This document shows, in pieces, positions 1 to 64,000 of a DNA stretch of 64,000 bases; position 1 is the first letter of the stretch; each line of letters starts with the position of its first letter. This DNA is from Lachnospiraceae bacterium. GTDB lineage: Bacteria; Bacillota; Clostridia; Lachnospirales; Lachnospiraceae. Both the position numbers and the translations under genes were made by a program. Location of the stretch: contig JAFUNK010000013.1 of NCBI GenBank assembly GCA_017482205.1, positions 62,001 through 126,000 of the forward strand, in the 5' to 3' direction. Under the pieces are notes generated by a model. It was given only the letters and a program-made list of their open reading frames with translations. It searched no databases and was not told the origin of the DNA.

Positions 1-1185
1 GCTTCTTTGGTAGGAAATATTTATGTGGGAAAAATTCAGAGTATGGCAAAGGGAATTGCCGCCGCTTTTGTGGAGATTGCAGACAAACAGATTTGTTTTC
101 TGCCTATGGAGGACTGTAAAAACCCATTTCTTCTGCACCGAAAGTATGACGGGAAGTTAAAGCAAGGGGATGAATTGCTCGTACAGGTAACACGGGATGC
201 CATTAAGACGAAGCAACCCGTTGTAACCACGCAGATTTCATTGGCAGGAAAGTACCTTGCTATGTCCTTGGGCAATGATAAATTAGGCATATCTTCCAAA
301 ATGCCTTCCCATAAAAAGCAGGAAATCACTGCCTTTTTACAAAAACAGGGCTTGGTGGATGAAAAGAAAAAATGTGTACCTCAAGTAGATAGCTGTGTGA
401 ATGAGGAAACGGTATCAGCGGATTCAAATACGTTAAATCCTGTGATGGGGGCTGTCATTCGAACCAATGCACAGGAATTGACGGATTTTGCACCTCTTAT
501 GCAGGAATGGAAGACCTTGGGAGAGGCGTTAAAAAATATTTTCAAAACAGCACCTTACAGAACGGCTTTCAGTCCCCTAAAAAAGAGTAACCGCCCTTAT
601 TTAGAGGATTTAAAAAGCTATTACATTAAGGAATTTGATGAAATTCTGACGGACGATGAAAATATATATAAAGAACTGCGGGCATATATGACAGAGCAGA
701 AGCAAGCTCTTGATATTGAGAATGTGCCGGTGAGATTTTATGAAGATGAATATCCTTTAGAAAAACTGTACAGTATAAAAACGCGTATAGAAGAGTCGTT
801 AGGAAGCCGTGTGTGGCTTAAATCGGGCGGTTATCTTGTGATTGAGCCTACGGAAGCCTTAACGGTAATAGATGTAAATACGGGCAAATATGAAGCTTCT
901 AAAGGCAAAGACAGCGAGGATACCTTCTTTAGTATCAATATGGAGGCAGCACAGGAGATTGCCTTGCAGTTACGACTTCGCAATGTGTCCGGTATTATTA
1001 TTGTGGATTTTATCAATTTGGAGTCAGAAGAAAAGAAAAAGAAGTTATTGGAATATTTAAAACAATTGCTGGCAAAGGATGCTGTGAGAACCACAGTAAT
1101 AGATATGACCCCCTTAGGACTGGTGGAGATTACCAGGAAACGGGTAAACAGACCCTTAAGGGAATTGTTAAGCTCCGTTAAATAA
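1..1185 (+). CDS. Ribonuclease E/G family protein, 5' end outside window
   Basis: Endoribonuclease of the RNase E/G family, which acts in the cytoplasm on rRNA precursors and mRNA. The frame is open from base 1, so roughly the first 25-30 residues are missing; the TTG at base 7 is internal, not a start. The visible N-terminus (GNIYVGKIQ, AAFVEIADKQICFLP) is the S1-like RNA-binding part. The catalytic DNase I-like core shows the two family aspartates in VIDVNTG (about codon 291) and IIVDFINLE (about codon 336). The C-terminus TPLGLVEITRKRVNRPL is typical of the short RNase G form, with no long scaffold tail. Family assignment is strong; choosing between E and G is less certain. Confidence 0.93.
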   Translation, partial: ASLVGNIYVGKIQSMAKGIAAAFVEIADKQICFLPMEDCKNPFLLHRKYDGKLKQGDELLVQVTRDAIKTKQPVVTTQISLAGKYLAMSLGNDKLGISSKMPSHKKQEITAFLQKQGLVDEKKKCVPQVDSCVNEETVSADSNTLNPVMGAVIRTNAQELTDFAPLMQEWKTLGEALKNIFKTAPYRTAFSPLKKSNRPYLEDLKSYYIKEFDEILTDDENIYKELRAYMTEQKQALDIENVPVRFYEDEYPLEKLYSIKTRIEESLGSRVWLKSGGYLVIEPTEALTVIDVNTGKYEASKGKDSEDTFFSINMEAAQEIALQLRLRNVSGIIIVDFINLESEEKKKKLLEYLKQLLAKDAVRTTVIDMTPLGLVEITRKRVNRPLRELLSSVK

Positions 1186-1303
1186 AATATTCAGGTTTTG
1201 CTCTTGAATCAGAATATGCAGCTGAGACTTTAATCGTTCCTAAGATGCCAGGTGGCATTTTAGGTCGAAAGTGAAACTAATTATCAAAAAAGGAACTTAT
1301 ATC

Positions 1304-1855
1304 ATGAAACTGTTGCAGTTAAAAAAAGTAAAAGACGGTAAGTATTTGAAAAATTATGAGCTGATTTACTTAAACAAGGCAGGCAAAGAAAAGACCTATG
1401 AAATCGTCAGCAGAAAAGAATTAAAAGAACCCTCTGATTTGGGAAAAAGAGTCAGCGGGCTTTCTATTGTGGCAACCTGTGAAGGAAAGCTGCTTTTGTT
1501 GGAAGAATTCCGCATGGGCGTAAATAAAAAAATTTATAATCTTTGTGCGGGAATGTTAGAAGAAGGCGAAAGTATAGAAGAATGTGTTAAGAGAGAGCTA
1601 TATGAAGAAACAGGTCTTACCTTAAAGACGATTAAGAAGGTATTGCCGGCTTCTTATGCGGCTGTGGCAATTTCCGACTTAAAAACCTATATTGTGTTTG
1701 CAGAGGTCTGCGGGGAACTTGCGGATCATACTTCCGACAACGAAGAAATACGAGCAGGACTTTATTCACAAGAAGAAGTCAAAGCTCTTTTAGAAACGGC
1801 AGAATTCAGCTCCAGAGCCCAGATGGCAGCATACTTTTTTTCACTTGGACAATAA
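1304..1855 (+). CDS. Nudix hydrolase, ADP-ribose pyrophosphatase-like
   Basis: Nudix-superfamily hydrolase, probably cleaving ADP-ribose or a related nucleoside diphosphate sugar. The Nudix box is intact around residues 85-107 (GMLEEGESIEECVKRELYEE then TG). The N-terminal strand region (LKNYELIYLNKAGKEKTYEIVSR) resembles ADP-ribose pyrophosphatases. The frame could open at GTG 1271, but ATG 1304 has AAAAAGGAAC about 9 nt upstream, giving 183 aa. It lies 118 nt after the RNase gene and 14 nt before a VanZ-like gene, so a Nudix-VanZ transcript is likely. Substrate is inferred only from family resemblance. Confidence 0.88.
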   Translation: MKLLQLKKVKDGKYLKNYELIYLNKAGKEKTYEIVSRKELKEPSDLGKRVSGLSIVATCEGKLLLLEEFRMGVNKKIYNLCAGMLEEGESIEECVKRELYEETGLTLKTIKKVLPASYAAVAISDLKTYIVFAEVCGELADHTSDNEEIRAGLYSQEEVKALLETAEFSSRAQMAAYFFSLGQ

Positions 1856-1869
1856 TAAAAAAGGTACTT

Positions 1870-2331
1870 ATGATGAAAAAACATTTCTCAACTTTTATAA
1901 AAATTACATTCTGCATTTACTGTCTCTTGATGCTCTGGCTCTTATTCGGTCAGCGGATAGGAGTGGATGTGCCGGGCAGTTATGCAGAACGTCTTGCAGT
2001 AAATTATAATTTGAGTCCTTTTAAAACAGTAAAGCAATTTATCTCTATCTGTAAAAACAGTACCAACCCTTATATGGTACGTTTTTCTTTTGTTAATCTT
2101 ATAGGAAACATTGTAATGTTTGTTCCGCTGGGGTTCTTTTTACCCTGTCTGTTTGAAAAAATCCGTACTATTAAAAGATTTTTATTGTATGTTACAGGTA
2201 TTATACTGGCGGTGGAATTTGTGCAGTTTTTTACTTTGCTGGGAGTATGTGATATAGATGACCTGATTTTAAATATTCCGGGTGCAGTTATTGGGTATTT
2301 TGTGTGGAAAGGACTAAATAGAAATACCTAA
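1870..2331 (+). CDS. VanZ-like membrane protein
   Basis: Small integral membrane protein of the VanZ-like family, 153 aa. Four hydrophobic segments are visible (about residues 9-27, 75-97, 105-126 and 132-147). The family signature is present: NLIGNIVMFVPLGFFLP, a mid-membrane E-Q pair (EFVQFF), and the conserved acidic segment DIDDLILNIPGAVIGY. VanZ itself gives low-level teicoplanin resistance, but most chromosomal members have no assigned role and this one should not be called a resistance gene. It follows the Nudix gene after 14 nt; RBS AAAAGGTACTT precedes ATG 1870. Confidence 0.85.
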   Translation: MMKKHFSTFIKITFCIYCLLMLWLLFGQRIGVDVPGSYAERLAVNYNLSPFKTVKQFISICKNSTNPYMVRFSFVNLIGNIVMFVPLGFFLPCLFEKIRTIKRFLLYVTGIILAVEFVQFFTLLGVCDIDDLILNIPGAVIGYFVWKGLNRNT

Positions 2332-2338
2332 TATATAG

Positions 2339-2367
2339 TTCCTTTTTCCCAGATAATCTGTTATAAT
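2339..2367 (+). promoter_or_regulatory. Extended -10 promoter upstream of response regulator
   Basis: TATAAT at 2362-2367 is preceded by TG one base upstream (extended -10). A weak -35 (TTCCTT, 2339-2344) stands 17 bp away. It would start a transcript about 45-50 nt before the response regulator ATG. Confidence 0.6.
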
Positions 2368-2420
2368 ATAAGAAATGCAATTATTCTGAATATAGTGAAA
2401 ATGTGTAAGGAGCGGATAGA

Positions 2421-3179
2421 ATGGCAGGAAAAAAGATTTTATTTGTGGGAAAAGGAAATTCGGTAAACAGTGAGTTGTTTCAGGCATTGGATCAAAACTT
2501 TGACATGAATACCTGTATAGGTGCAAACAATATTATTGCTGAAAGTATTCAACTGTCAAAACCCAGTGCTATCATCGTAAGCTTAATTGGTTCCGATTAC
2601 AATTACGTCAGTATTTTCGAACTGATCAGAAAGCAGTATGATGATATTCCGGTAATTACCATCGGTACTGAGTATGAAAGTCAGGATTATAATGTTTATT
2701 ACCAGATGGAACAGTTCCATAAAATGATTAGACCCATTGCAGGAGAAGAACTGGTAGCAAAATGTAATGCTGTCGTAGGAAATAAAAAGGAAGAAGATGT
2801 TGTCTGTGAAGAAAAGCCTCATATTCTTGTGGTGGATGACAATGCCATGGTATTGCGAAATGTAAAGTCTCTTTTGGAGGATAAATATTCGGTTGCAGTA
2901 GCGGCATCCGGCTCGCAGGCACTTGTTTCCATAGGCAAGAAAAAGCCGAATATTATTTTGTTGGATTATGAGATGCCCGTATTGGACGGACAGGCTACCA
3001 TGGAAATCATTCAAAAGGACGATGAACTTAAAGATATTCCCATTGTTTTTCTTACCAGCGTAGCCACCAAAGAGGTAGTAACAAAGCTGCTTTCGTTAAA
3101 ACCGGCAGGCTATATATTAAAACCGGCGTCAAAAGAGAAACTGATTGAAATCATTGAAAAAGAGTTGAAGCACAACTAA
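2421..3179 (+). CDS. Response regulator with degenerate N-terminal and intact C-terminal receiver
   Basis: Two-component signalling protein of 252 aa built from two receiver-like domains and no output domain. The N-terminal half (about 1-118) has the receiver fold pattern (KKILFVGKG, IIVSLIG, IPVITIG) but lacks the acidic pair and phospho-acceptor Asp. The C-terminal half (about 131-252) is canonical: HILVVDDN acidic pair, phospho-Asp182 in LLDYEMPVLDG, Thr in VFLTS and Lys in YILKPAS. Start ATG 2421 has AAGGAGCGG upstream. The hybrid kinase gene begins 37 nt after its stop, so the two are probably cotranscribed and may be partners; the output is unknown. Confidence 0.9.
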   Translation: MAGKKILFVGKGNSVNSELFQALDQNFDMNTCIGANNIIAESIQLSKPSAIIVSLIGSDYNYVSIFELIRKQYDDIPVITIGTEYESQDYNVYYQMEQFHKMIRPIAGEELVAKCNAVVGNKKEEDVVCEEKPHILVVDDNAMVLRNVKSLLEDKYSVAVAASGSQALVSIGKKKPNIILLDYEMPVLDGQATMEIIQKDDELKDIPIVFLTSVATKEVVTKLLSLKPAGYILKPASKEKLIEIIEKELKHN

Positions 3180-3215
3180 AGAGAATTTGATGAAATCAGG
3201 CGGGGGATGTCTTTT

Positions 3216-5693
3216 ATGATGTACAAAGCACAGATAATATGTATTATTATTATTATATTTATTGCAGCCTTCTATTTCTATTCAGAGAGAAAAACAGCAT
3301 CTGCAAAATGGTTTTCGGCGTTACTGATTACAGCCGTTGTACAGCTTTTGTTTGACATCTGTTCTGTTTATACGGTAAATCATCTGGAAACTGTTTCACC
3401 TGTTTTAAACAGAATTGTACACTGCTTCTATATGATGTTAATGTTGATGCTTTTTTTAATCGGATATAAGTATCTTGAGGCACTGATAGAAGAGGAAAAG
3501 GGAGAATGTATTCACAGGATACAATATGCGGTAATTCCAGTAGTGACTGCAACCTTTAGTCTATGTTTTTTACCTATTAAATATATTGAAACACCGAAAG
3601 GAAATTATTCTCACGGCCCGGCAGTTTTTGGGGTGTATGCGAGTGTTGCATTCAGTATAGTATTGATTGTCAGACTTTTAATTAAACATGGAAAATATAT
3701 TCCGGCAAAAAAGCGAATTGCTGTTGTGATTGCGATGCTTAGTGAAGCACCTGTTGCTGTCTATCAGATATTTATTCCTACATCATTGATTTCCTGTCTT
3801 GGGATTGTATTGTTTATTATAGGATTATACATGACAGTGGAGAATCCGGATGCAAAATTGGTAAAACTATTGGAAAAGGAAACAAAACGTGCAGATGTTG
3901 CCAATCAGGCAAAAACCAACTTCCTTGCCAATATGTCCCATGAAATCAGAACGCCCATCAATGCGGTACTGGGTATGAATGAGATGATTCTCAGGGAAAG
4001 TAAAGAGAACAATGTAAAAGAATATGCATTGGACGTACAGGGGGCAGCAAAGTCCCTGCTCAGTATTATCAATGATATTTTGGATATAACCAAAATAGAA
4101 GCCGGAAAATTGACGATTATTCCTGTGGAATATGCCTTTTCCAGTATGATTCATGATGTTATCAATATGATATCCTTTAAAGCCAGAGCAAAAGAATTGG
4201 AGTTTAAGGTTGATATTGATGAGCGCATTCCCAATAAATTAAAAGGGGATGATATCCGTATCAGGCAGATACTGGTTAACTTGCTGAATAATGCAGTTAA
4301 ATATACCCATAAGGGTACGGTAACCTTGGAAGTAAGACTGTTAGAGGTAAAAGACGATAAACAAGCTGCTCTTTTTTTTCTGGTAAAGGATACCGGTATC
4401 GGTATAAAAGAAGAGGACATAAAAAAACTGTATGAGCCTTTTGAAAGAATTGAAGAGAAGCGTAACCGCAATATTGAAGGAACCGGACTGGGAATGAATA
4501 TTACCATGCAGTTATTGGCTCTTTTGGACAGTAAGCTGGAGGTAGCAAGCCGATATGGTGAAGGTTCGGAATTTTCTTTTGTATTGAAGCAGGAAATTAT
4601 AGATGCAGTACCTATCGGCAAATTCAGTGAGCAGATTAAAACAGAAAACTATACATATGACTATGAGACGGCTTATCAGGCACCCGAAGCCAAAATATTG
4701 GTGGTAGATGACAACGAGATGAACCGAAAGGTATTTATCAATTTGTTGAAGGATACCCTGATGCAGATTGAAGAAGCCTCCGGTGGCCGGGAATGTATCG
4801 AAAAAGTAAAACAAACCGCTTTTGATATTATTTTTATGGACCATATGATGCCTGAAATGGATGGAATAGAGACCTTACAGGTGATGAAAACAATGGGTGA
4901 ATATCCCAGTAAGAATTCTCCGGTGGTTATTCTTACCGCAAATGCAATCGTAGGGGCAAAAGAGCAGTATTTAAGCGAGGGATTTGATGCCTTTTTATCT
5001 AAACCTATCGATGTGGAAAAGCTGGAAAGTGTTATATTAGAGTTACTGGATGAGCGTTTGATACAGCCTGTAAAAAGAAATAATAAAAAGCAGAGCAGCA
5101 AGGATATATCCGAGTTGCCTGTTGTAAACGGTCTGGATTGGAAATATGCCGCTGCACATTTTAATAATATGGAAACTATGCTAGAAACAGTATCGTTTTT
5201 TGTTACTACCATAGAATATGATGCAAAGGAACTTGAAGGCTATTATGCCACTATCGAAGAAGAGGAGAGCAGAAAGAATTATTGTACCAAAGTACATAGC
5301 ATGAAAAATTCTGCAAGTATTATAGGCATTATTCCTTTGGCCGGTATGGCAAAAGTCCTTGAGGATGCCGCAAGAAACGGCGATTATAATATCCTTAGAC
5401 AAATGACATCCATTTTCCTGCAATGTTGGAGAGAATATGCAGAGCATTTAAAACAATTTGCTCTTACAGAAGATGCCGATAAAAATGCCTCAGATTTTGA
5501 AGAAGAAATCAAAGTTATTTTACAAAAAATTAAAGCTGCAGCCGAGGATATGGATATCGATGCATTAGATGCACTCTTAAAGGAACTGGAACAATATCAG
5601 TTCGAAGGAACTCAGGAGGAACTGTTTTTAAGCATCAAGAAAGCCATTATAAACTTTGATGTAGAATCCTTACAGACTCTTTGCGATTGCTGA
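3216..5693 (+). CDS. Hybrid sensor histidine kinase: 7TM, HisKA, HATPase, REC, Hpt
   Basis: Membrane-bound hybrid histidine kinase of 825 aa. The order is: about seven hydrophobic helices (residues 6-210) resembling a 7TM sensor module; HisKA with phospho-His242 in ANMSHEIRTP; HATPase_c with N-box NLLNNAVKY, G1 DTGIGI and G2 EGTGLGMN; a receiver (ILVVDDNEMN, FMDHMMPEMDG, ILTANA, LSKP); and a C-terminal Hpt-like domain whose likely His lies in KVHSMKNSASIIG. A full internal phosphorelay is therefore present. ATG 3207 abuts the G-rich Shine-Dalgarno, so ATG 3216, 9 nt downstream of GGGGG, is preferred. It follows the two-receiver regulator gene, its likely partner. The signal is unknown. Confidence 0.92.
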   Translation: MMYKAQIICIIIIIFIAAFYFYSERKTASAKWFSALLITAVVQLLFDICSVYTVNHLETVSPVLNRIVHCFYMMLMLMLFLIGYKYLEALIEEEKGECIHRIQYAVIPVVTATFSLCFLPIKYIETPKGNYSHGPAVFGVYASVAFSIVLIVRLLIKHGKYIPAKKRIAVVIAMLSEAPVAVYQIFIPTSLISCLGIVLFIIGLYMTVENPDAKLVKLLEKETKRADVANQAKTNFLANMSHEIRTPINAVLGMNEMILRESKENNVKEYALDVQGAAKSLLSIINDILDITKIEAGKLTIIPVEYAFSSMIHDVINMISFKARAKELEFKVDIDERIPNKLKGDDIRIRQILVNLLNNAVKYTHKGTVTLEVRLLEVKDDKQAALFFLVKDTGIGIKEEDIKKLYEPFERIEEKRNRNIEGTGLGMNITMQLLALLDSKLEVASRYGEGSEFSFVLKQEIIDAVPIGKFSEQIKTENYTYDYETAYQAPEAKILVVDDNEMNRKVFINLLKDTLMQIEEASGGRECIEKVKQTAFDIIFMDHMMPEMDGIETLQVMKTMGEYPSKNSPVVILTANAIVGAKEQYLSEGFDAFLSKPIDVEKLESVILELLDERLIQPVKRNNKKQSSKDISELPVVNGLDWKYAAAHFNNMETMLETVSFFVTTIEYDAKELEGYYATIEEEESRKNYCTKVHSMKNSASIIGIIPLAGMAKVLEDAARNGDYNILRQMTSIFLQCWREYAEHLKQFALTEDADKNASDFEEEIKVILQKIKAAAEDMDIDALDALLKELEQYQFEGTQEELFLSIKKAIINFDVESLQTLCDC

Positions 5694-5720
5694 TATGTAT
5701 TTTTATATTAAAGTATAAAT

Positions 5721-5777
5721 AAAAAACATTCCCGCAAGTATTCAAAATTATCGAAACTTGTAGGAATGTTTTTTTGT
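5721..5777. terminator. Bidirectional intrinsic terminator
   Basis: AAAAAACATTCC...GGAATGTTTTTTT stem with the inner arms GCAAGT / ACTTGT and a short AT loop. A-run on the left and T-run on the right allow termination of the kinase transcript (+) and the dtd transcript (-). Confidence 0.8.
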
Positions 5778-5933
5778 AGGTAAAATCATAAAAAGTTCTT
5801 GTGAGTACATATAAGAAGAGAAATTTTATTGTTGTTAAAAGAAACGGGAATAGAGATACAACTATTCGCAAAATGCGAGTTTAACGAATAAATATACTAA
5901 TAATTTACAATAGTCACTATTTATATGCAAAAT

Positions 5934-6383
5934 TTACAAGATTTCTTCTGAATCCAACACAATTGTAAAGGGTCCGTCATTTACAAGACTCACTTTCATA
6001 TCTGCACCAAATATGCCACATTCTACCACAGGAACCTGTTTTTTGCATTCTGCAAGCATATATTCATATAATTGTTTTGCTTTTGTAGGCTCGCCGGCAC
6101 GGGTAAAAGACGGCCTGTTACCTTTTTTACAGTCTGCATACAGGGTAAATTGCGAAACCATTAAAATACCGCCGGAAACGGCCTCTAAATTTAAATTGGT
6201 TTTACCCTCAGAATCTTCAAAAATACGTAGTCCTATGAGCTTTTTCAGCATTTTGTCAGCAATTTGTTCGGTGTCTTCGTTGCAAATTCCCACCAACACC
6301 AGAAATCCTTTATCAATTTTGCCAACGACTAATCCATCTACGGAAACATCGGCAGAAAGCACTCTTTGTATCACTAATTTCAT
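5934..6383 (-). CDS. dtd: D-aminoacyl-tRNA deacylase
   Basis: Hydrolyses D-amino acids mischarged onto tRNA (also Gly-tRNA-Ala), a cytoplasmic translation quality-control step. It has 149 aa, the usual length. The catalytic motif [17 protein letters not shown] and the cross-dimer Gly-Pro motif ([11 protein letters not shown]) are both present, and the N-terminus [17 protein letters not shown] is typical. The frame extends 9 codons further upstream, but MKLVIQRV is the conserved start and AGAGGA lies just before it. It sits about 70 nt downstream of the AI-2E permease gene on the same strand and ends towards the bidirectional terminator. Confidence 0.96.
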
Positions 6384-6452
6384 GTAGCTGTCCTCTTCTG
6401 CTGTACACAAGATTGTTATTAAATTAACAATTTTGTGCTTGAGACTAATTTT

Positions 6453-7850
6453 TTATTTTTCATTATCTATTTTATTCTGTGAAGTCTGTTCGTCTTCAGC
6501 TTTTGTTACTTTTTTAGGAATTTTAATAAAACGAATTTCCTTTTTGGAATCTTTCTTTCTGCGGTCTCTTTTTTGTCCCGCAGGTAATAGCTCCTCTTCT
6601 ATTTGTAAAAAGTTACCCTCTTCGTCCACATAGTCCACTTCATTGTACAATCCTGTATCCAAAGGCAGATTTTTCTTGCGCAGGGAACGATTCACCAATG
6701 CTTTTATTGTGGCGTAGAATATTGCAAAAATAGGAACACCCACAATCATTCCGGGAACGCCGAACAATCCGCCGAATACCGTAATGGCAAAAATCACCCA
6801 GAAACTGGATAATCCGGTGGAATTGCCCAATATCTTAGGTCCGATTAAATTACCATCTACCTGTTGTAAAATTAATATAAAAATCAGGAAAGTCACGCAA
6901 TTCATGGGATGACTTAGATCTACAACTAAAATCAAAAAAGCTGAAGGAATTGCACCTAAATACGGTCCAAAAAACGGAATAACATTGGTGACGCCTACAA
7001 TAACACTTACCAACGCTGCATAAGGAGTTCCAAGCAGGGTCGTTCCAATGAAACATAACAATCCGATAATAATAGAATCCAGCACTTTACCGGTAATAAA
7101 ACCAATAAACGTACGGTGTACAAAACGCATTCCTTTTAAAACAGTATTGGCATCTTCTGTTTTGAATACTGCATAAATGGTCTTTTTTCCCTGAGCCGCA
7201 AATTTCTCTTTACTGAATAATACATATACCGCAATAATAAACCCTATGATAAAGTTCCATGCCACTTTAAAAAAACTTAAAATGCTTAAAGAAACGGTTT
7301 TTAACAATTCTCCGGATTTATCCAACAGATTGGCAGTATCCGTCAGCCAGTTTTCCAAATCCACCGCCAAGCGGCTGACCTGTGGTAACACAAAGGTACG
7401 AAGTTCTTCATTATCCTGCAACAGTGTATTTAACCAGTTGGAAAAATTGTTGGCATAATTGTCAAAATTTCCGATAATGGTTTTTATACTGGGCACAATT
7501 TGCGAAATCAACATGGCTATCAAGGCGTAAATGGATAAGAAGAAAATAAGGGAGGTTAAAATAACGGCAATTGCACGAATCCATTTTTGGCGGCGTACGG
7601 ATGCTTTTATTTTTAGTCTGTCACAAAAGGGATTTAAAACGCTCTTTTCCAATGAATTTAATACCGGAGTCATCAGATAAGAAATAACCAATCCGAAAAC
7701 TACAGGCATTACTACATTTATTAAACTTTTTATGTTCTGAATCAAGTCTGAAATATGAAAGACCAGATAATAGAAAAAAATACTTCCGGTGATAACCAGA
7801 AATGCTGTAATGCCCCACTTTACATATTTATTATCAAGTCTGAATTTCAT
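6453..7850 (-). CDS. AI-2E family transporter (PerM/YtvI-like permease)
   Basis: Polytopic membrane protein, 465 aa, of the AI-2E/PerM family, whose members have been linked to autoinducer export or Na+/H+ antiport; substrate is not determinable here. About eight hydrophobic helices are visible, with the family hallmark C-terminal half: GxxxALVSVIVGVTNVIPFFG PYLGA, GNLIGPKILGNSTGLSSFWV, and GGLFGVPGMIVGVPIFA. The hydrophilic C-terminal tail of about 75 residues is Lys/Glu-rich. Start ATG 7850 has AAGGAG 7 nt upstream. Probable first gene of a two-gene unit with dtd. Confidence 0.9.
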   Translation of the reverse strand: MKFRLDNKYVKWGITAFLVITGSIFFYYLVFHISDLIQNIKSLINVVMPVVFGLVISYLMTPVLNSLEKSVLNPFCDRLKIKASVRRQKWIRAIAVILTSLIFFLSIYALIAMLISQIVPSIKTIIGNFDNYANNFSNWLNTLLQDNEELRTFVLPQVSRLAVDLENWLTDTANLLDKSGELLKTVSLSILSFFKVAWNFIIGFIIAVYVLFSKEKFAAQGKKTIYAVFKTEDANTVLKGMRFVHRTFIGFITGKVLDSIIIGLLCFIGTTLLGTPYAALVSVIVGVTNVIPFFGPYLGAIPSAFLILVVDLSHPMNCVTFLIFILILQQVDGNLIGPKILGNSTGLSSFWVIFAITVFGGLFGVPGMIVGVPIFAIFYATIKALVNRSLRKKNLPLDTGLYNEVDYVDEEGNFLQIEEELLPAGQKRDRRKKDSKKEIRFIKIPKKVTKAEDEQTSQNKIDNEK

Positions 7851-8051
7851 AAGCCGTCACTCCTTATTTTCTGTTAAAATCAGTATATCACGATTAGCGG
7901 GATAAAAACAGATAATTTTAAATAAAACAGATGAAATTGTTTGTAAAAAACAGTATAATAAAGCAGTAAAAGTATTTTCAGGTCAGGAATTTGATATAGG
8001 TACAAATTTCCCAGTATATAGTCTTTTTTGAAGGCAGAATGTGAGAAAAGT

Positions 8052-8783
8052 ATGAAATTACAACAAGTATTGAGTATTGTCCGTAAAGCGGTAGACGATT
8101 ATCATATGATTGAAGAGGGGGACAAAATTGCCGTAGGCATTTCAGGCGGAAAAGACAGTCTTACTCTTCTATACGCTTTAAACGGCTTAAAACGCTTTTA
8201 TCCGAAGAAATTTGATATTATAGCCGTAACAGTCGACTTGGGCTTTAAAAACCTGAATTTGGACAAAATAAAGGTCTTGTGCGAGGAACTGGATGTTAAA
8301 TACATTATTGTAGAGACCGATATAGGCAAAATTATCTTCGATGACAGAAAAGAAAGCAATCCCTGTTCACTCTGTGCCAAGATGAGGAAAGGCGCTTTAA
8401 ACGATGCTGTTAAAGCGGCCGGCTGTAATAAGATTGCCTATGCTCATCACAGGGATGATGTAGTGGAAACCATGTTAATGTCTTTGATTTATGAAGGACG
8501 TTTTCATACCTTTTCACCGGTTACCTATTTAGACCGTATGGATTTGACAGTTATCAGACCTCTGATGTATATGCAGGAGTCAGATGTAATTGGTTTTGTC
8601 AATAAGTATGAGGTTCCTGTTGTGAAAAGTCCCTGTCCCGCTGACGGACATACCAAACGTGAATATATCAAGCAGCTTTTAAGAAATTTAAATCTGGAAA
8701 ATCCGGGTGTAAAAGAAAGAATGTTTACGGCAATTAAAACCGGCAATATTAAAGGATGGTGTATGGAAGATGGCAAATACTGA
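8052..8783 (+). CDS. TtcA-family tRNA 2-thiocytidine biosynthesis protein
   Basis: PP-loop ATPase of the TtcA family, which thiolates cytidine 32 of tRNAs using an iron-sulphur cluster. The ATP-binding PP-loop SGGKDS is near residue 30. The cluster-binding cysteines are visible as CSLCAKMRKGAL (C-x2-C) and KSPCPADG further on. Length 243 aa fits the shorter Firmicute members. The frame opens at TTG 8028, but ATG 8052 (MKLQQVLSIVRKAV) is the better family start; its RBS (GTGAGAAAAG) is weak. Its last 14 nt overlap the recombinase start, so the two are translationally coupled. Confidence 0.85.
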   Translation: MKLQQVLSIVRKAVDDYHMIEEGDKIAVGISGGKDSLTLLYALNGLKRFYPKKFDIIAVTVDLGFKNLNLDKIKVLCEELDVKYIIVETDIGKIIFDDRKESNPCSLCAKMRKGALNDAVKAAGCNKIAYAHHRDDVVETMLMSLIYEGRFHTFSPVTYLDRMDLTVIRPLMYMQESDVIGFVNKYEVPVVKSPCPADGHTKREYIKQLLRNLNLENPGVKERMFTAIKTGNIKGWCMEDGKY

Positions 8784-9822
8784 CAATTACCATGATGTCC
8801 AAAATAAACAAAATATTGTAAAATTGAGAGCTGTTCTGGATACTCTTCCACCTTTTTGTGGCGAGTTTTTTCGCGGTATCGCAGATACGACTTCCACACG
8901 TACCAGACTGGCATACGCTTACGATATCCGGGTATTCTTTGAATTTTTACATGAAACAAATTCGGTTTGTGCCAAAATGGAGGTAAAGGACATTCCTATA
9001 TCTGTCTTAAATCAGGTTACCAGACAGGATATCGAAGAATATCTGTCGTACATAAGCTATTATGAAAAGGATGGGCGGGAAATCACCAATACAGAGCGTG
9101 GTAAGGCACGTAAACTCTCCTGCCTGCGCAGTTTTTACAATTACTACTTCCAGAATGAAAGAATTGATAAAAATACCGCAGAACTGGTTCCGGTGCCCAA
9201 ACTTCACGAAAAGGCAATTATCCGCTTAGACCCCAATGAAGTAGCTACACTCTTGGATCAGGTGGAAGCCGGAAGTAAACTGACCAAAAAGGAGCTTGCA
9301 TATCATGAGAAGACAAAAATCCGAGACGTAGCACTGCTTACTCTCCTATTGGGAACCGGTATCCGTGTATCGGAATGTGTAGGCTTAGATATACAGGATG
9401 TAGATTTTGAGAACGGTGGTATCAAAATCCGTAGAAAAGGGGGCTATGAAGCTATTGTCTATTTTGGTGAAGAAGTTGAAAATGCATTACTTGACTATAT
9501 GGAACAACGAAAGCATGTAATCCCCTCTTCCGGGCATGAAAATGCATTGTTCTTATCCTTACAGAACAGACGTATTACAGTACGTGCAGTAGAAAATCTG
9601 GTAAAGAAATATGCTTCCAGAGTTACCACCTTAAAGAAAATCACTCCTCACAAATTGAGAAGCACCTATGGTACGAATCTGTATCAGGAAACAGGGGATA
9701 TTTATCTGGTGGCAGATGTATTGGGGCATAAGGATGTAAATACGACCCGCAAGCACTATGCAACCATGCAGGAAGACCGCCGGAGAATGGCTGCAAAGGT
9801 AGTCAGATTACGTGAGGATTAA
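8770..9822 (+). CDS. Tyrosine recombinase, XerC/D-like
   Basis: Site-specific tyrosine recombinase of 350 aa. An N-terminal SAM-like core-binding domain (about residues 25-130) is followed by the catalytic domain with every key residue: Arg in GTGIRVSE, Lys in RRKGG, His-x-x-Arg in PHKLRST, His in LGHKDVNTT and nucleophilic Tyr in KHYA. Nothing around it looks like a prophage or integrative element, and it is coupled to a tRNA-modification gene and followed by a terminator and lexA, so a chromosome-maintenance (Xer-type) role is more likely than phage integration. Whether it is the dimer-resolution XerC cannot be told from sequence alone. Confidence 0.88.
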   Translation: MANTDNYHDVQNKQNIVKLRAVLDTLPPFCGEFFRGIADTTSTRTRLAYAYDIRVFFEFLHETNSVCAKMEVKDIPISVLNQVTRQDIEEYLSYISYYEKDGREITNTERGKARKLSCLRSFYNYYFQNERIDKNTAELVPVPKLHEKAIIRLDPNEVATLLDQVEAGSKLTKKELAYHEKTKIRDVALLTLLLGTGIRVSECVGLDIQDVDFENGGIKIRRKGGYEAIVYFGEEVENALLDYMEQRKHVIPSSGHENALFLSLQNRRITVRAVENLVKKYASRVTTLKKITPHKLRSTYGTNLYQETGDIYLVADVLGHKDVNTTRKHYATMQEDRRRMAAKVVRLRED

Positions 9823-9850
9823 TACTGAAATGTTATTCCGCTTAAAGATT

Positions 9851-9887
9851 AAGGAACCTGTTTCAAACGAAAATAGGTTCCTTTTTC
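9851..9887 (+). terminator. Intrinsic terminator after recombinase gene
   Basis: Inverted repeat AAGGAACCT...AGGTTCCTT with a 15-nt loop followed by a T-run. It lies 29 nt after the recombinase stop and also separates it from the convergent yneA-like gene. Confidence 0.8.
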
Positions 9888-9918
9888 ATTACCAGCTTGT
9901 CTTCAATCGCCTTTTATA

Positions 9919-10302
9919 TTATTTAAACTCAGTGGAATAATAAGGAACAATTAAATACTGTCCTGAGGTCAAACTGTCATCGGACATATGGTTAATCAGT
10001 TTTACTTCATCAATATAGTTTTGTTCGGATGCATATTCCTCTCCTGCGTAGGTTTCTGCGATGGACCAGAGAGAATCACCGCTATTAATCTCAATGCTCT
10101 TGTAATATTTATAAGCAACTTCTTCACTGGCAGAGGTTGCCTTGGATACGATTGCATGATAAGAAATAGTAAAAATAAGAACTAATACGACAGTAAGTAC
10201 AATCATAATGCACTGTCTGCGGAAATGACGCAATCTCCTGGCACGGTTTCTTTCAATTCTGTATTCGCTGTAAGATAAGGTATCCTGTAATCTGCTTTCC
10301 AT
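9919..10302 (-). CDS. LysM-domain membrane protein, YneA-like SOS division inhibitor
   Basis: Protein of 127 aa: basic cytoplasmic N-terminus (RIERNRARRLRHFRRQ), one transmembrane helix (about 33-53) and an extracytoplasmic LysM domain (about 70-122, IEINSGDSLWSIAETY ... LTSGQYLIVPYY) that binds peptidoglycan. In Bacillus, YneA has this architecture, lies divergent from lexA and blocks division during the SOS response. Here the gene is likewise divergent from lexA and its promoter carries several LexA boxes. The role is therefore inferred from architecture plus position; sequence identity to Bacillus YneA is not assessable here. Confidence 0.8.
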   Translation of the reverse strand: MESRLQDTLSYSEYRIERNRARRLRHFRRQCIMIVLTVVLVLIFTISYHAIVSKATSASEEVAYKYYKSIEINSGDSLWSIAETYAGEEYASEQNYIDEVKLINHMSDDSLTSGQYLIVPYYSTEFK

Positions 10303-10319
10303 AATAAGTACTCCAATCT

Positions 10320-10345
10320 GAATATATGTTCGTGAACGCCTGTTC
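10320..10345. promoter_or_regulatory. Two LexA (SOS) boxes in yneA-like leader
   Basis: GAATATATGTTC (10320-10331, one mismatch) and GAACGCCTGTTC (10334-10345, perfect match to the Firmicute core GAAC-N4-GTTC). Both sit just downstream of the yneA-like promoter, in the transcribed leader. Confidence 0.8.
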
Positions 10346-10355
10346 TTTTAATGCC

Positions 10356-10384
10356 ATTATATAGAACATATTTTCGCATGTCAA
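10356..10384 (-). promoter_or_regulatory. Promoter of yneA-like gene
   Basis: On the minus strand, consensus TTGACA (10384-10379), 17-bp spacer and consensus TATAAT (10361-10356). A LexA box fills most of the spacer, so repressor would directly occlude RNA polymerase. Confidence 0.85.
10364..10375. promoter_or_regulatory. LexA box inside yneA-like promoter spacer
   Basis: GAACATATTTTC on the + strand, one mismatch to GAAC-N4-GTTC, lying between the -35 and -10 of the yneA-like promoter. Confidence 0.75.
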
Positions 10385-10404
10385 TACTTTTTTGCAAAAA
10401 TTTC

Positions 10405-10429
10405 GAACATATTTTCTGAACATATATTT
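10405..10429. promoter_or_regulatory. LexA boxes next to lexA promoter
   Basis: GAACATATTTTC (10405-10416, one mismatch, identical to the box at 10364) and a weaker half-conserved GAACATATATTT (10418-10429) that touches the lexA -35. Autoregulation of lexA is the expected consequence. Confidence 0.7.
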
Positions 10430-10456
10430 GCTTTTTTGAAACAAGTGTGTTATACT
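10428..10456 (+). promoter_or_regulatory. Promoter of lexA
   Basis: TTGCTT (10428-10433), 17-bp spacer and TATACT (10451-10456). It overlaps the weakest LexA box at its upstream edge. Confidence 0.7.
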
Positions 10457-10501
10457 GGGTTCAGTAAATGTAATTTATATTTGTTTATGGAGGTACATAT
10501 T

Positions 10502-11119
10502 ATGGCTAGTGGTAAAATTTCGACCAAACAGCAGGAAATTCTGGAATATATCAAAGATGAAATCTTAAAGAAGGGTTATCCCCCTACCGTAAGAGAAATT
10601 TGTGAAACGGTACATTTAAAATCAACCTCATCCGTTCACTCCCACTTGGAAACGCTCGAGAAAAACGGATATATCCGCAGGGATCCCACCAAGCCCCGTG
10701 CCATCGAAATCTGTGATGACAGTTTCCAGATGGTTCGTACGGAAATGGTAAGCCTGCCGGTTATCGGTACTGTTGCTGCAGGACAGCCCATCCTTGCTGA
10801 AGAAAATATTGCCAGCTACTTCCCTGTTCCCGCTGAGGTAGTTCCTTCCGGCGAGTCTTTTGTTTTAAAAGTAAAGGGCGATTCTATGATAAATGCCGGT
10901 ATTTACAATGGCGACCAGATTTTTGTACAGTGTTGCAATACTGCACGTAACGGAGATACTGTTGTAGCGTTGGTTGACGATTCTGCTACCGTTAAGACTT
11001 TTTATAAAGAAGACGGACATATCCGCTTACAGCCCGAAAATGATACCATGGACCCTATCATCGTAGATGACTGTCAGATTCTGGGTAAGGTATTTGGTGT
11101 ATTCCGCCTTTACAGCTAA
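10502..11119 (+). CDS. lexA: LexA repressor, SOS response
   Basis: Transcriptional repressor of the SOS regulon that self-cleaves when bound to RecA filaments. At 205 aa it has normal length: N-terminal winged helix-turn-helix (about 1-70, [31 protein letters not shown]), the Ala-Gly cleavage site in GTVAAGQP (about 92), catalytic Ser in GDSMINAGI (about 127) and catalytic Lys in SATVKTF (about 165). A longer frame starts at 10436, but ATG 10502 has GGAGG 8 nt upstream and gives the conserved start. Regulated by the LexA boxes just upstream; divergent from its likely target, the yneA-like gene. Confidence 0.97.
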
Positions 11120-11176
11120 TTAACAGTGAAAAGTCCGTAATTCTGTAAATACTTCATTTAGTTAAAAAGTAGAAAA

Positions 11177-11214
11177 GCCTGTCTATTGAATATCAATAGG
11201 CAGGCACTTTTTTA
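11177..11214. terminator. Bidirectional terminator between lexA and XRE gene
   Basis: GCCTGTCTATTG...CAATAGGCAGGC stem with a 5-nt loop, A-rich on the left and T7 on the right. It lies between convergent lexA and the XRE regulator and overlaps the last codons of the latter. Confidence 0.85.
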
Positions 11215-11655
11215 TTTCCAATGTTTTAATTGGGAAAGATAGGTATCATATTGAACCTTTCGTTCTTCATCATTCATATTATCCGGATTTGGCATATGAC
11301 TAATAAGAAAACTAATCAATGCATCTTTTGACTTATAAGCAAAATCTCCATCTGTGTAACACCATTTACAATAATCCTCATTATAACTTCCATCCGGTTC
11401 GCGACTGATTTGATTATCCTCACTTAATGGCATACCACAACACTGACAAACCAATTGTCTTGGGGAACCAAGAAGTGTATTGATTGATATATCGAATTCT
11501 TTTGACAATAGTTTTAATGTATCCGTATTGGGTTGTGTTTCACCTGTTTCCCAACGGCTTACTGCTTGGCGTGTAACCATCATACGTTCTGCCATCTGCT
11601 CTTGAGTAAGATTATTTTTCTCACGTAAATTCTTAAGTATATCTTTTGTATCCAT
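11212..11655 (-). CDS. XRE-family regulator with C-terminal zinc ribbon
   Basis: Predicted DNA-binding protein of 147 aa. Residues 1-60 form a Cro/C1-type helix-turn-helix (LTQEQMAERMMVTRQAVSRW). The C-terminal part has cysteine pairs CQCCGMP and CKWCYTDG separated by about 25 residues, with an NQISREPDGS linker, matching a putative zinc-ribbon domain fused to HTH in many Firmicutes. The frame opens at 11685, but ATG 11655 is preceded by GAGGGAGG and begins MDTKDILKNLREKN. It is a single-gene unit; targets are unknown. The -35/-10-like TTGTTA/TAAAAT pair upstream is weak. Confidence 0.85.
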   Translation of the reverse strand: MDTKDILKNLREKNNLTQEQMAERMMVTRQAVSRWETGETQPNTDTLKLLSKEFDISINTLLGSPRQLVCQCCGMPLSEDNQISREPDGSYNEDYCKWCYTDGDFAYKSKDALISFLISHMPNPDNMNDEERKVQYDTYLSQLKHWK

Positions 11656-11793
11656 GTTTTTACCTCCCTCATCTGAATATATCATTATTTTACTTTTCTA
11701 CAACAATTTTAACAAGCAACCCGTTGTTGCTATAACTTCTGAATTTGTTGTGATTTTACAATACATTTTAACTCTTCCGCATTTCACCCCTAT

Positions 11794-11993
11794 CTTTTAA
11801 TAAGTTTTAGGTTCAGGTTATAAAAAGGCTGTATTATTCCTATGAAGAACCCTTAACCAACGCCGGTGCTTAACGAAACAACATTGAAAATGTTTGTTGA
11901 GTTTAGCAGCCGCTACGTTGGTTTAGAGCGCAAGCGAGTTCTGTTAGGAATAATACAGCCTGTTTCATTTTCAAACCTAAAACTTATTAAAAG
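11794..11993. repeat. 200-nt imperfect palindrome, MITE-like or structured RNA
   Basis: This fills most of the 331-nt gap between the XRE gene and the cytidylate-kinase-like gene. Outer arms: 20 nt perfect, CTTTTAATAAGTTTTAGGTT (11794-11813) pairing with 11974-11993. A symmetrical 12/12-nt internal loop follows, then a perfect 17-nt arm AGGCTGTATTATTCCTA (11826-11842) pairing with 11945-11961, then AGAAC/GTTCT (11846, 11938), AACCAACG/CGTTGGTT (11855, 11916) and TGCT/AGCA (11867, 11905) around an AT-rich tip. The right outer arm overlaps the stop codon of the downstream gene. No open reading frame and no U-tract, so it is not a simple terminator. MITE or structured RNA are both possible. Confidence 0.8.
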
Positions 11994-12622
11994 ACTTCAC
12001 CAAACCGTACCTTGATGTAGGACTTAATCTCTTCCACACATCTCTCAAAGCCCAATTTGGAGCTGTTTAAGCACAAATCATAGTTTCTGGCATCGGTCCA
12101 TTCTTTTCCGGTGTAGTACTTGTAATAATCTGCTCTGTGTTTATCAATTTTAGCAATAAGTTTTTCAAGGTCTTTAGAACCCAAACTGTGTTTTTTGCCG
12201 GCCTGTTCCATGCAGAAATCGTGAGGTGCATGTACGAAAACACTCAATACATTGTCGTAATCCTTTAATACAAAGTCTGCACATCTGCCGATAATAACAC
12301 AGGATTCTTTTTCTGCCAGTTCTTTAATGGCTTTTGCCTGATAGTTGAACAGGTTATCATCAGAGGTAAAATCAGCACTTTCAGGAGGAAGGACTTCTCC
12401 CTGATATACAGATTTAGATGACTTGAATATAGGCATATTCTTTTTGTTTTCATCGGCAGTAACGAACATTGCTTCATTGATACCGCTCACTTCAGAAGCA
12501 AGCTTTGCCAGTTCTTTGTCATAGTAATGGATACCCAGTTCATTTGCCAGCATTTCACCAACGGTTTTTCCACCGCTTCCGTACTGTCTTGCAATGGTAA
12601 TTACAATATTTTTCTTCTCCAT
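11987..12622 (-). CDS. Cytidylate kinase-like family protein (paralogue 1)
   Basis: P-loop kinase of 211 aa in the cytidylate-kinase-like family, distinct from classical Cmk. The N-terminus has ITIARQYGSGGKTVGEMLA (Walker A variant GSGGKTVG), followed by the family signature YYDKELAKLAS, and CVIIGRCADFVL (about 105-116). Such proteins probably phosphorylate a nucleoside monophosphate, but substrates are unproved. It lies downstream of livF by 80 nt. Its stop codon lies within the outer arm of the 200-nt palindrome. A second paralogue with the same motif order is at 22760-23395. Confidence 0.85.
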   Translation of the reverse strand: MEKKNIVITIARQYGSGGKTVGEMLANELGIHYYDKELAKLASEVSGINEAMFVTADENKKNMPIFKSSKSVYQGEVLPPESADFTSDDNLFNYQAKAIKELAEKESCVIIGRCADFVLKDYDNVLSVFVHAPHDFCMEQAGKKHSLGSKDLEKLIAKIDKHRADYYKYYTGKEWTDARNYDLCLNSSKLGFERCVEEIKSYIKVRFGEVF

Positions 12623-12702
12623 AATCCATTCCTCTCATTCTGCCATTTAAACGAAATTTTTGGCGACTTTAAAATAAAACTGAGCGTTTGCTTTTTTACA
12701 GA

Positions 12703-13413
12703 TTATTCACCCAGATATGCTTTCTTAACGGAATCGTCGTTTAAGAGGGTATCTGCTCTTCCTTCCATAACGATGTTACCGGTTTCCAATACATAAGCTC
12801 TGTCTGCAATGGACAATGCTTTCTTTGCATTCTGTTCGACCAAAAGTACGGTGGTGCCGCTCTTGCTGACTTCTTTGATGATGTCAAAGATTTCGTTTAC
12901 AAAGATGGGTGAAAGACCCATGGAGGGCTCATCCATTAAAATAATCTGGGGATGTGACATAAGTGCACGTCCCATGGCAAGCATCTGCTGTTCACCGCCG
13001 GATAACGTACCTGCAAGCTGATTTTTACGCTCTTCCAAACGGGGAAAATGTTTATAAATCATTTCCAGTGTTTCATCAATTTCTTTTTTATCCTTGCGGG
13101 TGTATGCACCCAATTTTAAATTCTGTAACACGGTCAGATTTGCAAATACACGTCTGCCTTCCGGTACATGTGCCATACCCATGGATACAATCTTGTGACC
13201 GGGAACTTTTGTGATGTTTTTTCCTTCAAAGGTAACAGTACCTTTCTTGGGTGCAAGAAGACCTGTTATTGTATGCAGAATGGTAGTTTTACCTGCACCG
13301 TTTGCACCAATTAACGCAATGACTTCTCCTTTGTTTACTTCAAAGGATACGCCCTTAATGGCCTGTATCATACCATAATATACTTCTAAATCTTTTATTT
13401 CCAACATTGCCAT
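12703..13413 (-). CDS. livF: Branched-chain amino acid ABC transporter ATP-binding protein
   Basis: Cytoplasmic ATPase of the Leu/Ile/Val importer, 236 aa. Walker A GANGAGKTT (about 36-44), signature LSGGEQQMLAMGRAL (about 138), Walker B IILMDEPSMGLSP and the H-loop region replaced by LLVEQN, which is normal for LivF. Last gene of livHMGF; 11 nt after livG. Start ATG 13413 with GGAGAAAAAC upstream. Confidence 0.95.
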   Translation of the reverse strand: MAMLEIKDLEVYYGMIQAIKGVSFEVNKGEVIALIGANGAGKTTILHTITGLLAPKKGTVTFEGKNITKVPGHKIVSMGMAHVPEGRRVFANLTVLQNLKLGAYTRKDKKEIDETLEMIYKHFPRLEERKNQLAGTLSGGEQQMLAMGRALMSHPQIILMDEPSMGLSPIFVNEIFDIIKEVSKSGTTVLLVEQNAKKALSIADRAYVLETGNIVMEGRADTLLNDDSVKKAYLGE

Positions 13414-13424
13414 AAGTTTTTCTC

Positions 13425-14183
13425 CTATTCACCCAGATATGCTTTGACTACTTCCGGATTTTGTAATACTTCCGCTGTTTCGCCCTGACAAAGGACGCGT
13501 CCGAAGTTTAATACCGTCAGCTTTTCACAGATACCGGAAACCAGTTTCATATCATGCTCAATCAAAAGAATGGTCATATTAAATTTTTCACGTACAAATC
13601 GGATGGTATCCATCAGTTCCTGGGTTTCATTGGGGTTCATACCTGCTGCAGGCTCATCCAGTAAAAGTAACTTGGGATTGGTCGCAAGAGCTCTGGCAAT
13701 CTCTAACTTACGCTGTTTACCGTAAGGCAGATTGGAAGCTAAGAAATCTTTTTCTTCTTCCAAACCAAATACTTTTAACAGTTCAATTGCTTCTGCATTC
13801 ATCTGCGCTTCTACTTTTCTGTATTTGGGCAGTCTGAAAATACCTGCAAGGGTATTATAATGATAACGGTTGTGAAGACCTACCTTAACATTGTCAAGCA
13901 CGGACAATTCCTTAAACAGACGAATGTTCTGGAAGGTTCTTGCAATACCGGCTTTATTGATATCAATATTCTTACGTCCGGTAATATCTTTGCCGTCTAA
14001 CTTGATAATACCTACATTGGGCTTATAAACACCTGTTAAAAGGTTAAATACGGTGGTTTTACCTGCACCGTTAGGACCGATTAAGCCGTATAAACAACCT
14101 TTTTCAATGGTCAGATTGAAATCATCTACTGCTCTGAGGCCGCCGAAAGAAATTCCTAAGTTTTGTACTTCTAATAATGCCAT
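13425..14183 (-). CDS. livG: Branched-chain amino acid ABC transporter ATP-binding protein
   Basis: Second ATPase of the Liv importer, 252 aa. Walker A GPNGAGKTT (about 36), the LivG-typical long insert with KVGLHNRYHYN, signature-like LPYGKQRKLEIARAL and Walker B LLLLDEPAAGMNPNE followed by LLIEHDM. The degenerate LPYGKQR signature is characteristic of LivG. The frame could extend 21 codons upstream, but ATG 14183 has GGAGGCAGCG just before it and MALLEVQNLGISFGG is the conserved start. It starts one base upstream of the livM stop region, so coupling is likely. Confidence 0.95.
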   Translation of the reverse strand: MALLEVQNLGISFGGLRAVDDFNLTIEKGCLYGLIGPNGAGKTTVFNLLTGVYKPNVGIIKLDGKDITGRKNIDINKAGIARTFQNIRLFKELSVLDNVKVGLHNRYHYNTLAGIFRLPKYRKVEAQMNAEAIELLKVFGLEEEKDFLASNLPYGKQRKLEIARALATNPKLLLLDEPAAGMNPNETQELMDTIRFVREKFNMTILLIEHDMKLVSGICEKLTVLNFGRVLCQGETAEVLQNPEVVKAYLGE

Positions 14184-14184
14184 C

Positions 14185-15288
14185 TTACGCTGCCTCCTTC
14201 TTATTTTTTCTCTTTGCAAGCAATTGCTTGAATGAATATTTTTCACGCAGTTCTCTACATTTAGGTGACCAGTTGAAAAGCATCATGGCAATCAATATTA
14301 CTGCGTAAATTAACATACGATAGTCTTTTAATCCGCGTAAAAGCTCAGGTAACAAAGTCAGAATGACTGCTGAAATCACGGAGCCTCTGATATTACCGAT
14401 ACCGCCAAGAACTACGAATACCAGTATCATAATGGACTGGTTGTAACCGAAGTTTTTAGGAAGTGCTGTCAGTGTGGAAAGGTTGTGTGCATACAGTACA
14501 CCTGCCACGCCTGCCAAAGCAGCGGAAATGGAGAAAGCCATCAATTTGTACTTAGTAATATGAATACCTACAGATTCTGCTGCAATGGTGTTGTCACGGA
14601 TTGCCATAATAGCACGTCCGTCTCTGGAATGAATCAGGTTCAATACAATAAATAAAGTAATTAACAATAAGACAATACCGATGGTAAAGGTAGAGTCATT
14701 GGGGGTGCCGGTAATACCCTGTGCACCTTTTATAATTACTTCTCCGCCTTCTTCCAACCCCAGAGAAGCTGTATCCTCCATGGAGAAATGGAAGCCCTTG
14801 GAATCCCTGCCCACATAAAGACAGTTGATAATATTCTTTACGATTTCACCAAAGGCAAGGGTTACAATAGCCAGATAGTCTCCTTTTAAACGAAGTACCG
14901 GAATGCCGATTAAAAAGCCGAAAAAGCCGGCACATACGGCACCGATTAAAATAGCCAGCGGAAAACGGATAATGGCACTGGGAATGGCACCTACCATACA
15001 TTTGGAGAAAAACGCGCCTGCGAATGCACCTACACACATAAATCCCGCATGTCCCAAGCTCAATTCACCCAAAATACCTACAGTGAGGTTTAAGGACACT
15101 GCCAGAATGGCATAGGTACAAAGGGGTACCAAAAGACCTTTTATCAGATTGCTGACAGCACCTGCGCTTACTAATATCTGAATAAGCAGGAATGCCGCAA
15201 GGATAATACCATATGTAATGCAATTGCTTTTAAAATTCTTATTTGCATTTTTAAATTTAGAAATCAGATTTATCTTTTCTTTCTGCAT
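14185..15288 (-). CDS. livM: Branched-chain amino acid ABC transporter permease
   Basis: Inner-membrane permease, 367 aa, about ten hydrophobic helices. Family motifs are visible: ILAVSLNLTVGILGELSLGHAGFM, GDYLAIVTLAFGEIVKNI and the cytoplasmic coupling region GRAIMAIRDNTIAAESVG followed by GGIGNIRGSVISAV. A GTG at 15300 is possible, but ATG 15288 is preceded by AAGGTGGTGAG. It starts 13 nt after the livH stop. Works with LivH, LivG, LivF and the lipoprotein LivK. Confidence 0.94.
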   Translation of the reverse strand: MQKEKINLISKFKNANKNFKSNCITYGIILAAFLLIQILVSAGAVSNLIKGLLVPLCTYAILAVSLNLTVGILGELSLGHAGFMCVGAFAGAFFSKCMVGAIPSAIIRFPLAILIGAVCAGFFGFLIGIPVLRLKGDYLAIVTLAFGEIVKNIINCLYVGRDSKGFHFSMEDTASLGLEEGGEVIIKGAQGITGTPNDSTFTIGIVLLLITLFIVLNLIHSRDGRAIMAIRDNTIAAESVGIHITKYKLMAFSISAALAGVAGVLYAHNLSTLTALPKNFGYNQSIMILVFVVLGGIGNIRGSVISAVILTLLPELLRGLKDYRMLIYAVILIAMMLFNWSPKCRELREKYSFKQLLAKRKNKKEAA

Positions 15289-15301
15289 GCTGCTCACCAC
15301 C

Positions 15302-16186
15302 TTATACCTTTTCCTGAATGTTCTTGCCCAAAAGACCGCTGGGCTTGACTAACAGTACCACAATCAGAACACCAAATACAATTGCGTCCGATAACTGTGA
15401 GGAAATATAGGCTTTACCGAAGGTTTCAATGATACCCAGTAAAATACCGCCGATAAAGGCACCCGGAATGGAACCGATACCGCCGAATACCGCTGCTACG
15501 AACGCTTTGATACCGGGCATGGAACCGGTGTAAGGGGTTAAGGACGGATATGCCGAACAATACAGCACACCTGCAACAGCTGCCAGTGCGGAACCGATTG
15601 CAAAGGTAATGGCAATGGTACTGTTTACATTAATACCCATAAGCTGTGCGGCCCCCTTGTCTTCCGAAACGGCAAGCATAGCCTGTCCGACCTTGGACTT
15701 ATTGATGAAAAGTATCAGGGATACCATAATTACAAGACAAACCAAAACGGTAACTAAAGTTTCACCGGAAATGCTAATCTGTCCGTCTGCCAGTTTAATG
15801 GGCTCAATAGGCACTACAGAAGTAAATGCCTTGGTATCGGCACCGAAAATCAAAAGCACTGCATTCTGTAACAGATAGCTGACACCGATTGCGGTAATCA
15901 GTACGGCAAGGGGGGATGCTGCCTTACGTAAAGGCTTGTATGCTACCTTTTCGATAGAAATACCTAAACAGGTACAAAGTACTACTGCCACCAAAATACC
16001 CACTGCCGGCGGTAAACCCAATGTACTGCAAAGGGTATATACGGTAAACGCACCTACCATGATAACGTCACCATGTGCAAAGTTAAGCATCTTTGCAATA
16101 CCGTAAACCATGGTATATCCCAACGCAATCAGAGCGTAAACGCTTCCCAAACTGATGCCGTTAATTAAATACTGTATAAAACTCAT
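15302..16186 (-). CDS. livH: Branched-chain amino acid ABC transporter permease
   Basis: Inner-membrane permease, 294 aa. Hallmarks: YLINGISLGSVYALIALGYTMVYGI, MLNFAHGDVIMVGAF, the coupling helix GQAMLAVSEDKGAAQLMGIN and GGIGSIPGAFIGGILLG. The frame extends 6 codons upstream, but ATG 16186 follows GGAGGTAACT directly. First gene of the livHMGF unit, with its own sigma-A promoter about 40 nt upstream. Confidence 0.95.
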   Translation of the reverse strand: MSFIQYLINGISLGSVYALIALGYTMVYGIAKMLNFAHGDVIMVGAFTVYTLCSTLGLPPAVGILVAVVLCTCLGISIEKVAYKPLRKAASPLAVLITAIGVSYLLQNAVLLIFGADTKAFTSVVPIEPIKLADGQISISGETLVTVLVCLVIMVSLILFINKSKVGQAMLAVSEDKGAAQLMGINVNSTIAITFAIGSALAAVAGVLYCSAYPSLTPYTGSMPGIKAFVAAVFGGIGSIPGAFIGGILLGIIETFGKAYISSQLSDAIVFGVLIVVLLVKPSGLLGKNIQEKV

Positions 16187-16222
16187 AGTTACCTCCACTC
16201 TCACTCTCTTAACATAAAGTTA

Positions 16223-16252
16223 AGTATACCATGTAATACTACAAATGTGCAA
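16223..16252 (-). promoter_or_regulatory. Promoter of livHMGF
   Basis: Minus strand TTGCAC (16252-16247), 18-bp spacer, TATACT (16228-16223). Together with the terminator after livK it indicates that livHMGF is transcribed separately from livK, at least in part. Confidence 0.7.
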
Positions 16253-16315
16253 GTAGATAATAAACAAAGACTTGTGTTGTATGCTCATTTTAAGGGCTAT
16301 ATCTTGATAATAATC

Positions 16316-16342
16316 AAAAAGAGCACCACACAAGTGATGCTC
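16316..16342 (-). terminator. Intrinsic terminator after livK
   Basis: On the minus strand a 9-bp stem GAGCATCAC / GTGGTGCTC with a TTGT loop (one G-U pair) is followed by TTTTTGATTATT. It sits about 65 nt beyond the livK stop and would insulate the binding-protein gene from livHMGF, allowing a higher livK mRNA level. Confidence 0.8.
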
Positions 16343-16406
16343 CTTTTCTGTTTAGAATTATTCTTAATTCAAATTATTTTAACTTAAAGTATTTTGTAAT
16401 CCTAAA

Positions 16407-17558
16407 TTACATAATGGTGTAAACACCGTCAACAATCTTGATTACGATAGGCTCTTTGGTAGGTTCGCCGTCAGCACCCCAAGTAATGCTGTTACCGGTA
16501 GTACCGCTGAATTCGATTTCAACCATAGCTGCCTTTAATAAGTCACACAACTCACTTTCGCTCATGTCAGGTGTTGCATTTCCCTGTTCTAATGCCTGCT
16601 TAATGATATAAACTGCATCGTAAGCATCTGCTGCGAACTGGTTAGGAATTTCACCGTATTTTTCTTCATATGCTGCACTGAATACTTCTGCCTTAGCATT
16701 TACGGTGCTGGTGAAGGGGCTTAAGAAAATAACGCCTTCTGCTAAGGAAGCATCAAAGTTTTCTACACCTAAGATACCGTCCATACCGTCTACACTGAAG
16801 ATAACGGGAGCATATTCAATCTGTGCTGCCTGAGAAAGAATCAGAGCAGATTCGCTGTAATAAATAGGTAAGAATAATAAATCAGCACCTGCATCCTTTG
16901 CTTTCTGAAGCTGTACGGAGAAGTCCTTGTTAGTATCAGCGGTAAATGCTTCTGTTGCTACGATTTCAAGACCCAGAGTTGCTGCTTCTGCTGCAAAAGA
17001 TTCGTAGATACCGGTAGAGTAAGTATCAGAGCTGTCATAAATAACTGCTACTTTGGTACCCAAACCGTTTTCTTTGATGTACTGTGCAGAAATAACACCC
17101 TGTGTAGGGTCAGAGAAACATACACGGAATGCGTTGTCATACTTAACACAATCTACTGCTGTACCCGAAGGGGTAATCTGGAATACATTGTCTGCCTGTG
17201 TCTTTTCTGCTACTGCGATACAGGGAGCAGAGGTAACAGAACCTAAAATGATCTGTGCACCCCAGTCTCTTAAGGTATTATAAGCATTTACAGACTTTTC
17301 TGCGTCATGCTCATCATCCTGGAAGTTTAAAGCTAACTGATAGCCGTTTACACCACCAGCTGCGTTGATTTCATCAACTGCTAACTGTGCTGCGTTCATA
17401 ACTGCAGTACCGTAAATTGCTGCACCACCGGTAGTAGGTCCGATGCCACCGATTCTGAAAGTATCAGAGTCAGCTTTGTTTCCGCCACAACCGGTAAGCA
17501 TGGATGCTGCCAGTACTGCTGTAAGAGCCAGACTGATTACTTTTTTCATGTTTTTCAT
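16407..17558 (-). CDS. livK: Branched-chain amino acid ABC transporter substrate-binding lipoprotein
   Basis: Extracellular lipid-anchored binding protein, 383 aa. Signal peptide of about 22 residues ends in lipobox LTGC, followed by a GGNKADSD linker. The mature part has the type I periplasmic-binding fold of Leu/Ile/Val receptors: GPTTGGAAIYGTAVMNAAQLAVDEINAAGG (split motif), LGSVTSAPCIAVAEKTQ and ALILSQAAQ. GGAGG 6 nt upstream fixes ATG 17558. It is upstream of livHMGF, from which it is separated by a terminator and promoter. Exact ligand (Leu, Ile, Val or another amide) cannot be fixed. Confidence 0.93.
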   Translation of the reverse strand: MKNMKKVISLALTAVLAASMLTGCGGNKADSDTFRIGGIGPTTGGAAIYGTAVMNAAQLAVDEINAAGGVNGYQLALNFQDDEHDAEKSVNAYNTLRDWGAQIILGSVTSAPCIAVAEKTQADNVFQITPSGTAVDCVKYDNAFRVCFSDPTQGVISAQYIKENGLGTKVAVIYDSSDTYSTGIYESFAAEAATLGLEIVATEAFTADTNKDFSVQLQKAKDAGADLLFLPIYYSESALILSQAAQIEYAPVIFSVDGMDGILGVENFDASLAEGVIFLSPFTSTVNAKAEVFSAAYEEKYGEIPNQFAADAYDAVYIIKQALEQGNATPDMSESELCDLLKAAMVEIEFSGTTGNSITWGADGEPTKEPIVIKIVDGVYTIM

Positions 17559-17565
17559 AATAATA

Positions 17566-17630
17566 TCCTCCTAAAATTTTGCGAAAGCAAAATCCGAGCC
17601 CCTCTGGCGAAGGGAGGATTAGCCTCCTTT
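17566..17630 (-). promoter_or_regulatory. livK mRNA leader with three hairpins and alternative Shine-Dalgarno pairing
   Basis: In transcript order: GGAGG (17627-17623) pairs with CCTCC (17617-17613); CCC/GGG stem around 17614-17598; ATTTTGC TTTC GCAAAAT stem (17593-17576); then the livK Shine-Dalgarno AGGAGG (17572-17567). The single CCTCC segment can pair either with the first GGAGG or with the Shine-Dalgarno, which would make a simple on/off translational switch. The pairing is seen; the regulatory role is inferred. Confidence 0.4.
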
Positions 17631-17681
17631 TGATTTGAATATCCGAAAAATTTGGTTTTCAAAATATCCAATTAAATATAA

Positions 17682-17709
17682 AATATACACTTTATACAAT
17701 TTTTGTCAA
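17682..17709 (-). promoter_or_regulatory. Promoter of livK
   Basis: Minus strand consensus TTGACA (17709-17704), 16-bp spacer, TATATT (17687-17682). The leader of about 110 nt includes AATTTTTCGGATATT (near 17640-17655), which matches the CodY consensus at about 11 of 15 positions; that operator is only a possibility. Confidence 0.65.
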
Positions 17710-17789
17710 GTTTTATTTAATTTGGATAGTTTTTTATGCATATTATTTTTGCATATAACGCAAAATAAGAACGGAAGGAGGCGGATTTT

Positions 17790-18002
17790 ATGAGAATGAA
17801 ATGGCTTGACGTAACAGCATTGCTTATTTCTGTTATTGGCTGCGTAAACTGGGGACTTATCGGTTTGTTTGGTTTTGACCTGGTAGCCTTTATTTTCGGA
17901 GATATGTCTTTGTTGGCAAGAATTGTATACGTGGTCGTTGGACTTTGTGGTTTATATCTGTTGACTTTTTTAGGAAGAATCTGCAGAGATACAGAAGACT
18001 GA
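17790..18002 (+). CDS. Small DUF378-family membrane protein
   Basis: 70-aa protein with two transmembrane helices (about 7-27 and 42-62) and the DUF378 pattern: WLDVTALLISVIGCVNWGLIG, then LARIVYVVVGLCGLY. Function of the family is unknown. AGGAGG 8 nt upstream of ATG 17790 is a strong RBS. It is divergent from livK, sharing a 231-nt AT-rich intergenic region, and is a monocistronic unit closed by a terminator. Confidence 0.85.
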   Translation: MRMKWLDVTALLISVIGCVNWGLIGLFGFDLVAFIFGDMSLLARIVYVVVGLCGLYLLTFLGRICRDTED

Positions 18003-18040
18003 TTACTCTTTCGGAAAACAAAATAGTTTTAACAAAAAGG

Positions 18041-18077
18041 CAGGTCCGGCAGAATAAATTTCGTCGGACCTGTTTTT
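18041..18077. terminator. Bidirectional terminator between DUF378 gene and rsfS
   Basis: CAGGTCCGGCAGA/CGTCGGACCTG stem with an AT loop, A5 to the left and T5 to the right. It serves the DUF378 gene (+) and the convergent ribosome-biogenesis operon ending with rsfS (-). Confidence 0.85.
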
Positions 18078-18136
18078 AATGCCGGTGTATTCCTGTTAAA
18101 TTATTTATTATAACTTTGGTATAACTGCTTTAGTTC

Positions 18137-18493
18137 TTATGCCAGTTCTGCTGGGTCAATGTCCTTACCGTCTCTCCAAATGCGCTCCAAATTGTAGAAC
18201 AGGCGGTTTTCTTTATCAAAAATATGGATAATAATATCGTTAAAATCCATTAAAATCCAGTTTGCGGTATTGTAGCCTTCTACCTGCTTTAAAGCATAGC
18301 CTGCTCTGCCCAAAGTCTCTTCTACATTGTCTGCAAGTGCCTGAATTTGGCTGCGGTTACTGCCGTCTGCAATAATAAAATAATCTGCCACTACAGATAC
18401 CTCGCTGATATCAATCACACGAATATCTTCTGCTTTCTTATCATCTAAGGCTTTGATTGCCAGCTTTGCCATTTCTTTTGAAATATTGTCCAT
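18137..18493 (-). CDS. rsfS: Ribosomal silencing factor RsfS
   Basis: 118-aa protein that binds L14 and blocks 30S-50S joining when nutrients fall. Family features: KAEDIRVIDISEVSVVADYFIIADGSN, then Q.QALADNVEE and NWILMDFNDIIIHIF. Last gene of the rplU-to-rsfS cluster; starts 15 nt after yqeK. GGAGAGAGA precedes ATG 18493. Confidence 0.95.
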   Translation of the reverse strand: MDNISKEMAKLAIKALDDKKAEDIRVIDISEVSVVADYFIIADGSNRSQIQALADNVEETLGRAGYALKQVEGYNTANWILMDFNDIIIHIFDKENRLFYNLERIWRDGKDIDPAELA

Positions 18494-18508
18494 CGTTCTC
18501 TCTCCTTT

Positions 18509-19090
18509 TTATTTCGAAACAAATTCCCGATAATACCGGTATGTTTTTTCTGTCATGGGGTCAATAGCTTCTTCTTTTTGCTTTAAATATTCCAATGTGT
18601 CTTCCAATATTTTTAATAATGCCGCATCTAAATCAATAAATGCAAGCTTACGTATTTCTGGCAGATTAGCAGCTTTTTTTCTGGAAGGCTCAATATAATC
18701 TGCTACAAAAATAATTTTTTCCAAAAGCGACATCCCCGGTCTGCCTGTGGTATGATTTAAAATAGCATTGATAATTTCTCCGTTATCTACCTTATAAGTA
18801 TGCATGGCAAGGAAACTGCCTGTTTTTGCATGCAACAAGGAAGGATTTTTACGTTCTACCTCCGTGATGCTGATATGATGCTTTTCACAAAGTGAAATGG
18901 CTTTATCATCATCCATTTCCTTGGCACAATCGTGTAAAAGCCCCGCCAACTCTGCATTTTCAAGGTTTTCACCATAACGCATGGCAAGTGAAGTGGCGGT
19001 ATAGGCTACTCCCAGAGTATGCTCATAACGCTTCTCTTCCAGTGTTTTTTCCATCGCTTTTCTGATTTTGCTTATGTCAGTACGTTTCAT
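18509..19090 (-). CDS. yqeK: Symmetrical Ap4A hydrolase-like HD protein YqeK
   Basis: HD-domain metal phosphohydrolase of 193 aa; family members cleave diadenosine tetraphosphate to two ADP. Metal ligands are visible: H in RYEHTLGVA, HDCAKEMDDD (HD pair, about 58), H in LLHAKTG and H in NHTTGR, then D in ADYIEPSR. The frame runs 29 codons upstream of the likely start, but ATG 19090 follows GAGGATAAAGCT and MKRTDISKIRKAM suits the family. Between nadD and rsfS, the usual Firmicute order. Confidence 0.92.
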   Translation of the reverse strand: MKRTDISKIRKAMEKTLEEKRYEHTLGVAYTATSLAMRYGENLENAELAGLLHDCAKEMDDDKAISLCEKHHISITEVERKNPSLLHAKTGSFLAMHTYKVDNGEIINAILNHTTGRPGMSLLEKIIFVADYIEPSRKKAANLPEIRKLAFIDLDAALLKILEDTLEYLKQKEEAIDPMTEKTYRYYREFVSK

Positions 19091-19124
19091 AGCTTTATCC
19101 TCTATATAAATCAGAATAATATTT

Positions 19125-19745
19125 TTATTGATACAGCTTATGCTCTTTGATATAGTGTCTGACCTCTTTGGGTACAAGGTGTGATATATCTTTTCCTAAA
19201 GCTACCTGCTGTCTGATAAAACAGGAAGAAATATCTGTTTTGGGAAATTCCAGCAAACGAATAACTGCACCAAATTTTTCCTGCAATTGAGAAACCTTTT
19301 TTTGCATGGAAACCTTGTCCATATTCTCCCGCATAGCAGCGAGAACAATACATTTATCAAAAATTTCTTGTGGCTCTTTCCAGTTTTCCATGGAAAAAAG
19401 GCTGTCAGCACCTACTATAAAATAAAAAGTATCATAAGGCTGTGCCTTTTTTAATATGGTAAGCGTTTCATAAGTATAAGTATTCCCTGTTCTTTTTATT
19501 TCCATGTCGGAAAAAGTAAAGGAGGGATTACCGGCAATTGCCAGTTTTACCATATCCAGTCGAATATCTCCGTTCAGAACATCGGTACCGGCCTTCATAT
19601 AGGATTGGCCGCTTGGCATAAATATAACGGCATCCAGCACCGCCTGCTCAAGTGCAGCCTGTGCCAGATAAAGATGTCCATTATGAATTGGGTTAAAAGT
19701 ACCACCCATGATGCCGATTTTTCTGCCACAAATCTTATCAGGCAT
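19125..19745 (-). CDS. nadD: Nicotinate-nucleotide adenylyltransferase
   Basis: NAD biosynthesis enzyme that adenylates nicotinate mononucleotide; 206 aa. Nucleotidyltransferase motif GTFNPIHNGHL (about 15), FYFIVGADSLFSMENW and the ISSxxIR-type motif as ISSCFIRQQ (T/S replaced by C) are visible. A longer frame starts at 19802, but ATG 19745 has GGAGGGATT upstream. 34 nt before yqeK and 69 nt after yhbY. Confidence 0.95.
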   Translation of the reverse strand: MPDKICGRKIGIMGGTFNPIHNGHLYLAQAALEQAVLDAVIFMPSGQSYMKAGTDVLNGDIRLDMVKLAIAGNPSFTFSDMEIKRTGNTYTYETLTILKKAQPYDTFYFIVGADSLFSMENWKEPQEIFDKCIVLAAMRENMDKVSMQKKVSQLQEKFGAVIRLLEFPKTDISSCFIRQQVALGKDISHLVPKEVRHYIKEHKLYQ

Positions 19746-19813
19746 GAGAATCCCTCCGATGATAATTTTACAACCTACTCTGCAAACAATAATTATCTGC
19801 ATGATAAGAGGTT

Positions 19814-20104
19814 TTACTGGGGCAGAATAATCTTTTTGTTGTCTTTATTTTCTTTATAAAGAATAATCTTTTTACCGATGACCTTTACAACCTGGGACTG
19901 GGTTCTGTCGGCCAGCATGGAAGCAATTTCTTTAGGGTCATCAAAACAGTTTTTTAAAACTGCAATTTTAATCAGCTCTCTGTTGTTGAAGCTTTCTGAA
20001 ACAGCTTCTGTTACTTCAGGAGTCAGACTGGATTTACCCACCTGAAAAATCGGGTCTAAATTGCTTGCAAGACTTATTAAATATGCTCTCTGCTTACTTG
20101 TCAT
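19814..20104 (-). CDS. yhbY: YhbY-family RNA-binding protein
   Basis: 96-aa CRM-domain protein associated with the pre-50S ribosome. MTSKQRAYLISLASNLDPIFQVGK and the GxxE-type basic patch (NNRELIKIAVL) are characteristic, and RTQSQVVKVIGKKIILYK is the C-terminal strand. Located between obgE and nadD as in most Firmicutes. Confidence 0.92.
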   Translation of the reverse strand: MTSKQRAYLISLASNLDPIFQVGKSSLTPEVTEAVSESFNNRELIKIAVLKNCFDDPKEIASMLADRTQSQVVKVIGKKIILYKENKDNKKIILPQ

Positions 20105-20172
20105 AATGCCTCTCTTCTGCCATTTTAATCATGTGTATGGCGTTTCTGTTTGTATCAATCATATATTAATTC

Positions 20173-21462
20173 TTACTTATAATAATCAAAAGAAAGTCCG
20201 TACATACGTACAGTATCGCCTTCTTCGATTCCTAATTCCTCAAGCTGCTCTAAAATACCGGTTTCTTTTAAGAAATTCTGGAAAAATACAAAGCCTTTTT
20301 CGCTCTCCAGATTGGTATAACCAAGCATCTTTTCGATGCGGGGACCTTCGATAACATATTCGTCCTCTTCTTCGTCGTAGATTACGGTAAAAGGCTCGTC
20401 TCCTGTTACCAGCATCTCTTCCGGGAAGAATTCCTGCTCAAATATAACGGGTGCATCATCTAAGCCATCTAACATCTGTTTTACATGGTATAACAATTCT
20501 TTTACACCCTTGCCACTGACTGCAGAAATCGGATATACGGTAATACCCTTGGGTTCAAATTCAGCCTTTAATTTCTCGATGATTTCGTTTTCTCCTTCGT
20601 AAATCATATCAGTTTTATTGGCTGCAATTACCTGGGGTCTGTTTGCAATATCAGGATTGTAAGCCATCAATTCTTTATCAATGGCATAAATATCTGCTAT
20701 AGGGTCCCGGCCCTCACTACCTGCGGCATCTACCATATGGATAATGACCTTGGTACGTTCAATATGGCGTAAAAATTCGTGTCCTAAACCTATTCCTTCG
20801 GAAGCACCTTCAATAAGTCCGGGAATATCAGCAATGACAAAGCCCTTGCCGTCTTCCATATCCACAACGCCCAAGTTTGGATTTAGGGTGGTGAAATGAT
20901 AGTTTGCAATCTTGGGTCTTGCATTGGTAACACGAGCTAAAAAGGTGGATTTTCCTACGTTGGGGAAGCCTACCAGACCTACATCTGCAATGACCTTTAA
21001 CTCCAGTAAAAGATTTAATTCTTTTGCAGGTTGTCCGGGCTGTGCATATTTAGGAGCCTGCATGGTACTGGTGGCATAATGTTGATTGCCGTTACCGCCT
21101 TTTCCGCCTTTCAGGAGCACAATACGTTTATTGTCTCCTGACATATCCGTAATGACCTTGCCGCTTTCTGCTTCCTTGATAACGGTGCCGGCAGGAACTT
21201 TTATGATAATATCCTGTCCGTTTTTGCCTCTGCAGTTTTTCTTACCGCCTTCTTCACCGTTCTGTGCCTGATACTTGCGGATATGCCTGAAATCGGTAAG
21301 TGTATTTAAGCCTTCATCTACTTCAAAAATAACATCACCGCCGTGACCGCCGTCACCACCGTCGGGACCGCCGTTAGGAACATATTTTTCTCTTCTGAAG
21401 GATACGTGACCGTCGCCACCCTTACCGCTTTTTACGTAAATTGTCGCTCTGTCTGCAAACAT
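20173..21462 (-). CDS. obgE: GTPase ObgE/CgtA
   Basis: Essential GTPase in 50S assembly and stress signalling, 429 aa. Domains: glycine-rich Obg fold (about 1-157, KSGKGGDGHVSFRREKYVP, GGDGGHGGDV), G domain (about 158-335, G1 GFPNVGKST, G3 DIPGLIEGA, G4 NKTD) and the Firmicute C-terminal OCT domain (about 355-429, EEDEYVIEGPRIEKML). The frame could start 21 codons earlier, but ATG 21462 follows AAAGGAGTTTCTT. Downstream of rpmA. Confidence 0.97.
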   Translation of the reverse strand: MFADRATIYVKSGKGGDGHVSFRREKYVPNGGPDGGDGGHGGDVIFEVDEGLNTLTDFRHIRKYQAQNGEEGGKKNCRGKNGQDIIIKVPAGTVIKEAESGKVITDMSGDNKRIVLLKGGKGGNGNQHYATSTMQAPKYAQPGQPAKELNLLLELKVIADVGLVGFPNVGKSTFLARVTNARPKIANYHFTTLNPNLGVVDMEDGKGFVIADIPGLIEGASEGIGLGHEFLRHIERTKVIIHMVDAAGSEGRDPIADIYAIDKELMAYNPDIANRPQVIAANKTDMIYEGENEIIEKLKAEFEPKGITVYPISAVSGKGVKELLYHVKQMLDGLDDAPVIFEQEFFPEEMLVTGDEPFTVIYDEEEDEYVIEGPRIEKMLGYTNLESEKGFVFFQNFLKETGILEQLEELGIEEGDTVRMYGLSFDYYK

Positions 21463-21588
21463 AAGAAACTCCTTTAACTTTGAAACTTCTGAAATTCTCC
21501 CGGTTCTGTATATCAGAAGAACCAAAAAATCTCATTCATTTTAAAAATGGGCTTCAAACTGCCGTTTGAAGCCCGAATAATGCATAAC

Positions 21589-21873
21589 TTATTCTTCTAC
21601 AGGATATACGGAAGCCTGCTTTTTATCTCTGCCTTTTCTTTCGAATCTCAGGATACCGTCTACCTTTGCGAACAGAGTGTCATCTCCACCGATACCAACG
21701 TTTACACCGGGATGGATCTTAGTACCACGCTGTCTGTAAAGAATGTTACCAGCTTTAACGAACTGGCCGTCAGCTCTCTTTGCTCCTAATCTCTTGGATT
21801 CGGAATCTCTACCGTTCTTGGTAGAACCAACACCTTTCTTATGAGCAAAAAATTGAAGGTTCATATTTAACAT
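21589..21873 (-). CDS. rpmA: 50S ribosomal protein L27
   Basis: 94 aa. The N-terminus [14 protein letters not shown] carries the Firmicute extension that the protease Prp removes after FFA, exposing the residues that reach the peptidyl-transferase centre. The rest ([33 protein letters not shown]) is standard L27. ATG 21873 has GGAGGTG upstream, inside the end of prp, 4 nt after its stop; longer starts in the frame are not supported. Confidence 0.98.
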
Positions 21874-21877
21874 CGGT

Positions 21878-22207
21878 TTACACCTCCTTGAATTTAACTT
21901 GTAAATACTTCGCACCATACTCTTTTTGGATATTCTTAAGTCCGAAAACTAAGGAATCCAGTAAAAATATGGATTTTTCCTGTAAGGGACCCTTAAAATC
22001 ACAATTGATAAACCCTTCCGTTTCGTCAGTTGCAACGTCAAATGACTCGCCTGCCAGTTCTTCCAAAGAATTAATGGTATTAATCACTAACACGGAAACT
22101 GCTGCACATACGACATCACTACCCGCTTCTGCAAATCCGGCATGCCCGTTACAGGTTAGTTGTTTGTAAGAACCGTTTTTGTCCTTACTGATAATTACTT
22201 TTGTCAT
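21878..22207 (-). CDS. prp: Ribosomal-processing cysteine protease Prp
   Basis: 109-aa cysteine protease that trims the N-terminus of L27. The catalytic His is in [13 protein letters not shown] (about 22) and the catalytic Cys in [11 protein letters not shown] (about 34). It lies between rplU and rpmA as always in Firmicutes. Adjacent L27 has the expected cleavage sequence. Confidence 0.95.
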
Positions 22208-22280
22208 ATTCGCACTATCTCACTATGCACATAGTATCATACATCAGTATCTTATACTGTAGTATCAAATACTTAAAGCA

Positions 22281-22586
22281 TTATGCATTAATCTTGTCGA
22301 TTTTAACCTGAGTGTATGCTTGTCTATGACCATTCTTTTTGTGGTAACCGGTTTTTCTCTTGTATTTGTATACAACAACCTTCTTGCCACGACCCTGTTC
22401 CATAACAGTTGCGGTAACGGTAGCTTTTGCTACGTCTTCACCAACCTTTAAAGAACCGTCGCTTACTGCGATTACCTGGTCAAAAGTAACAGTGTTGCCT
22501 GCTTCAGCGTCTAACTTTTCTACTTTGATTACATCGCCTTCACAAACTTTGTACTGCTTTCCACCTGTTGCAATAATTGCGTACAT
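22281..22586 (-). CDS. rplU: 50S ribosomal protein L21
   Basis: 101 aa. [20 protein letters not shown] and the C-terminal [22 protein letters not shown] are diagnostic. The frame runs 25 codons further upstream through the leader RNA, but ATG 22586 is preceded by AGGAGGTGCCTT. First gene of the rplU-prp-rpmA-obgE-yhbY-nadD-yqeK-rsfS cluster. Confidence 0.98.
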
Positions 22587-22662
22587 AAGGCACCTCCTAT
22601 GTTTAAAACTCGCTAACTGCGGTGGCGTCAAAGGACGCACTTTTACCTCGTTATGCGGCATA
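22587..22662 (-). ncRNA. Probable L21 ribosomal protein leader
   Basis: The 76-nt 5' untranslated region of rplU can form stacked stems (for example GTGCGTC/GACGCC-rich pairing around 22623-22645 and GCGGTGG with nearby CCGC) immediately before the RBS. Firmicutes commonly have an autoregulatory L21 leader here. Assignment rests on position, length and visible pairing; a covariance search was not possible. Confidence 0.5.
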
Positions 22663-22669
22663 CTGGAAT

Positions 22670-22698
22670 ATCATAACATTAGGATGGTGCCTTGTCAA
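22670..22698 (-). promoter_or_regulatory. Promoter of rplU operon
   Basis: Minus strand perfect TTGACA (22698-22693), 17-bp spacer and TATGAT (22675-22670): the near-consensus form expected for a highly expressed ribosomal operon. Confidence 0.88.
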
Positions 22699-22759
22699 GC
22701 AATATTTTTATCAAATTTTAGGGCTTTTACTATATTTTAAAGAGAAAAACAGTTTATAA

Positions 22760-23395
22760 TTATTCAGCTTTTTCATTTCTCTTTTCAAAGTCTTCGATAT
22801 ACTGGATAATCAGTTTTACAGTACCATCAATTCCCAATACAGAGCTATTGATACACAAATCATAACTGTCCGCTCTGCCCCACTTTTTAGAAGAATAATA
22901 ATTGTAATAGCTCTGACGCTGTTTATCTTTCTTTACAATCATATCCTTAGCCTTATTGGCAGAAAGTTCGTATTTTTCCATAATACGTTTCACTTTAACG
23001 TCTTCATTACCATATATAAATAAGTGGATACAGTTGGTATAATCGGACAGTGCATAATCCGCACAACGTCCGACAATCACGCAGGGACCTTCGTCAGCAA
23101 TCTTTTTAATGGTGTCAAACTGGGCTAAAAATACCTTGTGACTGATAGGCATATCCACAAAAGAGGACGCATTGTAGCCGAAAGAATAAGTGTCCATTAC
23201 CAGATTGTAAAGAAAAGAATTGGTAGGACGTTCATCATGATTCTGAATCATTTCTTCACAAAATCCGCTTTCTTTTGCTGCTCTGGATAACAGTTCCTTA
23301 TCATAACATTGAATACCAAAATGTGCTGCTACCTTTTCTCCTATTTCACGTCCGGCACTGCCGAATTGTCTTCCGATTGTAATGATTGTATTCAT
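22760..23395 (-). CDS. Cytidylate kinase-like family protein (paralogue 2)
   Basis: 211 aa, same family and same length as the protein at 11987-12622. Motifs: IITIGRQFGSAGREIGEKVA (Walker A variant GSAGREIG), CYDKELLSRAA, CVIVGRCADYAL and a C-terminal DSYDLCINSSVLG matching the paralogue's NYDLCLNSSKLG. Probably a nucleotide kinase of unknown specificity. It lies upstream of the rplU promoter in the same direction but outside that operon. Confidence 0.85.
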   Translation of the reverse strand: MNTIITIGRQFGSAGREIGEKVAAHFGIQCYDKELLSRAAKESGFCEEMIQNHDERPTNSFLYNLVMDTYSFGYNASSFVDMPISHKVFLAQFDTIKKIADEGPCVIVGRCADYALSDYTNCIHLFIYGNEDVKVKRIMEKYELSANKAKDMIVKKDKQRQSYYNYYSSKKWGRADSYDLCINSSVLGIDGTVKLIIQYIEDFEKRNEKAE

Positions 23396-23514
23396 AATAG
23401 TTTCCCTGCCTTTCTGCAGAAAAAATGCTGCAATATAGTTTTCTCTTATTATAGTCTCTTTTTGTGCAAATTTCCAGTATTTTTTGCTGATTACAGCAAG
23501 AATTCAGTCTTGTT

Positions 23515-24420
23515 TTACAAGATTTCCAGTAAATGCGTGAAATACTCCGGTAAAGGAGCATCTGCTTCTACATATTCACCTGTGGAGGGATGTTTAAAGC
23601 CTAATATTTTAGCATGAAGGGTCTGCCCCTGTAATTTGTAAGGGGATTTTTGGGTACAGTACACTTCGTCTCCCAAAAGAGGGTGTCCGATACTTGCCAT
23701 ATGTACACGAATCTGATGGGTTCGCCCTGTCTCTAAAACACATTCAATTAAAGTAAACTTATCAAAACGCTTTAACACCTTGTAATGGGTTACGGCATGT
23801 TTGCCTTTTTCATTTACTGCCATCTTTTTGCGGTCGGTAGGATGTCTGCCGATAGGCTTATTTACAATGCCGTCCTCCTCTTTTAATACACCGTGGCAGA
23901 TTGCCCAGTATCGTCTGTTGATAGAATGTTCCTTTAACTGTTCAGCAATACAGCTATGTGCTTTATCATTTTTGCAGACAATTAAAGAACCTGTGGTATC
24001 TCTGTCAATACGGTGCACAATACCGGGGCGCATACAGCCGTTGATGCCGGAAAGGGAATTTCCGCAGTGATACATAAGTGCATTTACCAAAGTGCCACTA
24101 TAATGCCCTGCAGCAGGATGCACCACCATTCCCTTAGGTTTGTTTATGACAATCACATCATTGTCTTCATACAAAATATCAAGAGGAATGTTTTCAGGTG
24201 CAATATCCGGCTCTACCGCTTCCGGCAGGCAGAAAACCACTTCATCATCAGTCTTAACTTTATAACTCCCTTTAACAGGTTTATTATTTACAAAAACAGC
24301 TTCTTCTTTTATCAACTTCTGAATATATGAGCGTGACAAAGAATCGATAAGCATACTCATACACTTATCGATTCTCTCATCTTCCATTTCTTCAGTTATC
24401 TGGAAACGAAATTCGTCCAT
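23515..24420 (-). CDS. RluA-family 23S rRNA pseudouridine synthase (RluD-like)
   Basis: 301 aa. N-terminal S4 RNA-binding domain (about 13-75, ERIDKCMSMLIDSLSRSYIQKLI) followed by the pseudouridine synthase domain with catalytic Asp in HRIDRDTTGSLIVCKN (about 137), NKPKGMVVHP and ETGRTHQIRVHM. The domain order matches RluD, which modifies 23S rRNA helix 69; the exact site cannot be assigned. Downstream of lspA by 50 nt. Confidence 0.92.
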   Translation of the reverse strand: MDEFRFQITEEMEDERIDKCMSMLIDSLSRSYIQKLIKEEAVFVNNKPVKGSYKVKTDDEVVFCLPEAVEPDIAPENIPLDILYEDNDVIVINKPKGMVVHPAAGHYSGTLVNALMYHCGNSLSGINGCMRPGIVHRIDRDTTGSLIVCKNDKAHSCIAEQLKEHSINRRYWAICHGVLKEEDGIVNKPIGRHPTDRKKMAVNEKGKHAVTHYKVLKRFDKFTLIECVLETGRTHQIRVHMASIGHPLLGDEVYCTQKSPYKLQGQTLHAKILGFKHPSTGEYVEADAPLPEYFTHLLEIL

Positions 24421-24470
24421 GAAAACTCCTTAATACCCTTTTTTATTACAAAACAGGTTCTTTGTAAAAC

Positions 24471-25028
24471 TTATTTTTCATCGGAAATTTGTTCTTCCTT
24501 TACTTCCCTATATTTTTTCTGTTTAAAGTTTAAGAAAGCCAAATCTTCTTCTTTGTAGATAAAAATAAACATAACTGCAAATAAAATAACGGATACTACA
24601 ATGCACATATCTGCCATATTGAAGATAGGAAAATGAATTAAAACAAAGGATATAAAATCCACTACATATCCCAAACGAAAACGGTCTATCATATTACCTA
24701 TGGCACCGCCAGTCAAAAGACCACCTAAAATATAGAGAATGTGATATTTTTTTGCATCGGGCAGTTTAATAATAAAGAATAAGATAACCGCCAGAAAAAT
24801 AATACCCATGAACAAAATAAAAATACTCTGTCCCTCCAGCATGCTCCATGCAATGCCGGTATTGGAAAAGAATTGCAACTCCAGCACACCGTCAATCAGC
24901 GGATAAGCACCTTTTCCCTGTAAATTTTTAATTGCTAAAAGTTTAGTAACCTGATCTAATACAATCGAAAGCACAGTCAGTGCAAAAAAGATTGCCAGCC
25001 ACTTCAGTTTTGTCTTATTTTTAAGCAT
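24471..25028 (-). CDS. lspA: Lipoprotein signal peptidase (signal peptidase II)
   Basis: Membrane aspartyl protease that removes lipoprotein signal peptides; 185 aa with four transmembrane helices. Motifs: DQVTKLLAIK, NTGIAWSML, GGAIGNMIDRF (catalytic Asp) and FNMADMCIVVSVI (second catalytic Asp). ATG 25028 overlaps the aroB stop by 8 nt (ATGCTTAA) and has GAGGACG upstream; a GTG 5 codons earlier is less likely. Clients in this window include LivK, the D,D-carboxypeptidase and the 645-aa lipoprotein. Confidence 0.96.
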   Translation of the reverse strand: MLKNKTKLKWLAIFFALTVLSIVLDQVTKLLAIKNLQGKGAYPLIDGVLELQFFSNTGIAWSMLEGQSIFILFMGIIFLAVILFFIIKLPDAKKYHILYILGGLLTGGAIGNMIDRFRLGYVVDFISFVLIHFPIFNMADMCIVVSVILFAVMFIFIYKEEDLAFLNFKQKKYREVKEEQISDEK

Positions 25029-26133
25029 TTGCGTCCTCTTCACTAAAATAAATTTCGTTTACGGCATCTAAAATTTCTTGTTCCGTTACGGTATCATCAA
25101 TTACAGCTTTGCCAATTTTCTTTAACAGAACAAACTTAATTTTGCCTGCATCCATCTTTTTGTCAGAGCGGGTCAGCTTTACAATTTCTGCCGGGTCAAT
25201 ATCATCAATGCTGATGGGCAGATTGAAGGGTACGAACATATCGCGGATTTCGTAGTACTCTTCCATGCTTAACATATTACGCTTGTAAGAAAGAAATGCA
25301 GCCGCAACGCAGCCAAGTGCCACACATTCTCCATGGTATAAGGCAAAATTTTTTGCCTTTTCGATAGCATGTCCGATGGTATGTCCAAAATTCAGTAACG
25401 CTCTGTCACCCTTTTCGGTAGGGTCTTTTTCCACTACCTGTTTCTTTACCATACAGCTTCTGTATACCATTTCCATTAAGATTTCAGGATCTCGTTCGCA
25501 GATTTCATACATATTTTCAAGCAGCCACAGATATAATGCTTCGTCTTTAATCAGACCATGTTTCATCACCTCTGCAAAGCCGGAGAAAAACTGTCTTTCT
25601 TCCAGTGTCTGCAAGGTTGCAATATTCATATATACCAGACGGGGCATTTTAAATGCACCTACCATATTTTTGTAGCTGTCAAAATCCACGCCGGTTTTGC
25701 CGCCGATAGAGCTGTCTGTCTGGGCAAGTAATGTAGTAGGTACTTGAATAAAATCAACACCCCGCAAATAGGTAGCCGCCACAAAACCTGTCAAATCCCC
25801 TACAACGCCACCACCTAAAGCAACCAGTAAATCCTTTCGGTCAAAGCCTTCTTTAATCAAGAACTCATAAGCGTCTTTCACAGTGTTCAGATTCTTATTT
25901 TCCTCACCTGCAGGGAAAGAAAACAATACTGCTTTTTTACAAATACCGGAAAGTGCGTTTACCACTTCTTCACCGTATAATTTTTCCACCTGAGAATCCG
26001 TAATCACACAAATTTTTCGGTTTTCTGTTTCAAATTTCTTTACTTCTTCTGCCAACTCTGCAAAGGACTGCTTATACACAATTTCATAGCAGGGCTTTTT
26101 TTCATATAACACTTGTATTCTGTCTGTTTCCAT
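25021..26133 (-). CDS. aroB: 3-dehydroquinate synthase
   Basis: Second step of the shikimate pathway, NAD- and metal-dependent cyclisation of DAHP; 370 aa. Visible: NAD-binding GGGVVGDLTGFVAATYLRG, TTLLAQTDSSIGGKTGVD, metal ligands in GFAEVMKHGLI and FGHTIGHAIE, and HGECVALG. Overlaps lspA by 8 nt, so the two are coupled. ATG 26133 with AAAGG upstream. Confidence 0.96.
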   Translation of the reverse strand: METDRIQVLYEKKPCYEIVYKQSFAELAEEVKKFETENRKICVITDSQVEKLYGEEVVNALSGICKKAVLFSFPAGEENKNLNTVKDAYEFLIKEGFDRKDLLVALGGGVVGDLTGFVAATYLRGVDFIQVPTTLLAQTDSSIGGKTGVDFDSYKNMVGAFKMPRLVYMNIATLQTLEERQFFSGFAEVMKHGLIKDEALYLWLLENMYEICERDPEILMEMVYRSCMVKKQVVEKDPTEKGDRALLNFGHTIGHAIEKAKNFALYHGECVALGCVAAAFLSYKRNMLSMEEYYEIRDMFVPFNLPISIDDIDPAEIVKLTRSDKKMDAGKIKFVLLKKIGKAVIDDTVTEQEILDAVNEIYFSEEDANA

Positions 26134-26213
26134 TTTATCTGGCCTTTCTTTTTTTCTGCCGGTTTGTAACCTTGTTATTTTTCTAAAACCTTATGGCAGA
26201 ATTTTTTATAGAT

Positions 26214-26238
26214 AAAGGGCAGATAACTCTGCCCTTTT
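26214..26238 (-). terminator. Probable terminator after sepF
   Basis: AAAGGGCAG ... CTGCCCTTT, 9-bp stem and 6-nt loop, 11 nt after the sepF stop. The run of T on the minus side is poor (ATCTATAAAAAA), so termination may be partial. Confidence 0.5.
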
Positions 26239-26248
26239 CATAGCAATA

Positions 26249-26764
26249 TTAATATCCGTTGTTAATAGGGGCTTCAAAAGAACCGCCGCCTAAGATATCC
26301 TGAAAATCACCGGAAATATCCACGCTGGCAGGGGTAATAATAAATATGTAGTGGGATATCTTCTGCAAATTGCCGTTGATGGCAAAGCAGGAACCGGAGG
26401 TAAAGTCGATAATTCTCTGAGCCACGTCCACATCCAGACCTTCCAGATTTAAAACTACGGTTCGGTTAGCTAACAGGGTCTCGGTAATTTCTCTGGCTTC
26501 TTCAACGGAAGTGGGTTTAATTACACAAACTTCCATGCTGCCTGTTCCCTGCATACGTCTGGTATTGTTCTTGGGCATCGGTGTTACCTTATTGGCAGGT
26601 TTCTTGGCAACAGGTTTTTCTTCTATTTCAGGTTCTTTGAAAGACTTTCTGGAAACAGGCTCCTCTTCTGCATAATCATCATCATCTAAATAATCATCAT
26701 CTGTTTCGTACTCATCTTCATCATTCAGTTTCATATAGTTTAAAAACTTGTCCATTACTCCCAT
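26249..26764 (-). CDS. sepF: Cell division protein SepF
   Basis: Membrane anchor and polymer that aligns FtsZ filaments; 171 aa. N-terminal amphipathic anchor (MGVMDKFLNYMKL), an acidic Asp/Glu-rich linker (about 14-60) and the C-terminal SepF core (about 78-160) with VCVIKPTSVEEAREITETLL, TVVLNLEGLDVDVAQRIIDF and GSCFAINGNLQKIS. 22 nt downstream of yggS, the usual arrangement near the dcw cluster, although ftsZ is not in this window. Confidence 0.95.
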   Translation of the reverse strand: MGVMDKFLNYMKLNDEDEYETDDDYLDDDDYAEEEPVSRKSFKEPEIEEKPVAKKPANKVTPMPKNNTRRMQGTGSMEVCVIKPTSVEEAREITETLLANRTVVLNLEGLDVDVAQRIIDFTSGSCFAINGNLQKISHYIFIITPASVDISGDFQDILGGGSFEAPINNGY

Positions 26765-26786
26765 TGCGGTACACTCTCCTTACTCT

Positions 26787-27479
26787 TTAAATTCCGTAAT
26801 CACGTTCCCCAAATATACCGGTGCCCACTCTCACGTAAGTCGCACCCTCTTCCACGGCAACAACATAATCTCCTGTCATACCCATGGACAATATCTCCAT
26901 ACTGACATTATCAATGTTTTTGTTCTTTATGTCAACAGATAATTGGCGTAAACTCACAAAATATTGTCTGTTTTCTTCGGAATTTTCTACATATGGTGCT
27001 ATTGTCATCAAACCTTTGACAAAAATCCCCGGCAAAGCCGCAATTTTTTCTACCAGTGAAATGGTTTCCTCAACCGTAGTTCCGAATTTACTTTCCTCTT
27101 TGGCTACATTAACTTCTACTAATATGTTTACCTTCACATTTTTCTTTAAGGCTTCTTTACTGATTTCTTCCGCTAAACGCAGGGAATCCACGCTGTGAAT
27201 TAAATATACCTTATCAACAATATACTTTACCTTATTGCGCTGTAAGTGCCCAATCATATGAAAACGGGTATCCGCAGGCATATCTTCATATTTATCCAGA
27301 ATTTCCTGTACCTTATTTTCCCCGAAATCCCTGCATCCCGCTTCATAAGCCTCTTTTAACATCTCAATGGGCTTTGTCTTACTGACTGCAATCAGCTTAG
27401 CATCAGCAACATCCCTGCCGCTACGTTCACAAGCCGCTTTAATATTCTTTTTAACAAGTTCAATATTATCCTTAATCAT
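26787..27479 (-). CDS. YggS-family PLP-binding protein
   Basis: Pyridoxal phosphate homeostasis protein, 230 aa; fold type III alanine-racemase-like barrel without the second domain. PLP lysine in LIAVSKTKP (about 34), GENKVQEI, HMIGHLQRNK, and phosphate-binding SMGMTGDYVVAVEEGATYVRVGTGIFG near the C-terminus. Precedes sepF by 22 nt. Confidence 0.94.
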   Translation of the reverse strand: MIKDNIELVKKNIKAACERSGRDVADAKLIAVSKTKPIEMLKEAYEAGCRDFGENKVQEILDKYEDMPADTRFHMIGHLQRNKVKYIVDKVYLIHSVDSLRLAEEISKEALKKNVKVNILVEVNVAKEESKFGTTVEETISLVEKIAALPGIFVKGLMTIAPYVENSEENRQYFVSLRQLSVDIKNKNIDNVSMEILSMGMTGDYVVAVEEGATYVRVGTGIFGERDYGI

Positions 27480-27538
27480 GTTTGTCCAGCCTCAAATTTC
27501 TAATAACTTACTGAAAACCTGCTTTACTAATCTATTTA

Positions 27539-28945
27539 TTACTCATATATAAATTGGTCTACCTTAACACTGGATGCGTCCTGTACAATCAAATCATATA
27601 CATTCAAACCATACTCCGTGTTAGATTTTACGATGGCATACTCTTCGTTCTGGTAAAGAATTTCTATTTGTCTGAAATCTGCATAGCCTTTATTCATGTT
27701 ATATACACCTATCAGCGTTGCACGACGACTGACGGTATAGGTTTCTGTAGAATCCGGCATAAACAGATGGTCTCCGCTTCCAATTACACCTGCATCCACA
27801 TAATATTCCCCTTCAACCACACTGTATATGTTTACTTCTACATATTCTGTGGTGCGGGTGCCGTCCTCCAATACTGCTTCACGAAGTACACCATAGGAAT
27901 CGGCAGAACCGCTCTGGGTAATATAAGCTTCCGGAATTAAGAAAAATTCTCTTTCCACAATGGAGGAATTGGGGATTTTTAATCCGGTTTCTTCATGTAA
28001 AAGCAATTCCACTTCCAGAAAACGTTCATTTACAAAGCTTACCATAGAATTTGTAAAGGTGAGCTGGGCATAGGTATTGCCATCCGCATTGTTAAGAATA
28101 GTAACTGTTGCCCATGATTCCTGTTGTGTTTTCATGAAACGAACCTTTACCACCTCTTCTTCTGCTAATTCGTTAGCCTTGACGTCGTCTACGGGAATTA
28201 CAACGGACCAGCTTTCATTGTTACAGATTTTGTAAATAACATCTGCTGTGGAGATTAATTCATTACTTAAAATCTGTTTCTTTTCATATTCCTTTTTGTT
28301 GAACATGGAGGCAGTCACATTTTCAGGCAATAAATTTTCGTAACCATCCGTCCAATACATCACAATCCCTGTCTGTGGTGCATAAGACAACTCTACCATA
28401 CCTCCCAAATCTCCGCCGTTCACAGCGGAAATGTTGTCCATCAAAGATGCATTTGCCAATTTTAAAACGGTTCCCTGTATGGAATATTTAAAATCATAAG
28501 TATCCTCATAGTTTTGAGGAGAAAAATTATGTACAAAGTTGATAATTTCACTCTTTAACTCTAAAAGGTCTTTATTGGAAAGGGAATTGCTGCCCATTTC
28601 TTCATTGTTTATGTAATCGGAGAGTCTCCCCGTTTCGTCCACTGTATAAACCAAATCTCCTACCGCAACACGTTCCCCTTCTCTGGCATAATAATTGACA
28701 TAGCCGGAAGTGGTCGCACTGACAGTCTGCTCTTCTCTGATAATAATGCCTGTATAAAGATTTTCAGAGGCAAGGGAACCCTCTCGCACTTCATAAGGCT
28801 TGATATGGTTGTCCTTGAAATAAGCTGCAACATAGAAGCATACATAAATAAAAATAAAGACAAAAATCACCATACCAATATTGATATTTAACGGTTTTCT
28901 GTACTTTTTTATCTTTGTAACCTTTTCTGGTTTCTGTGCTGCCAT
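27539..28945 (-). CDS. HlyD-like membrane protein, sepF-locus conserved
   Basis: 468 aa. Single N-terminal transmembrane helix (about 27-48), then an extracytoplasmic part that opens with a split biotinyl-lipoyl/barrel-sandwich motif (GIIIREEQTVSATTSGYVN, REGERVAVGDLVYTVD), resembling periplasmic adaptor proteins of the HlyD type but without the long coiled coil. The frame extends 10 codons upstream; ATG 28945 follows AAAGGAGGTGCAAC. In Clostridia this gene sits beside yggS-sepF, suggesting an envelope or division link, but no partner efflux genes are present and its function is unknown. Confidence 0.78.
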   Translation of the reverse strand: MAAQKPEKVTKIKKYRKPLNINIGMVIFVFIFIYVCFYVAAYFKDNHIKPYEVREGSLASENLYTGIIIREEQTVSATTSGYVNYYAREGERVAVGDLVYTVDETGRLSDYINNEEMGSNSLSNKDLLELKSEIINFVHNFSPQNYEDTYDFKYSIQGTVLKLANASLMDNISAVNGGDLGGMVELSYAPQTGIVMYWTDGYENLLPENVTASMFNKKEYEKKQILSNELISTADVIYKICNNESWSVVIPVDDVKANELAEEEVVKVRFMKTQQESWATVTILNNADGNTYAQLTFTNSMVSFVNERFLEVELLLHEETGLKIPNSSIVEREFFLIPEAYITQSGSADSYGVLREAVLEDGTRTTEYVEVNIYSVVEGEYYVDAGVIGSGDHLFMPDSTETYTVSRRATLIGVYNMNKGYADFRQIEILYQNEEYAIVKSNTEYGLNVYDLIVQDASSVKVDQFIYE

Positions 28946-29024
28946 GTTGCACCTCCTTTCCATTGTATTGTACAAACAGTTTTATTCTGTACTGTAAATG
29001 ACGCATATCTTCCAAACAGTTAAC

Positions 29025-29051
29025 AAAGCCCCGGAAAGCATCCGAGGCTTT
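29025..29051 (-). terminator. Possible terminator hairpin between P-loop gene and HlyD-like gene
   Basis: AAAGCCCCGG ... CCGAGGCTTT stem, 10 bp with one mismatch and 7-nt loop. T-runs on both sides are weak, so it may only attenuate. Confidence 0.45.
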
Positions 29052-29088
29052 ATCTTTGTATGTATATTTTTATGATGTTCTATCGTAA

Positions 29089-29508
29089 TTATAAAGAAAC
29101 AATAATTTTGGATTTTACTGTTTCAGGAAGTTCAGCTTCATCTGTAGAAACACTTAAGATGAAATCCACGCCGAATTTTTCACTGATTTTTTCCAGTTTT
29201 TCAACGGTCGCTGCTACATCTCCATCTTCTAAAGCTGCAATCTTTAAAAAGCTGTCAAAATACATCTGCTGTAAATCATGGTCCTGAGAAAGGATACCAC
29301 TGATAAATCCTAAGAAACCATCAGTATTCTCAATCATATACTCTGATACATCGATCAGTCTTACTTTGTTATTCAGTTCATACATGTGCTTGGTGCTTTT
29401 ATCCAGATATACAATGTTACCATTGATATCCTTCACTTCAGCATTTACTTTATCCAATAAGTGCTTCGTTTTGCCTTTACCCTTCTTGCCTACAATTAAT
29501 TGAACCAT
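29089..29508 (-). CDS. Small P-loop protein, function unknown
   Basis: 139 aa. The N-terminus has a Walker A-like motif VGKKGKGKTKHLLDKV (about 6-13, GxxGxGKT) and the C-terminal half is predicted alternating helix/strand (DFILSVSTDEAELPETVKSKI). No Walker B with a clear DE pair is visible, so it may bind a nucleotide without hydrolysing it. It is not a recognised enzyme; related short P-loop proteins occur near sepF in Lachnospiraceae, from memory only. About 145 nt upstream of the HlyD-like gene. Confidence 0.7.
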   Translation of the reverse strand: MVQLIVGKKGKGKTKHLLDKVNAEVKDINGNIVYLDKSTKHMYELNNKVRLIDVSEYMIENTDGFLGFISGILSQDHDLQQMYFDSFLKIAALEDGDVAATVEKLEKISEKFGVDFILSVSTDEAELPETVKSKIIVSL

Positions 29509-29648
29509 TGGTAAACCCTCCTAAAGTAAATTGATATAATAAATACCTGAATATGCTTCACATCAGGACTTTTTTATAACAGGATATTTCATACCCCATA
29601 TATTATACCTATATTTATTATAAGATATATCCGCTCAAAAAACAACTA

Positions 29649-30638
29649 CTATTTCCCGATTTCAGAAAGCAAATCCGTCATTTCGGGATATAGCACATCC
29701 AAAGCCGTTGCCCTCAAAATAACCGACACATACGGAGCACCGGAGGTATCCCTTGTAAGCAGTATCAGACAATGTCCTGCTGCATTGGTAGTACCTGTTT
29801 TACCTCCCACTACCGTAATATTGTCCGGGGGTGTAAAATTGCCCTTAAAATACTGATTGGTGGTTTTGATATTTAACTCTTTTTCTTCACCGTCACCGGT
29901 ATAGTATACGGTACTGTATGCGGTCATATGTATGATTTCCCTAAAGGTTTCATACTTGATTGCTTCATTAAAAATCAAATACAAATCATATGCGGTAGTA
30001 TAATGATTGTCCTGTGTTAATCCGTGAGGATTTGCAAAATGGGTATTGGTTGCCCCCAGTGCAAGTGCCTCTTCGTTCATCAAGTCAATAAAACCATCTA
30101 CACTGCCACCTACCCCTTCAGCAATCAACATGGCAACATCATTTGCTGAATAGATAAGCAAAATATGTAATGCCTGTGCCAAAGTCATGGTATCCCCCGG
30201 CTTTAAGCCACAAAGCTGTGCACCACTCTCAGTAATCGTCACACTGGAAGTGGCAGTCAGCACCTGATCCATGGATCCATATTTTAAAGCAACCAGTGCC
30301 GTCATTACTTTGGTCAGACTGGCAGGATGCATCTGTTCATGTGCATTCATTGCATAAATTACTTCGGCATTATTAACATCACAAAGAAGTGCCGCTCCGG
30401 CACCGGATGTATCTACGTCCGTACCTTCGGTAATGTCTCCTACTGCAATACATAAATCCTCTGCAAAGGGTATCGCCTGCGAAGCATTAACCGTCCGTAC
30501 AATTTGAAAACTGCTTACTCCGTACTCTGCATCGTAAGGAAAAGTATAGTTTTTTTGTCCACACCCTGATAAAAGGGGCAGAAAAATAGACAATACCAGA
30601 CCTATACAAAAGCCTCTTCTCTTATTTGTACATTTCAC
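29649..30638 (-). CDS. D-alanyl-D-alanine carboxypeptidase, lipoprotein
   Basis: Low-molecular-mass penicillin-binding protein (DacA/PBP5 family) that trims peptidoglycan pentapeptides; 329 aa. N-terminal signal ends in lipobox LLSGC, so it is lipid-anchored rather than anchored by the usual C-terminal helix. Active-site motifs: SLTK in [12 protein letters not shown] (about 107), SAN in YSANDVAM and KTG in [12 protein letters not shown]. Start is GTG 30638, overlapping the mgsA end by 17 nt; the RBS is distant (AGAGGAG), so coupling is likely. Confidence 0.92.
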
Positions 30639-31017
30639 GCCACTCTAAATCTCCTCTATCCAACGACTTAATTAACAGTTCTGCGGAAGCTAAATTGGTA
30701 GCCAGCGGAATATTGTGTACATCACATAAACGCATTACGTTACTTACGTCCGGCTCATGAATTTTAGAAGTCAGCGGATCTCTTAAAAAAATCACCAAAT
30801 CCACGTCATTATGCTCTATCTGGGCCCCTATCTGTTGTTCCCCACCTAAATGGCCTGCCAGATACTTATGTACAGAAAGATTCGTAACCTCTTCTATTAA
30901 TCTGCCGGTAGTACCGGTAGCATACAGTGAATGTTTACTGAGAATCCCCCTGTATGCGATGCAGAAATTCTGCATCAGTTTCTTTTTTGCATCATGTGCA
31001 ATCAGTGCAATGTTCAT
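30622..31017 (-). CDS. mgsA: Methylglyoxal synthase
   Basis: Converts dihydroxyacetone phosphate to methylglyoxal; 131 aa. [33 protein letters not shown] and [10 protein letters not shown] are all present with catalytic Asp residues. Overlaps the carboxypeptidase gene by 17 nt and follows rodA by 5 nt. Confidence 0.96.
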
Positions 31018-31021
31018 AGTA

Positions 31022-32170
31022 TCAACCCTCTCTTATTTTGTCCCCATTCTTTTTACTTTGTAACCTTACATTTAATACAAACCCCATACCTATATATAAA
31101 CTCCAAAGTGACGTGAGTCCATAACTGATAAACGGTAACGGCAGTCCCGTGTTTGGTAAAATAAAGGTCGCTACGCCGATATTGACGAAGCTTTGAAAGG
31201 CAACCAAACCACCCATACCGCCGGCAATAATTCTGCCGGATAAATCCTTGGCCTTTGCAGCCACCGAGAAACATTCCAAGGCAATAAACATCAATAACAG
31301 TACCACTACCACACTTCCCTTAAAACCAAATTCTTCACCGATTACGGCAAAGATAAAATCAGTCTGGGGCTCGGAAATATAGTTACCGTTGATAACGGAA
31401 CTGATTTCATTGGTTTTATACCCCTTTCCATTTAACATACCGGAGCCGATTGCCGTAATGGAGTTAATCTGCTGATATGCTTCCTCCGTGGCATATGCTT
31501 CCGGATTTGTAAATGCCAGAATACGGTTTAACTGGTATTGTTTAATGATTTCTTTTTCTACCAAAACAGAGTTCGGCTGTAATGCCAATCCCAGAAAAAT
31601 CAGAAATGCCGGTACTACTACCGCCAAAATTCCCACTATGACCTTGTAACTAAGACCTCCCACGAACATTATCGTACAAAATACCATTAAAACGATAATA
31701 CTTGTGGATAAATCCGGTTGTTTAAAAATCAATACCCATGGTATGGCAACAAGAATCACACACAACATGATGTATTTGAAAGTATTAAATTTCTCCTTAT
31801 GTTTCATTATAAACTGTGCAAAGAACAGAATCAATATTATTTTTGCAGTTTCCGAAGGTTGAAATCTTAACGGACCGATTTCCAGCCATCTTTGCGCACC
31901 ACCACCGGTATCGCCGGCGTCTGAAAAAATAACCGCACCCAAAAGCACCAGATTTGCCGCATACATTATCCAGTTTAATTTGATTAACATGGAATAGTCA
32001 AAAAGAGAAATCACTACCATCATAACAAGGCCAACGAGTACCCCTGCAATTTGTTTGTTTTGCAGGGACTCTTTGGCACTTCCGATAGCCAGTATACCGA
32101 CCGCTGATGCGACCAGAACCAGAAATATCAATTTAAAATCATAATCCCGTAAACGGTAATGTTTGAACAT
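31022..32170 (-). CDS. rodA: Rod-shape SEDS glycosyltransferase RodA
   Basis: Peptidoglycan polymerase of the SEDS family, 382 aa, about ten transmembrane helices. Motifs: [29 protein letters not shown] (catalytic-loop Asp), and [17 protein letters not shown]. It works with PBP2 in the elongasome; here it follows minE by 15 nt and precedes mgsA. Confidence 0.95.
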
Positions 32171-32185
32171 ATATTACCTTTCTGC

Positions 32186-32449
32186 CTACTGGTTCAAATC
32201 AATAATGGGAATGTTTGCGTACAGGGTGGGGGTTTTGTTGTTCCGTCCCCCCTTTGTACCGGTTTTACTGATTTGTATTTCCATGCTTTTGGCATCAATC
32301 TTCATGTATTTCGATATGACCTTTGCGATATCTGCTTTTATCATGTCCATCATTTCCGGTGAGCAGTTGACTCTGTCTGATATCAGCAGGATTTTCAGCC
32401 GGTCCTTTGCAATTTCTTTTGAACTTTTTCTTCTGAAAAACAATCTCAT
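32186..32449 (-). CDS. minE: Cell division topological specificity factor MinE
   Basis: 87 aa. N-terminal membrane-targeting and MinD-binding region RDRLKILLISDR (here KDRLKILLISDRVNCSP), followed by the dimerisation strands (MEIQISKT). MinE makes MinCD oscillate. GGAGG 6 nt upstream of ATG 32449. Between minD and rodA. Confidence 0.94.
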   Translation of the reverse strand: MRLFFRRKSSKEIAKDRLKILLISDRVNCSPEMMDMIKADIAKVISKYMKIDAKSMEIQISKTGTKGGRNNKTPTLYANIPIIDLNQ

Positions 32450-32461
32450 GACACGCCTCCT

Positions 32462-33259
32462 TTATACTCTGTCCCTGTGAAAAATTCCGGTTACTCTTGT
32501 CCAAAAAGAAATTCCTTTCTCAAAATCCATAAATGGAACTTCCTTTCCCGAAACTCTCTGACAGATATTCTGGAAAGCAATGCCTGCCGGTGTGCCGTTG
32601 CCCACAAGCGGTTCACCCTGGTTGGTAGAAATTACAATGTTTTCATCATCCGGTACAATACCGATTAAAGGAATTGCCAGAATATCCACCACGTCTGCGG
32701 AGGACATCATATCACCTCTTTTAACCAAATCATACCGCAATCTGTTGATAACTAAATCAATCTTTTTAAATTCGCAGGCTTCCAAAAGCCCGATAATCCG
32801 GTCAGCATCCCTAATGGCAGACACCTCCGGCGTTGTTACCACCAATGCCCTGTCCGCACCTGCAATGGCATTTTTAAAGCCCTGCTCAATACCTGCCGGA
32901 CAGTCTAAAATAATGTAATCGAACTGTTCCTTCAGATGATTTACCATCTTTATCATTTGTTCCGGCGTTACCGCCGTTTTGTCCCTTGTCTGTGCAGAAG
33001 GCATCAGATAAAGCGTAGGATTGCGCTTGTCCCTGATAAGTGCCTGTTTTACACGACAGTTTCCTTCTACAACATCCACCAGATTGTATACAATACGGTT
33101 TTCCAGTCCCATTACCACGTCCAGATTACGCAAACCGATATCCGTATCAATCAGACAGACTTTTTTTCCCATACGTGCCAGACCTGTTCCAACGTTTGCA
33201 GATGTGGTGGTCTTACCCACACCGCCTTTTCCTGATGTGACGACAATTACTTCGCTCAT
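32462..33259 (-). CDS. minD: Septum site-determining ATPase MinD
   Basis: 265-aa ParA-type ATPase. Deviant Walker A GKGGVGKTTTSANVG (about 10), IDTDIGLRNLDVVMGLE, YIILDCPAGIEQGF (Walker B) and a C-terminal amphipathic membrane-targeting helix (GISFWTRVTGIF). The frame opens 18 codons earlier; ATG 33259 with GAGGAGGCAG upstream is the family start. 75 nt after minC and 12 nt before minE. Confidence 0.96.
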   Translation of the reverse strand: MSEVIVVTSGKGGVGKTTTSANVGTGLARMGKKVCLIDTDIGLRNLDVVMGLENRIVYNLVDVVEGNCRVKQALIRDKRNPTLYLMPSAQTRDKTAVTPEQMIKMVNHLKEQFDYIILDCPAGIEQGFKNAIAGADRALVVTTPEVSAIRDADRIIGLLEACEFKKIDLVINRLRYDLVKRGDMMSSADVVDILAIPLIGIVPDDENIVISTNQGEPLVGNGTPAGIAFQNICQRVSGKEVPFMDFEKGISFWTRVTGIFHRDRV

Positions 33260-33333
33260 ACTGCCTCCTCTTGCCGTAATTACGGCTATTAGAATAGAAA
33301 TATTTTCGTCCACCAGTACTCAAACCTAATAGG

Positions 33334-34005
33334 TTAAAAAGCACTCAGCAATTCTTTTGTAAGGGAATCCAATACCACCTTGTCATCCTTGACATAGGCA
33401 ATCTGGGGTGCCACTTTAGGCTTTATTCCCCATTTTGAAGGTTTGGAATTTTTATATTTGAAATCGCCGATTTTTAATCTTTCCGGCGCCATTTCAAGCG
33501 CTACAACATAGTGATTATCATCACCGTTACCGCCGGCATAAGCCTCTCCGTACAAACCACCCAATACTATAATATTGTGTGCGGAAATCACGGCAGAACC
33601 CGGATATACATCTCCCAAAATCACGATACTGCTCTCCGTTTCTATCACCTGATTATTTTTGAGTGTACCCTTATAAAACTGTCCGGCGGTATCTTCCTTG
33701 GAGAAATGCCTGTCCACCTGATCTAAAGCCTTAATAAAAAGCTGTTCGGTGGTTTCATCCTGTCCGACCACACAGATAATGTTTAATTTACTGTTTGCCC
33801 GAATTGCTTCTATTATCTTGAGCTGTTCTGCGTCACTGAGTTTTTTTCCTTCCATGGAAAGTGCCATTTTTGCATTTCCGAAGAAATTTTTGGACTCTGC
33901 AAATTTAAAACGGATTTCTTCAAGTAATTCTTCAAAGGAACTCTCCGGATTTAATTGCAGCAAAATACCATTCTGATAACTCTTGATAATAACTGCGTCT
34001 TTCAT
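33334..34005 (-). CDS. minC: Septum site-determining protein MinC
   Basis: FtsZ-antagonist, 223 aa. N-terminal domain (about 1-100, VIIKSYQNGILLQLNPESSFEEL) and C-terminal beta-helix (about 115-215, GDVYPGSAVISAHNIIVLGGLYG, GGNGDDNHYVVALEM). The C-terminal G-rich repeats are the FtsZ/MinD-binding part. First gene of minCDE, 79 nt after the PBP2 gene. Confidence 0.93.
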   Translation of the reverse strand: MKDAVIIKSYQNGILLQLNPESSFEELLEEIRFKFAESKNFFGNAKMALSMEGKKLSDAEQLKIIEAIRANSKLNIICVVGQDETTEQLFIKALDQVDRHFSKEDTAGQFYKGTLKNNQVIETESSIVILGDVYPGSAVISAHNIIVLGGLYGEAYAGGNGDDNHYVVALEMAPERLKIGDFKYKNSKPSKWGIKPKVAPQIAYVKDDKVVLDSLTKELLSAF

Positions 34006-34083
34006 ACTTGTTTGTTATACCTTTCTATATTTTGCAAATAGATACCTATGGTACATATTTGCGTGCAAAAATATTTTTTTACA

Positions 34084-37011
34084 CTAATCACCATATGTTG
34101 CACCATCTACATTGTCTGCTTCTCCGGTTACGATTTCCTCTTCGTCCGCCAGATTGTAATAGTACTTGATAACATCCCTGCTGGTCTGTGCCGCAAAGCT
34201 GGAGGAATATCCGAATGCGATACGTGTTGCAATGGCAATCTCCGGGTCATCATAGGGTGCATACCCTACAAATAATGCATGGTTGGCACGGGTAGTACTT
34301 TCCTGCGCTGTACCGGTTTTACCCGCTACTTCCACACCAAAATTCTGGTAATAGGTCATATTTTCCACTACACCGCGCATACCGGTATGAATGGCATCCC
34401 AGTATTCCTGCGGCATTTCTATGGTGTTACGGATATCCGGTGAAAATTCCTGAAGAACCCTCCCATCAGGGTCTGTTACCTTGTCTATCAGGGTGAGATT
34501 GTAACAGGTGCCACTGTTGGCAACTGTAGTGACATACCTGGCAAGCCCTACCGTGGTAAAGTTGTTTGTACCCTGTCCGATTGCCGACTGAATAGGATAT
34601 TCGTCAGAAACCGTAGGTGCAGACTCCGTAATTTCCACACCTGATTTTTCGCTCAGTCCGTATAAATCCGCATAATAGGCAAGGGTTTCCAAGCCTGTCT
34701 GGGCATCGTATTTACCATCTACAATACTCAAGTCATATCCTACCTGATAAAAGTAAACGTTACAGGAATTGCGGATGGCACTGATTACGTTCATGGAACC
34801 ATGTCCACCGGGATATATCCAGCACTTAGGGGGAGGTGTTACTTCGTCAAAACTGCCAAAACAACTGACTGTAGTTCTGGTGGTAACCAAGCCTTCCATC
34901 AGTGCAGCCGTTGCAGAAACCATCTTGTAGGTAGAACCCGGTGCCGACTTATACTGTGTCGCATAATTTAAAAGCGGCGTAGACTTATCCGACTGCAACT
35001 GGGCAAAATATGCCGCATCTACGGAATTGGCCATCAGGTTGTTGTCATAGCTGGGATAAGAAACCAATGCCAGTACATCCCCTGTATTTACATCTGTAAT
35101 AACAACCGAACCGCTACAGGGGTCCAGTGCCAGTTGTGCAGGCGTAATATCCAGATTGCGGATCCGGTTTACCATAAAATTATAAGCAGAAAGTTTACCG
35201 TCATACAATTGTGTAATGTCCTGCTCGTCAATTTCTACATTTCCCTGTTCACAGAGGATAAAACAGACATCTTTGCCGTTTATAATGTCTCTTTTTAACA
35301 TATATTTAAACAGCTTCTTCTGAAATTCATTGGTGTTGTCCAGAATAAGAAAAATACTGTCTAAAATCTTTTCATAAATTTCCTCGGAATCTGCATACTG
35401 GCTGCTTAAATCCAGTTTGGTTACATCCACCCAGCCCATGGAAATACAATAGTGAAGATACTCGGAAAGACTGATGGTTTCTTCTTCTCTCCATGCAAGA
35501 TAGGTAGCATCGGTGGTATCTATTAAGTCGCTGTCCAAAACGCCGCGTTCAAGAAGATACTGCACAATATTACTCTGATATACCTGATACTCCTTGTCCA
35601 GTTTATTGTAAGGCGTTTCTTTTTCGGTCAGCTCTTCCAAAAGCTTTGCATAAACCGTTTCGCGGTAAGCCAGATATTCACTGTATACTGCCGATTCATA
35701 CTCTCCCGCTTCCCCGGAAGCCATGTGCTTTAAATCAATTACACTGTTGTCAAACAATGCGAAATACACATCATATATGGGAATGTACAGTTCTTTACTG
35801 GAGTTGGAAGTGCCTGTGTATTCCTTTGCGTTACGCAGCTTTTCCAAAAGCACACCGGCAATTTTCTGTTCCAGAATATTGTAAGTGGCAATCTGTAAAT
35901 CCTTGTCAATGGTCAAGTAGACATCATTACCTGCTATGGGTTCCCATGATTCGTCTTCATCGATACTGATGACCTTACCGGTATTGTTGACATAAACGGT
36001 TTCGATGCCCTTGATTCCCTGTAATTCAGACTCCATATAAGCTTCAATTCCTGCTATACCTACTACATCATTGATGGAATAACGGTTACCGTCACCGCCA
36101 GCTTCCAAATCCTGTTGATTTAATGCCTCCAACTCGTCAGAAGAAATCTTACCGGTATAGCCGATAATCTGCGAGAAATAAATACTGTCCACATATCTGC
36201 GGACGGTATCCTCCTCAATGGAGACACCTGCCAAATCCGACAGATTTTCCATAATTACGGCTCTGGTTTCCTCACTGATATCCGTAGCAACCGTAGTACC
36301 TATGTATTTCTGATAAGAGGTCAGGCTCATGGCATATCGTATGGTAACCATCTTTAAAAATTCTTCTTTTGTATAGCCTTTACCTGCCACAAACTCACTT
36401 TTAGAGTCTTCGGGGTCTGCCAATTCGCCGATATCGTAACGTTCACCCAATTCCTGCATTACTTCATCCGGTGTTGCAGTCTGCTGCTCTAACTTTAGGT
36501 CTTTGACATAGCTTTCCCCGTAAACATCAGCCAGAAAACGCAGCCTTTTAGTGTCACTGCTCATGCTGAACACAAAATTGCCGTCATCATCAAGCATAAT
36601 ACCGAAATCTGTAATAACATCATCGCCGTTCTTTTCAATCAGCTTTATCAGTTTATATATGTTTTCGTTTAATAATCGGTTTTTGTTTTTACCTGCTTCG
36701 TAAACGTCTTCTATTTTAACGGAATAGGCCAGTTCGTTGTATGCCAGCACCTCTCCGTACCTGTCATAAATATTACCTCTGGCGGCTGCTACTTCCCTTG
36801 TTTTTTTGCTTTGCAGGATAAAATCATTTAAGAACTGCTCTCCTCTGACAATCTGCAAATCAAAGAGCCGGTAAATCAAAATACCGCCCAGCACAAAAGT
36901 AATAAGTACCATTACCGTCAAACGACTGGTCAATATTGCAAAGAAACGTTCTTTTATTCTCTCAACCAAATTTCTGGGCACCTCTTTTTTCTCTGTTTTC
37001 CAGCCGTACAT
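34084..37011 (-). CDS. mrdA: Penicillin-binding protein 2, elongasome transpeptidase
   Basis: Class B PBP, 975 aa. One N-terminal transmembrane helix (about 33-52), pedestal domain with RGNIYDRYGEVLAYN, and transpeptidase domain with SxxK in PGSTYKMV (Ser about 692), SCN in RNSCNVYF and KTG in VAGKTGTAQ (about 896). At 975 aa it is about 300 residues longer than the E. coli enzyme; a long acidic insert lies between the pedestal and the active-site domain (about 385-640), which is usual in Clostridia. Overlaps mreD by 50 nt. Elongation partner of RodA encoded downstream. Confidence 0.94.
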   Translation of the reverse strand: MYGWKTEKKEVPRNLVERIKERFFAILTSRLTVMVLITFVLGGILIYRLFDLQIVRGEQFLNDFILQSKKTREVAAARGNIYDRYGEVLAYNELAYSVKIEDVYEAGKNKNRLLNENIYKLIKLIEKNGDDVITDFGIMLDDDGNFVFSMSSDTKRLRFLADVYGESYVKDLKLEQQTATPDEVMQELGERYDIGELADPEDSKSEFVAGKGYTKEEFLKMVTIRYAMSLTSYQKYIGTTVATDISEETRAVIMENLSDLAGVSIEEDTVRRYVDSIYFSQIIGYTGKISSDELEALNQQDLEAGGDGNRYSINDVVGIAGIEAYMESELQGIKGIETVYVNNTGKVISIDEDESWEPIAGNDVYLTIDKDLQIATYNILEQKIAGVLLEKLRNAKEYTGTSNSSKELYIPIYDVYFALFDNSVIDLKHMASGEAGEYESAVYSEYLAYRETVYAKLLEELTEKETPYNKLDKEYQVYQSNIVQYLLERGVLDSDLIDTTDATYLAWREEETISLSEYLHYCISMGWVDVTKLDLSSQYADSEEIYEKILDSIFLILDNTNEFQKKLFKYMLKRDIINGKDVCFILCEQGNVEIDEQDITQLYDGKLSAYNFMVNRIRNLDITPAQLALDPCSGSVVITDVNTGDVLALVSYPSYDNNLMANSVDAAYFAQLQSDKSTPLLNYATQYKSAPGSTYKMVSATAALMEGLVTTRTTVSCFGSFDEVTPPPKCWIYPGGHGSMNVISAIRNSCNVYFYQVGYDLSIVDGKYDAQTGLETLAYYADLYGLSEKSGVEITESAPTVSDEYPIQSAIGQGTNNFTTVGLARYVTTVANSGTCYNLTLIDKVTDPDGRVLQEFSPDIRNTIEMPQEYWDAIHTGMRGVVENMTYYQNFGVEVAGKTGTAQESTTRANHALFVGYAPYDDPEIAIATRIAFGYSSSFAAQTSRDVIKYYYNLADEEEIVTGEADNVDGATYGD

Positions 37012-37480
37012 TGATGAACAAAATCAGTGGGTACAGCAAAAGGGTTACTATCGTGGTATATACTGCCTCCGGCAGAATTACATTCATAAAATAATACGGA
37101 AAATCCAGTCGTCCTCTCAAAAGAAACAGACATATGTAACAGGCCGTACTATAGGAAAGGTCACTGACAATAATCAGTGCCAACGGTAATTTGATGTCCT
37201 CCGGATAAAAACCGCCGGAAAATTTACCGTTTAAGTAACCGATATACATCATAACCAGTGCGTGGAAGCCTATCATATCACCGAAAAAAATGTCGCAGAT
37301 AAGACCACAGAAAAAACCGATAACAAGTCCTTCTTTTTCACCACGCATGAAACCGAACGCCGCCGTCAGAACAATCAGAAGATTCGGTACGATGTCATTA
37401 AAAGCAATCCACTGGAATACGGTACTTTGCAGTAAAAAACAGAACCATATTAAGAAAATTACTGTAATTTTTCGTCTCAA
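36962..37480 (-). CDS. mreD: Rod shape-determining protein MreD
   Basis: 172-aa membrane protein with five to six helices; NLLIVLTAAFGFMRGEKEGLVIGFFCGL and DIFFGDMIGFHAL are typical. The start is TTG 37480, with AAGGGGAATAAA upstream. 14 nt after mreC; overlaps the PBP2 gene by 50 nt. Confidence 0.9.
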   Translation of the reverse strand: MRRKITVIFLIWFCFLLQSTVFQWIAFNDIVPNLLIVLTAAFGFMRGEKEGLVIGFFCGLICDIFFGDMIGFHALVMMYIGYLNGKFSGGFYPEDIKLPLALIIVSDLSYSTACYICLFLLRGRLDFPYYFMNVILPEAVYTTIVTLLLYPLILFINVRLENREKRGAQKFG

Positions 37481-37493
37481 TTTATTCCCCTTC

Positions 37494-38369
37494 TTACTCC
37501 GGCATCTGTTTTAATTCCAGTATAACCAAAACTTCGTCTAAATGTTCAAAATCCACTGCGGGAATCACGGTTCCCGATTTTGTCAGTTTATTGGAATCTA
37601 AATTGATTTCCCCTATGTATCCGATTAAAATACCGGGCAGATATTTATCACTGATATCGGAGGTAACGATTTTATCCCCTACCGCAACAACTCCGGCACT
37701 GTCAAGAAGCTGCGAAAAACGGATTTTACCGTCCTGCATCATCTCTAAGTCACCCGATACAATCAGCTTGTCACCGGTTGCCAGCATTTGTCCGCTCACA
37801 TTGGAGTTGTCGGAAATAACGGATACTACCTTTGCCCAGTTGGGGCCTACGGATACCACACGTCCTACCAGACCGCCGCTTTCACCGCCGGCAATGACAT
37901 TCATATCCACCATAATGCCGTCTTCTTCACCTTTATCGATGGTAAAGGAGTGATACCAGTTTCCGGCATCTCTCGCAATAATGCGGGCACCGACTTTTTC
38001 ATATTCCGCATACTGGCCATCCAATTCATACAAATCACGCAGGGTATTTAACTCGTACTGATTTTGCTGCAATTGGGTATTTTCCATGGTCAGTTCACTG
38101 ATTTGTCGTCTCAATTCTTCGTTTTCTTCCAATAATGCCCTGATTTGTACCAATTCTTCCGAACGTGTGGAAAGCCAGCTCCCCACACTGCTGATACCCT
38201 TTTGAAAAGGCACCACCACATATCCCACAACCGTATTGAGCGGTCCGCTGAATATGTTGGTATTAAAGGTTAAAAGCATCATCAGGGTACACAGGATTGT
38301 AAAAGCACAAAGGAGATATTTAGCGGGGATTGTAAATTTCTCCCCTTTCCGTTTGACTATAGGACTCAT
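37494..38369 (-). CDS. mreC: Rod shape-determining protein MreC
   Basis: 291 aa: N-terminal transmembrane helix (about 17-36), coiled coil (about 75-105, EENEELRRQISELTMENTQL) and the extracytoplasmic beta-domain (ARIIARDAGNWYHSFTIDKG, GLVGRVVSVGPNWAKVVSV, GILIGYIGEI). Starts in an ATGA overlap with the mreB stop codon, so translation is coupled. Confidence 0.95.
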   Translation of the reverse strand: MSPIVKRKGEKFTIPAKYLLCAFTILCTLMMLLTFNTNIFSGPLNTVVGYVVVPFQKGISSVGSWLSTRSEELVQIRALLEENEELRRQISELTMENTQLQQNQYELNTLRDLYELDGQYAEYEKVGARIIARDAGNWYHSFTIDKGEEDGIMVDMNVIAGGESGGLVGRVVSVGPNWAKVVSVISDNSNVSGQMLATGDKLIVSGDLEMMQDGKIRFSQLLDSAGVVAVGDKIVTSDISDKYLPGILIGYIGEINLDSNKLTKSGTVIPAVDFEHLDEVLVILELKQMPE

Positions 38370-39376
38370 TTACTCATTCCTTCAATTGCATATGCTACGG
38401 TTTTATAATTGTCTTCTTTGATAATCTTGGAAAGTCCCAAAACAACGCTTTCCACGGGATTTTCAGAAACATTTACCCTAAGTCCCGTTCCCTTTGCCAG
38501 TTTTTCTGCCAGATGGTTTACCTGGGAAGCACCTCCGGTTAAATAAATACCATGCTTGTAAATGTCGGCAGCCAGTTCAGGGGGTGTACGCTCCAAAATT
38601 ACTTTTACGTTGTCAATAATTGTATAGAAATGTTCTTCAAGGGATTCATCCACAAGTTTGGTAGGAATTTCTCTTTCCACGGGAAGTCCGGTTACGATAT
38701 CTCTGCCGTATACAACGGCACCTCTGCCCTCTTCTTCCAGTTCCTTTAAGGAAATCTTTACATTCTCGGCTGTTTTTCCGCCTACGATTAAAGAAAATTC
38801 TCTACGGATTGCATTTTTAATGGCATCATCAAATTTGAGTCCGCCCACCTTAATAAGACGGCTCAATACGATACCGCCCAGAGAAAGGATGGAAATTTCA
38901 GTGGTATCATATCCAACGTTTACTACCAGTACACCTTGGGAATTTTTCACATCGATGTCCATGCCCAGACCGTCGGCAACGGCTTTTTCCACCACCATAA
39001 TTTTCTTTGCCTTCACATTGGCATCTTTAATCAAGTCATAAAAGGCTCTCTTTTCCACTTCTGTCACATCGGTGGGTACCGCAATAATATAATCTGCGGG
39101 GCGGATACTGCCCTTCATTAAATCCGTTACAAAATAACGAACCAGAGTCTCCATATTCTTAATATCTGCAATGACACCGTTACAAAGCGGATAAGAAATA
39201 TGAATATTTGCCGGTGCTTTCTCATACATATCAAATGCAGAATTACCATACGCGAAGAGAGTGCTTTTACCTTCGATGGCTATCATGTTTTTCTCCACCA
39301 TCACACTATCTTCATTATGGCTGTAAATTTTAATGTTGTTTGTACCTAAATCGATACCGAATGTATTGTTTGCCAA
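38366..39376 (-). CDS. mreB: MreB-family rod shape-determining actin homologue
   Basis: 336 aa. Phosphate-binding motifs GIDLGTNNIKIY and VNVGYDTTEISILSLGG, connection RVDGLGMDID-type region (VADGLGMDIDV) and adenosine motif YLTGGASQVNHL. Somewhat diverged from canonical MreB (for example IVAVP reads IIAVPTDVTEVEKRA), so it could be an Mbl-like paralogue. The start is TTG 39376 after AAAGGGG. First gene of the mreBCD unit, 16 nt after radC. Confidence 0.93.
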   Translation of the reverse strand: MANNTFGIDLGTNNIKIYSHNEDSVMVEKNMIAIEGKSTLFAYGNSAFDMYEKAPANIHISYPLCNGVIADIKNMETLVRYFVTDLMKGSIRPADYIIAVPTDVTEVEKRAFYDLIKDANVKAKKIMVVEKAVADGLGMDIDVKNSQGVLVVNVGYDTTEISILSLGGIVLSRLIKVGGLKFDDAIKNAIRREFSLIVGGKTAENVKISLKELEEEGRGAVVYGRDIVTGLPVEREIPTKLVDESLEEHFYTIIDNVKVILERTPPELAADIYKHGIYLTGGASQVNHLAEKLAKGTGLRVNVSENPVESVVLGLSKIIKEDNYKTVAYAIEGMSK

Positions 39377-39391
39377 AACGACAACCCCTTT

Positions 39392-40084
39392 CTATAGGTA
39401 ACCTTTTTCTTTAAAACTGATATATCTGTTATCCCCGATGATGATATGGTCTATCAGCGGAATATCCAGCTTTTGTCCCAGTTCGGCGATAACTGCCGTG
39501 ATTTCCATATCCTCCCTGCTGGGAGTCGGATCACCACTGGGATGATTATGCAACAGAATAATGTTTACGGCGGAAGCCTGCAGGGCCTCCACAAAGACTT
39601 CTCTTGGCGACAATAGGGAGCTCTTTACCGTACCTTTGGACAACTCTGTTTCTTTGATAAGCCGTCCTTTGGTATCCAGCATAAGGAGCAATACACACTC
39701 CCTGTCCCGATGCCTCAATGTCTCCATGTAGTAAGCCGCTACCGAGCCGGAACGGTTAAAGGTAAGCTGCTCTTCTGCCTTCGCCTTTGCCATGCGGGTG
39801 CAAAGTTCCAGTACACATTTAATCTGGATGGCTTTGACCCTGCCTACACCTTTAATCTGTAAAAGGCGTTCCATGCTGATACGATGAAGTCCCAAAAGTC
39901 CCTGCCTGCCGTAAGAAGCCATCTCCAGTATCTGCTCAGCCAGCCTCTCCGCATCCGCATCCTTGCTGCCGGTTCGCAGTATCACTGCCAAAAGTTCGCT
40001 TTCTGTCAAATATTCCGCCCCGAACTGCATAAACTTTTCATAAGGGCGCAGATGTACCTGTTTCGTTTGTTTTTCTTTGTTCAT
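39392..40084 (-). CDS. radC: RadC family protein (JAB/MPN metalloprotein)
   Basis: 230 aa. N-terminal helix-hairpin-helix region (LLQIKGVGRVKAIQIK, about 70-85) and a JAMM metal site LLHNHPSGDPTPSREDME (about 172). The historical link to DNA repair is not secure. Located upstream of mreB as in many Firmicutes. Confidence 0.95.
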   Translation of the reverse strand: MNKEKQTKQVHLRPYEKFMQFGAEYLTESELLAVILRTGSKDADAERLAEQILEMASYGRQGLLGLHRISMERLLQIKGVGRVKAIQIKCVLELCTRMAKAKAEEQLTFNRSGSVAAYYMETLRHRDRECVLLLMLDTKGRLIKETELSKGTVKSSLLSPREVFVEALQASAVNIILLHNHPSGDPTPSREDMEITAVIAELGQKLDIPLIDHIIIGDNRYISFKEKGYL

Positions 40085-40138
40085 ACGTTTCTCCTATAAC
40101 CTTCTCTGCGTATGAACTCCTCCGTCTGTATATGTGAA

Positions 40139-40378
40139 TTAACGGATAAAACGATAAAGTACCAGTGCTATCACTACCCCTAAAACACTGGCTATATTGA
40201 TGTTAATGGTCAGACCGAAGGTAAGAATAATAAACCCCATGTCTAAAACAACCGGATTGGTTAAACCAAAAGAGCGTCCGAAATCAAGCCATGTACCGTC
40301 AAAATAAGTTCCGATAAAGTTGCCGATTACAAAACCAATCAATACAAGAATAATCAATGTCCAGTTCCACTTTTTCAA
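40139..40378 (-). CDS. Small DUF4321-type membrane protein
   Basis: 79 aa with two long hydrophobic segments (about 5-25 and 43-75) separated by GTYFDGTWLDFGRSFG. Matches the DUF4321 pattern found next to radC/mreB in Clostridia; function unknown. Start is TTG 40378 after GAGGATACGGA. Probable first gene of the radC-mre transcript (54 nt before radC). Confidence 0.75.
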   Translation of the reverse strand: MKKWNWTLIILVLIGFVIGNFIGTYFDGTWLDFGRSFGLTNPVVLDMGFIILTFGLTININIASVLGVVIALVLYRFIR

Positions 40379-40530
40379 ATCCGTATCCTCGTTTCTTTCT
40401 TTTGTAGAACCGTAAAATCCCTAGAAAACGGTCTGTTACGGTTCTGTATGACACCTTCATGCCATATAGGAAAATATCCTTCACATATGGAAATAATTTT
40501 ATCACATTTCATGCTTTCTGTATATAAAAT

Positions 40531-41835
40531 TTATGGAAAAAATTTCGACACAATTCCCTTGTTTTTTAATGACTGTAAGGACTTCAATATGCCGAATTTT
40601 GCATGTTGCCAGGTAAGTCCGCCCTGGAAATACACTGCATAAGGGGGCTTAATGGGGCCGTCCGCAGAAAGTTCAATGGAAGAACCTGATACAAAAGCAC
40701 CTGCCGCCATAATCACCTTGGCATCATAGCCGGGCATATCCCAAGGCTCGGGTGTCACATGGCTGTCCACCGGTGCTGCCGCCTGAATTCCCTCGCAGAA
40801 TGCCACTACACCCTCCGGCGTACCGAATTCCACAGCCTGAATAATATCGTGTCTGCTCTCCGTTCCGTTAGGCACAACCTTAAAACCCAGTTTTTCGTAG
40901 ATACAAGCCGCAAAAATAGCACCCTTTAATGCACCTGCAGTAACGGTAGGTGCCAAAAAGATACCCTGATAAAAAGCACCCAGAACACCTAAAGAAGCAC
41001 CCACTTCTTTTCCCAAGCCGGGGGAAGTCAGTCTGTATGCTGCATTTTCCACACATTCTTTTTTACCGGCAATATAACCGCCGATAGGAGCTAAACCACC
41101 GCCGGGATTTTTAATAAGAGACCCCACGACCATATCCGCGCCCACATCGGAAGGCTCTATTTTTTCTACAAATTCTCCATAGCAGTTATCCACCATGCAG
41201 ATTACATCGGGTTTGATATTTTTTATAAAGGCAATCAGTTCCCCGATCCGTGCAACCGATAAGGTGGGTCTGGTCTGGTAACCTTTGGAACGCTGGATAG
41301 TTACCAGTTTTGTCTTTTCATTCACTGCCTTTTTGATATTTTCAAAATCAAAACTGCCGTCCGGTAACAAATCTACCTGCTTGTAGCTGACACCATACTC
41401 TGCCAAAGAACCCTTAGAGGGTCTGATACCGATAACCTCTTCCAAGGTATCATAAGGTTTTCCTACGGGGGATAACAGTTCGTCTCCGGGACGTAAATTA
41501 CTCATCAGTGCCAGTGCCAAAGCATGGGTACCGCAGGTAATCTGGGGGCGCACCAGTGCATCCTCCGTATGAAAAATATCCGCATAAACCGCTTCTAAGG
41601 TATCTCTTCCCAAATCGTTGTAGCCGTAACCCGTAGTTCCTAACAGGCAGGCTTCACTTACCTGATTTTTCTGCAGTGCCTTTAACACCTTTAACTGGTT
41701 GTATTCGGCAGTTTCATCAATTTGCGTAAAGCGTTCTTTTAATCCTTCCAAAATCTCTGCACCAAAGGCATACACATCATCGGTAATGCCTAAGTCCGCA
41801 TACATATTCCGTATTGCAAAATCTTTTTGTTCCAT
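40531..41835 (-). CDS. Methionine gamma-lyase family (aluminium-resistance) protein
   Basis: 434-aa PLP enzyme of fold type I. The Schiff-base lysine is likely in GSLIKNPGGGLAP (about 240), with CGTHALALAL and CMVDNCYGEFVE (Asp contacting PLP) upstream. The family is annotated either as methionine gamma-lyase-like or aluminium resistance protein; its reaction is not settled. It lies 3 nt after miaA, ATG 41835 preceded by GAGGATATTG within the miaA end. Confidence 0.9.
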   Translation of the reverse strand: MEQKDFAIRNMYADLGITDDVYAFGAEILEGLKERFTQIDETAEYNQLKVLKALQKNQVSEACLLGTTGYGYNDLGRDTLEAVYADIFHTEDALVRPQITCGTHALALALMSNLRPGDELLSPVGKPYDTLEEVIGIRPSKGSLAEYGVSYKQVDLLPDGSFDFENIKKAVNEKTKLVTIQRSKGYQTRPTLSVARIGELIAFIKNIKPDVICMVDNCYGEFVEKIEPSDVGADMVVGSLIKNPGGGLAPIGGYIAGKKECVENAAYRLTSPGLGKEVGASLGVLGAFYQGIFLAPTVTAGALKGAIFAACIYEKLGFKVVPNGTESRHDIIQAVEFGTPEGVVAFCEGIQAAAPVDSHVTPEPWDMPGYDAKVIMAAGAFVSGSSIELSADGPIKPPYAVYFQGGLTWQHAKFGILKSLQSLKNKGIVSKFFP

Positions 41836-41838
41836 GTA

Positions 41839-42789
41839 TTACAATATCCTCTTTTCTTGTATTTTACTCATGCAAAAGTCCAAAACCGCTTTTTCATCAT
41901 ATTGAAAATCCGGTTTGTTGACCCAGATGACTTCTTTTTCTCTTTTAAACCATGTAATCTGCCTTTTGGCAAAATGTCGGGTGTCCCGTTTTATCAGATA
42001 AACCGCTTCCTCTAAGGTAATTTCCCCCTCCAGATAAGCCAGCATTTCTTTATAACCAAGCCCCTGCATGGAAACCAGATTGCGACTGCACCCCATTTCG
42101 GAAAGCTTCTTTACTTCTGCTTCCAGTCCTTCCGCAAGCATAATGTCTACTCTTTCGTCAATCCGTTCATAGAGCTTATCCCTGTCATCATTTAACACAA
42201 AATAACAGAAATTGTAGGGACTTTCCTTTTGGCGTTCCTTCTCATTATGTTCTGAAATGCAACCCTTGGTCTGCTCATAAAATTCCAAAGCTCTGATAAC
42301 TCTTTTTACGTTGTTTTGGTGAATTGATTCTGCGGAAACAGGGTCTACCTGCTTTAACATATCATGAAGATACTCTGCTCCTTTTTCTTTTGCCAAAAAC
42401 TCCAAATATTCTCTGTATGAGGTATCTCCGTCATTTTCCGTAAAATCAATGTCATACAATACTGCCTGAATATAAAAGCCTGTACCACCGGTTAAGATAG
42501 GAATATGTCCACGTTTTCTGATATCCGTAATAGCTTCTTTGCACAATTTTTGAAAAGTCACCACGTTAAATTCATCAAAGGGCTCCAATACATCAATTAA
42601 ATGATGTGGTACGCCCTCCATTTCTGACCGTTTGATTTTTGCTGAACCGATGTCCATGTGTTTGTAAACCTGCATGGAATCCGCAGAAATAATTTCTCCG
42701 TCCACTGCCTTTGCAAGAGCAATGGAAAGTTTGGTTTTTCCCACCGCGGTAGGTCCGGTCAAAATAACTAAAGGGATTTTTTCGCTCAT
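41839..42789 (-). CDS. miaA: tRNA dimethylallyltransferase
   Basis: Adds dimethylallyl to A37 of UNN-reading tRNAs; 316 aa. P-loop GPTAVGKTKLSIALAK (about 11), ISADSMQVYKHMDIGSAK, TGGTGFYIQAVLYD and RDTRHFAKRQITWFKR are all present. MiaB, which acts next on the same base, is encoded about 5.5 kb upstream on the same strand. Confidence 0.96.
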   Translation of the reverse strand: MSEKIPLVILTGPTAVGKTKLSIALAKAVDGEIISADSMQVYKHMDIGSAKIKRSEMEGVPHHLIDVLEPFDEFNVVTFQKLCKEAITDIRKRGHIPILTGGTGFYIQAVLYDIDFTENDGDTSYREYLEFLAKEKGAEYLHDMLKQVDPVSAESIHQNNVKRVIRALEFYEQTKGCISEHNEKERQKESPYNFCYFVLNDDRDKLYERIDERVDIMLAEGLEAEVKKLSEMGCSRNLVSMQGLGYKEMLAYLEGEITLEEAVYLIKRDTRHFAKRQITWFKREKEVIWVNKPDFQYDEKAVLDFCMSKIQEKRIL

Positions 42790-42860
42790 AGTTACCTCTT
42801 ATGGAGTTGATTTAGTGTTTCCAACTTCCATTATCATCAATTATTCGTTGCTTAAGTAGT

Positions 42861-44912
42861 TTATACGATTCGCTTAAACTTCTTTTCTATCTCATACTTA
42901 CTCATGGAAATAATAGTAGGTCTTCCGTGCGGACAATTGTATGGATTGTCCAAGGTCAATAATTCATCGATTAAGGTTTCCATCTCTGCCACACTTAATG
43001 AATTATTCCCTTTCACAGCCGCTTTGCATGCCATGGATGCCAGTTTTTCTTCTACCACTGTCAGATTTTTCACAGAGGAACCGCCTTCTGCCAATTCGTC
43101 CAAAACCTCTAAAAACAGCGTTTTTTCATCGCAGCCGTAAAGGTCAGTGGGAACACTGCGAAGGGCATATTCACTGCCGCCGAATTCCTCTATTTCAAAG
43201 CCTAAATTTAAAAATACTTCCTCATACTCTGCAAGCACTTCTGCTTCCTTACCGGAAAGGGTTACCACAATAGGCGGATTTAAACTCTGGGAAACTATAT
43301 CCTTTTCCTTAAACTGCTTTACCAATCGCTCATACTTTACTTTTTCATGGGCGGCATGCTGGTCGATAATAAACAACTTATCTTTAAAGGCAATCAGCCA
43401 GTAAGTATCAAAAATCTGTCCCAATATCTGATATTGTTCTTTATTTTCCTCAGAAAGCATTTTTTCTTCGAAGAGATTTAACTGCATGGGCTTTGGTGCC
43501 AGTTGTGTTGCAACATCTTCGGAAGGTGTTTTTTCTTCCGGTTCTACTTCCACAAAAAAGATATCCTCTTCTTCGGCAACAGAGGTATTTACAACTGTTG
43601 ATTCTGTTTTGGGGACAAGTCCTTTTTCATTATTCGGCAAAACAGGCGTAATTTCAGGATTTTTTTCCAAAATTGACGGATTATCCTGCATTTTATCTTC
43701 TTTTTCCGCCATTACTACCGGTTTTTTGACACGGTTCCATATGTTATTTTGCAAGGTATCCTGCATTTTAGGCTTTTCTGCCTCATATTTCATCTCTTCC
43801 TGCACACGGAATTGTGCCGTATGCGTCTTTTCAAAAGGCTCCGGTGCAAAGGAATTTACCGTTTTAGAATCCGGTGTAGTCCGCACAGGTGCTTCCTTTT
43901 CCAAAACAGCTTCCGGTATCATTTCCCGACGGCTTAAAGCCTGTGCCACTTCTCCTGCCACAAAATCATAAATCTTTTTGCCTTCCGTAAAACGCACATC
44001 CATTTTGGTGGGATGTACATTGACGTCTACAAGCCCGGTATCTATGGCAAAATGTAAAACTACAAAAGGGAATTTATGCTGCATCAGATACTGGCTGTAA
44101 CCGTCTTCAATGGCTTTGGCTAAAAGATTGCTCTTAATGTATCTGCCGTTTATATAATAATTTTCAAAGTTACGGTTGGAACGGTTTAAAATAGGCTTAC
44201 CTAAATAGCCTGTTACTGCAATGCCCGGTATTTCAGCCTGTATTTCCACCAGATTGGCTGCCGTTTCCCTGCCGTAAATACGGTAAATCACTTCTTTTAA
44301 TTCACCATTGCCTGAAGTATGGAATTTGACCTGATTATTCACAATCAGCTTAAAGGAAACATCAGGTCTGGAAAGAGCCATATGTTCCATCAAATCTACA
44401 ATATAACTGCCCTCCGTCTGGGGCTGTTTTAAAAACTTGCGCCGCACCGGAGTATTAAAAAACAGATTTCTCACCATAATGGTGGTGCCGTCCGGTGCAC
44501 CTACTTCTGAAAATTCTTTTTCATCTGCACCCTCGGACAGATACCTGATACCTGTCATAGAATCTGCGGTCTTGGTAATCAGCTCCACTTTTGCCACTGC
44601 ACAAATACTGGATAATGCTTCGCCTCTGAAACCTAAGCTTTTCACGGTATGTAAATCTTCTGCGGAATTGATTTTACTGGTAGCATGCCGCAAAAAGGCC
44701 TGACGCACCTGACTTGCCTCAATGCCGCTTCCATTATCGGTTACCCTTAAGAAAGTGATACCGCCCTCTTTAATTTCCACCGTAACAGCCGTAGAACCTG
44801 CATCCAATGCATTTTCTACAAGCTCTTTTGCCACGCTGGCAGGTCTTTCCACCACTTCGCCTGCGGCAATTTTATCTATTGTGCCCGCATCTAAAACATT
44901 GATTTTTGCCAT
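42861..44912 (-). CDS. mutL: DNA mismatch repair protein MutL
   Basis: 683 aa. N-terminal GHKL ATPase (KIAAGEVVERPASVAKELVENALDAG as split motif, VTDNGSGIE, KSLGFRGEALSSI), a long charged linker (about 345-490) and a C-terminal dimerisation/endonuclease domain with DQHAAHEKVKYE (endonuclease metal motif DQHAxxExxxxE), GCDEKT and CPHGRPTI. The endonuclease site is intact, as expected in a species without MutH. ATG 44912 follows AGAAAGGATACCC; the longer frame is unlikely. Confidence 0.96.
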   Translation of the reverse strand: MAKINVLDAGTIDKIAAGEVVERPASVAKELVENALDAGSTAVTVEIKEGGITFLRVTDNGSGIEASQVRQAFLRHATSKINSAEDLHTVKSLGFRGEALSSICAVAKVELITKTADSMTGIRYLSEGADEKEFSEVGAPDGTTIMVRNLFFNTPVRRKFLKQPQTEGSYIVDLMEHMALSRPDVSFKLIVNNQVKFHTSGNGELKEVIYRIYGRETAANLVEIQAEIPGIAVTGYLGKPILNRSNRNFENYYINGRYIKSNLLAKAIEDGYSQYLMQHKFPFVVLHFAIDTGLVDVNVHPTKMDVRFTEGKKIYDFVAGEVAQALSRREMIPEAVLEKEAPVRTTPDSKTVNSFAPEPFEKTHTAQFRVQEEMKYEAEKPKMQDTLQNNIWNRVKKPVVMAEKEDKMQDNPSILEKNPEITPVLPNNEKGLVPKTESTVVNTSVAEEEDIFFVEVEPEEKTPSEDVATQLAPKPMQLNLFEEKMLSEENKEQYQILGQIFDTYWLIAFKDKLFIIDQHAAHEKVKYERLVKQFKEKDIVSQSLNPPIVVTLSGKEAEVLAEYEEVFLNLGFEIEEFGGSEYALRSVPTDLYGCDEKTLFLEVLDELAEGGSSVKNLTVVEEKLASMACKAAVKGNNSLSVAEMETLIDELLTLDNPYNCPHGRPTIISMSKYEIEKKFKRIV

Positions 44913-44980
44913 AGGGTATCCTTTCTGCTTTGATGTATCTTCTGCTGTTTTACATCTCAATCCAATCCGTAATTAAAACT

Positions 44981-47632
44981 TTACCACCTGTTTACCAGTT
45001 TGTTTTGCAGTCTGTATAAGGTATTTAAGGCATCTAAAGGAGTTAAATTACTAATATCAATTTCCTTTAATTCCTTTATGACATCTTCATCTTTTACGGT
45101 ATCAAAAAGTGACATTTGTGCCATGTCTACTTCGTCATAATGCTCCACTTTCTTTGCTTTGCCGTCGCCTTTGGTATCTACTGCGATACTTTGGACTTTT
45201 TCGATAATATCGTTATCCAAAAGCTGATTTACAATTTCTTTGGCACGGTCAATTACCATATCCGGCACGCCTGCAAGTTTTGCCACCTGAATACCATAAC
45301 TCTTGTCTGCACCGCCTTTTATAATTTTACGCAGGAATACAATATCGTCACCACGTTCTTTTACAGCGATACAATAGTTATTTACATTGCTGATTCTGCC
45401 TTCCAGCTCCGTCAATTCATGATAATGGGTTGCAAACAAAGTTTTCGCCCCCAAAATCTTTCTGTTACTGATATGTTCAATCACCGCCCATGCAATGGAA
45501 AGTCCGTCAAATGTAGAGGTTCCGCGACCGATTTCATCCAGAATCAAAAGGCTGTTAGAGGTTGCATTACGTAAAATATTGGCTACCTCATTCATTTCCA
45601 CCATAAAAGTGGACTGACCGCTTGCCAAATCGTCGGAAGCACCTACACGGGTAAAAATACGGTCAACAATGCCGATATTGGCACTTTTAGCCGGTACAAA
45701 GCAACCAATTTGCGCCATCAATACAATCAAAGCAGTCTGACGCATATAGGTGGATTTACCTGCCATGTTGGGACCGGTAATAACTGCAATTAAGTGACTG
45801 TTATTGTCCAAATAGGTGTCGTTTGCGATAAACATATCGTTGTCAATCATTTTTTCTACAACCGGGTGTCTACCCTCTTTAATATCCAATAAGCCCTTTT
45901 CGTTTAATTTCGGGCGCACATAGTTATTGCGCTCAGATACCAGTGATAAGGAGGCAAACACATCCAGTTTTGCCACAGCTTTGGCGGTACGTTGGATACG
46001 TTCCATTTCGTCGGCGATGGCATCTCTGATTTTACAGAACAAGTCATACTCCAAGGTGTTTAACTTGTCCTCCGCATTTAAAATCATATCTTCTAATTCT
46101 TTTAAACGGGGCGTGGTATAACGTTCTGCATTTGCAAGAGTCTGTTTTCTGATATAATCTTCCGGCACTAAATCTTTATAAGAATTGGTAACCTCAAAAT
46201 AATAACCAAAAACCTTGTTGTACTTGATTTTCAGATTTTTGATACCGGTACGTTCCCTGTCTTCGTTTTCCAATTCAGCAAGCCATGTCTTACCGTCTCT
46301 TTTGGCATTTCTAAGTTTGTCAATATCATCATCAAAGCCCTCTTTAATCATGCCACCTTCCCTGATGGAAATGGGCGGTTCTTCCTCAATGGCAGCTTCA
46401 ATTAAAGACGAAATATCTTCTAATCCGTCAATATCTTCCCTGATACCGCAAAGTACATCTTTTTTAAAACTGCTCAGAACAGTCTTGATATGAGGCATCA
46501 TCTGTAAAGAGTTGCGGAATGCAATCAAATCTCTGGGATTGGCGGTCTTGTAGCTGACACGGCTAAGTAAACGCTCCAAGTCATAAATGGGATTTAAATA
46601 CTCTCTGATTTCGTCTCTGGAAACGGTATCCTGCGACAATTCTTCCACTGCATCCAGACGCTTCTCAATTTCATCCTTTTCAATCAAAGGCTGTTCTATC
46701 ATACTGCGTAGCGTCCGTCCGCCCATAGCGGTTTTGGTCTTATCAAGTACCCATAAAAGGGAGCCTCTCTTCTGTTTTTCCCGTAAAGTCTCTGCCAGTT
46801 CCAGATTCCGTCTGGTGGAGCTGTCTAATAGCATGTATTTACTGGTTAAATAGGGATAAATATGGCTGATATGACTTAAGGATGTTTTCTGGGTATCATA
46901 CAGATACATTAAAAGTGCTCCTGCCGCAATCAGTCCGGTAGGAAAATCTTCTAATCCCAGCCCAATTAGGGTATTTACCTTAAAATGCTTTAAAAGACAT
47001 CTCTTTGCTGCCTCATCATCAAAGAAATGAGGCTCTAATGCATAAACGGTAATGCCCAGTCTGCCTTTTAAATCGGCAATATCCATACCACTTACGAGGA
47101 ACGCATCATTGCAGATAATTTCCCTTGGCTGATATTTCATAATTTCATCCATCAGCTTTTTTAAATCATCCACTTCGGTTACATAATAGTCACCGGTGGA
47201 TACATCTGCTAAAGAAATACCTATTTTAGCCTGCATGTACGTAATACACATCAGGTAGTTATTTTTTGACTCGTCCAGCGCATGCATATCCATATTGGTA
47301 CCGGGAGTCACAATACGCACAACTTCACGTTTCACAAGTCCTTTGGCTGTTTTGGGATCTTCTACCTGCTCACAGATTGCAACCTTATAGCCTCTGCTGA
47401 TTAATTTATTTAAATATCCTTCCACTGCATGAAAAGGAATCCCGCACATAGGAGCACGTTCTTCCTGTCCGCAGTCTTTTCCTGTCAGGGTGATTTCCAA
47501 TTCTCGGGAGGCTGTAATTGCATCCTCAAAGAACATTTCATAAAAGTCACCCAAACGGTAAAAAAGAATACAGTCCGCATATTCCTTTTTGGTTTCCAGA
47601 TATTGTTGCATCATGGGAGTAAATTCAGCCAT
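44981..47632 (-). CDS. mutS: DNA mismatch repair protein MutS
   Basis: 883 aa. Mismatch-binding Phe-x-Glu motif is visible as FYEMFFEDA (about 30). Walker A GPNMAGKSTYMRQ (about 614), SLLILDEIGRGTSTFDG (Walker B) and C-terminal DVIKEL...IDISNLTPLDALN. ATG 47665 has no Shine-Dalgarno, whereas ATG 47632 (MAEFTPMMQQY) follows ACAGGAGAAAA and fits MutS. 69 nt before mutL. Promoter and leader hairpin upstream. Confidence 0.97.
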   Translation of the reverse strand: MAEFTPMMQQYLETKKEYADCILFYRLGDFYEMFFEDAITASRELEITLTGKDCGQEERAPMCGIPFHAVEGYLNKLISRGYKVAICEQVEDPKTAKGLVKREVVRIVTPGTNMDMHALDESKNNYLMCITYMQAKIGISLADVSTGDYYVTEVDDLKKLMDEIMKYQPREIICNDAFLVSGMDIADLKGRLGITVYALEPHFFDDEAAKRCLLKHFKVNTLIGLGLEDFPTGLIAAGALLMYLYDTQKTSLSHISHIYPYLTSKYMLLDSSTRRNLELAETLREKQKRGSLLWVLDKTKTAMGGRTLRSMIEQPLIEKDEIEKRLDAVEELSQDTVSRDEIREYLNPIYDLERLLSRVSYKTANPRDLIAFRNSLQMMPHIKTVLSSFKKDVLCGIREDIDGLEDISSLIEAAIEEEPPISIREGGMIKEGFDDDIDKLRNAKRDGKTWLAELENEDRERTGIKNLKIKYNKVFGYYFEVTNSYKDLVPEDYIRKQTLANAERYTTPRLKELEDMILNAEDKLNTLEYDLFCKIRDAIADEMERIQRTAKAVAKLDVFASLSLVSERNNYVRPKLNEKGLLDIKEGRHPVVEKMIDNDMFIANDTYLDNNSHLIAVITGPNMAGKSTYMRQTALIVLMAQIGCFVPAKSANIGIVDRIFTRVGASDDLASGQSTFMVEMNEVANILRNATSNSLLILDEIGRGTSTFDGLSIAWAVIEHISNRKILGAKTLFATHYHELTELEGRISNVNNYCIAVKERGDDIVFLRKIIKGGADKSYGIQVAKLAGVPDMVIDRAKEIVNQLLDNDIIEKVQSIAVDTKGDGKAKKVEHYDEVDMAQMSLFDTVKDEDVIKELKEIDISNLTPLDALNTLYRLQNKLVNRW

Positions 47633-47670
47633 GGTTTTCTCCTGTTCTGTGGTGTTTAAACTCATAATTT

Positions 47671-47704
47671 AAGGTGGGTCGCAATATCTGCTAACCCACC
47701 TTTT
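47671..47704 (-). promoter_or_regulatory. 5'-end hairpin of mutS transcript
   Basis: AAGGTGGGT ... ACCCACCTT, 9-bp stem with 15-nt loop. It starts at or near the predicted mutS transcription start, so it would cap the mRNA 5' end. No U-tract on the minus strand; on the + strand it could act as a weak terminator. Confidence 0.55.
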
Positions 47705-47733
47705 AGAATACCACAAAATGTAGTTATTGTAAA
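47705..47733 (-). promoter_or_regulatory. Promoter of mutS
   Basis: Minus strand TTTACA (47733-47728), 17-bp spacer, TATTCT (47710-47705). Predicted start lies about 65 nt before the mutS ATG. Between this promoter and the repeat at 47898 is AT-rich sequence with a small hairpin CATGCaaaaGCATG (near 47870). Confidence 0.6.
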
Positions 47734-47897
47734 TGATTGTAAATTTAATTTATTTATTGTGTATACTAATTAAATATTATTTATTTGAATTCTTTCTAGG
47801 GCGATATATTGGATATCCTTTATTGTTCTCTGTGCAAATCAGACTTTAATCATACCCCATGCAAAAGCATGAATGGCGGATTCCAACTGCTGCTTCC

Positions 47898-48143
47898 CTG
47901 CATTTATGGGCATATTACAGCATATTTTGCATAGTAATGCCCAAAAATAATGATTTTTTACAATTATTTTGGTAGCTTTGGGCATAGAAAACTTAAAAAG
48001 TGGTGCTAGTGCCCATATTTTGGCTTTTTTGTGGGCATCAGGCCGGTAAATCTATTCTGTAATGCCCAAAAAGGACTTTTTTTAAGGATAAAATACAATT
48101 TTTTTGGGCATTGGATTAAGAAAAAATCCATTTATGCCCATTT
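47898..48143. repeat. Four-hairpin TGGGCAT/ATGCCCA element, copy 1
   Basis: 246 nt in the 642-nt gap between miaB and mutS. Four inverted pairs, each TGGGCAT then ATGCCCA about 30 nt later: 47907/47937, 47979/48010 (right arm GTGCCCA), 48032/48062 and 48105/48134. Starts of successive hairpins are 72, 53 and 73 nt apart. Spacers are A/T-rich. About three quarters identical by eye to copy 2 at 57468. No reading frame of note. The layout (long, short, long spacer) makes the whole element roughly its own inverted repeat, so its strand is not assigned. Confidence 0.88.
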
Positions 48144-48274
48144 GGGTAAAGTACATCCATACTTTGGGAAAACCACATTTTTTGCTCATCATTCATATGC
48201 AAATATGTTTGTTCAAAATCATACTGATATTCCATATTTTCTGCACATGAAGCTTTATACAATAACACTATTTA

Positions 48275-49729
48275 CTACTCCACCATGCTTCCCATATAAT
48301 AAAATCCGCAATACTTATCCAGTTTCACATTCACAATCTTACCAATCAGACTCTTATCTCCCGGGAAATGTACCAGTGTATTGTTGGAAAGTCGTCCTGT
48401 AAGCAGTGTGGCATCATGTTCATTTACTTCTTCCACCAGTGCATCCATTACCATGCCCTCGTAGCGTTTTACACGTTCTCTGGCGGTTTCCTGCACGGTT
48501 TTTAAGAGCTTGTCAAAGCCTTCTTTTACCACTTCTTCAGGCACCTGATTGGGCATGGCAGCCGCAGGCGTTCCGGTACGTTTTGAATAGATAAAAGTAA
48601 AGGCATTGTCGTACTGCACTTCTTTTACCACTTCTATGGTTTCTTCCACATCTTCCAAGGTTTCACCGGGGAAGCCAACGATTAAATCTGTTGTAATGGC
48701 GATATCCGGAATTTCCTCTCGGATATGCTTAGCCAGTGCTATGTACTGTTCCTTATTGTAGACACGGTTCATTGCTTTCAAAATTCGGTCTGAGCCTGCC
48801 TGTAAGGGAAGGTGTAAATGTCTGCAAATCTTCTTGGAATTCTTCATCACCTGAATCAGTTCTTCGGAGAGATCCTTGGGGTGTGAAGTCATAAAACGGA
48901 TTCTTTCGATACCTTCAATCTTTTCTACTTCCTGTAAAAGTTCTGCAAAAGTCATAGGTTCGGGCAGATTTTTTCCATAAGAATTTACATTCTGACCCAA
49001 AAGCATGACTTCTACTACGCCCTCTGCCGCTAATGCCTCTATTTCTCTGATAATATCTTTGGGATTGCGGCTTCTTTCGCGTCCGCGAACATAGGGTACG
49101 ATACAGTAGCTGCAGAAATTGTTACAGCCAAACATAATATTGATACCGGACTTAAAAGGATACTTACGCTCAATAGGCAAATCCTCCACAATCTTATCCG
49201 TATCTTCCCAGATATCAATAATCATGCCCTTCTGTTCAAAGGTAGTATTCAAAAGTTCTGCAAACTTATAAATATTATGGGTTCCGAAAATCAAATCCAC
49301 TATGCGATAGCTTGTTTTGATTTTTTCAATCACAGTAGGCTCCTGCATCATACAACCACAAAGAGCAATCTTCATATGGGGATTTTTTTTCTTAAAGCCT
49401 TTCAATTCGCCCAGTCTGCCGTAAACACGTTGGTTTGCATTATCTCTGACTGTACAGGTATTGAAAATGACAAAATCCGCATTTTCATCCTCAATAATAT
49501 CGTAACCAACCAGTCTTAAAATACCGGTCAGTTTTTCAGAATCCCTGGCATTCATCTGACAACCAAAGGTGGTAACACAACAGGTAGGGGTACGTCCTAA
49601 TTCTTCCGTAAGTGCTTTTACGTGTTCTTTAACTTTCGCAATAAAATAGTATTGTCTTTGAGGCTCTGTTTCAGGAGCTTTAGACTGTAAATCTATAGAG
49701 TCTATTTCTTTTAATATTTCTTGGTTCAT
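48275..49729 (-). CDS. miaB: tRNA-2-methylthio-N6-dimethylallyladenosine synthase MiaB
   Basis: Radical SAM methylthiotransferase acting on i6A37; 484 aa. N-terminal MTTase domain with Cys in TFGCQMNARDSE, FNTCTVRDNA and LCGCMMQE; radical SAM cluster in CNNFCSYCIVPYVRGRERS; C-terminal TRAM domain ending KLDKYCGFYYMGSMVE. ATG 49729 follows AAAGGAAAATAAT. No terminator is visible beyond its stop; the four-hairpin repeat begins about 130 nt downstream. Confidence 0.96.
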   Translation of the reverse strand: MNQEILKEIDSIDLQSKAPETEPQRQYYFIAKVKEHVKALTEELGRTPTCCVTTFGCQMNARDSEKLTGILRLVGYDIIEDENADFVIFNTCTVRDNANQRVYGRLGELKGFKKKNPHMKIALCGCMMQEPTVIEKIKTSYRIVDLIFGTHNIYKFAELLNTTFEQKGMIIDIWEDTDKIVEDLPIERKYPFKSGINIMFGCNNFCSYCIVPYVRGRERSRNPKDIIREIEALAAEGVVEVMLLGQNVNSYGKNLPEPMTFAELLQEVEKIEGIERIRFMTSHPKDLSEELIQVMKNSKKICRHLHLPLQAGSDRILKAMNRVYNKEQYIALAKHIREEIPDIAITTDLIVGFPGETLEDVEETIEVVKEVQYDNAFTFIYSKRTGTPAAAMPNQVPEEVVKEGFDKLLKTVQETARERVKRYEGMVMDALVEEVNEHDATLLTGRLSNNTLVHFPGDKSLIGKIVNVKLDKYCGFYYMGSMVE

Positions 49730-49756
49730 ATTATTTTCCTTTATGGTTTCAATAAA

Positions 49757-50268
49757 TTAATCGATTCTCTTTATAAATGTTGCAATTTCGACTGTTGTTT
49801 CATTAACCGTTTGGTTCGTGTTGTCTATATAATGTTGGAATTTACCGGCGTTCTTCTTAAACCAATTATTATATGCAATCTGTCCTATAATAAATTCGTC
49901 ACTTCCACACATTCTCTCTTCCGGTCTTGCCTTTAATCTTTTTGTGATTTCTTCATCAGAACAGGTCATTCCAATAAAAAAGTTGATGTGATTTCTTTCG
50001 GAATATTTGTTTTGCCATAAAAATCAAATGGATTCATACACGTAACAAAAATCAAATTTTTGTCTTTTGACATTCGAACTGCAGATGTTAAGCAATCATC
50101 ATTAAATTCAGATTCATTCTCTGTTCCGGCATAATCCCACCAATTGACACCAACCTCATCAGTATCAATACAAACATAATTTTCTAAGATATTACTTTCA
50201 TTCAATGCATCTTTTATTGTGGATTTTCCGACACCGCAAGCTGCACATAATACAACTAATTTTTTCAT
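49757..50268 (-). pseudogene. Frameshifted P-loop nucleoside/adenylate kinase-like gene
   Basis: Two adjoining frames together make one protein of about 170 aa. The first (50268 to about 49970) has the P-loop CAACGVGKST and CIDTDEVG. It runs out of frame in a T6 run (minus strand; A6 at about 49976-49981 on +) and stops after LLE. One extra T would give STFFIGMTCSDEEI and rejoin the second frame, whose RLKARPEERM is the lid-type motif of nucleotide kinases. Either a true one-base deletion, a phase-variable tract or a sequencing error. Not in an evident operon; miaB follows. Confidence 0.75.
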
Positions 50269-50361
50269 TTAAACTCACCATTATAATTTAAATTTATCTA
50301 AGTATTTTTTGAATTCTTATTTAGCAAGCATTCTTGTATAATTAAGAATTTAAAGGGTTTA

Positions 50362-51651
50362 TTACTTGCCATACTTTTCAGCAATTTTTACAAGTAACTC
50401 TACTATCTTTTCCATGGACTGTACACTGGCGTATTCATACTTTCCGTGGCAGTTGTGGCTACCGGTTCCTAAATTGGGACAAGGCAGTCCCATAAAGGAT
50501 AGTCTGGCACCGTCCGTACCGCCTCTGATGGGCTGTACAATAGGTTCTATTCCCAACTCTTCCATAGCTGCTTTGGCATTGTCAATCAGGTGCATATGCT
50601 GTTCTATTATTTCACGCATATTGTAGTAAGAATCCTTCATATCTACGGTTATAGTTCCGGCACCGTGTACAATATTTAGTATTTCTGCCTGATTAATAAA
50701 ATTTCTCTTCTTATATTCAAACTCTTCTTTTGAATGGTCTCGGATAATATAATCGCCTACTGCCTGCTCTACCGTACCGCTCATGCTGTCCAAATGATAA
50801 AAACCCTCATAGCCTTCGGTATGCATAGGACTTTCCTTATCCGGTAGTAAAGACTGAAATTCCTGTAAAATCAGAATAGCATTCTTCATCTTGTTTTTGG
50901 CATCGCCGGGGTGTACGCTGCGTCCTTGTACCGTTACCCTTGCATTTGCTGCATTAAAATTTTCGTATTCCAATTCTCCGATTCTGCCACCATCCACGGT
51001 ATAGGCAAAATCTGCACCAAACAATTTCACGTCAAAATAATCTGCACCTGCGCCAATTTCCTCGTCAGATGTAAAAGCAATACGAATTTTACCGTGGGGA
51101 ATGGTGGATTGTTCAATCACGTCAGTATCCGCTTCCGGTTCTGATTTTCCAATACTCTGTACCACGGATTTACCTAATAATACTTCAGCCATAGCCATAA
51201 TTTCCGCAATACCGGCTTTATCGTCAGCCCCCAATAAAGTTGTGCCGTCCGTGACAATCAAATCGTCTCCCTTATAAAGGTTTAAACTGGGGAAATCGGC
51301 AGGCTTCATTACTACATTTTCTTCTGCATTCAGTACAATATCGCCACCATCGTAGTTTTTTACAATGCGGGGCTTTACATTAGCGCCACTTACTGCCGGT
51401 GAAGTGTCCATATGAGCAATAAAGCCTAACACGGGCTTATCTTCATAACCTTTGGTGGCAGGAATGGTGGCGTACACATAACAATGTTCTTTGTCATAGG
51501 TAATTTCTTTGGCACCCATTTCCTCAAGCTGTTTTGCAAGTAATGCTGCCAGATTGTGTTGCTTTTGGGTGCTGGGAAATGTGGTACTTTCTTCGTCGGA
51601 CTGTGTATCCATTTTTACATACTCTAAAAACAAATCAATGACTTTTGACAT
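50362..51651 (-). CDS. pepT: Peptidase T (tripeptide aminopeptidase)
   Basis: M20 zinc aminopeptidase that removes the N-terminal residue of tripeptides; 429 aa. Metal and catalytic residues: [10 protein letters not shown] (His, Asp), [29 protein letters not shown] (Glu-Glu) and [14 protein letters not shown] with [17 protein letters not shown] at the end. The open frame runs 49 codons further upstream, but those residues are the remnant of an M48 protease; ATG 51651 ([17 protein letters not shown]) with AGGAGACAAGT upstream is the true start. Confidence 0.93.
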
Positions 51652-51914
51652 TACTTGTCTCCTTTTTTGCATATATGCTTCGATGGCTTCAATTCGCTGG
51701 CTTATGGTGGGATGAGAATACGTTAACATCACCAAAAGCGAGTGAAGACTCAAACACACAAAAGAATTGCGGGCCAGTTTCTTTAAACCGAAAATCAAAC
51801 TTTCACCGTAACCGTTCTCCGCAGCGAATCTGTCTGCCGCATACTCAAATTCATCACCATATCAAAGAGAAAGGTAATTACCATTAAAATCAGTGCAATG
51901 AATTTGAAGTTCAT
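51652..51914 (-). pseudogene. M48 zinc metallopeptidase remnant with large internal deletion
   Basis: ATG 51914, with GAGGATAAAACT upstream, starts a hydrophobic stretch [19 protein letters not shown] like the N-terminus of M48 proteases. Downstream, in another frame, comes [20 protein letters not shown] then [18 protein letters not shown], the C-terminal M48 region. The intervening several hundred residues, including HExxH, are absent. The C-terminal frame reads straight into pepT with no stop. The parent gene was probably upstream of pepT; the remnant is not expected to be active. Confidence 0.75.
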
Positions 51915-51929
51915 AGTTTTATCCTCTCT

Positions 51930-53867
51930 TTATGGCCAATCGTCCCAAAATGCGGCTAACGGACTGTCAATCAATTTACTTCTGGGAATCAAATAATACT
52001 CCGGCCAGTATTGTGAAGTGTTATAAATCAATAAACCTTCCTGACAAATCCGCATGGTCAGTGAATCTGTCGAAGATGCCACTAAAGTGTTATAGTCATT
52101 ATATGCCTGAAACATTTCCTGCTTATCCGTGAAAGATATATCCGTATCGCTTTCAGAATTGTATTTCCACAATAAAGCTAACTCTTCTGTTGAAATATAA
52201 TCCAAATAGTCAATAACTTCGCCGGTAGATAAATCAATGGTTATCGGTATACGTCTGCCTATAAAAACATCATTCTGTGTTGTATCCATTAATTCAAATT
52301 CAATTACAACTATTTTACTATTTATAAACACCGCTCCATGTTCCTGAAACAAAACATCGTTGCATTCATCCAGTTCCATAATTGCATGAAAAATATGATC
52401 CATTTCTATTTCCAAGGAATCATTTATGCTTTGAGTTAAGGATTCATCCTGTAACTCAAACAATCCACCATATTCATCGTAAGCAGAATCATTTAAGACG
52501 TTTCCATAATTTTGATTCACATACGCTTCAACAGTAACATCATAATGGTTATTTCCGGAATAATTCCAATAATCCAGATTAGATACAGTGCCAAAATTTA
52601 TTGGTGTATATATTGCAAATCCCTGATGATAACCATCATTTTGATATACTTTCTCCAATTCAAATTGCCCGGTAAACATATTATAGGTGAACTTGTGTAG
52701 TACGGTTTCAAAGGGAGCTCTGCCTACGAAATACTCCATAATAAATCCGCCGGTAAATCCAAAAATGCGTTCCTGTGAATAGGTATCCTCCCAAACGACA
52801 GAATCCATAATGCATTCTTCCCGATAAGTACCATCACTTTGTCCCCATAACATCCATAACTCCAGATAATAATACTCGTTAATTTTATTATAAGCACTCC
52901 CATCCTCGTATGCACTTAAATCTTCATATATATCCAGTTCAGGGTAAATGGTGAACAAAATATCATATATGCCATCGGCATTCATATCTGCAACAGTATA
53001 ATCGTTTTCGGAAAGCATCTTATAACCGTCCGGAATCAGCGCACTCACATCCTCTACTGAAACCAAAGAATCAATCAAAGCATCTTCACAAAGTATACAT
53101 TGATTTTTCAACCAAGACGCATATATCTGAACCGAAGAAGCTTCTGAGGATAATCCCGTACTCATATTTTCAGTTAGACTTATCTCTTGCGGCAATTGGA
53201 ATAAAGCTTTCGCATCGTGGTCGATTTTATAAATTGTACCATCGTTTAATTTTAAAAACTCCCACTGAGGTGAATTGACACTATCTGAAATAATGATTTC
53301 TTCAATCGTATCAGGAATACCGGAACCGTTCAGGGTATACGTTGTCCAATACGTTTCACCCAAACCGGATACTTCCACAATCTCCATATTTTTCATGCAC
53401 ATAAAATTGGGGATTTGAAAAGAATCGGTTTTCTCACCATTTGTTTGGGAAAAGGAAAAATATACTATATCACCGATTTCATAGTATTCACTGTAATATT
53501 CGTACTCTTTTTTATCCTGAGTCTCGTTAAACTGTTCTTCGCATGTCAACGCCATTCTGATACCAAAACAAGATTGACCATCGGAGAAAAATTCCGAATA
53601 GCCATGCGGCATACTATACAAATCATAGTAGCAATATCTGTCATAGGATGCATAATGGATTTCGCCCTGTTTATTTTCCCTAAATGCTAAAATCTGTTCA
53701 GATACGTTTTCATATAACGCATAGTTGTCCTTAGCATCCTGAAGCGGGGTTTCAAAATCCTGCACTGTTTCGGATTCTATACTATCCGAATCCGCTTTGT
53801 GTCCACATCCGATCAAATAGAAAAACAATACTAATGTAATGCTTAAAATTAATAGTCTCTTACTCAT
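51930..53867 (-). CDS. Predicted lipoprotein, 645 aa, function unknown
   Basis: Signal peptide of about 20 residues ends in lipobox [11 protein letters not shown], so the protein should be lipid-anchored outside the cell. The mature part is acidic and rich in Tyr, Asp and Ser, with no catalytic motif I recognise. Residues about 280-300 contain [20 protein letters not shown], resembling a single calcium-binding or integrin-type DxNxDG loop; the C-terminal [20 protein letters not shown] resembles the secreted DUF3298/RsiV-like sheet. Its ATG overlaps the proA stop (ATGA), so it is coupled to proA although unrelated. Likely acquired accessory gene. Confidence 0.6.
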
Positions 53868-55111
53868 CCTCTTACCTGCCCGTTGCCGCGGATTGCATAT
53901 TTATAAGATGTCAGTTCTTTCAATCCCATGGGACCTCTTGCATGAAGTTTCTGGGTACTGATACCGATTTCTGCACCAAAACCAAATTCAAAACCGTCCG
54001 TAAAGCGGGTGGATGCATTCACATAAACGCATGCTGCGTCCACACCGTTTAAGAATTTCTCGGCGGTTTCTTTATTTTCAGTAATAATTGCCTCAGAATG
54101 CTTTGTGTTGTACTTGTTAATGTGTGCAATTGCTTCTTCCACACAACTTACGGTCTTCATGGAAATAATATAATCCAAATACTCCTTGCCATAATCTTCC
54201 TCAGTGGCAACTACACAATCTGTCAGCACTTCGCATACCTTTTCGTCCCCACGCATTTCTACATTGTGAGGTTTTAAAGCCTTAGCCAATTCAGGTAAAA
54301 ACGCTTCTCTGATATCTTCATGCACTACTAAAGATTCACATGCATTACATACGCCGATTCTCTGGGTTTTTGCATTTGTTATTATATTGACTGCATTGGT
54401 CAAGTTTGCTTCTTTATCAATATAGATATGACAGTTGCCGGTTCCGGTTTCAATAACAGGAATGGTGCTGTTTTCCACTACACTGCGAATCAGCCCTGCA
54501 CCGCCTCTGGGAATCAACAAGTCCACATAATGATTCATCTTCATAAAGGAAGCCGTCACTGCACGGTCTGTTGAAGTAATCAACTGTACCGCATCCTCAG
54601 TGATACCGCTTTCAGCCAAACCTTCTCTAATAACCGCAGTAATGGCTTTGTTGGAGTTTAAAGCATCGCTGCCACCCTTTAAAATCACTGCATTACCGGT
54701 TTTAAAACAAAGTCCGAAAGCATCTACCGTTACATTGGGACGGGATTCATAAATAATACCGATAACCCCCATGGGAACACGTCTCTTTTCAATCTGTAAG
54801 CCGTTGGGGCGGTCAAATTCCTCCATGACTTCGCCGATAGGATCAGGCAGTGTCACAATTTGTCTTAAACCTTCTGCCATAGCTTCAATACGATCTTTTG
54901 TCAGGCGTAAGCGGTCTATTAAGCCCGGATGCATACCATTCTCTTCACCAGCCTTGATATCCAACGCATTTGCATCTAAAATAGCTTCTGTATTTGCTAA
55001 AAGTTTCTCAGCGACTTTTAAAAGTGCTGCATTCTTTTCTTCTGTACTTGCAGCCTGCAAAATATATTTTGCAACAACTGCTTTTTCTCCCATTAAATTT
55101 AAATCTGTCAT
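53864..55111 (-). CDS. proA: Gamma-glutamyl phosphate reductase
   Basis: Second step of proline biosynthesis, NADPH-dependent; 415 aa. Catalytic Cys in [14 protein letters not shown] (about 252), [12 protein letters not shown] and the C-terminal [15 protein letters not shown] are present. Normally adjacent to proB, but here separated from it by about 2.8 kb of other genes. Start ATG 55111 after AAAGGAAAAAT. Overlaps the downstream lipoprotein start. Confidence 0.95.
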
Positions 55112-55196
55112 AATATTTTTCCTTTCCGGTAGTTAAAGTCTATATGATAGTCTGTTTTCATAAGCTCTGCATAAAAATATGTCTAGCAGTTTACTC

Positions 55197-55886
55197 CTAC
55201 AACATATTGGTGCACGCTATCAGTTTTTCTTGTGCTTTTTCATGTCCTTGTGCTGCAGCTTTGGCATACCATTTAGCAGCTTCTTTGATGTCCTTTTTTA
55301 CACCTTCTCCTTTGTAATAACTATTACCGAGATTAAACTGCGCCTTTGCATGACCTTGCTCCGCTGCCTTCATATACCATTCGATAGCTTTTAATTCATC
55401 ATTGGCGACACCAATTCCTTTATCATAACACACACCAAGCTTAAATTGTGCTTTTGCATGACCTTGTTCTGCCGCCTTAGTGTACCATTCTACAGCTATT
55501 GTTTCATCTTTTTTTACACCTTCGCCTTTATAATAGCTGTTACCAAGATTATATTGTGCCTTTGCATATCCCTGTTCAGCGGCTTTGGTATACCATTCTA
55601 CAGCTTTTACAAAATCCTGTGTTACACCTTTTCCCTTATCATAATATACTCCTATTTTGAACTGGGCTTTGGCATCTCCCTGTTTTGCGGCTTTTAGGTA
55701 ATATTCAAAATGAATATCTTCATCGTCTCCATCCACAACAGCTTTAGATTGTACTGTAATCTTTTCTACAATATCATCTATACCGTTTATAGCACCACAA
55801 GCTACACAAGAAAACTTGGCATTATTGCTATTCGAATTCACAAAATATGTTACTCCGCAAAAGCTACATTTTACCATATACTCCAT
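55197..55886 (-). CDS. Sel1-repeat protein with N-terminal zinc ribbon
   Basis: 229 aa. The first 40 residues contain CSFC and CVAC pairs, a zinc ribbon. Residues about 58-225 are four to five Sel1-like repeats of 36 residues (AAEQGHAKAQFKLGVCYDKG type). Repeats alternate in type: YYDKG/CYDKG units (1, 3) and NLGNSYYKGEGVKKD units (2, 4) are near identical within each class, implying duplication of a two-repeat unit. Sel1 proteins are adaptors; no partner is evident. GGAGG precedes ATG 55886. Not part of a clear operon. Confidence 0.85.
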   Translation of the reverse strand: MEYMVKCSFCGVTYFVNSNSNNAKFSCVACGAINGIDDIVEKITVQSKAVVDGDDEDIHFEYYLKAAKQGDAKAQFKIGVYYDKGKGVTQDFVKAVEWYTKAAEQGYAKAQYNLGNSYYKGEGVKKDETIAVEWYTKAAEQGHAKAQFKLGVCYDKGIGVANDELKAIEWYMKAAEQGHAKAQFNLGNSYYKGEGVKKDIKEAAKWYAKAAAQGHEKAQEKLIACTNML

Positions 55887-55975
55887 TGCTTATATTCCTC
55901 CCTGTATTTTGTAAACGTAATATAATTCTACAACAGCATATCTATTCTTTATCTATAGCCTAATGTTTTTCCCTA

Positions 55976-56347
55976 CTACTTCACAGGCTGTTTCCATGGT
56001 GGCGGTGACAACAAGGTTGTTCTGCCGATATCCGGTAACACATCGTAGACGGAGCATCCCATGACCTTTTCAAAATTTTCTTTGATTTCAAATGTTTTAT
56101 TCCAGTCTTTTACATAGCCTTCCATAATTCCGTATCTACGCGTTACATCTACGAATCGCTTCTCAATAATAACAAATCCATAGTCCGTAGCTAATGAATC
56201 ACACAATTGAATATCCATGGAAGGAATCTTTTGGGCATTGTTTCTGGCAACAATACCCACATTCAAAGAATGCTTTACCCACGGTCCGGGATTTAATTTT
56301 CCTGCAATTTGTAATTCTCTTTCCGCTTCTTCTATGGTTGGGAGAAT
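55976..56347 (-). pseudogene. HD-domain phosphohydrolase gene, internally deleted and without a normal start
   Basis: Encodes about 123 residues beginning (I)LPTIEEAERELQIAGKLNPGPW VKHSLNVGIVARN, the N-terminal helices of a Lachnospiraceae-type HD phosphohydrolase, then jumps after about residue 43 to IQLCDSLATDYGFVIIEKRF, the C-terminal part of that family. The central section bearing the HD metal ligands is missing, while the frame is kept. GGAGG stands 8 nt before ATT (56347-56345) rather than ATG; the only conventional start is TTG 56362, overlapping that RBS. It lies about 30 nt after the 5-FTHF cyclo-ligase gene. Comparison is from memory of the family. Confidence 0.65.
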
Positions 56348-56380
56348 ACTAATTACCTCCAAAACTCATACACTATCTGC

Positions 56381-56977
56381 TTACAAACAAATTACCTGCA
56401 TGGGTTTAATATCATTATCATCAGCCTCAATATACTCCACCATCTGACAATCAAAGCCAATGGCAATGGTCTGTAAATCGGGCTTGTCCGCCAAATATTT
56501 GTCATAAAAACCCTTGCCGTAACCGATGCGGTTTCGCTTAATATCAAAAGCCGCTCCCGGCATAATCATAAGAACAGAAACAAAATCCCTTGCAGTTGCA
56601 AGTTCTAGACTGTCATAAGTGGTCTCTCTCTGGCATTGTTCATATACAAATTTCTCACTTGTACCGTCCGGTTCTAAAATTCCCTTATATCCGGCAACCA
56701 AATCTTCCTTGGCAGAAATACGGTAGAATTCCATGTTTTCGCCTTCTACCTTCGGCATATATACTTTTTTATCCGATTTTAAAGCATCTTTCAGAATTTC
56801 ATCCGTGGATATTTCACTGCCGTAAGAAGCAAACAATAATATGTATTCCGCCTTATGATACCACTGATGTTCCAAAATGCGGTCTGTTACAAGTGCCTCT
56901 GAGCGAAACCTTTCCGCAGGTTTTAATGCATCTCTTTTTGCCAATATGCGTTTTCTTATCTCTTTTTTCGTTCCCAT
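56381..56977 (-). CDS. 5-formyltetrahydrofolate cyclo-ligase
   Basis: Converts 5-formyl-THF to 5,10-methenyl-THF with ATP; 198 aa. Features: MGTKKEIRKRILAKRDAL, EISTDEILKDAL, KKVYMPKVEG and the C-terminal phosphate motif GYGKGFYDKYL followed by TIAIGFDCQMVE. GTG 56998 has no RBS; ATG 56977 has AAGGAATACC upstream. Between the DUF896 gene and the broken HD-domain gene. Confidence 0.94.
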   Translation of the reverse strand: MGTKKEIRKRILAKRDALKPAERFRSEALVTDRILEHQWYHKAEYILLFASYGSEISTDEILKDALKSDKKVYMPKVEGENMEFYRISAKEDLVAGYKGILEPDGTSEKFVYEQCQRETTYDSLELATARDFVSVLMIMPGAAFDIKRNRIGYGKGFYDKYLADKPDLQTIAIGFDCQMVEYIEADDNDIKPMQVICL

Positions 56978-57064
56978 TTGGTATTCCTTGTCAGCCACTT
57001 AAGATTTTAACTGTAAAATCAGCTGTTTTTACCTTTTCAAATCATGTTGATTGTTATGATTGTT

Positions 57065-57289
57065 TTAATGCTTTTTACCGTCTCCGAACTTCTCACCCAG
57101 ATTTTCAACACTGCCGTCTGCATTTACGATATCGATATTGTTAAGCTGACCACGTAAGTTGGCTCTTACATTTGCGATATACTCCTGACGCAGTCTTGCC
57201 TGTTCTTCTTTTTCCTCAGGGGTAAGTCCTTCCGCCTGGGATTTATGATACAGTTCATTGATACGTGCTATTGTTGTTTCAATACTCAT
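57065..57289 (-). CDS. DUF896/YnzC-family small protein
   Basis: 74 aa, mostly helical. Typical pattern: IARINELYHKSQAEGLTPEEKEEQARLRQEYI followed by basic RANLRGQL. Family members occur near lexA in Bacillus and are of unknown function. It lies 88 nt before the cyclo-ligase gene, downstream of the four-hairpin repeat copy 2. Confidence 0.9.
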   Translation of the reverse strand: MSIETTIARINELYHKSQAEGLTPEEKEEQARLRQEYIANVRANLRGQLNNIDIVNADGSVENLGEKFGDGKKH

Positions 57290-57415
57290 TTTATTATCAT
57301 CTCTCCTGATTTTATTTTTCTCTCTTTTGAGAAAAGTGTTTTGTCAAATTGGGATTCGTTACTCTGAAAAACCCGGTTTTGACTTTTCAGCAAATGAAAA
57401 ATCAAGTATAAGCCA

Positions 57416-57435
57416 TTCACAGAAAAGCCTGTGAA
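57416..57435. repeat. Small hairpin upstream of DUF896 gene
   Basis: TTCACAG aaaagc CTGTGAA, 7-bp perfect stem, about 130 nt before the DUF896 start and 33 nt before repeat copy 2. Confidence 0.5.
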
Positions 57436-57467
57436 GACAGATTCCTAATGCTACAACGCAGAGCAAA

Positions 57468-57712
57468 CTGCATTTATGGGCATATATAGCATATTTTTTC
57501 ATAGTAATGCCCAAACTCAAGGAATTTTTGCGATTATTTTAGTGGTTTTGGGCATAGAGTGCAAAAAAGGTGCTCCCTATGCCCACATTTTGGAAATTTT
57601 GTGGGCAGTAGACGAGTAAATTTACTCTGTAATGCCCAAAACAACCTTTTTAAAGGATAAAAATCCAATTTCTTGGGCATTGGAGCAGAAAAAAAGCCAT
57701 TTATGCCCATTT
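57468..57712. repeat. Four-hairpin TGGGCAT/ATGCCCA element, copy 2
   Basis: 245 nt in the 587-nt gap between proB and the DUF896 gene. Inverted pairs: 57477/57507, 57549/57579, 57602/57632 (left arm TGGGCAG) and 57674/57703. Hairpin starts are 72, 53 and 72 nt apart, nearly the same as copy 1. Inner stem bases differ between the copies but pairing is kept: hairpin 2 here has GGGCATAG...CTATGCCC, hairpin 3 has GAGTAAATTTACTC. Same orientation as copy 1 and the same context, downstream of a minus-strand gene end and upstream of another gene's start. Confidence 0.88.
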
Positions 57713-57796
57713 CAAAACAAAAGCGTTGTTTTTCCATATGTAGCGCAGTTGGTTAATGGCAAGCTTACTCAATTTTAATCTATTTAATATTCCCAT

Positions 57797-57819
57797 ACAA
57801 TTGAACTGCGTTCAATTGT
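57797..57819. repeat. Perfect 10-bp-arm palindrome downstream of proB
   Basis: ACAATTGAAC tgc GTTCAATTGT, 60 nt beyond the proB stop. No U-tract on the minus strand, so not a standard terminator; could be a protein-binding site or 3' mRNA stem. The short gap sequence around it shows nothing else. Confidence 0.6.
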
Positions 57820-57876
57820 CATCGCTCGCAAAAGAGATTGCTCTCAATTCAAATTTGTTAATATAATTTACGTACC

Positions 57877-58767
57877 CTAATTCTTATGTAAATTATCTAC
57901 AAACTCAGGCAGATTAAAGGACTCGTCCTTATGTGCCAAAAACAGTGTTCCTTCATTCTTAGCGTTAGTGATACGGTGTAAAATGCCTACGTCCTTACTG
58001 TTGGCAATTACCATATCTGCACCTACGCTGGTGGCAATCTTGGCTGCTACCATTTTGGTATTCATGCCGCCGGTGCCTACATTGCTGCCGGTGCTGGCTT
58101 TACCCATGTTCATATATTCTTCGGTTAAATTTTCAACTACTTCGATAAACTTGGCATCCGGGTTCTTTCTGGGGTCATCGGTATATAAACCATCGATATC
58201 GGACAAAAGAATTAACAAATCCGCCTCCACCAGTGCCGCTACAATCGCAGACAGGGTATCGTTATCGCCGATTAACTTATCACTTTCCGCATCTGCATTG
58301 ATTTCGTAGGTGGCAATGGTATCGTTTTCATTTACAATAGGAATAATGCCCATCTTTAACAGTTCTGAAAAGGTATTGTGGGCATTGTAACGGTTCATAT
58401 TGTCCACAACAGTATTTTTAGTCATCAGAATCTGGGCTACAATCTGGTTGTACTCTGCAAAAATTTTCTGATAAGTCATCATCAATCGTGCCTGTCCCAC
58501 TGCTGCACAAGCCTGCTTAAAAGCAATGGGTGTAACAGGTTCGTGGGTATCCTTATAGGGCTTTACCGCCTTTTTACCTACTGCAATTGCACCGGAGGTA
58601 ACCAGTACCACATCTTTGCCACGGTTTCTTAAATCGCAGAGTTCACGTACCAGTTTTTCTAACTTGGTATAATCCAAATCCCCGGTTTCCGGGTGCTGTA
58701 AAGAAGAGGAACCTATCTTTACTACAATTCTTTTTTTATCTTTCAATAATTCTCTATAATCAGACAT
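57877..58767 (-). CDS. proB: Glutamate 5-kinase
   Basis: First step of proline synthesis; 296 aa. Motifs: RIVVKIGSSSL, VLVTSGAIAVGKKA, NENDTIATYEI and GTGGMNTKMVAAKIA; the C-terminal PUA domain of longer enzymes is absent. AAGGAAAG before ATG 58767. proA is encoded 2.8 kb further along the same strand. Confidence 0.95.
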   Translation of the reverse strand: MSDYRELLKDKKRIVVKIGSSSLQHPETGDLDYTKLEKLVRELCDLRNRGKDVVLVTSGAIAVGKKAVKPYKDTHEPVTPIAFKQACAAVGQARLMMTYQKIFAEYNQIVAQILMTKNTVVDNMNRYNAHNTFSELLKMGIIPIVNENDTIATYEINADAESDKLIGDNDTLSAIVAALVEADLLILLSDIDGLYTDDPRKNPDAKFIEVVENLTEEYMNMGKASTGSNVGTGGMNTKMVAAKIATSVGADMVIANSKDVGILHRITNAKNEGTLFLAHKDESFNLPEFVDNLHKN

Positions 58768-58884
58768 TTTTTCTTTCCTTGCCTTTCTGTAAATACCGTT
58801 TTATTCTACTGTATTTTTGTGAGCACGTCAACGACGGGTTATAAGCACTGTTCGCTGTTCTGTACGGTGAATTGTTCTGCTTCT

Positions 58885-60678
58885 TCAGTCCTGCATCAGT
58901 TGATTTAGTTCTTCTGCTACCGCTTCCGCCACTTTAATACCGTCCATTGCCGCAGAAGTAATACCACCTGCATATCCGGCGCCTTCCCCACAGGGATACA
59001 GACCTTTTATCTCAGATTGCAGAGTATCGTTATCTCTTACAATTCTTACAGGAGAAGAGGTTCGGCTCTCCACTGCGGACAACAAAGTATCGGGACGGTT
59101 AAATCCTTTAATGTCCTTCGCAAACTGCTCCATGCCTTCTACAATACCACGGTTAATAAATTCCGGCATAATTCCGGTAATGTCGGTAAACGCATACTGT
59201 CCTTTAATGGCAGGCGGAAATGTTTTTCCTGTCTCAGGAACACAAAGTTTCAATTCCTTACGTCCATCTAAAACCATATCCTTTTCTAAAGCAACATTGT
59301 TTGCGGTATCCGTTTGAATAGTTTCTTTTTTCAATACCTCAGTTTTAAAACTCTCATAGGTCTGTACCGGCACCTTGCCATTACCTGCTTTATATGCGTT
59401 TTCTTCCAATTTACGTTGAAATTCCACACCGGATAAAGGCTCTGTGCCAAAATCATCGGGACTTACTGCCACGATAATGGCACTGTTTGCATTCCTGCCG
59501 TTTCTGCCACTGTAACTCATACCGTTGACGCAAAGGCGTTTTTCCTCAGAGGATGCATTTACCACATAACCGCCGGGACACATGCAAAAAGAATAAACGC
59601 CTCTGCCATCACTTGTTTTTGCCGCAACTTTATAAGCCGCCGCAGGCATATACTCATTACCAGTGCCATACTGACTTTCATTCATCATCTGCTGGCTATG
59701 TTCCACACGGAATCCTACTGCAAAGGGCTTTGCCTCCATGGGCACATTTTTTTCTAACAGCATGGAAAAAGTATCTCTTGCACTATGTCCTACTGCCAGA
59801 ATCACGGCTTTGGCAGGAATAGTTTCTGTACCATTGATTACAACACCTTTTATTGCACCGTCTTCTGTAATCAATTCAGTAACCTTACTCTGAAAACGCA
59901 CTTCACCACCCATAGCGATGATTTCATTTCGCATATTGCGGACTACATCCCGCAATATATCCGTTCCCACATGGGGCTTTGCGTCGTACAAAATATCCTC
60001 CGGTGCACCAAACTTCACAAGAAGCCTTAACACTTCTTTATTTCTGCCGTATTTATCCTTAACAAGGGTATTTAATTTACCATCGGAAAAAGTTCCTGCA
60101 CCGCCTTCTCCAAACTGTACGTTGGACTCAGTATTTAAGTCACCACTTTCCCAAAAGTGCTCCACATCTTTCTGGCGTTCTTCTACAGATTTGCCTCTTT
60201 CAAGAAGAATCGGTTTAAAGCCGGCCTGTGCCAGAAAATAAGCTGCAAAAAGTCCTGCGGGACCCATACCAACAATGACAGGTCTGTTTGATACCTTTCG
60301 TTCCTGCAAACCCGCTGTATCCGTAGATACATTCTCTATGGTATCGCTATTTTTAAGTGTATCTGTATCCTCCACACGTCTTTGCACCGGAAACTTATAT
60401 ACAAACGGCTTTTCCTTTGTTATGGCGTGTCCGTTTAACAATAGTCTTCCGTCTGCTGTTTTCTTTGCCCGTTTACAAATTGTATCTTCTTTTTCAACTT
60501 CCACATCCACCACATAACTGTAAACCAGTTCCGGCTTTTTTCTGGCATCCAAAGAACGCTTTACAATATGCAGTTGTTTGATGTCTTTTTCAGATACCTT
60601 CAGTATCTTTGCTGCTTCCTTTAAAAGCTTTGCCGTATCTTCTTTCGGCTTTTGCTTTATCTGCTGAATCCGTATCAT
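58885..60678 (-). CDS. FAD-dependent NAD(P)-dehydrogenase-like protein
   Basis: 597-aa flavoprotein of the COG2509 type. An N-terminal domain (about 1-125, with KILKVSEKDIKQLHIVKRSLDARKKPEL) precedes a Rossmann FAD motif VIVGMGPAGLFAAYFLAQAG (about 135), VQFGEGGAGTFSDGKLNT and C-terminal LYPCGEGAGYAGGITSAAMDG that closes the FAD site. Function of the family is not established; it is not tied to neighbouring genes. AAAGGATTGG before ATG 60678. Confidence 0.88.
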   Translation of the reverse strand: MIRIQQIKQKPKEDTAKLLKEAAKILKVSEKDIKQLHIVKRSLDARKKPELVYSYVVDVEVEKEDTICKRAKKTADGRLLLNGHAITKEKPFVYKFPVQRRVEDTDTLKNSDTIENVSTDTAGLQERKVSNRPVIVGMGPAGLFAAYFLAQAGFKPILLERGKSVEERQKDVEHFWESGDLNTESNVQFGEGGAGTFSDGKLNTLVKDKYGRNKEVLRLLVKFGAPEDILYDAKPHVGTDILRDVVRNMRNEIIAMGGEVRFQSKVTELITEDGAIKGVVINGTETIPAKAVILAVGHSARDTFSMLLEKNVPMEAKPFAVGFRVEHSQQMMNESQYGTGNEYMPAAAYKVAAKTSDGRGVYSFCMCPGGYVVNASSEEKRLCVNGMSYSGRNGRNANSAIIVAVSPDDFGTEPLSGVEFQRKLEENAYKAGNGKVPVQTYESFKTEVLKKETIQTDTANNVALEKDMVLDGRKELKLCVPETGKTFPPAIKGQYAFTDITGIMPEFINRGIVEGMEQFAKDIKGFNRPDTLLSAVESRTSSPVRIVRDNDTLQSEIKGLYPCGEGAGYAGGITSAAMDGIKVAEAVAEELNQLMQD

Positions 60679-60751
60679 TTTCCAATCCTTTATTTTTAAT
60701 TTTAGGAGTTTCCACCACCGACCAAAAAGCCTTTATAATGTATTATACCCG

Positions 60752-61978
60752 CTACTGTTTTTTCGTGGCAGCTTCTCCCGCCACATAGCCGGATGTCCAT
60801 GCCCACTGCAGATTATATCCTCCGCAGACACCGTCTACATCTAATATTTCTCCTGCAAAATATACGTTTTTTACTTTGCGGGATTCCAGATTATCCGATA
60901 CCTCCGCTAACGGGATACCGCCTGCCGTTACCTGGGCATTGTCAAAGGAATTGGTATCACATACATGCATGGGTAAACACCTGCAAAGTGCAAATACCTT
61001 ATCTATTTTTTCCTGTGATGCTTTCTTATAGCTATCTGTGGTTTTAAGTCCTGCCAGCTTAATAAATAAAAGCATCAGTTTCTTATTCAGCATACCGGTA
61101 AAAAATGTTTCTACGGTATCGGCATCCTTTAATCGTTGTTTACGCTCTTTAATAAAACTTTTATATGTCTCATCCGTAAATTCCGGCAGACAATTTATGT
61201 ACATCGTTACTTTTTTCTTTTGCTTTAATGCATAAGCTGCCGTTCTGCTTAACTGAAATACTACAATACCGGAAATACCGTAGTCTGTAAACTGCAGTTC
61301 TCCGCTTTCACAACCTGCCTTTTTACCGTCAATTAAAAGTTCCAATGCAGCATCGGTACGCACACCTGATATGGCTTTCAAATACTCCTCTGTACATTTT
61401 AATTGTACCAGTGCAGGCACGGTATCCACCAGACTGTGTCCCAGATTTTTTGCCAGTCTATAACCATTTCCATCTGAGCCGGTCTTGGGTGCTGCCGCAC
61501 CACCGCAGGCTATAATAACACGGTCATATACCGCTTTTGTACCCTTGGTAATGACTGCAATCTTTTCACTGTTTTTTTCTTTTTGTACTTCTTTTACCAA
61601 TTGTTCCGTTATGACTTTAATATTTTTCGCCGCAAGTTTTTGCCGCAATATATCAAGCACCGTAGAAGCCTGTCCCGACGTGGGATACAGACCTCCGTTT
61701 CTGTTTTTTACCAGCATACCTGCATTTTCAAAAAAAGAAACTGTTTTCTTTTCGTCAAATTTTTCTATCACTTTCCATGCACGCTCTTTATCGTTACCGT
61801 AAAAATAATCGGGTCCCATGTCTGCATTGGAAAAATTACATTTGCCGTTACCTGTTGCCAGTATCTTTTTTCCTACTCTGTCATTGCGTTCATATATAAT
61901 TACCTCTGCCCCATTCTCTGCGGCTGTAATTGCCGCCATCATGCCTGCGGCACCCCCGCCGATGACTGCTATTTTCAT
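60752..61978 (-). CDS. HI0933-like FAD-binding oxidoreductase (aminoacetone oxidase family)
   Basis: 408 aa. N-terminal FAD motif AVIGGGAAGMMAAITAAENGAEV (start), GKKILATGNGKCNFSN (family signature near residue 45), and FAD-closing YFAGEILDVDGVCGGYNLQWA near the C-terminus. The physiological substrate is unknown; the aminoacetone oxidase name comes from one member. 74 nt upstream of the start of the other flavoprotein gene, same strand. Confidence 0.9.
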   Translation of the reverse strand: MKIAVIGGGAAGMMAAITAAENGAEVIIYERNDRVGKKILATGNGKCNFSNADMGPDYFYGNDKERAWKVIEKFDEKKTVSFFENAGMLVKNRNGGLYPTSGQASTVLDILRQKLAAKNIKVITEQLVKEVQKEKNSEKIAVITKGTKAVYDRVIIACGGAAAPKTGSDGNGYRLAKNLGHSLVDTVPALVQLKCTEEYLKAISGVRTDAALELLIDGKKAGCESGELQFTDYGISGIVVFQLSRTAAYALKQKKKVTMYINCLPEFTDETYKSFIKERKQRLKDADTVETFFTGMLNKKLMLLFIKLAGLKTTDSYKKASQEKIDKVFALCRCLPMHVCDTNSFDNAQVTAGGIPLAEVSDNLESRKVKNVYFAGEILDVDGVCGGYNLQWAWTSGYVAGEAATKKQ

Positions 61979-62056
61979 ATAGTTCCTCTCATTCTGCCAC
62001 TACTGCGGCACTTCTTTTGACTGCATCATGCCATCAGATGAACATAACACTTATTC

Positions 62057-62779
62057 TTAACTGGAATAGCTTTCCAAGAAATGATACAAACTTTCTTCGT
62101 CCTCAATAAACATTCCCATGGACACCCTCGTCTGTATATATGACGGTAAAGATTCTGCTTCAATATTGGTATACATATAAAGCGTTTCTTCATCATCACA
62201 GTATACCACAATTTTATTGTCTTCTACTTTTATAAAAAAGCTCTGTGTTGGTTCCACATAGGCATAGTGCATACGAACCACCACTCTGCTTGCGGAAAAA
62301 GAACGTACTTCCAACCCTACAAAGCCTCTTTCCTGTTCTGATAAAGGCGGTGATATGGCATAAAGCTCCATTGCCGCAATAAATTCTTCACGGTTCATAC
62401 CCAGATATTTCACCGGTACACTGATGCTGTTTTCTATCAGTGTATCCCTGCGGGTATCATACTCTTCTATGATGTATTCTGTATCGGCTGTAAGAATTTC
62501 TTCTGATGCTGCAACAGCTACTGCATTACCCACCGGAAATTCTCCGTCAGCCCCCAGCACAGTATTTTCTAAAGACTGTTCATCTGCCATATCCGATGTA
62601 TGCCATGGACTCGCACTCACCTCAGGTGTCGCTGTATTTTCAACAGACTGCACAATCTCTTCTTTTACTTCTCTGCCCGGATAAAAATATCTGTCCAGTA
62701 CAATTCCTGTATACATACCTATTACCAGCATAATAGCCGGATAAAGCAAAAACAAACTGATACCTTTTACAAATTTCAT
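62057..62779 (-). CDS. Membrane-anchored protein with BofC-type C-terminal domain
   Basis: 240 aa. One N-terminal transmembrane segment (about 8-27), a low-complexity acidic region (about 40-110), then a C-terminal domain (about 145-237) with NKIVVYCDDEETLYMYTNIE and SLPSYIQTRVSMGMFIEDEE resembling the BofC C-terminal domain. In Bacillus BofC is an intermembrane checkpoint protein of sporulation; here that role is only suggested. AGGAGGTAAT before ATG 62779. Confidence 0.7.
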   Translation of the reverse strand: MKFVKGISLFLLYPAIMLVIGMYTGIVLDRYFYPGREVKEEIVQSVENTATPEVSASPWHTSDMADEQSLENTVLGADGEFPVGNAVAVAASEEILTADTEYIIEEYDTRRDTLIENSISVPVKYLGMNREEFIAAMELYAISPPLSEQERGFVGLEVRSFSASRVVVRMHYAYVEPTQSFFIKVEDNKIVVYCDDEETLYMYTNIEAESLPSYIQTRVSMGMFIEDEESLYHFLESYSS

Positions 62780-62856
62780 ATTACCTCCTGTGCATAAATG
62801 CCGGATTTTTCTTTTTGTTATCAGTATCAGCTTATCTTTTGTTTTTATTCACTTTT

Positions 62857-64000
62857 TTAAAAAAGATGTAAAATCTTTCCTATTTTTCCTATAATGCTTC
62901 CACCGGGAAGTGTATACAAATCTTTCTCCTTAATACACTTAAACACTAAAATCAGTACCAGATACATGATACCGCCTGCCAGTGCACCCACCACAAAGGT
63001 TGCAATTTCTCCCAATGAAGTAGCCAACGCCTTGTGCAGCATAAACACACCCAATCCTGTAATGCCTGCCGCCAGTGCCGGAAGTCCCACAGCATTCAGC
63101 CATGGCAGATTGGTACGCAATAACCACAACAGAAAAGCTCCGTTCCAAACACAAAATACACAGGCAAAAACCAAAAGTGCATACACCATTATCAAAATAC
63201 CACCGTTTGCTGCTTTTAAGCCAACTGCCATTATTATCACAAAGAGAGCAAAAGAAACAGCTGCGCCTGCAAGTGCAGTCAATGTTTTCCCCATTCCGCG
63301 CAGTATATGGAACAGGAAAACTGCCAATGGTAAAAATATCATCAAAGGCGAACCTACCTGCAGGCAGGTTACTGCTGCTTTCATATTTCCTTTACCGAAT
63401 AACAACTGTATAATACCGGGGGCAAATACCAGACAAATTATAGCCATATATGCCGTGAACATAAAAATGCCCTGCAAGCCGCCTGCCAGATAATTTCTGG
63501 CGGTCTTGTATTCTTCTCTTTTTATAAAATAAGTAATATTGTTTTCCACTCCCGCACAAAGAATAATTGCAAGAGAAACTACAATCCCTATCACAATCAG
63601 ACTCTTTGCATAAAGACTGCCGATATCAGCCAAGACCGTTATATTGCCGGCAGATTTTTTTGCCAGAAAACCAATTCCACATGTCATCGGAAGTCTTAAC
63701 AAAAGTCTGGTTGCCGCTACCGGTACAAAGGCAACCAACAGCATCCGCAATACTTCTATACCATCCTCGGTTAACCGCATACCTTCCCGTTTCTTTTTCC
63801 AGATGCGTCTGCCTGCTCCAAAATACATTAAAAGTAAGAATGCCAATGCAAAAACAAGAGCTATGGGGAACCCGATTGCTGCTCCTGCTGCACCATACAT
63901 GGACGCAAACTTTTCATTCTGTAACAATGCCGCTGCTTTATTTCCATAGCCGTAAAGCATTTCGCTAAACAACATAACAAAAAAGAGCCCGAACACTTCC
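62857..64000 (-). CDS. MOP-superfamily flippase, SpoVB/MurJ-like, 5' end outside window
   Basis: The C-terminal 380 or so residues of a polytopic membrane protein (about ten helices visible). The frame continues past the right edge, and the GTG at 63996 is an internal Val. LVAFVPVAATRLLLRLP, YFIKREEYKTARNYLAGG, GKGNMKAAVTCLQVGSPLMIFLPLA and HILRGMGKTLTALAGA match the polysaccharide transporter PST/SpoVB group, which flips lipid-linked sugars for cell wall or spore cortex. SpoVB is likeliest given the BofC-like neighbour, but MurJ cannot be excluded. Confidence 0.78.
   Translation of the reverse strand, partial: EVFGLFFVMLFSEMLYGYGNKAAALLQNEKFASMYGAAGAAIGFPIALVFALAFLLLMYFGAGRRIWKKKREGMRLTEDGIEVLRMLLVAFVPVAATRLLLRLPMTCGIGFLAKKSAGNITVLADIGSLYAKSLIVIGIVVSLAIILCAGVENNITYFIKREEYKTARNYLAGGLQGIFMFTAYMAIICLVFAPGIIQLLFGKGNMKAAVTCLQVGSPLMIFLPLAVFLFHILRGMGKTLTALAGAAVSFALFVIIMAVGLKAANGGILIMVYALLVFACVFCVWNGAFLLWLLRTNLPWLNAVGLPALAAGITGLGVFMLHKALATSLGEIATFVVGALAGGIMYLVLILVFKCIKEKDLYTLPGGSIIGKIGKILHLF

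Follow-up and report, generated by a model that had tools for sequence, protein, structure and literature searches.

The window, a 64,000-nucleotide stretch of a Lachnospiraceae genome, contains an intergenic element at 47898..48143 in which one short word recurs in alternating orientation, and the locus raises the question of what this element is and what might act on it. The element is an eight-word array of alternating TGGGCAT and ATGCCCA, equal to four hairpin units. On the plus strand, TGGGCAT lies at 47907..47913 (word 1), 47979..47985 (word 3), 48032..48038 (word 5), and 48105..48111 (word 7), and on the minus strand at 47937..47943 (word 2), 48062..48068 (word 6), and 48134..48140 (word 8). 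Word 4, on the minus strand at 48009..48015, reads GTGCCCA on the plus strand and carries one mismatch. The sequence-only reading had described eight copies of a 7-nt word in strict alternation; the alternation and the four hairpins are confirmed, with seven of the eight words exact. The words span 47907-48140 with start-to-start spacings of 30-42-30-23-30-43-29, which reproduces the earlier distances of 72, 53, and 73 nt between hairpin starts. The 29-31 nt reported between the arms needs correction, as the arms start 29-30 nt apart and 22-23 nt lie between them. The outermost words 1 and 8 are inverted like the terminal inverted repeats of a MITE, and the inner words alternate too. The array lies between two minus-strand genes, an 894-aa open reading frame (44981..47665), presumably MutS-like by the look of its sequence, and a 484-aa one (48275..49729), which on the same basis we take to be a MiaB-type methylthiotransferase-like protein.

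The window contains 25 occurrences of TGGGCAT against 10.86 expected, a number reached in none of 100 shuffles. The element's seven exact copies of one 7-mer were matched in 2 of 5000 Markov resamples of its 246 nt, in a test that required neither the alternation nor the spacing. A second array of the same family (L012) lies at 57477..57709 with spacings of 30-42-30-23-30-42-29 and one mismatch in word 5 (57602). The decisive point for the reality of the element is recurrence, namely 17 full-length copies in the genome and the eight-word spacing in other assemblies.

The genome itself (2.16 Mb in 28 contigs, 74% complete) holds about 28 dispersed arrays of two kinds, built on TGGGCAT and TGGGTAT. 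A search with the element gave 18 matches, of which one is a 27-nt piece at a contig end and the rest are full length; an additional decayed TGGGCAT-family array is found at L150. The TGGGCAT copies occur in either orientation, and their flanks are unrelated apart from subfamily stretches. Among the 17 copies, identity is 97.2% in the words, 76.0% in the spacers, and 40.2% in the outer flanks. The TGGGTAT family occupies ten places as three hairpins, with six words at about 28-23-28-42-28; the six words are complete in nine of the ten, and L160 is without one. The array motif extends to ttTGGGYATA. About 25 of the arrays are solo and mostly intergenic. Co-directional neighbours are the commonest, followed by convergent and a few divergent ones, in a comparison whose control sets are too small for a claim and in which small open reading frames overlap some arrays. 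Inspection of the ten TGGGTAT copies by eye revealed no consistent target-site duplication, with one short possible match at L148. Six of the TGGGCAT copies (L006, L008, L009, L010, L012, and L013) have longer flanks in common. A 56-bp inverted repeat (93%) with GACAATTGAAC..GTTCAATTGTC surrounds L013, and one of its arms lies at about 57793-57850 of the window. These copies and the inverted repeat may represent a separate repeat or a larger composite.

The same layout is found beyond this genome. A blind pattern scan of a collection of 84,980 species genomes, done before any gene was associated with the arrays, gave 62 stretches, and an eight-word chain with at most nine mismatches was present in twelve loci. 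Most of the 62 look like chance or coding matches, and only those twelve passed the eight-word test. Their hosts are Lachnospiraceae SIG306, Eubacterium UBA3279, Lachnospiraceae RGIG4191, Agathobacter E09_bin289, and bacterium S3R_St_47, five assemblies besides the source genome. Thirteen other stretches, read by eye, revealed partial arrays in UBA3279 and in Clostridiales SUG1361. When TGGGYAT was allowed, 45 distinct eight-word chains were found in six assemblies including the source genome, and 44 of them have gaps of 28-30, 42-43, 28-31, 22-24, 28-31, 41-43, and 27-30 in a scan that tolerated 4 bases either way per gap at a small penalty. The L147 row of this set is misregistered, and L014, which has an insertion, falls outside the 45. 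Among 138 genomes of the genus, the source genome matches the exact three-word TGGGCAT pattern 26 times in the forward and 23 times in the reverse direction, two other members match it once each, and the rest do not match it. Another genus member, G088, has a TGGGTA array adjoining its homolog of the gene described below (L208). Phage and plasmid records searched with the array gave no match, nor did viral contigs searched with the three-word pattern. The search of the genome and its relatives proposed by the sequence-only reading thus returned further copies in both, and neither outcome that it had named as speaking against it, an absence of copies elsewhere or a match to a described RNA family, occurred in these searches.

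Two further features of these genomes were noted. In Eubacterium UBA3279, L057 and L055 show a tandem expansion of hairpin units with a period of about 72 near contig ends; the geometry is almost CRISPR-like, yet the spacers are related. In RGIG4191 and SUG1361, the spacers between words at L119, L128, L140, L023, and L060 share GTTTACATAA or a close variant, which recurs in the flanking DNA of L081.

A gene family accompanies the arrays. P0001 is a 261-aa open reading frame flanked on both sides by TGGGCAT arrays, and its paralog P0002 (58% identical) is adjoined by a TGGGTAT array, so that each word family of this genome has a single gene, adjoined by array copies. At L147 (1294-1607, G000 C2), the array adjoining P0002 is extended by four direct repeats of 39-40 bp, each containing one word in an orientation that is identical throughout. 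The family consists of proteins of about 260 aa. No Pfam family was assigned in 36 members scanned, save for marginal unrelated hits in two; NCBIfam gave no match that counts for P0001 and P0002, the two scanned, and the PDB none for the family. In profile comparison, P0001 aligns over residues 134-258 with the C-terminal end of the PADLOC model PDC-S68 (E 1.7e-29), with further matches to PDC-S69 (2.4e-5) and, weakly, to HEAT_CxxC_PD-DEXK (0.017; 0.00061 for P0002). Thirteen residues (R153, S154, K155, E157, Y173, E174, P186, D187, F188, E202, H203, G205, and E239) are invariant in 36 aligned homologs, picked from 81 to cover the range and without inner stops, and are 98-100% conserved in all 81, fragments included. 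We read this region, from its conserved residues, as a putative PD-(D/E)XK nuclease domain, with E157/E174, PD187F, and E202-H203 as the candidate motifs, the third being E-H-x-G and not E-x-K. With the protein as query, the viral scan was negative, three weak matches came from phage records, and eight matches came from plasmid records. The plasmid matches are confined to the C-terminal part (six annotated as AAA family ATPases, one as a RecQ helicase, and one without annotation). A phage or plasmid origin was rejected on these results, together with the lack of array matches there.

Homologs of P0001 are present in all seven array-bearing genomes, against 50 of the 138 genus genomes (E 1e-10). 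A family member lies beside a TGGGYAT array in five of the seven, and in SIG306 no more than 2 bp separate the end of the array from the stop codon of the gene. Of the 11 full-length homologs (at least 45% identity; P0001 included, fragment L183 left out) in these seven genomes, eight adjoin a TGGGYAT array (L163, L164, L165, L166, L168, L170, L171, and L177), L167 has one hairpin, and L172 and L173 have none by the main scans. In an order-wide sample, homologs were found in 73 of 392 genomes and 32 of 173 genera (E 1e-20). We examined 81 loci, in most cases the top match of the genome concerned; 42 of them have within 600 bp an alternating inverted-word array scoring above the maximum of 114 control pieces from the window. 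The remaining 39 have no array by the main scan, and a looser scan of 13 loci added five, so some of the array-less homologs have no array at all or have decayed or AT-rich arrays. Counted by flank, arrays are found in 39 of 148 near flanks against 2 of 148 Markov resamples and 4 of 136 flanks at 800-1400 bp, although related arrays are not independent in these tests. Two side observations concern repeats of other forms beside homologs. At L206 (828-1426, G006), a 24-word CCGGGGC array with a strict 52-bp period directly precedes the gene, and the looser scan found direct repeats with a period of 61-64 bp instead of alternating words at L211, L215, and L199.

The array word varies with the protein. 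The consensus words of the nearer relatives include TGGGCAT, TGGGTAT, TGGGCGT, TGGACAT, TGGGTCT, GGGGTAT, and GGGGCTT, and those of other homologs include TGTGACAG, CCGCGCGG, ACGGACAA, GCACGGAC, and TACGGTT. Word distance tracks protein distance in 18 automatically detected cases (Mantel r 0.47, p 0.0002). In a larger set of 23, the correlation is r 0.34 (p 0.001) with five words read by eye, of which L187 passes the main scan, L202 the looser scan, and L188, L190, and L194 neither. Part of the correlation could reflect shared descent instead of recognition.

If each gene matches its own word, that word should be amplified in the genome of the gene. The gene of G082 carries TGGGCGT, and this forecast, made for one word, was borne out: G082 contains 22 TGGGCGT pairs and each of the 137 other genus genomes at most three, with such pairs in any number in 42 of the 138. 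Two checks that were able to fail held, this amplification and the presence of the gene family in all seven array-bearing genomes. The TGGGCGT arrays listed for G082 have steps of 81-52-81, 52-81, 52-82, and 82-52, the long step being about one helical turn more than 72. The agreement between the word of the solo arrays and that of the resident gene was assessed for TGGGCAT, TGGGTAT, and TGGGCGT. Comparison of one locus between G293 (L227) and G226 (L236), found by browsing a BLAST table and not foretold, shows that gene and array change together as a cassette. The flanks are 87% and 84% identical and the proteins 51%, and the array words, partly read by eye, are TGGAYAC/TGGACAT-like in one and TGGAGA in the other. 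The homologs at L175 and L185, from two different assemblies, are only 37% identical and share 949 bp of neighbouring sequence (69% identical), indicating that the gene keeps one chromosomal position.

The arrays could act as RNA or as duplex DNA. The sequence-only reading had considered a multi-hairpin RNA, in which the four hairpins, or one long folded-back hairpin, would act in a transcript as a 3' end stabiliser, an attenuator, or a non-coding RNA. The predicted fold is strong on both strands (z -3.74 and -3.95), but a set of inverted words would give such a fold anyway. Folding of the loops relative to shuffled loops is uneven, with mean z from +1.3 to -2.6; in the TGGGCAT copies of the source genome, mean z is about -1.8 to -2.0 for the loops of words 3-4 and 4-5, which thus exceed their shuffled counterparts, and near 0 for that of words 1-2. 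Convergent gene pairs flank 5 of 16 TGGGCAT arrays of the source genome and 6 of 22 arrays of other genomes with both neighbours called, but only 1 of its 10 TGGGTAT arrays. The paired words show no compensatory base changes: deviating columns form 44 standard pairs against 43.5 with partners shuffled over all hairpins, 243 of 500 shuffles being as good, and in mixed elements the C.A state (14 times) and the T.G state (13 times) are equally common. Rfam gave no match at gathering score in the window and, in six loci, two unrelated matches far below it. No terminator-like site was called by a scan that allows loops of 3-8 nt only and is blind to longer ones, and the terminator reading was set aside with this limit. 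The spacing also fits RNA poorly. The 60 distinct hairpin steps of 42 arrays, which differ in their words, all fall into five groups near 42, 52, 63, 72, and 82 bp (40-44, 51-54, 61-64, 70-75, and 80.5-83 bp), with none outside. Their helical phase is concentrated at periods of 10.0-10.2 (R 0.77, p 5e-5, the floor of the test) in a scan that limited steps to 36-88 and left the grouping unconstrained, with related arrays not independent; the looser scan added steps of 61 and 64. Steps grouped in this way would suit protein sites that share one face of a DNA duplex and are unexpected for RNA. After the fold, loop-shuffle, covariation, and Rfam tests the RNA reading is unsupported, and we consider it highly improbable.

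Two other readings accept that the arrays act as DNA. MITEs are short, dispersed, quasi-palindromic, and gene-free derivatives of insertion sequences, and the arrays might be ordinary MITEs, internally deleted copies of a classical insertion sequence whose own transposase has disappeared or escaped notice; the nuclease gene would then be adjacent by coincidence or hitch-hiking. The copies are indeed dispersed, quasi-palindromic, mainly intergenic, and patchy among species. However, they contain multiple evenly phased words and not terminal repeats alone, the number of hairpins varies (three, four, or longer tandem forms) while the spacing stays constant, the words are kept while the spacers drift, no consistent target duplication is visible by eye, and the association with the nuclease recurs over many unrelated words, which makes a plain MITE improbable. 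A related idea, that words 1-4 and 5-8 are the fused left and right ends of a transposon, was weakened by the arrays that have three hairpins or form long tandems. The main rival is a host system for regulation or defence with a resident nuclease, which the arrays would hold back or position by serving as chromosomal addresses (operators, self marks, or sponges). They would be kept because their loss frees a harmful enzyme. Preservation of the words in diverged copies fits this idea, as does the fixed chromosomal position of some genes (the 949 bp common to L175 and L185, and both flanks of L227 and L236), and a similar nuclease domain occurs in candidate defence proteins. Dispersal better fits the high solo copy number in a single species together with the absence of the TGGGCAT pattern from the 137 other genus members save two single matches, and 88 of 138 members are without a homolog at E 1e-10. 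We regard a host system as rather unlikely.

The explanation that we favour, and hold to be probable, is that a dedicated protein of the P0001 family binds the element as an array of sites in double-stranded DNA and that the solo copies are non-autonomous repeats. Computation supports the arrays themselves, the constraint on their words, the helical spacing, the association of gene and array, the diversification of words, and one forecast of amplification; we infer from these the binding, dimerisation, cutting, and spread of arrays by the nuclease. P0001 would combine an N-terminal part with no assigned fold and the predicted C-terminal PD-(D/E)XK-type nuclease domain, and would recognise a word of 7-8 bp, ttTGGGYATA in this genome. 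Two facing words about 29-30 bp apart may be arranged as for a dimer, and with word pairs stacked at whole helical turns the protein may stack along the array. Every protein lineage would have its own word. Most likely the nuclease acts in trans and has spread the solo copies as non-autonomous repeats, much as RAYT does with REPs; its activity would disperse the arrays, and the gene would remain at one copy per word in this genome. The earlier proposal of a platform for a TGGGCAT-binding protein is well supported by the constrained words, the helical spacing, and a gene family with matching words. Its alternative of a non-autonomous mobile element holds as a pattern, with about 25 solo copies and one gene per word, while the transposition step is only conjectured. 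Against the favoured explanation, the genomes compared are incomplete drafts, another protein could be missing from the source genome, 39 of the 81 homolog loci are without an array by the main scan, and two array-bearing genomes fit poorly, with one hairpin near the closest homolog in G166 and only distant, array-less homologs in G167.

Some features of the arrays recall known systems. The ends of Tn7 and Mu have several transposase sites, in arrays of phased binding sites, and TnsA of Tn7 is a PD-(D/E)XK-type nuclease. Here an inspection of the gene's surroundings, which was not systematic, revealed no DDE partner or ATPase, and the arrays occur alone and in short and long tandem forms. The group of candidate defence proteins PDC-S68 (PADLOC), whose models are about 1200 residues long, shares the C-terminal nuclease-like domain, whereas the P0001 family has about 260 aa and is without the long N-terminal part. 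Unlike CRISPR arrays, with identical repeats and unique spacers, the words alternate in orientation and the spacers are related between copies. The closest parallel is the REPtron, in which REP/BIME repeats are associated with TnpA-REP (RAYT) (PMC8266576). There, as here, one protein gene adjoins repeats of its own kind among many dispersed intergenic copies, protein and repeat diversify together, and the gene itself is not visibly multiplying (PMC8266576). Dispersed intergenic repeats with a cognate gene beside some copies were likewise found in our genomes. TnpA-REP, however, belongs to the HUH/tyrosine enzymes, and its substrates are single-strand hairpins with GTAG-type motifs (PMC8266576), whereas the present protein is of the PD-(D/E)XK type, its words are spaced by helical turns, and base-pair covariation is absent; the last two, both indirect, point against recognition of single-strand hairpins. 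The Y1_Tnp domain (PF01797), the one transposase domain covered by the search, had no match in the source genome, which is 74% complete, and any match in only two of the seven array-bearing genomes, so a RAYT/IS200 origin was set aside.

We found no description of a system of word arrays and a nuclease in the literature, within a scope of openly accessible journal papers that gives weak evidence of absence. The arrays and the nuclease-like genes suggest that Lachnospiraceae-like bacteria have a family of protein and DNA-array pairs not described so far. Its logic is REPtron-like, with differences in enzyme class, substrate form, and repeat motif (PMC8266576). For a puzzling intergenic repeat the results provide a general rule, in which the gene lies next to an array, the word follows the protein, and the spacing follows whole helical turns, and they name the P0001 family as the likely trans-acting protein for the arrays. 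They offer a new answer to the origin of interspersed bacterial repeats and a large natural set of protein-DNA recognition pairs for decoding and for tools. A broader claim is evenly balanced in our judgement, that these small PD-(D/E)XK-type proteins, each with its own duplex word, form a new class of two-part repeat system that spreads or maintains phased arrays and changes gene and array together in cassette-like fashion. If true, this class would supply a library of many orthogonal protein-word pairs from nature, and bacterial interspersed repeats would have another route of origin besides those of the HUH and DDE enzymes.
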